A stretch of DNA of 24,666 nucleotides from positions 1 to 24,666 of IMG/VR virus record IMGVR_UViG_3300038306_000017; one strand, written 5' to 3'. A model generated the notes under the pieces. The model was not told the origin of the DNA. It saw only the letters and a list, made by a program, of their open reading frames with translations, and searched no databases. This DNA comes from a virus. Below are positions 1-24,666 of this stretch, piece after piece. How positions within the stretch are numbered: position 1 is the stretch's first letter; each line of letters starts with the position of its first letter. The position numbers were made by a program, and so were the translations under genes.

Positions 1-2
1 GG

Positions 3-104
3 GAGTTTGTAGAAAAGTATTTCACACTGGATGAAGTAGACGCTCTCAGAGGAGCTGTCAAGGCTAGAGTAGCAGAGAAGGTAAAGAAAATAATCGCAGC
101 CTAA
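3..104 (+). CDS. C-terminal end of an unidentified protein (partial)
   Basis: An open frame runs in from the left edge and stops with TAA at 102-104, giving the last 33 residues of a protein. The visible tail is charged and helical-looking (EFVEKYFTLDEV..., ending VKKIIAA). It is followed 20 bases later by a strong intrinsic terminator, as expected for the last gene of a plus-strand transcription unit. Too little remains to name a family, and the function is unknown. The frame is the only one of the three plus frames that stays open to this stop. Confidence 0.6.
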   Translation, partial: EFVEKYFTLDEVDALRGAVKARVAEKVKKIIAA

Positions 105-122
105 TCTAACCAGTAAACAATC

Positions 123-147
123 AAGCCGGCTTTATGCCGGTTTTTTT
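123..147 (+). terminator. Rho-independent terminator
   Basis: The arms CCGGC (126-130) and GCCGG (136-140) pair around a TTTAT loop. The stem can extend by a G-U and two A-U pairs into 123-125/141-143, and a run of seven T follows at 141-147. This is a textbook intrinsic terminator. It closes the partial gene on its left and separates it from the early promoter at 260-288. Confidence 0.9.
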
Positions 148-259
148 GTGTCTAAAATCCAGAGATAGGCTTCCATATATTCGATTTAAGCGTACTTTAT
201 ATAGTAAGTAATACCTAAGCCTGCCTAAAAGCTAATCATTGAAGCTATATACCTTGAGT

Positions 260-288
260 TTGACATTAGAGCATTATTATGAGATAAT
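260..288 (+). promoter_or_regulatory. Sigma70-type promoter for the early region
   Basis: A perfect -35 box TTGACA (260-265) is followed by a 17-base spacer and GATAAT (283-288), which matches the -10 consensus at 5 of 6 positions. It lies in a gene-free stretch between a terminator and the first early gene, with a predicted start near 295. Its position and match quality suggest that host RNA polymerase starts early transcription here. The repeated 16-base palindrome begins about 28 bases downstream of the predicted start. Confidence 0.78.
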
Positions 289-322
289 GTTTACATCAAT
301 CAAGGAATACCAGATTGGAATG

Positions 323-338
323 GCATAACATGTTATGC
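323..338. repeat. 16-bp palindromic repeat, copy 1
   Basis: The sequence GCATAACATGTTATGC is a perfect palindrome. This copy lies between the early promoter and the first early gene, ending 28 bases before its ATG. The same word recurs exactly at 978-993 and with one change at 4127-4142. As DNA it could be a dimer-binding operator. As RNA it could form a 6-bp stem with a CAUG loop. Confidence 0.85.
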
Positions 339-366
339 GTTAATAATAATTAAATAGAGGTGGTAT

Positions 367-975
367 ATGTACGATACTCATGCAATGGAAATTTCAGAGC
401 ATGCCTTAAAAACGCCAAAGGGTTTACTAGATGTAATTACGTTTGTATTTACTACAATCCAGCAACCCTTGAGCAGTTGTAAAAATCAATTGAATGATAT
501 TGATTTGCATGGCACTGAAAGCAAGTATTTATTTGGTAGCAAAAGAGCCGGATTAAAATACGCAATGGAAAATAAAACCAGATTATTTTGGAAGGTGCAA
601 GAATTACAGAAGGAATCACTAGAAAATATTGATACAGTCTGTAAAGCTGTGAGATTATTCATGGAAGTTCCCGGATTGGGAGCTGTAAAGGCTTCATTTG
701 TATGTCAAATGTTAGGCTTTAACGTGTCATGTATTGACAGTCATAACTTAAATAGGCTAGGAATGGAATTAAAAGATGTAACAATTCCTAATTCATTGAC
801 AGAAAAAACCAAGATGAAAAAAATAAAAGCCTATGTACACTTGACACAGAGAAAAGGTACTGTATACTGGTGGAACTCGTGGTGTGATTATGTAGCCAGT
901 AAAGGTGGCATGAATAAAACATTAACGACAGGTAATGAAGTGAGTGCATTCCATGTGGAGTGCGTAATTAGATAA
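367..975 (+). CDS. Helix-hairpin-helix protein, DNA glycosylase-like core
   Basis: 202 residues, first gene of the early region, with a good ribosome site (GAGGTGG) ahead of the ATG. Residues 101-117 read VPGLGAVKASFVCQMLG, a helix-hairpin-helix of the type that grips the DNA backbone. It is followed by an aspartate at D124 in CIDSHN. In HhH-GPD base-excision glycosylases such as the endonuclease III and MutY families, a hairpin like this precedes the catalytic aspartate by a similar distance, so a DNA-binding or base-removing role is possible. The usual catalytic lysine and the [4Fe-4S] cysteines of endonuclease III are not obvious, and the rest of the protein is not recognised. It could equally be a catalytically dead DNA-binding early protein. 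HhH fold: fairly confident; enzymatic role: inference only. Confidence 0.7.
   Translation: MYDTHAMEISEHALKTPKGLLDVITFVFTTIQQPLSSCKNQLNDIDLHGTESKYLFGSKRAGLKYAMENKTRLFWKVQELQKESLENIDTVCKAVRLFMEVPGLGAVKASFVCQMLGFNVSCIDSHNLNRLGMELKDVTIPNSLTEKTKMKKIKAYVHLTQRKGTVYWWNSWCDYVASKGGMNKTLTTGNEVSAFHVECVIR
841..868 (+). promoter_or_regulatory. Possible internal sigma70-type promoter
   Basis: TTGACA (841-846), a 16-base spacer and TATACT (863-868) lie inside the 3' part of the HhH gene, pointing at the small-gene cluster that starts at 1011. The match is good, but it sits in coding sequence in an AT-rich genome, so chance is possible. Confidence 0.35.
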
Positions 976-977
976 TA

Positions 978-993
978 GCATAACATGTTATGC
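978..993. repeat. 16-bp palindromic repeat, copy 2
   Basis: An exact copy of GCATAACATGTTATGC, placed directly after the stop codon of the HhH gene and ending 17 bases before the ATG of the next gene. The flanks are partly alike in copies 1 and 2 (AAT before, CGT after), so the conserved element may be slightly longer than 16 bases. Confidence 0.85.
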
Positions 994-1010
994 GTAATAG
1001 AGGAGAAGTA

Positions 1011-1283
1011 ATGGATTTGAAAAAAAGAATTGACTCAATAACTAATAACAGAATGTTTCATCAAGAGGGTTTTGAAAGTGGCATTAAAGATTTATTAGTA
1101 ACTGGTGCCTTTCATGACTGGTTAGATATATATACAATGCAAAGCATTTCTAGGTACTATAGCATTTCATGGATAGAACTGGTAGAATATGCAATTGATG
1201 AGCTTGGTTATGACAGTGGTAATGAAAACATAGATAAATTTTTTACTGATAAATTTGGAGATAGAGATGAGTATTACAGCTAA
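1011..1283 (+). CDS. Small early protein of unknown function
   Basis: 90 residues. The start at 1011 is chosen because GAGGAGAAG lies just upstream. An in-frame ATG at 990 falls inside the palindromic repeat and has no ribosome site. The protein begins MDLKKRIDSITNNRMF, is rich in aromatic and acidic residues and ends DKFGDRDEYYS. I do not recognise a family. It is the first of a string of small genes and overlaps the next by 17 bases. Soluble; no membrane segment or metal-binding motif is seen. Confidence 0.7.
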   Translation: MDLKKRIDSITNNRMFHQEGFESGIKDLLVTGAFHDWLDIYTMQSISRYYSISWIELVEYAIDELGYDSGNENIDKFFTDKFGDRDEYYS

Positions 1284-1527
1284 TGAAATAGATGAAAGAA
1301 CTATAACAGTTGAACGAATGACTGGTAATGGTACAAAGGAAATTACTAGAGATGACTTCATTAAAGTATGGGTGGACCATGCAAGCTTATGGTCATTGGT
1401 AGACTATGATGAGATAACAGTAATGCAAGTAATGGTAGATGAGATTAAAGCTGGCATTACAGAACTAGCTGGTCATAGTTGGGATTTAAAATATGAAAGA
1501 AAGGAGAAGCGTAATGATAAGTTATGA
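1267..1527 (+). CDS. Small early protein of unknown function
   Basis: 86 residues starting MSITANEIDER at the ATG at 1267, which has GGAGATAGAG upstream. A longer reading from the TTG at 1255 would put that ribosome site inside the gene. The gene overlaps its neighbours on both sides, so translation is likely coupled. The protein is acidic with several aromatic residues (VWVDHASLWSLVDYDE) and ends in a charged tail. No known domain is visible. Probably a cytoplasmic accessory or host-takeover protein, which is inference from position only. Confidence 0.65.
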   Translation: MSITANEIDERTITVERMTGNGTKEITRDDFIKVWVDHASLWSLVDYDEITVMQVMVDEIKAGITELAGHSWDLKYERKEKRNDKL

Positions 1528-1738
1528 AGGTGAAAGATATAATGTACAATTATCAACTGAAGTTACAGAGGAGAAAGCAAAGGAATTTGAAGATTGGTTT
1601 GATGATAACATTGGAACTGATTTACAAAAAGACACAGACTATGATGGAGTTTCAACATATGTCATGTGTGATATAACTAATGTAGAACTTAGAATGATTG
1701 AGGACTATGAAGATAATTATTTAATTGGAGAAGCGTAA
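1514..1738 (+). CDS. Small acidic early protein
   Basis: 74 residues starting MISYEGERYNVQL. The ATG at 1514 follows AAGGAGAAGCGTA, so it is preferred over the ATG at 1493, which lacks a ribosome site. The protein is strongly acidic, especially in the second half (EDWFDDNIGTDLQKDTDYDG and IEDYEDNYL). Small acidic phage proteins often mimic DNA or bind host enzymes, but nothing here identifies a target. The stop codon overlaps the next start as TAATG. Confidence 0.65.
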   Translation: MISYEGERYNVQLSTEVTEEKAKEFEDWFDDNIGTDLQKDTDYDGVSTYVMCDITNVELRMIEDYEDNYLIGEA

Positions 1739-1947
1739 TGAGCATAGTTCTTGACACGCCAGACCAGATACATGACTTTAGACATAGAACTTTATTGATT
1801 GGTTTGGAAACTGAAATTAAATTTCCCGGTCATCAATTAACTAGAGGTCGTACTTGTTACGCTAGAATTAAATCTGAGTTTGGATTAAAAGGTAACAAAC
1901 AAAAAGTGTACGACCAATTTAAACAACTGATAGAGGAGAAAACGTAA
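1738..1947 (+). CDS. Small early protein of unknown function
   Basis: 69 residues starting MSIVLDTPDQIHDFRHRTLL. The ATG shares bases with the previous stop (TAATG) and is preceded by GGAGAAGCGTA, almost the same junction as at 1514. The C-terminal half is basic (GHQLTRGRTCYARIKSEFGLKGNKQK), unlike its acidic neighbours, so nucleic acid binding is possible. No family is recognised. It ends in EEKT with another TAATG overlap at 1947. Confidence 0.7.
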   Translation: MSIVLDTPDQIHDFRHRTLLIGLETEIKFPGHQLTRGRTCYARIKSEFGLKGNKQKVYDQFKQLIEEKT

Positions 1948-2123
1948 TGCCAAAGTATAACTATACCGTAATGGTAGAAGGACAGAAGCAACTGGAAACC
2001 ACTAGCTTAGATGAAGCAGAAAAGTTTAAACTTGCAAAAGAACAAGAAGGTGGTTATAATGTAACTATAAAAAGACATTGGTACATGGACGAACTTATAA
2101 CACAGGAGAAAGATAATGACTAG
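1947..2123 (+). CDS. 58-residue early protein
   Basis: The frame starts with MPKYNYTVMVEGQKQLE behind GAGGAGAAAACGTA and stops with TAG at 2121-2123, overlapping the next gene by 8 bases. The alternation KYNYTVMVEG...YNVTIKRHWYMDEL suggests a small beta-strand fold with one helix (LDEAEKFKLAKEQEG). No family is recognised. The excellent ribosome site and the tight fit between its neighbours support a real gene despite its length. Confidence 0.65.
   Translation: MPKYNYTVMVEGQKQLETTSLDEAEKFKLAKEQEGGYNVTIKRHWYMDELITQEKDND
2032..2060 (+). promoter_or_regulatory. Weak candidate promoter
   Basis: TTGCAA (2032-2037), a 17-base spacer and a perfect TATAAT (2055-2060) lie within the 58-residue gene. 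The -35 box matches only 4 of 6, so this is a low-confidence candidate. Confidence 0.2.
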
Positions 2124-2313
2124 CAACAGCTTTAGTTTTATGAAGGAAGGTTTTGACTGGCAACAAGCACAGTCTAAAGATATGCAAGAATTAGATAGAC
2201 ATGACTCTGACGAACAGGAATTATTAGAGGAACAAATACGTATGAGGAATGATGACTTGCGTGATGAGTATAGAGAGCGAGGATTGGACCCTCGTGATTT
2301 TTGGAGCGAGTAA
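2116..2313 (+). CDS. Small highly charged early protein
   Basis: 65 residues starting MTSNSFSFMKEGFDWQQAQ, with AGGAGAAAGATA before the ATG. The middle is a dense run of charged residues likely to form one long helix (LDRHDSDEQELLEEQIRM, then RNDDLRDEYRERGLD). It ends RDFWSE and its stop overlaps the next start as TAATG. Function unknown; small helical charged proteins of this kind are often protein-binding inhibitors or adaptors, but that is only a possibility. Confidence 0.65.
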   Translation: MTSNSFSFMKEGFDWQQAQSKDMQELDRHDSDEQELLEEQIRMRNDDLRDEYRERGLDPRDFWSE

Positions 2314-2537
2314 TGAACCTAACAATATATACAAGTGATGTAAGAAACTTTGATGAGGAAGTGGATAAACACTTTGATGTTAAAGACTGGCATGGTTCTG
2401 GATTGTTTGACAAAGATGATAGGCTTTCTTTAGATAACTACAAGTATGGACTTGAACCTTACACATATATCAGTATAATGGTGGATATGCAAGAACAGAT
2501 TAACGAACTAAAGGAGATACTAAATGGCAAACCCTAA
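2313..2537 (+). CDS. Small early protein of unknown function
   Basis: 74 residues from the ATG at 2313, which forms a TAATG overlap with the previous gene and has GGAGCGAG upstream. An upstream in-frame TTG at 2301 would bypass that site. The protein (MNLTIYTSDVRNFDEEVDKHF...) has a beta-like N-terminus and a C-terminal helix (MVDMQEQINELKEIL). No family is recognised. It overlaps the next gene by 14 bases. Confidence 0.65.
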   Translation: MNLTIYTSDVRNFDEEVDKHFDVKDWHGSGLFDKDDRLSLDNYKYGLEPYTYISIMVDMQEQINELKEILNGKP

Positions 2538-2691
2538 CAATAATATGAACATGTATAACCAAGCATTGCAAATCAATAGAGATTTAAAGAAAAGAATTGA
2601 CAAAGCTAATGAAATAATAGATAATCTATTAGAAGTTAACGAGCACTTACAATATTTACATGACTTAAAGGAGTATCTAAATGGCAGATAA
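2524..2691 (+). CDS. 55-residue helical early protein
   Basis: The frame runs MANPNNNMNMYNQALQ... to a TAA at 2689-2691, with AAAGGAGATACTAA before the ATG. After an asparagine-rich start, most of it should be one amphipathic helix (INRDLKKRIDKANEIIDNLL onward), so a coiled-coil oligomer is plausible. It overlaps both neighbours by 11-14 bases. Function unknown. A near-consensus promoter lies inside it. Confidence 0.6.
   Translation: MANPNNNMNMYNQALQINRDLKKRIDKANEIIDNLLEVNEHLQYLHDLKEYLNGR
2597..2625 (+). promoter_or_regulatory. Internal sigma70-type promoter
   Basis: TTGACA (2597-2602), a 17-base spacer and GATAAT (2620-2625): exactly the same hexamers and spacing as the early promoter at 260-288. 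It would start transcription near 2632, ahead of the genes at 2681, 2920 and 3216. It lies in coding sequence, so it could be coincidental, but identity in both boxes and the spacer length argues otherwise. Confidence 0.55.
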
Positions 2692-2923
2692 GAATGGAAT
2701 AGAAAGAACTTATGCTAACAAAGATGAGTATGACTTTGAAGGTGGTGAGGTATATGATGGACCAGACTTCGATACTTACACAGTAAAGGTAAAGTGGACA
2801 GGTACCATTGCTTCCTTTAACATCATGGCTGAAAATGGTTCAGAAGCAATCAAGATAGCCAATGAAAAGCTAGACATGGAAAGTAATGGACTAATACATT
2901 TTGAATCAGAGGTAATGAAATGA
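2681..2923 (+). CDS. Small acidic early protein
   Basis: 80 residues starting MADKNGIERTYANKDEYDF, with AAAGGAGTATCTAA upstream. A central strand-like segment (DTYTVKVKWTGTIASFNI) is followed by a helix (GSEAIKIANEKLDM), a layout seen in small alpha/beta phage proteins of unknown function. Its stop codon is read through the ATGA overlap with the next start at 2920. No catalytic motif is seen. Confidence 0.68.
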   Translation: MADKNGIERTYANKDEYDFEGGEVYDGPDFDTYTVKVKWTGTIASFNIMAENGSEAIKIANEKLDMESNGLIHFESEVMK

Positions 2924-3219
2924 GTGAATATTATTTTGATAGAGTAAATTCTAAAGGTGAAGTTATATTTAAAAGAGATACTAATGAAAGCTTAGAGGAT
3001 GTTGAGAAGTATTTAAACTCTAAAAGCATAGAGTATGAGGTTAAAGAACAAGCTCATATGATAAAAGTATTTACAAAAGGTAGGGATTATTCTTACTACT
3101 ATACAACAGGAAGGTGGGCACCATATAAAAAATATTTAGGTGGCTATCCTAAAAAACATTACCATTCAAAAGGTATAGAAGATTTTATAACAAGGTTTAT
3201 ACAGGGAGAAAAAAAGTGA
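2920..3219 (+). CDS. Small tyrosine- and lysine-rich early protein
   Basis: 99 residues starting MSEYYFDRVNSKGEVIFKRD, opened by an ATGA overlap with the preceding gene and with AGAGGTAATGAA upstream. It contains many tyrosines and lysines (for example YSYYYTTGRWAPYKKYLGG) and is basic in its second half, in contrast to the acidic proteins around it. Binding to nucleic acid is possible. The family is not recognised. Its stop overlaps the GTG start of the following zinc-ribbon gene. Confidence 0.68.
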   Translation: MSEYYFDRVNSKGEVIFKRDTNESLEDVEKYLNSKSIEYEVKEQAHMIKVFTKGRDYSYYYTTGRWAPYKKYLGGYPKKHYHSKGIEDFITRFIQGEKK

Positions 3220-3392
3220 GATGCCGAGCATGTAACAAACAACTGAACGATAACGAGTCAGTGTATAAAGACAGTGAAACAGGTGAATACTTAGACATGT
3301 GTAACAACTGTATCCGTAAGAGCTATGCAAGTTTTGACTTGGAAGGTGATGATGATAGAAAATATGTTGAAACTTTGTTTACAAAATTATAA
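3216..3392 (+). CDS. Cys4 zinc-ribbon protein, GTG start
   Basis: 58 residues read from a GTG at 3216, which forms a GTGA overlap with the previous stop and sits behind GGGAG. No ATG in this frame allows a useful product. The N-terminus is MRCRACNKQL and is followed by DMCNNCIRKS, so two C-x2-C pairs about 28 residues apart should hold one zinc ion, as in small phage zinc ribbons with the pattern 'CRACNK...GEY.D.CN.C'. Such proteins usually bind nucleic acid or a protein partner; the partner here is unknown. Last gene before the structured leader, and the promoter at 3378-3406 overlaps its end. Confidence 0.72.
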   Translation: MRCRACNKQLNDNESVYKDSETGEYLDMCNNCIRKSYASFDLEGDDDRKYVETLFTKL

Positions 3393-3406
3393 TAGTATGT
3401 TATAAT
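3378..3406 (+). promoter_or_regulatory. Sigma70-type promoter for the replication module
   Basis: TTTACA (3378-3383) matches 5 of 6, with a 17-base spacer and a perfect TATAAT (3401-3406). It spans the end of the zinc-ribbon gene and the start of the only long gap before the replication genes. The predicted start near 3413 would give the SSB mRNA a leader of about 260 bases. Confidence 0.7.
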
Positions 3407-3676
3407 ATTATTATAGATATATATAAAGTAATAAAGGATAAAGAAAGGTAATAAGTAATAGCTATTAATAGCTATTATTAGGTAGCATAGAGGTTCTTCA
3501 AGGTAAACTTATGTTGTGCATAGAGGACCCTGTATTGTTAGGTTTTAATTAACCTCCTTACACTGTATGTGGAGTTTGTTTATCCCCTTTGTGTTACCTA
3601 CTAATAGTTTTTATATTAGCAATCATTATGATGTCGTGATTGTTGATACTTTTAATAGACATCAGAGGATATAATT
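3393..3676 (+). other. Structured AT-rich leader ahead of the replication genes
   Basis: 284 bases without a credible gene. It holds a 22-base perfect palindrome made of two tandem AATAGCTATT units (3456-3477), two copies of GCATAGAGG (3485-3493 and 3518-3526), a hairpin AGGTT/AACCT (3540-3544/3551-3555), a hairpin CTAATA/TATTAG (3601-3606/3614-3619), and a 7-bp pairing TGATGTC/GACATCA (3629-3635/3658-3664) whose right arm ends just before the SSB ribosome site. It could be a regulatory 5' leader, a replication origin, or both. No conserved riboswitch class is recognised. Confidence 0.55.
3456..3477. repeat. 22-bp palindrome of two tandem 10-bp units
   Basis: The unit AATAGCTATT, itself a palindrome, occurs twice head to tail (3457-3466 and 3467-3476). 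With one flanking base each side, the whole 22 bases is a perfect inverted repeat. It lies about 50 bases downstream of the promoter at 3378-3406. It could be a tandem operator, a cruciform or origin element. Confidence 0.7.
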
Positions 3677-4123
3677 ATGGCAGTAGCAATCGGTGAAGCA
3701 CTATACCCCGCTCTTTTTGAGCCTAAGGTAGATAAATACACACCAACACCCGGAGTTTATTCAATAGACTTGAAGGTAACTGATGAAGAAAGGGATAGAC
3801 TAATAGCATCTGGGTTAAAACCTAAACAAAAAGATGCTAATGTGTTTGTGTTTAAGCGTAAGCCTATCACAGCTAAAGGTAACCACATGCCTGCACCTAC
3901 AGTAGTAGATGAGAACAAGCATGGTTGGGATAGTGCAGTTAAAATTGGTAATGGTTCACAGGTAAAGGTAGCATACTCTACTTACGAACACCAAGCGACT
4001 GATGTTTATGGTCTTGGTAAATCTTTAGATGCAGTACAGGTGGTGAGCCTTGTTGAATACTCTGGTGGTGGCAATGCCATCGATGAGTTTGATGCAGTAA
4101 CTAAGGAAGATGTTCCGTTCTAA
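3677..4123 (+). CDS. Single-stranded DNA-binding protein, T7 gp2.5-like
   Basis: 148 residues, start chosen by AGAGGATATAATT before the ATG. The body fits a single OB-fold with alternating strands (GVYSIDLKVT near 26-35, NVFVFKRKP near 55-63, SQVKVAYSTYEH near 94-105). The C-terminus is acidic and ends KEDVPF, closely resembling the DDDIPF tip of bacterial SSB and the acidic aromatic tail of T7 gp2.5, which recruit polymerase and helicase. It would coat single-stranded DNA at the replication fork. Its position directly before primase-helicase and polymerase supports the call. The long structured leader suggests leader-level control. The palindrome and a hairpin follow its stop codon. Confidence 0.82.
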   Translation: MAVAIGEALYPALFEPKVDKYTPTPGVYSIDLKVTDEERDRLIASGLKPKQKDANVFVFKRKPITAKGNHMPAPTVVDENKHGWDSAVKIGNGSQVKVAYSTYEHQATDVYGLGKSLDAVQVVSLVEYSGGGNAIDEFDAVTKEDVPF

Positions 4124-4126
4124 TAG

Positions 4127-4142
4127 GCATAACATGTTATGT
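4127..4142. repeat. 16-bp palindromic repeat, copy 3 (one mismatch)
   Basis: GCATAACATGTTATGT differs from copies 1 and 2 only in the last base. It starts 4 bases after the SSB stop codon and ends 50 bases before the primase-helicase ATG. Like the other copies it sits in a short gap just ahead of a gene. Confidence 0.82.
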
Positions 4143-4143
4143 C

Positions 4144-4173
4144 TGGCTACTCTGTAATGGGGTAGCCACTTTT
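4144..4173 (+). terminator. Hairpin with short T tract between SSB and primase-helicase
   Basis: TGGCTAC (4144-4150) pairs with GTAGCCA (4162-4168), a 7-bp stem with an 11-base loop, followed by CTTTT. It could be a partial terminator or RNA-stabilising hairpin that keeps SSB expression above that of the helicase. The T tract is short, so full termination is unlikely. Confidence 0.45.
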
Positions 4174-4192
4174 AATTTAACTGGGATAGATT

Positions 4193-5803
4193 ATGGAACA
4201 GCAAGATGGCACCTTTGTCCAACATGAACCATGTCCAGAGTGTGGCAGTAAAGATAACCTAGCAAGGTACTCTACTGGTCAAGGATATTGTTTTGGTTGT
4301 GGACATTGGGAAGGACCTAACGGTCAAAGTAAAGCTGAACCAATTATAGAGGATAAGAGTATGGAATTATTTACAGGTAACAGTGGTGCCATAGTAGATA
4401 GAGGTATCAACGAGGATGTAGTACGAAAGTATGGGGTTACCTTACAGTATGGAGAGGATGGTTTAATCAAGAAGCATTGCTATCCATACCATGATGCTGA
4501 CAATGGTGAGCATCTAGGTAATAAGGTACGGACTGTTGAGTCTAAGGACTTTCTATATGATGGTAACAGTAAAGATGTAGGACTATTTGGAGAGAACATA
4601 TTCAAGGGTGGTGGTAAGTACATCACAGTCTGCGAGGGCGAGCTTGATGCAATGAGTGTTCACCAAATGTTCGGTAACAAGTACGCATCAGTCAGTCTAC
4701 GCACTGGCTCTAAGGGTGCGAAGAATGATATTAAGCGTAGCCTTGAGTACCTAGAGTCATTCGACTGGGTAGTGTTGTGCTTTGACACAGACAAGGCAGG
4801 TAAGGAAGCGACCAAGAGTGTAGTAGATTTGTTCTCACCTAATAAAGTTAAGGTGTGTAACCTGTCACTCAAGGATGCTAACGAGATGCTACTAGCAGGT
4901 AAGATTAGTGACTTCACCAGAGCATGGTGGGATGCTAAACCTTACAGACCTGATGGTATTGTAGCTAGTGAGGACACATGGAACATATTGACAGAGGAGA
5001 TACGTGTTGAGTCTGTTCCTTATCCTTGGGTTGGCGTCAATGATTTAACTTATGGCTTCCGTAAGGGTGAGCTTGTAACTATTACAAGTGGCTCTGGCAT
5101 GGGTAAATCTCAAATGGTCAGAGAGCTGGAACATTACTTGCTCAATGCAACTGATGAGAACATAGGTATCTTAGCTTTGGAGGAGAGCGTAAAGAATACT
5201 ACGCTAGGTGTTATGTCCATTGAAGCTAACAAACCATTGCACCTCAACATGCAAGATGTAGATGACAGTGAGCTTAAAGGTTACTGGGATAAGACTATGG
5301 GCAAAGGTCGTGTGTTTATGTATGACCACTTCGGTAGTACCAGTGAGGATAACTTACTCTCTAAGGTACGCTACCTAGCTAAAGGTTTGGATTGTAAGTG
5401 GATTGTACTAGACCACCTGTCTATCGTAGTCAGTGACCAAGAGGTACTTGATGAGCGTAAAGCTATTGACAGTATCATGACTAAGTTACGACAGCTCGTA
5501 CAGGAAACAGGCATAGGCTTATTCCTTGTTTCTCACTTGCGTAGACCAATGGGTAAAGGTCATGAAGAAGGTGGACAGATAAGTCTATCAGAGCTTCGTG
5601 GTTCAGCCAGTATTGCACAGCTCTCCGACATGGTGATTGGCTTAGAAAGAAATCAACAAGCAGAGGACCCAGTTGTTCGCAACACTACGATACTTAGAGT
5701 CTTAAAGAATAGATTCAGTGGACTCACTGGTCCTGCATGTTCTCTACATTACGACAAAGAAACTGGTAGAATGAAGGAAACAGATTCAGTGGGAGAATTT
5801 TAA
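4193..5803 (+). CDS. Bifunctional DNA primase-helicase, T7 gp4-like
   Basis: 536 residues. An N-terminal zinc-binding domain has CPEC (C14, C17) and CFGC (C33, C36). A TOPRIM primase core follows, with CEGELDA (E148) and CFDTDKAG (D198, D200). The C-terminal RecA-like helicase has Walker A GSGMGKS (300-306), Walker B WIVLDHLS (403-410), SHLRRP (447-452) and KNRFSG, whose R507 is a candidate arginine finger by comparison with T7 gp4. The protein should unwind the fork as a hexameric ring and make RNA primers for lagging-strand synthesis. It lies between SSB and polymerase, and its stop overlaps the polymerase start as TAATG. All key residues are present. Slightly shorter than T7 gp4 (566 residues). 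Confidence 0.95.
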   Translation: MEQQDGTFVQHEPCPECGSKDNLARYSTGQGYCFGCGHWEGPNGQSKAEPIIEDKSMELFTGNSGAIVDRGINEDVVRKYGVTLQYGEDGLIKKHCYPYHDADNGEHLGNKVRTVESKDFLYDGNSKDVGLFGENIFKGGGKYITVCEGELDAMSVHQMFGNKYASVSLRTGSKGAKNDIKRSLEYLESFDWVVLCFDTDKAGKEATKSVVDLFSPNKVKVCNLSLKDANEMLLAGKISDFTRAWWDAKPYRPDGIVASEDTWNILTEEIRVESVPYPWVGVNDLTYGFRKGELVTITSGSGMGKSQMVRELEHYLLNATDENIGILALEESVKNTTLGVMSIEANKPLHLNMQDVDDSELKGYWDKTMGKGRVFMYDHFGSTSEDNLLSKVRYLAKGLDCKWIVLDHLSIVVSDQEVLDERKAIDSIMTKLRQLVQETGIGLFLVSHLRRPMGKGHEEGGQISLSELRGSASIAQLSDMVIGLERNQQAEDPVVRNTTILRVLKNRFSGLTGPACSLHYDKETGRMKETDSVGEF

Positions 5804-7536
5804 TGAAACAAATTATACTGGACATAGAAGCTAACGGTCTTAGACCTGATACTATATGGTGTATAGTTGCAAAGGAGGTAGAGTATGGAACTACTAATGT
5901 CTTTATTGGCGAAGATATTTTTGAGTTTGCTGATTGGGTACGCCTTAATGGTGTTACTCATATTTGCGGGCATAATATTATTGGATATGATTTACCCGTA
6001 CTGGAAAAGATTACGGGATTCAAATGGAAAGGAGCTGTTCAAGATACGTTAGTCATGTCCAGACTTGGTCATCCTAATAGAGAAGCAGGTCATTCATTAG
6101 AGTCATGGGGTAATCGTCTTGGCTTTAGTAAAGGTGACCACTCTGAATGGGGTGAGTTCTCTTGGGATATGGTTGAGTATTGTAAGCGTGATGTAGAGTT
6201 GACCGAGAAGGTATACGAAACATTAAGCAAGGAACTTTCAAGCTTTAGAGAGGAGAGTATCCAGCTTGAGCATGACGTGGCTCGTATCATAACTGAACAG
6301 ATAGCTAATGGTTGGACTATCAATGAGCGTGAAGCTAACCTGTTACTCGGTGAGTTGAGAGAGAAGCTACATAATGTAGAGGTTGATGTACGTAATACAT
6401 TCAAGCCATTACCTGTGTGGATAGACTTACAACATCCCGGTGACAAGTGGTACAACAAGGATGGTAGTACGTCCAAGCGTGCACAAGCACAGCTAGATAA
6501 GGGTGCACACCGTAAAGGAAATGAATGGGGTTATAATATATTCCCTGACTTTAACCTTGGCTCTCGTCAACAGATATCTAGGTACCTTCAACACTTTGGT
6601 TGGAAGCCTAATGACTTTACAGAGAAAGGTAATGTCATTGTTAATGAGCGTGTACTCAATGAGGTAGACTTACCACAGGCTAAACAGATAGCCGAGTATC
6701 TTATGTTACAGAAACGTGTAGCACAGGTGCAGAGTTGGGTAGATGCAATCGAGATTGATGGTAGAGTACGTGGCTATGTCAATCCTATCGGTGCTGTAAC
6801 TGGTCGCATGACACATGCTAGACCTAACTTAGCACAGGTACCTGCATCCTATTCACCTTATGGCAGTGAGTGTCGTAAGCTATGGACCGTAGAACATGGC
6901 AACTTCCTAGTAGGTATGGATGCCAGTGGTCTTGAGTTACGTATGCTCGCCCACTATATGAATGACCCTGCCTATACTCGTGAGGTATTAGATGGTGACA
7001 TTCATACTGCTAACCAAAAGTCTGCTGGTCTACCTACTCGTGACCAAGCCAAAACTTTCATCTATGCTTTCCTATATGGTGCAGGTGATGAGAAGATTGG
7101 TAGCATTGTAGGTGGTACATCTGCTGATGGTAAGGAAGTGAAGCGTAAGTTCCTTGATAACACACCAGCTCTCAAGTCTTTACGTGAGCGTGTAGCAACA
7201 GCATCCAAACGTGGCTACCTTGTAGGCTTAGATGGTAGGCGTATATGGGTAAGGTCTGAGCACTCTGCTCTTAACACTTTACTCCAAGGTGCAGGTGCTA
7301 TTGTCATGAAGAAAGCTTTAACATTACTTGACGTTAAGGCTCGTGTCTATAATTGTAAGTACAAGATTGTAGGTAACATACATGACGAGATACAGACAGA
7401 AGTCCTTGACATGGATGCTAAAGCTTTTGGCAAACTTGCTGTCAAGTCTATACAACAAGCAGGTAAAGACTTTAACCTTAACTGTCCACTGGATGGTGAA
7501 TACAAGATAGGAGAAACGTGGAATGAAACGCACTAA
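5803..7536 (+). CDS. polA: Family A DNA polymerase with 3'-5' exonuclease
   Basis: 577 residues. The N-terminal proofreading exonuclease has DIEANGL (D7, E9), CGHNIIGYD (N58, D63) and YCKRDVE (Y126, D130). The polymerase has motif A DASGLELR (D373), motif B RDQAKTFIYAFLYG (R413, K417, Y421) and motif C GNIHDEIQ (H527, D528, E529). The segment GYVNPIGAVTGRMTHARPNLAQVP is very like T7 gp5. Tyr421 takes the place of E. coli Pol I Phe762, as in T7. At 577 residues it is much shorter than T7 gp5 (704), so a full thioredoxin-binding insertion is probably missing (inference). It is the replicative polymerase, co-translated with primase-helicase. The next gene starts 14 bases before its stop. Confidence 0.95.
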   Translation: MKQIILDIEANGLRPDTIWCIVAKEVEYGTTNVFIGEDIFEFADWVRLNGVTHICGHNIIGYDLPVLEKITGFKWKGAVQDTLVMSRLGHPNREAGHSLESWGNRLGFSKGDHSEWGEFSWDMVEYCKRDVELTEKVYETLSKELSSFREESIQLEHDVARIITEQIANGWTINEREANLLLGELREKLHNVEVDVRNTFKPLPVWIDLQHPGDKWYNKDGSTSKRAQAQLDKGAHRKGNEWGYNIFPDFNLGSRQQISRYLQHFGWKPNDFTEKGNVIVNERVLNEVDLPQAKQIAEYLMLQKRVAQVQSWVDAIEIDGRVRGYVNPIGAVTGRMTHARPNLAQVPASYSPYGSECRKLWTVEHGNFLVGMDASGLELRMLAHYMNDPAYTREVLDGDIHTANQKSAGLPTRDQAKTFIYAFLYGAGDEKIGSIVGGTSADGKEVKRKFLDNTPALKSLRERVATASKRGYLVGLDGRRIWVRSEHSALNTLLQGAGAIVMKKALTLLDVKARVYNCKYKIVGNIHDEIQTEVLDMDAKAFGKLAVKSIQQAGKDFNLNCPLDGEYKIGETWNETH

Positions 7537-7774
7537 CTTTACATGTGACAACGTAAACCCTAGCCATTATAGGCAAGGCAACATAGAAGTAATAGACTTT
7601 ATACTGGACCAGAAGATGGACTACCTAACTGCATCAGCTATGAAATATATATGTAGACATGCTCACAAGCATGGAGAAGGAGGAGATGGACAGATAGATG
7701 ACCTCCGTAAAGCAAGATGGTTTATTGAGAAACTAATAGACCATAAACTGGGAGAAAGAAATGAGCAAGATTGA
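7523..7774 (+). CDS. DUF3310 family protein
   Basis: 83 residues with a clear DUF3310 signature: NPSHYRQGNIEVIDFILDQ, then LTASAMKYICRHAHKHG, then IDDLRKARWFIEKLID. This small helical family is widespread in phages, usually among replication and nucleotide genes. It has sometimes been labelled nucleotide-kinase-like, but no kinase motif (no P-loop) is present and the biochemical role is not established. The start at 7523 has ATAGGAGAAACG upstream, inside the polymerase gene, and the two overlap by 14 bases. The next gene likewise overlaps its end by 14 bases. Confidence 0.85.
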   Translation: MKRTNFTCDNVNPSHYRQGNIEVIDFILDQKMDYLTASAMKYICRHAHKHGEGGDGQIDDLRKARWFIEKLIDHKLGERNEQD

Positions 7775-8603
7775 TAACTTAGTTCAAGATATATACGACC
7801 TAGCTGAAACAAAGAGTCACCCTGCTAGGGTACCTGCTGAACAAATCTTTAAAGACTTCGGTTCCAACATGGAATCAATCCTTAGAGATTGGCTATACCC
7901 TAAGGACTTTAGTGGTGGCACATTAAGGATGTCTAACATTGGACACCCTGATAGAAAGCTATGGTATAAACATAGGAAAGATAAGTACAAAGGTGAGCGA
8001 TTAAAAGCTCACACTTTAATCAAGTTTCTTTATGGTCACTTGATTGAAGAGATGATACTAGCTTTGGTCAAACTCTCTGGTCATGATGTAACAGATGAAC
8101 AGAAGAGAGTAGAGCTTGAAGGTATCAAGGGTTCAATGGACTGTAAGATTGATGGTCTATTGTGTGATGTAAAGTCTACATCAACCTATGGCTTCAAGAA
8201 ATTCAAAGAGAACAGTCTGCAATATGATGACCCCTTTGGATACATAGACCAAATCAGTGGCTATGGTCAGGCTGAGGGTGCTGATGAAGCATGCTTCCTA
8301 GCCATGGATAAATCAAACGGACACCTAGCTGTAACAAAGGTGGACCTGTTAGATAAAGATGTAGTAAAAAGAATCAAGCATGTTAAAGGGATGATAGAAT
8401 CAGATACAATTCCTGAGCCATGTTATGACCTAGTTGCTGATGGTAAATCAGGCAACATGAAACTGCCTATAGGATGTTCTTATTGTGAGTTTAAGAAACA
8501 TTGTTACCCTAACATGAGAGTCTTTGCCTATTCAACTGGTCCAAGATTCTTAGCTGTAGTCAACGTAGAACCTAAAGTAATGGAGATTAGAAATTATGAG
8601 TAA
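7761..8603 (+). CDS. Cas4/RecB-like PD-(D/E)XK exonuclease with C-terminal Cys cluster
   Basis: 280 residues with the ordered motifs of the RecB/Cas4 nuclease superfamily: GHLIEE (92-97), GSMDCKIDG with D127 (124-132), CDVKST with D136 and K138, and YIDQISGYGQA (161-171, Q164 and Y168). Near the C-terminus C239, C242 and C248 make C-x2-C-x5-C, the spacing of the three C-terminal iron-sulphur ligands in Cas4 and AddB. The fourth ligand in Cas4 is a cysteine just before an RxLWY segment. Here that segment reads GHPDRKLWY, with H62 near the place of the cysteine, so the cluster may be altered or may bind zinc. In T7 this part of the genome carries the gp6 exonuclease; this protein probably degrades host DNA or processes ends in its stead. 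Confidence 0.85.
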   Translation: MSKIDNLVQDIYDLAETKSHPARVPAEQIFKDFGSNMESILRDWLYPKDFSGGTLRMSNIGHPDRKLWYKHRKDKYKGERLKAHTLIKFLYGHLIEEMILALVKLSGHDVTDEQKRVELEGIKGSMDCKIDGLLCDVKSTSTYGFKKFKENSLQYDDPFGYIDQISGYGQAEGADEACFLAMDKSNGHLAVTKVDLLDKDVVKRIKHVKGMIESDTIPEPCYDLVADGKSGNMKLPIGCSYCEFKKHCYPNMRVFAYSTGPRFLAVVNVEPKVMEIRNYE

Positions 8604-8760
8604 AGAATATAAATTAATAGTAGCAGATGTGCGTAGCTTTGAACCCCAAGTAAACAGAGCTTTGGATATGGGATGGGAACTACAAGGCATTCCTTTTTAT
8701 GATGGCTCTAGGTTTATACAAGCTATGATTAAAGAGAAGTCTAAGAAGAAGGATAAATAA
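8596..8760 (+). CDS. DUF1737-like small protein
   Basis: 54 residues: MSKEYKLIVADVRSFEPQVN, then LDMGWELQGIPFYDG, then FIQAMIKEKSKKKDK. The order 'strand, VN...L..GW...G, ..QAM.K' is that of the DUF1737 family of small alpha/beta proteins, common in phages and bacteria and of unknown function. GGAG lies 10 bases before the ATG, inside the upstream nuclease gene. The stop overlaps the next start as TAATG. The basic tail might contact nucleic acid. Confidence 0.72.
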   Translation: MSKEYKLIVADVRSFEPQVNRALDMGWELQGIPFYDGSRFIQAMIKEKSKKKDK

Positions 8761-9026
8761 TGGAGTGGAGATACAGAGGGATGATGGACAAGGATGGTGT
8801 GTGTACTATACGAGAGGTTTTCTATGAGCCTGATGGTACAATCAGTAGCTTTGCTGTCGACCCTACTGTACCCACAGGTGACAGTCCAGATGAGTTAGTA
8901 TCTAGTATGGCTCTGATGTTGGAAAGTCTACAACAACCCTTCTTACTTGAAGGAGATTTTATACCGGAAGGAGATGGTGAACTTGAGTTTACTTTTATAA
9001 GAGAAGATGAAAACAAATACCATTAA
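8760..9026 (+). CDS. Small acidic protein of unknown function
   Basis: 88 residues starting MEWRYRGMMDKDGVCTIREVFYEPDGTI. A first strand-rich part is followed by one helix (DELVSSMALMLESLQQPFLL) and an acidic strand (EGDGELEFTFIRED). The pattern resembles many small phage proteins of the 'W.YR.....G...I.EVYYD..G.I' kind found beside replication genes. No function is known to me. It is joined to its upstream neighbour by TAATG and overlaps endonuclease I by 20 bases. Confidence 0.65.
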   Translation: MEWRYRGMMDKDGVCTIREVFYEPDGTISSFAVDPTVPTGDSPDELVSSMALMLESLQQPFLLEGDFIPEGDGELEFTFIREDENKYH

Positions 9027-9375
9027 ATATAGGAACAAGTTTGAAGCCGGTGTTGGTGATAAGCTAACTGGTTGGAACTATGAACCTTACCACATACCAT
9101 ACATAACAAAGCGTAAGTACACACCTGATTTTACTAAGGGTAATATATTAGTAGAGTGTAAAGGATTCTTTAGAGTAGGCGACACACAAAAGTATAAAGC
9201 TATTCGAGATTCTTTACATTCACAGGAGCTTGTGTTTGTTTTGACCAATGCTAACAAGAAAGTTAGGAAGGGTTCCAAGATTACTATGGGTGAGTGGTGT
9301 GAGAAAGAAGGGTTCAAGTGGTTCACAACAGATACATTGAAGGAGCTAAAGCGTTATGGCACTACTGCTAAATGA
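9007..9375 (+). CDS. T7 endonuclease I-like Holliday-junction resolvase
   Basis: 122 residues. The family core is clear: KYRNKFEAGVGDKL (E13), YEPY (E26), YTPDF (D41), then ILVECKGFF with E50 and K52 in an E-x-K pair. These line up with T7 endonuclease I residues E20, E35, D55, E65 and K67 with nearly the same spacing. The enzyme would cut Holliday junctions and branched DNA before packaging and help break host DNA, acting as a domain-swapped dimer. Slightly shorter than T7 gp3 (149 residues). The gene starts within the previous one and its end is overlapped by the next by 20 bases. Confidence 0.87.
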   Translation: MKTNTIKYRNKFEAGVGDKLTGWNYEPYHIPYITKRKYTPDFTKGNILVECKGFFRVGDTQKYKAIRDSLHSQELVFVLTNANKKVRKGSKITMGEWCEKEGFKWFTTDTLKELKRYGTTAK

Positions 9376-9517
9376 ACTTAAAGAAAAGATAACCCAAGAG
9401 TTTGATGTCTGTCTGCTCTGTGACTTCTTAGATATAGAACCTGAGGAACTGATAGAAAGATTTGACGACAAGCTTATTGATAACTTACATAAATTTAAAG
9501 GAATAGAGGATGAATAA
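9356..9517 (+). CDS. 53-residue protein upstream of the RNR
   Basis: Reads MALLLNELKEKITQEFDVCL then LCDFLDIEPEELIERFDDKL and ends KGIEDE. GAAGGAG stands 10 bases before the ATG. It is acidic and helical, and the 'FD...L...LDI.PEEL...F' arrangement occurs in small proteins next to replication or RNR genes in other phages, possibly a helix-turn-helix-like fold. Function unknown. It overlaps endonuclease I by 20 bases and the RNR start by 8, so it is clearly part of the same translated chain. Confidence 0.65.
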   Translation: MALLLNELKEKITQEFDVCLLCDFLDIEPEELIERFDDKLIDNLHKFKGIEDE

Positions 9518-11474
9518 ATTACCAACTGATTACCAAAACTTTATTGCTCTTAGCAGGTACGCAAGGTGGCTACCTGAAAAGAAACGTAGAGAAACATGGA
9601 AGGAAACAGTAGCACGCTACTTTGATTTCATGGAGGTACATCTGAAAGAGAACACTAACCAAGAGTTAGTACCTAAGACTCGTAAGATTCTTGAGGAAGC
9701 TGTGCTTAACTTAGATGTTATGCCTAGCATGAGAGCACTAATGACAGCAGGTCCAGCCTTAGCTAAGAACCACATAGCAGGATACAACTGTGCCTACCTA
9801 AGTGTTGACCACCCTAAAGCATTTGATGAATGTCTATTCGTTCTTATGCACGGTACTGGTGTTGGCTTTAGTGTAGAGCGACAGCAAGTAAACAAACTAC
9901 CTGAGGTACCAGAGGAGCTAGTAGATGTAGAAGATGTCATCGTAGTACAGGATAGTAAGGAAGGATGGCAGTCTGCATTCCGTAAACTTATTACCTATCT
10001 CTATGATGGTGAGATGCCTAAGTGGGATTTTTCTAAGGTAAGACCTAAGGGTGCTAGACTATCTACCTTTGGTGGTAGAGCATCAGGACCTGAACCATTA
10101 CTAGACTTGTTTAACTTCTCTACTAATCTATTTAAAGATGCAGTAGGTCGTAAGCTAACTAGCTTTGAGTGTCACCGTATGATGTGTAAGATTGCAGAGG
10201 TTGTAGTTGTAGGTGGTGTACGTAGGTCTGCACTTATCTCTTTGTCTAACCTAACTGATGAACGCATGCGTAATGCTAAGTCCGGTCAATGGTGGTCTGA
10301 TACCCCTGAGATGGCACTAAGTAACAACAGTGTATGCTACACAGAGAAGCCAGACATTGGTATCTTCATGAAGGAGTGGACTTCTTTATATGAATCCAAG
10401 TCAGGTGAGCGTGGTATCTTTAATAGAGAAGCAGCAATTAAACAAGTAGCTTCTATTGGTAGACGTGATACTGACCATGACTTTGGTTGTAACCCTTGTA
10501 GTGAAATCATTCTTAGGGATGGACAGTTCTGTAATCTAACCGAGGTAGTAGTCAGAGCAGAAGATAAGCAAAAGGATATACTCCGTAAGGTTAGACTGGC
10601 TAGTATACTTGGTACGTTCCAAGCATCACTGACTAACATCAAACGTCTACGTCCTAAGTGGGTACACAATACAGAAGAGGAAGCATTACTAGGTGTGTCA
10701 TTAACTGGCATCATGGACAATGAGTTCATGAATGGAAGTAACACAGACAGAGGACATTACGGTAAACGTAACCTACCTGATTTCTTATCAGACTTAAAGA
10801 AAGAAACTGTTAAGACTAACAAGGACTGGTCAGAGCTATTAGGTATTCAACAAGCTACTGCTACTACTGCTATTAAACCTAGTGGTACAGTCAGTCAGCT
10901 AGTAGATAGTGCCAGTGGTATACACACTAGACACAGTGATTACTATATCCGTAGAGTCAGAGCAGATTCTAAGGACCCAATAGCACAGCTAATGGAGGAC
11001 CAAGGTATACCTGCTGAACCTGATGTAATGAAACCTAACAGTGTAAAAGTATTCTCATTCCCTATGAAAGCTCCTAAGGGTGCAGTAACTAGGAACGAGA
11101 GGAACGCTATTGAACAACTAGAGCTCTGGCTTATGTATCAAAGATACTACTGTGAGCACAAGCCTAGTGTAACCATTAGTGTTAGGGAACATGAGTGGAT
11201 GGAAGTAGGTGCGTGGGTATACAAACACTTTGATGAAGTGTCCGGTGTATCTTTCCTACCTCACTCTGACCACACATATCAGCAAGCACCATATGAAGAG
11301 TGTGATAGAAAGACTCATGATGAACTAGCTTGGAAGATGCCTAAGGAAGTTAACTGGGATTTGATTAGCGAGTATGAATTAACAGACCAAACTGTAGGTA
11401 CTAAAGCACTAGCCTGTACTGGTAGTGTATGTGAACTTGTTGACTTGGTTGAAGAAGAGAGGGATATAGAATGA
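9510..11474 (+). CDS. nrdJ: Adenosylcobalamin-dependent class II ribonucleotide reductase, monomeric type
   Basis: 654 residues. The active-site pieces of Lactobacillus leichmannii RTPR are present: C94 in YNCAYLSV (RTPR C119), NPCSE with C330 and E332 (C408, E410), and C341 in QFCNLTEV (C419), with the same 11-residue gap between the last two cysteines. C-terminal C636 and C641 (CTGSVC) reproduce the C731/C736 pair that passes electrons from thioredoxin. It should reduce ribonucleotides, probably triphosphates, to deoxyribonucleotides using coenzyme B12 as radical source, without oxygen or a second subunit. The spacing C94 to C330 is about 50 residues shorter than in RTPR, so part of the insertion/effector region is trimmed. 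GAATAGAGG lies just upstream of the ATG. Its stop overlaps the next start as ATGA. Confidence 0.93.
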   Translation: MNKLPTDYQNFIALSRYARWLPEKKRRETWKETVARYFDFMEVHLKENTNQELVPKTRKILEEAVLNLDVMPSMRALMTAGPALAKNHIAGYNCAYLSVDHPKAFDECLFVLMHGTGVGFSVERQQVNKLPEVPEELVDVEDVIVVQDSKEGWQSAFRKLITYLYDGEMPKWDFSKVRPKGARLSTFGGRASGPEPLLDLFNFSTNLFKDAVGRKLTSFECHRMMCKIAEVVVVGGVRRSALISLSNLTDERMRNAKSGQWWSDTPEMALSNNSVCYTEKPDIGIFMKEWTSLYESKSGERGIFNREAAIKQVASIGRRDTDHDFGCNPCSEIILRDGQFCNLTEVVVRAEDKQKDILRKVRLASILGTFQASLTNIKRLRPKWVHNTEEEALLGVSLTGIMDNEFMNGSNTDRGHYGKRNLPDFLSDLKKETVKTNKDWSELLGIQQATATTAIKPSGTVSQLVDSASGIHTRHSDYYIRRVRADSKDPIAQLMEDQGIPAEPDVMKPNSVKVFSFPMKAPKGAVTRNERNAIEQLELWLMYQRYYCEHKPSVTISVREHEWMEVGAWVYKHFDEVSGVSFLPHSDHTYQQAPYEECDRKTHDELAWKMPKEVNWDLISEYELTDQTVGTKALACTGSVCELVDLVEEERDIE

Positions 11475-11533
11475 TAGAAACAGTCTTACTTATTTTAGCT
11501 TTACAAATATTAATAATTAATTTAGGAGAATAA
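11471..11533 (+). CDS. 20-residue hydrophobic membrane peptide
   Basis: MIETVLLILALQILIINLGE, opened by an ATGA overlap with the RNR stop and preceded by AGAGGG. Nearly the whole peptide is one membrane span. It is very short, so it is held at moderate confidence, but its ribosome site and tight placement before two more single-span proteins argue that it is made. Possible roles are a small holin-like or membrane-anchoring peptide (inference). Confidence 0.45.
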   Translation: MIETVLLILALQILIINLGE

Positions 11534-11534
11534 T

Positions 11535-11669
11535 ATGTGGTATAATAAAGGAGTAACACCAAAGAAACTATTTAACTTAGCAATGCTAGGGGTAGGTAGT
11601 GTATCAGCAGTGTCGTTGATATATGTTGTTATGTTTCTGGATGCCCTTCGTAAAGGGTGGCTAGTATAA
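11535..11669 (+). CDS. 44-residue single-span membrane protein
   Basis: MWYNKGVTPKKLFNLAMLGV followed by GSVSAVSLIYVVMFLDALRKGWLV. One membrane segment (about residues 14-35) is flanked by lysines at the N-terminus and an arginine and lysine near the C-terminus. TTTAGGAGAATAAT gives a strong ribosome site. The stop is followed by the next small membrane gene. No family is recognised. Its place at the end of the replication block does not identify a role. Confidence 0.6.
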   Translation: MWYNKGVTPKKLFNLAMLGVGSVSAVSLIYVVMFLDALRKGWLV

Positions 11670-11692
11670 TGTTAAACTTTAAAGGAGTAGTT

Positions 11693-11803
11693 ATGAAAGA
11701 TATAATTAACCAAGTTCTTGAGAACAAATCGCTTACTGTGTTTCTAGGTGTAGTGATTGTTGCGTTGGTATTCGGATGGCTAGGTGCCCCTGCCGGTGCA
11801 TAA
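11693..11803 (+). CDS. 36-residue single-span membrane protein
   Basis: MKDIINQVLENKSLTVFLGV then VIVALVFGWLGAPAGA. The ATG at 11693 has AAAGGAGTAGTT in front; an in-frame ATG at 11669 would swallow that site and overlap the previous stop as TAATG. A short amphipathic start is followed by one membrane span and a small-residue tail. This is the third membrane miniprotein in a row. Function unknown; small membrane proteins of this shape can be holins or antiholins, but no direct evidence is visible. Confidence 0.58.
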   Translation: MKDIINQVLENKSLTVFLGVVIVALVFGWLGAPAGA

Positions 11804-11814
11804 GATGTTTAATA

Positions 11815-11842
11815 GGGGTCTTGTTCGTATGGACAGGACCTC
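11815..11842 (+). promoter_or_regulatory. Strong 12-bp RNA hairpin upstream of the last plus-strand gene
   Basis: GGGGTCTTGTTC (11815-11826) and GGACAGGACCTC (11831-11842) pair over 12 positions, including three G-U wobbles on the plus-strand RNA, around a GTAT tetraloop. No T tract follows on either strand, so it is not a normal intrinsic terminator. It could be an RNase III processing site or an mRNA stability element. Confidence 0.55.
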
Positions 11843-11871
11843 AATACTCTACTTAAAACTAAGGAAACAAT

Positions 11872-12273
11872 ATGCCTTTAAACAAAAGCAACGACATAAA
11901 AGAATTAAAGAAGTTTGACATTGATTTGTCATTCGGACAACAGTGGGAGAAGTACATTGATGAAATGTTTTCCGGTGCTAAGACTTGTGAAGTAAAAACA
12001 GAACGTGACAAGTGGGCACAGACAGGTAACATATGTATTGAGAGTGAAAGTTATGGTAAGCCTAGCGGAATTGCAGCTACTGAAGCTGACTTATGGGTAC
12101 ATAACTTAACTGTTGATAACCAATTGGTTTGTAGTCTTGTGTTCCCAGTCGACAAGCTAAAAGAAATACTACCTAAGCTACCTCAAAGAAGTGTTATGGG
12201 TGGTGACAACAACGCAAGTAAGTTACAGCTAGTGAACCTAGTTAAACTTATAGAAACTCTGAAGGGTTTGTAA
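11872..12273 (+). CDS. Putative PD-(D/E)XK nuclease-like protein
   Basis: 133 residues starting MPLNKSNDIKELKKFDIDLS, with CTAAGGAAACAAT upstream. The core FGQQWEKYIDEMFSG, CEVKTERDKWAQTGN, IESESYGKPSGI and EADLWVH has the look of a restriction-endonuclease-like fold: an early glutamate, an E-x-K pair (E40 and K42 in CEVKTERD), then a strand and a helix. Similar small proteins with 'EVK.ERD.W..TGN...E' occur in marine phages and are usually unannotated. A structure-specific or degradative nuclease role is inference. It is the last plus-strand gene, and its 3' end overlaps the lysozyme gene on the other strand by 26 bases. Confidence 0.65.
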   Translation: MPLNKSNDIKELKKFDIDLSFGQQWEKYIDEMFSGAKTCEVKTERDKWAQTGNICIESESYGKPSGIAATEADLWVHNLTVDNQLVCSLVFPVDKLKEILPKLPQRSVMGGDNNASKLQLVNLVKLIETLKGL

Positions 12274-12730
12274 ACAATCCTTTAAACTTATCAAAATCTT
12301 CTGCTGATTGCAACCTCCTATCCATGTGAGGTTTACTAGGACGCTCATATTCTTTAGAAAAAGTTTTAGTAATGTCAGCAGTAGACCCTTCCTCAAAAGA
12401 CTTCCGTATCTTCTTCCTACTCTTCCCTCCAATATCTAACGCACCAGTAAACATTCCCTTTGCGTCATACTTATCATTGTATATAGAGTCAGCAACAAAT
12501 CTAATCTGTGATTCAGGACTGTCAGTTAGTTCACTTTGTTCTAGCCATTTAAGATATGGTTTCTTTTGTGAGTCAAATTGGAACAATCCATAACCATTCC
12601 CATTTTCCTGTTGTTGTTGGTAGTCAAAGCTACCCCCTGTTTCAACATCAATGTTGCCTAGAATAGCAGATATGGCACTCTCAGGGAAGTATTTAGTTAG
12701 TAGGCTTGCAATGTTTAAAGCATTGTCCAT
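12248..12730 (-). CDS. Lysozyme-like muralytic enzyme (endolysin or virion lysozyme)
   Basis: 160 residues. The N-terminal core AILGNIDVETGGSFDYQQQQ, NGYGLFQFDSQ and LTDSPESQIRFVADSI matches the phage tail-lysozyme branch of the lysozyme superfamily, with E30 as the probable catalytic acid and the typical 'GN...ETGG.F....NGYGL.Q' run. It should cleave peptidoglycan glycan strands. There is no signal peptide or membrane span. As the last gene of the late block, after the ejection proteins, it may be a virion-borne lysozyme used on entry, or the endolysin, since no other lysin is seen in the window. TAATG joins it to the upstream ejection protein. Confidence 0.82.
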   Translation of the reverse strand: MDNALNIASLLTKYFPESAISAILGNIDVETGGSFDYQQQQENGNGYGLFQFDSQKKPYLKWLEQSELTDSPESQIRFVADSIYNDKYDAKGMFTGALDIGGKSRKKIRKSFEEGSTADITKTFSKEYERPSKPHMDRRLQSAEDFDKFKGLFTNPSEFL

Positions 12731-14328
12731 TAGTTGTCACCTCTAGTTAAAGCTATAGTTCCACCACCAACAACTCCTATCTTAGCTAGGTATTTCATCC
12801 AGTCCTTCATAGTTAAATCTTCAAACTTAATATCCAAAGCTTGTATATCTCTTGCTACTTTTGTTTGAGCTACTGATAAAGTACCTGCTCTATAGTTGTT
12901 CATTAAATCTTTATAAGCATCACTATATTTAGTACCTCTTTCTGAAGCTTCTCTTGGTATGATAGCTTCTACTCTAGCCATCTTTTCTTCCTCTAATCTT
13001 TCAGGTCTTAACTGTTCTTTTCTCTCATCAGTTTGTTTATTTTTTCTTGGTTGTTTCTGTGCAACTTTTGCCTTAGCACCCATACGCATAAGAGTTTCTT
13101 CTACCTTTGCTTTATATTTAGCAGGACTAAGGTTTCCTTTATTAACATACATGTTAGCAACCTTAGGAAGAGATAACGTCATAGCATTATCACCTGATGG
13201 CATAGGTATACCTGCTATGTCATTGATATCACTTAACATTGACCCTCTTGTTCCATCAACCTCAAGAAAATTCATTACATTAACACCGCCTAAAGAGTAA
13301 TCACTACTTTTAAAACTGTCATCAAACCATATAGCACCATCCCTGACTTCCCATGAGCCACCCACTCCTATTTGTTTAGGCTCTTTTACTTCGATACGAT
13401 TACCATTCTTATCTTTTCTAAACTTAGGTAGTCCTGCTTTATTCTTTACGGTTTCTTGAGTAACCCACTTAGGATTTGTTTCTAATTCTTTACGAATATA
13501 TTTAGCCATATCGTCTACGCTATCAAACAAACCATCTCTTTGTTGTAGTATTTTAGCAATCGCCCTCATTCTTGAGCCCTTACCCATTTCAAAAACCAAA
13601 TTAGCTGAAGCACCAGAAGCAGCGTCTTGTCTAACAAAATATTGTAAAGGTTTTCCTTTTGGAAGAGCAGGTTCACTAACCTTTAAAATTTTATCAAGCA
13701 TGGTTTTCATCCTACCTTCACCAAACTTACCCTCTGTTTCCCAACCTTTAAAATTCTTTATCTTAACAAAATCTTCTACATTTATATTACCATTAGCATC
13801 TATTAACATACCATTACCTAGAAAATTCTCTGGTAACATTTCATCTAGTATAGGATTTGGAACCTTTTGCTGTTTGTTAGCAAGTGTTTGATATAACATT
13901 TGACCTGCTATGGTTTTGCTTGGTCCTTTCTCTTGGTCAGTATATTGTTTTTTTAATTTCTTTTCTTCATTTGTTAGTTCTTTAGATGGTCTAAACACAT
14001 CATCAGCTTTCATATCACTACGTATCATGTCTAGTTTATCTAGTTGATTACTTACTTGTGTCTGAGTCCTATCACTAATGCCTGTAGTTTCACGCATCTT
14101 TAATAACCTAGGGTCAAGTAGTTCTCTTCCTGCAGAGTAGCCAGTCTTTAACATACCTATACCCATTCCTAATCCTTGTTTAATAGGGTTAGTTGAATAG
14201 AATAATCCAGCACCTAAATCGTTTTGTGCATTACCTGCTAAAGAACGAGCAACAGGAGCACCTACCTCAGTATCTAATACTTTAAATAATCCTTTTGCTA
14301 CACCTTTTATAATAGGACCTAATGCCAT
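12730..14328 (-). CDS. Probable ejection (internal virion) protein, 532 residues
   Basis: Starts MALGPIIKGVAKGLFKVLDT behind AAGGAATGTAAT. The N-terminus is glycine- and alanine-rich and mildly hydrophobic (residues 1-70, with GAGLFYST and LGMGIGMLKTG). The middle is basic and charged (long runs such as KNKAGLPKFRKDKNGNRIE), and the C-terminus has a hydrophobic segment (KIGVVGGGTIALTRGDN). No enzyme motif is recognised. Its position among the ejection-type proteins and its composition suggest that it is injected with DNA or lines the tunnel through the cell envelope. Function assigned by context; moderate confidence. Confidence 0.6.
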   Translation of the reverse strand: MALGPIIKGVAKGLFKVLDTEVGAPVARSLAGNAQNDLGAGLFYSTNPIKQGLGMGIGMLKTGYSAGRELLDPRLLKMRETTGISDRTQTQVSNQLDKLDMIRSDMKADDVFRPSKELTNEEKKLKKQYTDQEKGPSKTIAGQMLYQTLANKQQKVPNPILDEMLPENFLGNGMLIDANGNINVEDFVKIKNFKGWETEGKFGEGRMKTMLDKILKVSEPALPKGKPLQYFVRQDAASGASANLVFEMGKGSRMRAIAKILQQRDGLFDSVDDMAKYIRKELETNPKWVTQETVKNKAGLPKFRKDKNGNRIEVKEPKQIGVGGSWEVRDGAIWFDDSFKSSDYSLGGVNVMNFLEVDGTRGSMLSDINDIAGIPMPSGDNAMTLSLPKVANMYVNKGNLSPAKYKAKVEETLMRMGAKAKVAQKQPRKNKQTDERKEQLRPERLEEEKMARVEAIIPREASERGTKYSDAYKDLMNNYRAGTLSVAQTKVARDIQALDIKFEDLTMKDWMKYLAKIGVVGGGTIALTRGDN

Positions 14329-14329
14329 A

Positions 14330-14587
14330 TTACATTCCTTGGTTGTAGTAAGCTTCTAACATTTCCTTTCTATCAGCATCATCAGGTATCTGTCTTACAG
14401 CTTGCCTTAATTCTGACTCATCTAAATCTCTTAGTTGTGCTAGTATCTCTTCACTAGGTGCTTGTTGACCTGCTAGTTTTTTTAAATAATCTTCACGCTT
14501 ATCTTGCTCACCTAAATATTTAAAAGCGTCATCATTATTAAAAGAAAAACTTGGGTGGTCTAACTCTGCATCAAACATTCCTGCCAT
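14330..14587 (-). CDS. 85-residue acidic late protein
   Basis: Reads MAGMFDAELDHPSFSFNNDD... and ends MLEAYYNQGM. The ATG at 14587 overlaps the previous stop as TAATG and has GGAGGG a few bases before it; an in-frame ATG 15 bases upstream has no such site. Most of the protein is acidic helix (YLGEQDKREDYLKKLAGQQ, ILAQLRDLDESELRQAVRQI). It lies between two large ejection-type proteins and may be a partner or chaperone of one of them. Not recognised. Confidence 0.65.
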   Translation of the reverse strand: MAGMFDAELDHPSFSFNNDDAFKYLGEQDKREDYLKKLAGQQAPSEEILAQLRDLDESELRQAVRQIPDDADRKEMLEAYYNQGM

Positions 14588-17500
14588 TACTGGTCCCTCC
14601 ATTCATTAAATATCATTCCTTTACCCGGTAGATTTGGTGCCATTCTTTCTATAATTGATAACACATCAGAGTTAGCTAAGTCCTCTGCTGTGTAAGCAAT
14701 GTCTGAGAATGTAGGTCCTGTAATAGCAGACCATGCACCACCCGGTCCTCTAGTAGCTACTTGTTGCATTGTGTCAAACCACAATCCTGCACCTCCAGCA
14801 TTACCTATGCCAGAAATTAATAACTCTAAAGCTGTTCTGTTTTGTTCTATTTCTTTTCCTGAAACCAAAGCTCTTGCTAACTCTGCTTGATTACCTGCTA
14901 TGCCTGCAGCAGCTAAGTAAGCCAGTAATGGTTTAGGGTTCTTGTTAATAAATAATTCATCAGCTACCTGTCGTTTAAGAAACCTAGCTTGGTAAAACAT
15001 AAATGATTTAAACTTAGTCATTAATTTAAACCAAGGCTTCTGCCAGTTAACAGGTAAATTAAAAGATTCACCTGAGAAGTTAACATGTTTGTTAAACATA
15101 TGTCCACTAATAGCATAATCTCTAGCTGTTAAATCTCCCTTCAATGGATTCATTATGCCTAGTTGTTTCATTTCTTTTTGTAACATCAAACTCTTTTTAG
15201 AGTTTCCTTTGCCCTGCATTACTAATCTTTGTAGCTTGGCATTAATACTAGATACGTGACCATGAGCCATAATTGCTGCTGCTCTTCTGTTCATTTGCTC
15301 AACACCTAAGAAACCAGTAGCTCTAAGAAATGCAGTAGGCTCATTCAAATATTTTAAGGGTCCTTTAAATTCTCTTTCCACTATTCTAGCGTGTGGCATA
15401 TTCTCAGTAGCAATACGTGATAAATCTATTTCACCTAGTACACCTGCATTATGTACAGCATCCATGCCTTGGCGTGTTTTAACAATAGCTTTAACCAAAG
15501 AACTCATAGCTTTAAAAGGAGCTGTTAATAAACTACCTGACTTAGTAAGCATAACAGTACCGTTAACAAAAGCCTGTGTAGCATTAGGAATAGCAGCTAG
15601 TCCAAGCTTTAAGTTTTGAAAAGCATTAACCTTTGCTACTGCTTGTTGTAGCCTAGGATTGTCCATTCTTGCTCTAATAGTTTCAGAGTATTTAGGGTCA
15701 CCTACAGCAGTAAAGTAAACCTCTTGGACATCCTCAGCCTGCCTGCCCATACCCTTTTCTCTCATTTCTTTAATCTTCTTTTTTATTCTCTCGTCATTCT
15801 TACCAAACCTTTTAGCATATTCATTACGTCTGATGACATCTTCAAAAAACTTTGTCCACCTGTCTAAAGGAGCTGCCATAAAAGCATCAAGCTCTCTTTC
15901 TAATTCAGGTTTAATTTTTAATTTTCTTTCAAACTCTAAGTGAGTAGAACGCTTAACATCCATCTCTCTATCAGCCTTCCTTCTAAACATAGCTCTTATA
16001 TTTTCAGGAGAAAACTTAGAATTTATTATTTCATCTGTTAGTTTCTTTTCGCCAGTAAGATTTGTTATAAGATTGCGTACTTCTTTAGGGTCTTTACCCC
16101 ATATTTTATTTAAGAAAACACTAAACTCTTCTGCACCTTTTAAAGTAATTAGTTTTTGTGTGTTCCATACACGTGGTACATATCCTTTATCGTGTTTAAA
16201 CCTAGCGTACTCTGCCTTACTAATAACACCTGTGTCACGAGCAACTTTTAACTGTGCCATTTTTTTCTTATTAAGCATAGCTAAGAAATCTTTTTGTGCT
16301 TGGTTCTCAGGTATAGCTCGTGCAATTAATTTATTTAATTCACCTAATTCATCTGCATTCTTAGCTACAAAAGTTTGTAAGTCATTAGCTATTCTGGCTA
16401 CGTTAATATCAGTTGTTGCTTGAGCAGAACTTATAGCTTCAGCTATTGGTCTTTGTCCTGAACGTACAAGTATAGAGTCAGTTCCGTATAACATACGAGT
16501 AGCACCTTTACCCATAGTATTATTAATCCAATCATAGGCTCTTTGACCTAACCTAGAAAAAGATATGGGAATATCTATTGATTCAATGTCTATAAAAGCT
16601 TCATCAATTAAATCTTCACCTTCTTTAATCATTACCTTTTCTTCAGGTGTAAAAGTATTATCTATTTTCTCTCTTAAAACCCTAGAGTTTGCAATTTCTA
16701 ATTGACTAGCATTAGAAGTAGAGTCTACCTGACGAATTTCTTTTAATACTTTTTCAGTTTTAGCTGGTAAAGCAATTCCTTCATGTGGGTTAATTGGTAC
16801 AGTGCCATCAATTTCTCTAACAGCAACAGAAGGAGCTTTAGAATATTCAGGTGTCCACTTAGCATCATCAAGTTCTTTTAATACTCTGGACTTAGGCTCT
16901 AATATTGTAGACTTAGGTTTAACATTTGCTGCTATTTTTTCTACTCTAGGCTTAGTGTCTAACCTTGTACTATATGTAGGCTCTACTTCTTTAAGTATAG
17001 TAGATGCTTCATCTGCTGTTTGCCCCGGATAGTATATAGCTTCAGTAGCTGGACTTGTATCATCTACTACCTCTGCTGCTCTTCTTGCTGCATTTACTTC
17101 CTCAGCAGTTTGTCTGGAACCACTAGCTTTAAACTCGTCTTTTGTAGATGGACCAAACGTACCTGCTTCTGTATTCTTAGGAGTTAAAGGAACATCAAAA
17201 CTTTTCTCTGCTCCCGGTAAAGCTATAGATTGTTTTGAATCCCACTCTCTATAGTTTTTTAATTCTTGTGCTATTTCTTTTCTGTTGTAACCTATTCTTT
17301 TTAAATAAACTTTTAAAGACTTTTCATCTTTAACACTTGCAGCCATTTCATTAATCATGGTACCTGCATTATATTCAGGGTCTTGAAGTTTTTGTTTAAT
17401 TATCCAATCATCAGATTTATTTTTAAATAATTGAAATCCACCTCTTAATAAAAAACCTAACGAACCACCGACAGCTACTCCTAATCCAGTAGCTTTTCCT

Positions 17501-18414
17501 ATTTCAATCCAGTCTTTACCTTCTTTACCTAATGACTCAGCTTGTTGAAGTATACGTTCATCACTAAACTTATCATAACCAGTATAAATACCACCATAGG
17601 TAGCAGTAGTTGCAGTTGTTTTAGTAACAGGTCTTGTAGATAAAAACTTTGCTATCCTATTACCAAAAAGTTTATTAGTAAGAGGTTGTAATGCTTTCGT
17701 AAGACCAAATTTAGCTGCTCCTTTTGATACTATATTAGCAATTAAACCACCGCCGATATAAGTTGTAGGGTCAGATAAAAGAGCACCCGGTATGTTTACC
17801 CAGCTTTGAGCAGAAGGTATTCCACCCTCGCCCTCACTACCAAGTAATTTTTGAAAAGATAAATACTGGAGAGTTAAGTCCTCTTTTTGCTCATCAGTCA
17901 TCTCATCATACTTACTAGCTTCTATTCCCTTTTTAGTTAAATTATATTCAAGGTATTGCTGGTCACGTACAAACTCTGTCATTAATTGTTCTATGGTTTT
18001 TTCTTCACCATATTCATTATAAGCTCCATTAGTTCTTCTTAATGAATTTATTAACTGGTCATTGTATTTTATTTCATCCCAAGTCCATTGCTCACTTTGG
18101 TCCTCATACATGCTTTCAAGAGTAACATTATCAAAGTAATCTTTTCTATCCATCAACGCAGTATACTCTGCATTTAATCTAGCAGCTTCCTCCATGTTAT
18201 TTTTTTCTACAGCAGAACCATGCTGTTCTGTGTATTGATTATAAACAGAATCCCAATATGAATTGTTTGTTCCTTGAGAATCAAACTCAGAGTTTAAAGT
18301 AGCTAACTGTGCTTCATCAGGTTTGTTCTGGTCACGTAAATACTCTGCTTCAGCAGCAGCACTGGCTGCAGCACCGCTTGTGTAAGCAGGTTGTTGAGCT
18401 CTTTCAATAGCCAT
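14587..18414 (-). CDS. Giant ejection (internal virion) protein, 1275 residues
   Basis: The largest gene in the window. It begins with a helical, polar part rich in Ala, Gln and Asn (1-190). A hydrophobic glycine-rich stretch follows (about 208-335, including DPTTYIGGGLIANIV and GLGVAVGGSLGFLLRGG). Then come a long charged region and a C-terminal part with further hydrophobic helices (for example PLLAYLAAAGIAGNQ). This layout is like T7 gp16 and other very large podovirus core proteins that leave the capsid and form the DNA conduit across the envelope. I see no lytic transglycosylase or protease motif; the muralytic activity seems to be the separate downstream lysozyme. The ATG directly follows the preceding stop (TAAATG). 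Role by analogy. Confidence 0.72.
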   Translation of the reverse strand: MAIERAQQPAYTSGAAASAAAEAEYLRDQNKPDEAQLATLNSEFDSQGTNNSYWDSVYNQYTEQHGSAVEKNNMEEAARLNAEYTALMDRKDYFDNVTLESMYEDQSEQWTWDEIKYNDQLINSLRRTNGAYNEYGEEKTIEQLMTEFVRDQQYLEYNLTKKGIEASKYDEMTDEQKEDLTLQYLSFQKLLGSEGEGGIPSAQSWVNIPGALLSDPTTYIGGGLIANIVSKGAAKFGLTKALQPLTNKLFGNRIAKFLSTRPVTKTTATTATYGGIYTGYDKFSDERILQQAESLGKEGKDWIEIGKATGLGVAVGGSLGFLLRGGFQLFKNKSDDWIIKQKLQDPEYNAGTMINEMAASVKDEKSLKVYLKRIGYNRKEIAQELKNYREWDSKQSIALPGAEKSFDVPLTPKNTEAGTFGPSTKDEFKASGSRQTAEEVNAARRAAEVVDDTSPATEAIYYPGQTADEASTILKEVEPTYSTRLDTKPRVEKIAANVKPKSTILEPKSRVLKELDDAKWTPEYSKAPSVAVREIDGTVPINPHEGIALPAKTEKVLKEIRQVDSTSNASQLEIANSRVLREKIDNTFTPEEKVMIKEGEDLIDEAFIDIESIDIPISFSRLGQRAYDWINNTMGKGATRMLYGTDSILVRSGQRPIAEAISSAQATTDINVARIANDLQTFVAKNADELGELNKLIARAIPENQAQKDFLAMLNKKKMAQLKVARDTGVISKAEYARFKHDKGYVPRVWNTQKLITLKGAEEFSVFLNKIWGKDPKEVRNLITNLTGEKKLTDEIINSKFSPENIRAMFRRKADREMDVKRSTHLEFERKLKIKPELERELDAFMAAPLDRWTKFFEDVIRRNEYAKRFGKNDERIKKKIKEMREKGMGRQAEDVQEVYFTAVGDPKYSETIRARMDNPRLQQAVAKVNAFQNLKLGLAAIPNATQAFVNGTVMLTKSGSLLTAPFKAMSSLVKAIVKTRQGMDAVHNAGVLGEIDLSRIATENMPHARIVEREFKGPLKYLNEPTAFLRATGFLGVEQMNRRAAAIMAHGHVSSINAKLQRLVMQGKGNSKKSLMLQKEMKQLGIMNPLKGDLTARDYAISGHMFNKHVNFSGESFNLPVNWQKPWFKLMTKFKSFMFYQARFLKRQVADELFINKNPKPLLAYLAAAGIAGNQAELARALVSGKEIEQNRTALELLISGIGNAGGAGLWFDTMQQVATRGPGGAWSAITGPTFSDIAYTAEDLANSDVLSIIERMAPNLPGKGMIFNEWRDQ

Positions 18415-19134
18415 TTAGTTTCTTTTAGGTAAAGTTACAGAAGGGTCGGCAGTAGTAGTAGTAGTAGTACCAGCTGGAGCAGTAGATGCTGCAGTTGTTC
18501 CCTGACTAAATTTAAGTTGTCCAGATTTAATTAAACCAATAACTTGGTCCATACTAGAGTTAGTATTTCTAGCTGTTTGAGCAATGAATTGTGCTAGTCC
18601 TTCTTTTGAAGCACCTGAAGGTAAGTCAGGGTCAATAAAATCAAAGAAAGAAGTATCAAAATTACTTTCAACTAAACCAAGTGCAATGTCATATTCATTT
18701 TGAGGAATGCTTGTATCACGTTTAGGAGGAGTAACTTCATTAGCGTTAGCTAAAGCAGCTTCACCTTGGTCTTTATAGTATTGCATAAGTGCATCTACCT
18801 TTTGCATCTCATAGCTTTCCTTTAACATGTTCATACCTTCATCATAGAAGCCACCGGTCCATAACTTAGAGGACATCTCTTTCATTTGTGAAGGGTCTGT
18901 AGGGTCAAAGTCTGGCATACTACCAGTAATTCTTTCAAGCTCTGCCATCTTTTGTTCTTGAGGAGTAACACCTCCCATCATCTTACCAAGACCAGCTCCT
19001 ATTGAACCACCAAGTTCTCTTGCAGCAGTAGTCATAGCAGTCCAGCCTTCACCTGTACCTCTAGCTTCAGCAGCTAATTGATTCTGCTGTGCTGTTTGAG
19101 TGTCATATATATTTCCAAATAATCCTGCTGCCAT
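18415..19134 (-). CDS. Probable ejection or internal virion protein, 239 residues
   Basis: Starts MAAGLFGNIYDTQTAQQNQL behind AGGAGATAGAA. The N-terminal 60 residues are Ala-, Gln- and Gly-rich with a small-residue helix (LGGSIGAGLGKMMGG), then acidic helices. The C-terminus is low complexity: TAASTAPAG, six threonines coded by six identical ACT codons, and a short tail. Such composition is typical of small podovirus internal proteins (P22 gp7/gp20 or T7 gp14 type), but there is no recognised domain. It is placed between two other ejection-type genes in the same transcript. Confidence 0.58.
   Translation of the reverse strand: MAAGLFGNIYDTQTAQQNQLAAEARGTGEGWTAMTTAARELGGSIGAGLGKMMGGVTPQEQKMAELERITGSMPDFDPTDPSQMKEMSSKLWTGGFYDEGMNMLKESYEMQKVDALMQYYKDQGEAALANANEVTPPKRDTSIPQNEYDIALGLVESNFDTSFFDFIDPDLPSGASKEGLAQFIAQTARNTNSSMDQVIGLIKSGQLKFSQGTTAASTAPAGTTTTTTADPSVTLPKRN
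18451..18468. repeat. Six-copy AGT (ACT on the coding strand) microsatellite
   Basis: Six perfect AGT triplets on the plus strand, coding six threonines near the C-terminus of the 239-residue late protein. In-frame slippage here would lengthen or shorten the tract without a frameshift. Confidence 0.75.
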
Positions 19135-19143
19135 TTCTATCTC

Positions 19144-19914
19144 CTATGCGTATGGGTTATCAAGACGACTTGCCATTGGAGCCTGTCTTGCAAAAGGATT
19201 TGTAAACCCACCATAATTCATATTGCCTAGTTTAGTTCCTAGTTGTGACCACATGCCACTTTGTACTCCACCTAAGCCAACTGCTGCATTTGCTGCTTGT
19301 CCTCCAGCATATTGAGCTGATGGACTAACTGCTTGTCCAAGGTTCATACCTAATTGAGCATACTGCATAGGTAAGTTACCTATACCAAGAGCAGCTTGTC
19401 TATCCATCATTTCTCTTTGACGCATAGCATCTAATGTTCCTTGTGCTGTAGAGTAAGAACCAGTTAACAAGCCAAGTCTTTGCTGTCCTTGTGCTTCCTG
19501 TAGTGCCTGCATTTGACCTGCACCGCCTGTACTACCTAGTCTACCTTGCTGTAGTAACCTAGACTCTTGAGTCAGTGATTGTCTTTCTTGCTCAGGCTGT
19601 AGCAATCCTAACTGTTGATTATATAGTTGTTGTTGTAATTCTAAAGGATTTAAATTTTGTATTTGTCCTGCTGTTTGGTCTGCTCTACCCATAAGTGCAT
19701 CATACTGTGCCTGCATTTCTGGACTTAGATTCATACTGGCTTGTTGACTAGCATCATCATAACTAAACCCACCAAACATTCCAGCAACGCCTTTAGGTAA
19801 AGAGCGTCTATAAGCCTGTTCCCCCGCTGCTGTTTGTGCAGAAGCTGCCTTTTTTGCTGCTCTGTTCTGCATTATTCCACCGAGTATCGGTCCTATTAAA
19901 CTTGCCCATGCCAT
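19144..19914 (-). CDS. Probable ejection protein, 256 residues, Gln/Ala/Gly-rich
   Basis: Starts MAWASLIGPILGGIMQNRAA behind ATAGGAGAATAAGAC. A short hydrophobic N-terminus is followed by a very glutamine-rich helical middle (about 65-150, such as QQQLYNQQLGLLQPEQERQS) and a glycine/alanine-rich end. This pattern, 'hydrophobic start plus Gln/Ala-rich helix', is seen in the small ejection proteins of marine podophages, with T7 gp14 as a functional analogue that forms the outer-membrane pore. No enzyme motif. First of the ejection-type genes to be read after the tail genes. Confidence 0.62.
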   Translation of the reverse strand: MAWASLIGPILGGIMQNRAAKKAASAQTAAGEQAYRRSLPKGVAGMFGGFSYDDASQQASMNLSPEMQAQYDALMGRADQTAGQIQNLNPLELQQQLYNQQLGLLQPEQERQSLTQESRLLQQGRLGSTGGAGQMQALQEAQGQQRLGLLTGSYSTAQGTLDAMRQREMMDRQAALGIGNLPMQYAQLGMNLGQAVSPSAQYAGGQAANAAVGLGGVQSGMWSQLGTKLGNMNYGGFTNPFARQAPMASRLDNPYA

Positions 19915-19925
19915 GTCTTATTCTC

Positions 19926-20552
19926 CTATGCTGTACGTTTCCACATATATACAGTTATATATGGTTGTAAGTTATTGTGTGCACTACCGCTACCTGTTGA
20001 ACCTGAAGTAGCACTTGAGTTTCCACCTGTTGTTCTAGTTATGTCATGAATACTTATGTTATCAGTAGATGTATTTTGTCTATCATAACTGTGTGTGTGA
20101 GCAGGAAGTTCAGCAACTGAAAGTGTATGTGTTGAAGCACCACCAGTTTTTTCTATAGTATTAAAATTACTATCGCCTGTGTCAACACCAACTGGAACTC
20201 TTCCTGAACCAAACACTGTCCATGTTGTTCCACCTACTGCTGCTACTACCGCAGCTGAGTTAGCGTATGGTGTAACTGTAGTAAATATTGCACCTACTGG
20301 ATAAGCAGGAGTAGCTGCTAGAGCTGCTGTAACAAACGCTGTTGTTGCTACCTGATTAGTATTGGTTCCTGCACTTGCTGTTGCAGCAGTAACTACTTGG
20401 CTTGTGTTTGCTAAGTCTGCTTTAGAGTTAATAGCAGTCTTAGCTGCAAGAAACTCTGTATTAAAGTCACCACCACTGACTACTTTGTCAGGGTCTGAGT
20501 CGCTTAAAGCATCCTTACCTGACCAAGCTATTTGTAAATTATAATCACTCAT
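19926..20552 (-). CDS. Short tail fibre / collar-domain protein
   Basis: 208 residues from MSDYNLQIAW. The ATG at 20552 shares an ATGA overlap with the nozzle stop; the upstream in-frame start lacks support. The N-terminal 90 residues are Ala/Thr/Asn-rich and may form a trimeric shaft or attachment. The C-terminal half is a phage tail-collar type domain: YPVGAIF, WTVFGSGRVPVGVD, then TGGASTHTLSVAELPAHTHS with paired histidines, ending in NNLQPYITVYMWKRTA. Proteins of this type form trimeric receptor-contacting tips or short fibres, with HxH motifs that bind metal. It sits right after the nozzle gene and is the best receptor-binding candidate in the window. Confidence 0.82.
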   Translation of the reverse strand: MSDYNLQIAWSGKDALSDSDPDKVVSGGDFNTEFLAAKTAINSKADLANTSQVVTAATASAGTNTNQVATTAFVTAALAATPAYPVGAIFTTVTPYANSAAVVAAVGGTTWTVFGSGRVPVGVDTGDSNFNTIEKTGGASTHTLSVAELPAHTHSYDRQNTSTDNISIHDITRTTGGNSSATSGSTGSGSAHNNLQPYITVYMWKRTA

Positions 20553-22258
20553 CGTATTTTCCCTTGTTTTGCCCAAATAGAAATGTTTTGTAAAGAAGCT
20601 TTAAACCCCGATACCGTTTGTATTATCTGTAGTCTAACAACTTTAGCTGCTTTTGACATAGATACTTTGTACTCTGTAGGTTGGAAAGCAGGAGCATACT
20701 TGGCATTGCCATACTTACCCTGTCCCCACAAAGCATTGACTCCACCAGTAGTAGGGTCTAATGTAAAGTTAGCTGATGTAGGAGTAACATTGTAATCTCT
20801 AAACCAGTTAAGTGTTACGTTCATGTTTTTACCACCTGACCATATAGCTAAAAATCTTTTTAAAAATTTAGTTATACCCGGCTGTTCAAAGTCTAGCCAT
20901 GTAGTTTTAAAATCTGCTTGATATGTGTTGTCTACATCTTGATAACATTTACTTGTAGTAGATTCCCATGTGTGTCCAGCAGTAGTACATGCACTTGATG
21001 TACCATAGGTAGCAGTAACATCCTTTTTTTCTACATCATAAAATCCTGAGTATGTTGCTACTTTTCCAAAGTTAGTAGTAGCTCCTAAACCAATATATAA
21101 AAAATCATCTGTTGATAACAAAGCCCCAGGATTTTTCTTACTATCAAAGTTCCAAGTTGTTATACGTGGTGCACCTTCAGGAGTTGTAGCTTTAAAATCA
21201 AACACATAAACAATATTTTTACCACCAAAGCTTAATAAATAAGAACCAGTAGATAAATCATACTGAGCTTTTACTTGGTCCATGTCAGCAGTTAATATGT
21301 TTGTTCTTATTTCATCTTTAATAGCTAAACTTAAATCTGTCAATGGCATCTTATCTTGTACCATTGTACGAGCTAGTGAACGTACACCTGATGAACTTAA
21401 AAATACAATGTCATCACCAATAACTTGTACTGAATCCCTAGCTACACATCCTACACCTTCAATAACTTCATCTAATTGAAATGAAGCAGCAGCTGGGTCC
21501 CAAGGGTCATTGTAAATAACAATGTTATTCTTACCAAAGATAACTAGCTTACCCATAAAAGAAGCTAGTGCTGTTATTTCATCACCTGACCATACAGTTT
21601 TTAAATCTACTGAACCTGAAGCACCAGTATTAAATGTTTGACCTATTAATGTATCAGAGTAATAAACTACATCTTTGTTTTCACCTATATTTCCTACCCA
21701 TATCCTACCATAATCTCCTAGAATACAAGAAGGTGTAAAAGTAGTAACGCCAGTAGGTTTGTGATAACTACCTACATCTTCTAAATCTTTCCATGTAGTG
21801 CCATCATAATTTATTGGTTGATTACCTGCTTGTACTCCATAAAACTGGTTATTAAAGTTTGTAAACTGCCAGTTGCCATTAGTTTTAGTAGTGGCTGAAC
21901 CACCAAAAGTCTGTGCATCTAAAGTATAAGGAGTGTTAGCTGTGTTAATTTTATATACATTAGCACCAGCTCCAGCAAATAAAGTCTTAGCTCCTGTTGC
22001 ACTAATATACTCACCTAATGATTTAACTATTAATGTATTAGCTGTAGGATTGCCATCAGTATCTAAACTGCCAGTATGGACATTATCTGTTACTTGTTTA
22101 ATTCCTTCTCTAGTAGTAACACGTCCCTTTTCATCTAACATAATATTGTTAGCTGTTGTTAGAAACTGTGGTGGTAAACTAGAAGCCGATGACTGCCTGT
22201 TTAATCCATAGATACCTATAGAGTCTAATACAAGGGGTTGTATTGGTTTAGACGCCAT
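20549..22258 (-). CDS. Tail nozzle / packaged-DNA stabilisation protein (P22 gp10-like)
   Basis: 569 residues. The N-terminus (SSASSLPPQFLTTANNIMLDEKGRV then TTREGIKQV) is typical of podovirus nozzle or gp10-type proteins, where the genome copy threads onto a beta-propeller ring below the adaptor. Repeating strand blocks follow: GNWQFTNFNNQFYGVQAGN, WSGDEITALASFMGKLVIFG, DDIVFLSSSGVRSL, GSYLLSFGGKNIVYVFD. These fit a beta-propeller or beta-barrel fold. The two Cys in SACTTAGHTWESTTSKCYQD may pair. GAGG lies about nine bases before the ATG. The gene order adaptor, nozzle, fibre supports the assignment. The name rests on pattern and context, not alignment. Confidence 0.8.
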   Translation of the reverse strand: MASKPIQPLVLDSIGIYGLNRQSSASSLPPQFLTTANNIMLDEKGRVTTREGIKQVTDNVHTGSLDTDGNPTANTLIVKSLGEYISATGAKTLFAGAGANVYKINTANTPYTLDAQTFGGSATTKTNGNWQFTNFNNQFYGVQAGNQPINYDGTTWKDLEDVGSYHKPTGVTTFTPSCILGDYGRIWVGNIGENKDVVYYSDTLIGQTFNTGASGSVDLKTVWSGDEITALASFMGKLVIFGKNNIVIYNDPWDPAAASFQLDEVIEGVGCVARDSVQVIGDDIVFLSSSGVRSLARTMVQDKMPLTDLSLAIKDEIRTNILTADMDQVKAQYDLSTGSYLLSFGGKNIVYVFDFKATTPEGAPRITTWNFDSKKNPGALLSTDDFLYIGLGATTNFGKVATYSGFYDVEKKDVTATYGTSSACTTAGHTWESTTSKCYQDVDNTYQADFKTTWLDFEQPGITKFLKRFLAIWSGGKNMNVTLNWFRDYNVTPTSANFTLDPTTGGVNALWGQGKYGNAKYAPAFQPTEYKVSMSKAAKVVRLQIIQTVSGFKASLQNISIWAKQGKIR

Positions 22259-22916
22259 TCCAAATTACCTCATCTGAGTGTCTACCTACGTCTTGTTGAA
22301 TTGCATCTGATAATGCTTGTTGATATTGCATCTGTGCCATGTCTGACAATGTACCTCCATCTTCGCCACGTTCAGCGATAGCTCGTGCCCATACCCCCAT
22401 TATAACAGGAAACTCTGGACATGTCAAGGTATCTGTTGCATTTGTTAAGTCATCTTGTGGGTCAAGCATGTAGAAGTTTATGTTATAAACACCATCAGGC
22501 TTAGGATATAACTGTGCTGTAAGCAATCCACTACTTACTCCATTAATAGAAAAGTAAGAAGGAACACCTGAGCTATCAGTAGGATATTGTGTAGACCTAA
22601 TCCATGAATCAGGTACACCTTGTAACATTTGTCCTTGTTCTTGTTCTTGTACTGACAATGTTCTAGTACGTTGTGATGTGCTAGGTAAATTATAGCTACG
22701 TGTGTCAGCTACAGTAGCTACTGTTTCTACACGTCTTAGTGCTGTCCAATCCCAAGCATCTTCTACTTCTCTTTTAACTTCATTAACAAAGTCACCTATT
22801 AATACTTGGTAGTCTGATGGACCAGCAGCATCTATTAGTGCACCTGACCAGTCACTGCCTATACTATCTTCTCGTAGTCTACGTAAGACTGAATTAATAA
22901 CTTGTCTATATGTCAT
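22248..22916 (-). CDS. Head-to-tail adaptor (tail tubular protein A-like)
   Basis: 222 residues starting MTYRQVINSVLRRLREDSIG, with AAAAGGAAAATAAT upstream. The pattern 'ginV...LR...ED', then DYQVLIGDFVNEVKREVEDAWDWTALR, then strands (TRSYNLPSTSQRTR, FSINGVSSGLLTAQLYPKPDG) and a C-terminal helical part (MAQMQYQQALSDAIQQDVG) is that of podovirus adaptor proteins (T7 gp11, P22 gp4 and SU10-like). It would form the 12-fold ring between portal and nozzle. Its 3' end overlaps the nozzle start by 11 bases. A perfect-consensus promoter is buried inside it. Confidence 0.83.
   Translation of the reverse strand: MTYRQVINSVLRRLREDSIGSDWSGALIDAAGPSDYQVLIGDFVNEVKREVEDAWDWTALRRVETVATVADTRSYNLPSTSQRTRTLSVQEQEQGQMLQGVPDSWIRSTQYPTDSSGVPSYFSINGVSSGLLTAQLYPKPDGVYNINFYMLDPQDDLTNATDTLTCPEFPVIMGVWARAIAERGEDGGTLSDMAQMQYQQALSDAIQQDVGRHSDEVIWNGV
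22399..22427 (-). promoter_or_regulatory. Perfect-consensus sigma70 promoter inside the adaptor gene
   Basis: On the minus strand, TTGACA (22427-22422), a 17-base spacer and TATAAT (22404-22399): both hexamers and the spacing are the exact consensus. A start near 22392 would transcribe the nozzle, fibre, ejection and lysozyme genes apart from the genes upstream of the adaptor. It is the best-scoring promoter seen in the window. Confidence 0.7.
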
Positions 22917-22917
22917 A

Positions 22918-23355
22918 TTATTTTCCTTTTGCTAATTGTGCACCGAAGTAAAACTCTACTATCATGGTTGCCCATCCAAATATTTCATCCATTTTAAGTA
23001 CAGCACCTGCTTCTATTTTAATATACTCAATAACATCTGGTGTTAACTGAATACCTAAGAAGCTAGTTCCTTCTATTATAGTAGGTATAACTGTAGGAAC
23101 ATCAAAGAACACAGGAGCTATTTGTGTAAAAATAATTAATGCAAGTATAACTAATATAATAATCCTTCTATTCATAGCAGCCATAGGTGACTCTTTGTCA
23201 GCTCTATCTCTTGCTTGATTAATAGAATCATTACGAACCTGTAGATTCTGTATCATCATCTTCTGTTGTTCTTGTGCTGCTTGACTTTTAAGTGCAAACA
23301 ACTTACCAACAAAGCCTAACATTATTGGTGCTACATTAGTTAAAAATGCTATCAT
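22918..23355 (-). CDS. Membrane protein, holin-like
   Basis: 145 residues from MIAFLTNVAP. This start is chosen because its ATG overlaps the preceding stop as ATGA; a longer reading upstream only runs through the previous gene in another frame. Hydrophobic segments lie at about 2-20, 64-84 and, more weakly, 126-142, with a charged helix (25-56) between the first two. The layout is similar to three-span holins of the gene-transfer-agent type and other marine phage holins. A role in lysis timing is plausible, but the third span is amphipathic and no pairing with an endolysin is adjacent. Function by topology only. Confidence 0.6.
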   Translation of the reverse strand: MIAFLTNVAPIMLGFVGKLFALKSQAAQEQQKMMIQNLQVRNDSINQARDRADKESPMAAMNRRIIILVILALIIFTQIAPVFFDVPTVIPTIIEGTSFLGIQLTPDVIEYIKIEAGAVLKMDEIFGWATMIVEFYFGAQLAKGK

Positions 23356-23561
23356 ATTGCTAACCTCATTGCTTCTATAATCCCTACTTGTCCTATAATG
23401 TACCAAGCAAATGCACCAAAGACACCCCATTTAATTTGAAGTAAAGAAGTGTTAATCTTTTGTATACATAAATTAGTGTCATCAATCTTACTAAACAGTT
23501 TACCTATTTGAGAAGTATGTTTGTCTAGCTGTAATTGCATACGATTAAGTTTGTCGTCCAT
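23352..23561 (-). CDS. 69-residue coiled-coil membrane protein
   Basis: MDDKLNRMQLQLDKHTSQIG starts a heptad-like helix (about 1-44), followed by one membrane span (WGVFGAFAWYIIGQVGIIEA, 45-64) and a short end. The orientation with an N-terminal cytoplasmic coiled coil and a C-terminal span resembles the many small haemolysin XhlA-like phage proteins, which work with holins. It lies directly upstream of the holin-like gene with an ATGA overlap, so the two probably act together. This is inference; the family assignment is uncertain. Confidence 0.62.
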   Translation of the reverse strand: MDDKLNRMQLQLDKHTSQIGKLFSKIDDTNLCIQKINTSLLQIKWGVFGAFAWYIIGQVGIIEAMRLAI

Positions 23562-23563
23562 AA

Positions 23564-23713
23564 TTATTTACCCACATTTTTCATAGCCACTCTATGCGAC
23601 TCAGTAAAACTTAAACCTTTGTTCATAAGTCTTTTCATCTCTTGCATATGTTTCTTGCTGTGATGTTCTTTATGTTTATCTAGAGTAGCTAATTGTCGTT
23701 TAGTAAGTGCCAT
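23564..23713 (-). CDS. 49-residue basic small protein
   Basis: Reads MALTKRQLATLDKHKEHHSK then KHMQEMKRLMNKGLSFTESHRVAMKNVGK. It is strongly basic and histidine-rich (five His) and probably two helices. The pattern 'MALTKRQ...L.KHSEHHT.KHM..M...M..G..F..AH..A...VGK' is familiar from small genes beside structural genes in marine phages, where it has no known function. It overlaps the stop of the preceding 18-residue gene as TAATG. The histidines in the middle could bind metal. Confidence 0.68.
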   Translation of the reverse strand: MALTKRQLATLDKHKEHHSKKHMQEMKRLMNKGLSFTESHRVAMKNVGK

Positions 23714-23769
23714 TAGTAAGTAGGTGCTTTTCTGTTACCGCCATTAGTTTTCTTTTTCTTCTTAGCCAT
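23713..23769 (-). CDS. 18-residue lysine-rich miniprotein
   Basis: MAKKKKKTNGGNRKAPTY, with a near-ideal ribosome site (AAGGAGATATT) ahead of its ATG and its TAA overlapping the next start as TAATG. It is too short for a family call. The translation signals and its place in the gap between the 183-residue gene and the 49-residue gene support a made product, or at least a translation-coupling leader peptide for the following gene. Confidence 0.5.
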   Translation of the reverse strand: MAKKKKKTNGGNRKAPTY

Positions 23770-23778
23770 AATATCTCC

Positions 23779-24330
23779 TTAGTTAGCAAGTGGGTTATCT
23801 AAGGCTCTTTGTAGTTTACTACCAAGCCTTTCTTCTACATCTTTAATCTTTCTATCTGTATCAGAATAAAGAGCATCTCTTCTCTGGTCAAATCTTGTGT
23901 CAGCATTGTCAATCATTGTTGCTAAGTTTCCTTTTTGTTTCTGTAACTTAGTTTCTACATCATTAACAATACTTTCAAGGTGTCGCATATCTTCTCTAAC
24001 ATCCTTCTTTACTTCTTTAACATATGTTATTTGTTCATCAACATTAGATTTAATTAAGCCTAACTCTTCTTTAAACAAATCAATCTCTTTACTTACAAAT
24101 TCCATATGTGTATTTACTGTAGACATATGCTCATTTATAACTGCTAAATCTTTTTCTATAACAGACAAATCAGGTGACTCAAATGCAGAAATCTTAGCTT
24201 CCATATCTAAGTATCTCTGATATACTTCAAAACCACCCCACAGAGCTCCAAGGATTGTCCCTAAGAGGGGTATTATTAGTAGAGCCTTACTACCCCCTAC
24301 CTTAACTCCTGCGTACTCTATTTCTGCCAT
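23779..24330 (-). CDS. Membrane-anchored long coiled-coil protein
   Basis: 183 residues: MAEIEYAGVKVGGSKALLII. A hydrophobic, glycine-containing segment at about 13-33 (ALLIIPLLGTILGALWGGF) should be a membrane span. It is followed by an almost continuous charged helix (38-175) with heptad features, for example VSKEIDLFKEELGLIKSNVDEQ. No cleavage motif or lipobox is evident. The anchor plus long coiled coil would fit a spanin-like or scaffold-like role, but it could also be a structural protein. It overlaps the upstream gene by 13 bases. The ribosome site is weak, so translation probably depends on coupling. Confidence 0.66.
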   Translation of the reverse strand: MAEIEYAGVKVGGSKALLIIPLLGTILGALWGGFEVYQRYLDMEAKISAFESPDLSVIEKDLAVINEHMSTVNTHMEFVSKEIDLFKEELGLIKSNVDEQITYVKEVKKDVREDMRHLESIVNDVETKLQKQKGNLATMIDNADTRFDQRRDALYSDTDRKIKDVEERLGSKLQRALDNPLAN

Positions 24331-24666
24331 TGTAGGTCCATCAATTTATTGTGTAGTATTTCATTAGCCAAACCGTTTCTTAATCCTCTTTGATTATCTG
24401 GTATATCCTTGTCTAAATATATACCCTTGTCTTTATAAAACACACCATCAATAAGTAGTTGTGTGTTGTAAGTGTTAAATCCAGCATTAAAGTTTAAGAG
24501 TGCAAGTATAAGGCTTTGTAACTTTTGCTGCTCTTCTAATGATGCAGCTTCTCCCATTTCAGTTGCAAGATTCTTTAGTTTGTTACCTATAATCTCACGC
24601 ATCTTATCTTTCTTACTTGCTTTCTTAGCTACCTTTTTTAACACTGGTTGCTCTACAACTTCTTGT
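24318..24666 (-). CDS. Unidentified late protein, cut by the window edge
   Basis: The frame stays open from the right edge (EVVEQPVLKKVAKKASKKDKMREII...) to its stop at 24318. A GTG at 24644 could serve as start, but no clear ribosome site precedes it within the 22 bases visible, so the gene probably begins outside. The visible part is basic near the N-terminus (KKVAKKASKKDK), then helical (LKNLATEMGEAASLEEQQKLQ). Not recognised. It is the first late gene seen in the window, so portal, capsid or terminase genes may precede it. Confidence 0.6.
   Translation of the reverse strand, partial: QEVVEQPVLKKVAKKASKKDKMREIIGNKLKNLATEMGEAASLEEQQKLQSLILALLNFNAGFNTYNTQLLIDGVFYKDKGIYLDKDIPDNQRGLRNGLANEILHNKLMDLQWQK

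Follow-up and report, generated by a model that had tools for sequence, protein, structure and literature searches.

The window, by which we mean the whole 24.7-kb stretch of DNA analysed here, is a fragment of a virus record and derives from a marine-type phage. Its early genes run rightward and encode a single-stranded DNA-binding protein (SSB), a primase/helicase, a DNA polymerase, a Cas4-type exonuclease, an endonuclease and a ribonucleotide reductase, while the late block runs leftward. Judged by SSB, the nearest described relatives are the pelagiphages HTVC103P, HTVC104P and HTVC115P, at 34-36% identity. Features at the left end of the early region, where a palindrome recurs at three sites (B, C and D), are the following:

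3..104, plus strand: 3' end of gene A1 (last 33 codons and stop codon), the candidate regulator gene; tblastn with the A1 of contig L035 gave 91% identity over 33 aa at 3-101, and the rest of the gene lies outside the window
123..150, plus strand: intrinsic terminator after A1, with an 8-pair stem and a T tract
260..288, plus strand: sigma70-like promoter P_B, TTGACA-17-GATAAT with TG extension, 11/12
323..338, no strand assigned: site B, GCATAACATGTTATGC, in the leader that precedes the 202-aa gene, about 34 nt past the -10 box of P_B
367..975, plus strand: 202-aa early gene, no family match
841..868, plus strand: promoter-like TTGACA-16-TATACT inside the 202-aa gene, 11/12, about 110 bp ahead of site C; also found in contig L076
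978..993, no strand assigned: site C, GCATAACATGTTATGC, in the gap that separates the 202-aa gene from the small gene after it
3677..4123, plus strand: ssb, gene of a gp2.5-like single-stranded DNA-binding protein (phrog_112, E 1.9e-11)
4127..4142, no strand assigned: site D, GCATAACATGTTATGT, directly past the ssb stop codon
4144..4168, plus strand: terminator-like hairpin immediately after site D, with an 11-pair stem and the tail CTTTTAATTT
4193..5803, plus strand: gene of a DNA primase/helicase that follows site D (phrog_239, E 1.5e-185)

The total number of promoter-like matches in this region equals that in shuffled sequence, and a promoter like P_B lies 34-42 nt ahead of site B in phages of site types 1-3 (defined below). 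Between P_B and site B, at 289-322 in the window and likewise in the site B leaders of relatives, there is a short inverted repeat that varies between phages (e.g. TGAATC...GGATTCA) and is perhaps a 5' stem-loop.

The preliminary description of this DNA had reported a palindrome in three copies ahead of plus-strand genes, and our scan with up to three mismatches confirmed it: GCATAACATGTTATGC is exact at 323-338 and 978-993, has a single mismatch at 4127-4142 (last base C to T) and finds no fourth match in the 24.7-kb window. Dinucleotide-shuffled sequences (n=100) contained 0.20 matches on average, and 0/100 gave three. All three copies are wholly non-coding, in a stretch (bases 1-5803) of which 11% is non-coding, and the late block of the window holds no copy, as had been claimed. 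The start codons after sites B, C and D follow at the reported distances of 28, 17 and 50 nt, given that translation after site C starts at 1011; an ATG at 990 sits within the palindrome itself, and a Shine-Dalgarno sequence precedes 1011.

The set in the window is incomplete. An exact search with the palindrome retrieved 15 viral contigs, among which the near-complete relatives (36.7 and 38.2 kb) carry exactly four copies, namely A, B (=323), C (=978) and D (=4127), the extra one being located about 850 bp upstream of 323 and thus past the left end of the window. In these near-complete relatives the word is not scattered inside genes, all four copies lying in gaps that correspond, and close relatives keep it there. 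It is absent from the stretches read of the nearest isolates by SSB (HTVC103P, HTVC115P and S-SRP02). Site A occupies a divergent region with leftward terminase genes on one side and the rightward A1 promoter (TTGACT-16-TATATT) on the other, the -35 box being 24 nt past the site. Directly behind it comes A1, a gene of 164-186 aa and the first of the rightward early region.

The surroundings of site A hold further elements. To its left (e.g. L076 6836-6856) is a conserved block, GAGTGATTGTAGTTTTT, whose minus strand reads AAAAACTACAATCACTC and contains TACAAT, which may serve the leftward late promoter as its -10 box and is 7-16 nt away from the palindrome. The leader that separates site A from A1 (e.g. 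L076 about 6950-7000) contains GAGAATGATTCTCATTAAC in type 1 phages and GGGAATGATAACCATTCTC in L085/L087, each agreeing by eye at 15/19 positions with the classical Fur box, GATAATGATAATCATTATC. A1 leaders of other types show other stem-loops at the Fur-box-like position, so that this element may be only a hairpin.

No Pfam, PHROG or PDB match was obtained for A1, tblastn found no counterpart among 50,697 phage records of isolates, and none was found in bacterial genomes. Two structure models were of low to middling confidence, and neither had a significant PDB match. The first has predicted helices at 29-37, 40-55 and 61-73 followed by a beta hairpin, with a local pLDDT of about 76-86, and the second was poorer; that A1 might be a winged-helix protein is no more than a guess from those helices and the hairpin.

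Relatives were gathered in two ways, through SSB and through A1, and both sets were scanned for palindromes. Each phage keeps to one variant, and phages differ in which one they have. Type 1 is GCATAACATGTTATGC, type 2 is ACATAAGA-N-TCTTATGT, type 3 is GCATAACA-N-TGTTATGC and type 4 is GTATAACATGTTATAC; type 5, GGATAACATGTTATCC, occurs in two copies in a contig that ends before A1, and a looser clade reads roughly RYATAACA-N(0-2)-TGTTATRY. The half-site core ATAA is constant across the types and the looser clade. In a tree built by maximum likelihood from 19 A1 proteins there is one clade per site type, requiring 4 changes, the minimum, versus 10.8 in shuffles. Since near-copies make shuffles easy to beat, a natural swap seen in L034/L105 is the stronger evidence. 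Terminase, SSB and primase of this relative are 97-99% identical to those of window-type phages, whereas its A1 shares 26-31% identity with that of type 1, and type 2 is found at each of the sites A, B, C and D. Around site D, DNA alignment limits the change to the tail of ssb and the gap that follows, after which the primase is again nearly identical. Another contig, L045, is 97% identical in terminase and SSB, yet lacks A1 together with sites A, B and C.

Presence of A1 also goes with the number of sites. This was assessed in the SSB-found contigs, which were not chosen by A1, and A1-found contigs were left out: A1 was present in 7/7 contigs with at least three sites and in 0/8 with at most one site and enough upstream reach (Fisher 1.6e-4, for a small sample of contigs that are related rather than independent lineages). 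What is directly seen, then, is where the sites lie, that they change in concert from phage to phage and that they co-vary with A1. The earlier idea that one of the unknown small genes encodes the regulator is narrowed to A1 as candidate, of which the window holds only the last 33 codons.

Several contigs depart from the four-site arrangement. L031, L045 and L073 have a lone D site and no A1, and these orphan sites are perhaps remnants. A gene X of about 150 aa, split in some cases, replaces A1 in L039, L031, L041 and L073, and site D has decayed in L036, L037, L039 and L041 (ACATAGTGTTTATGT). The 202-aa gene was considered as specificity determinant and rejected: it is absent from type 4, loose-type and other multi-site relatives, and it is 88% identical across differing site types.

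The palindromes could alternatively be recombination joints that bound exchangeable gene cassettes and have no regulatory role. The genes and flanks beside B and C indeed vary among relatives while the 16-mer stays, site D was exchanged as a small patch, and the contig L005 mixes types, with type 1 at C (567) and type 2 at D (2909), being either a recombinant or a misassembly. Recombination, however, needs the same sequence between phages, and what we observe differs between phages, is uniform within each and tracks A1, with the sites at fixed gap positions near promoters and stops. We regard joints as a very improbable explanation.

The preliminary description had offered two alternatives for the palindrome, a site for a dimeric regulator or an RNA hairpin in the leader of the next gene, and the first is well supported by the symmetry of the sites and the pattern of their mismatches, which disfavour the second. 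As RNA, the transcribed palindrome (a 6-7 bp stem) would act on stability, translation or antitermination, with an RNA-binding protein of the phage recognising it in the way that lambda N recognises boxB. In that system a type-specific short hairpin-capable repeat is paired with a type-specific protein, and the present phages resemble it in that the type of a repeated hairpin-capable element is matched to the type of a protein; co-variation with A1 would also fit it. B and C do lie in leaders ahead of ribosome sites, D abuts a terminator hairpin, every main variant is able to fold, and the spacing of the arms varies by 0-2 nt. Among 38 distinct 17-bp sites at A1 loci, however, the eighth bases are complementary in 33/38 and the centre base can be any letter. 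Eighth bases would be unable to pair in a triloop but are half-site positions in a DNA dyad, and dyad symmetry that continues through the would-be loop in this way favours duplex DNA. The outer positions vary independently, with A...C mismatches in 12 sites versus G...T in 7; RNA pairing would favour G...T over A...C, and the observed A...C is no rarer. Hairpin energies range from -1.3 to -5.6 kcal/mol in the main types, some sites hardly fold (-0.4), and type 1 has an unremarkable minimum free energy (z -1.2). Site A, moreover, lies upstream of the A1 promoter and may go untranscribed. Symmetry, mismatches and the position of site A thus set these phages apart from lambda N/boxB and make a role as RNA unlikely; they point to a symmetric protein that reads the duplex. 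A spacer of 0 or 1 bp, depending on the type, implies that dimer geometry would differ between types.

That protein could be supplied by the host, whose box many kinds of phage would then have copied. A search of viral contigs with the type 3 motif found unrelated phages with 5-7 exact copies of RYATAACANTGTTATRY per record (L188 with sites 2504-11927, L154, L189, L187 and L139), and more copies with loose matches. In the stretches read the copies are mostly intergenic, and some of these phages presumably come from freshwater, going by their sample codes. Neither A1 nor an RNA polymerase or integrase match was detected in them. One 17-bp motif shared by several unrelated lineages in which A1 is not detectable would suit a host transcription factor, and it also means that another protein may read the motif. 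Two of these lineages each have a different site-bordered gene, of 165 aa or 207 aa, which are candidate regulators. Profile comparison, with very thin alignments, showed no similarity of these genes to A1 or to each other, and one more scan, for the 165-aa family, brought no link. On the bacterial side, 85,000 genomes of bacteria and archaea (257 Gb) hold GCATAACANTGTTATGC in 71 stretches, where uniform composition would give about 60. A motif at chance level does not favour a host box, and a switch of site type in step with A1 between near-identical phages is unexpected for a shared factor; we consider a host reader improbable. Repeated units with the extended palindrome GTAGGGGCATAACAATGTTATGCCCCTAC were noted in L227, L241 and L248 (a Gomphosphaeria aponina MAG); they are probably a repeat element of cyanobacteria that has no relation to the phage sites.

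We favour the reading that the palindromes are DNA operators of the phage regulator A1, arranged in the manner of stoperators, and, going by sequence comparison, give it a probability of roughly 0.68. Each palindrome would be bound by a symmetric protein dimer at two 8-bp half-sites, GCATAACA in this phage, with A1 as the most likely binder. The protein would be made early by the host RNA polymerase and occupy all four sites, exerting feedback on its own promoter at site A and blocking or limiting transcription at B, C and D, which may help the change from early to late expression. Site B is placed about 30-40 nt downstream of a second promoter, and C and D lie in operon gaps. Binding by A1, its dimeric form and a mainly repressive or roadblock effect are what we infer from these arrangements. 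Several observations count against this reading: A1 has no recognisable domain and its models are weak, orphan D sites persist where A1 is missing, L005 combines sites of two types, and unrelated phages in which A1 was not found carry the 17-bp motif in 5-7 copies. Repression or a roadblock seems somewhat likelier than activation, and activation or mixed action keeps a sizeable share, a little short of even odds. Of 14 sites in the loose-type clade, 8 lie within 110 bp of a promoter that scores 10/12 or better (a fraction of 0.11 for random positions), and several are just upstream of strong promoters; sites this close to promoters would also suit an activator.

A single-subunit RNA polymerase (PF00940) had no match in six records of the group, and neither had an integrase (PF00589), the contigs being incomplete. 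A re-run on four records gave the same outcome, with a phage known to have both genes as positive control (S-SRP02, PF00940 at 9e-53). With no RNA polymerase found, transcription must be carried out by the host enzyme, and it is reasonable that an early regulator would be needed. The lack of a match for such a polymerase gene also tells against the palindromes being promoters of a T7-type phage RNA polymerase.

Known phage operator systems offer partial parallels. In Cluster A mycobacteriophages such as L5 and Bxb1, which are of temperate ancestry, stoperators are dispersed in promoters and short intergenic gaps as asymmetric 13-mers that are oriented with transcription and bound by a monomer (PMC6550527, PMC9283540). 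The A1 phages are alike in having four sites each, all in gaps, though fewer than L5, and in that the site sequence follows the phage's own protein, one A1 clade per site type. They differ in that the sites are 16-17 bp palindromes confined to the early region. As regards temperate ancestry, no integrase match turned up in the incomplete contigs. Aca autoregulators are small phage proteins with clear HTH domains, each acting on an inverted repeat close to its own promoter, inside the core promoter of one operon (PMC9410906). A1 is likewise small and would act on an inverted repeat near its own promoter; its predicted helices and beta hairpin have no domain match, and its sites are at several loci and outside the core promoter, site A ending some 24 nt ahead of the -35 box and site B following the -10 box at about 34 nt.

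A literature search found no published description of the motif. An operator set with a matching regulator is itself of a known kind, and the novelty is in the unannotated protein family and in the swapped specificities of nearly identical phages. It is conceivable, as a tentative extension that we hold for less probable than its opposite, that A1 founds an undescribed DNA-binding family by which marine phages of apparently lytic habit acquire exchangeable operator specificities, a form of immunity-like typing that needs no lysogeny, and that other lineages use the same operator word through different, unrecognised proteins. In a group without a detectable RNA polymerase or a recognised repressor, the palindromes would bear on the timing of gene expression. 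The series of matched proteins and sites, together with a near-identical pair in which the types are swapped, opens regulator, target and specificity to direct tests. If the proposal is true, a DNA-binding family without annotated relatives would be gained, along with a DNA tag by which such phages may be spotted in metagenomes.
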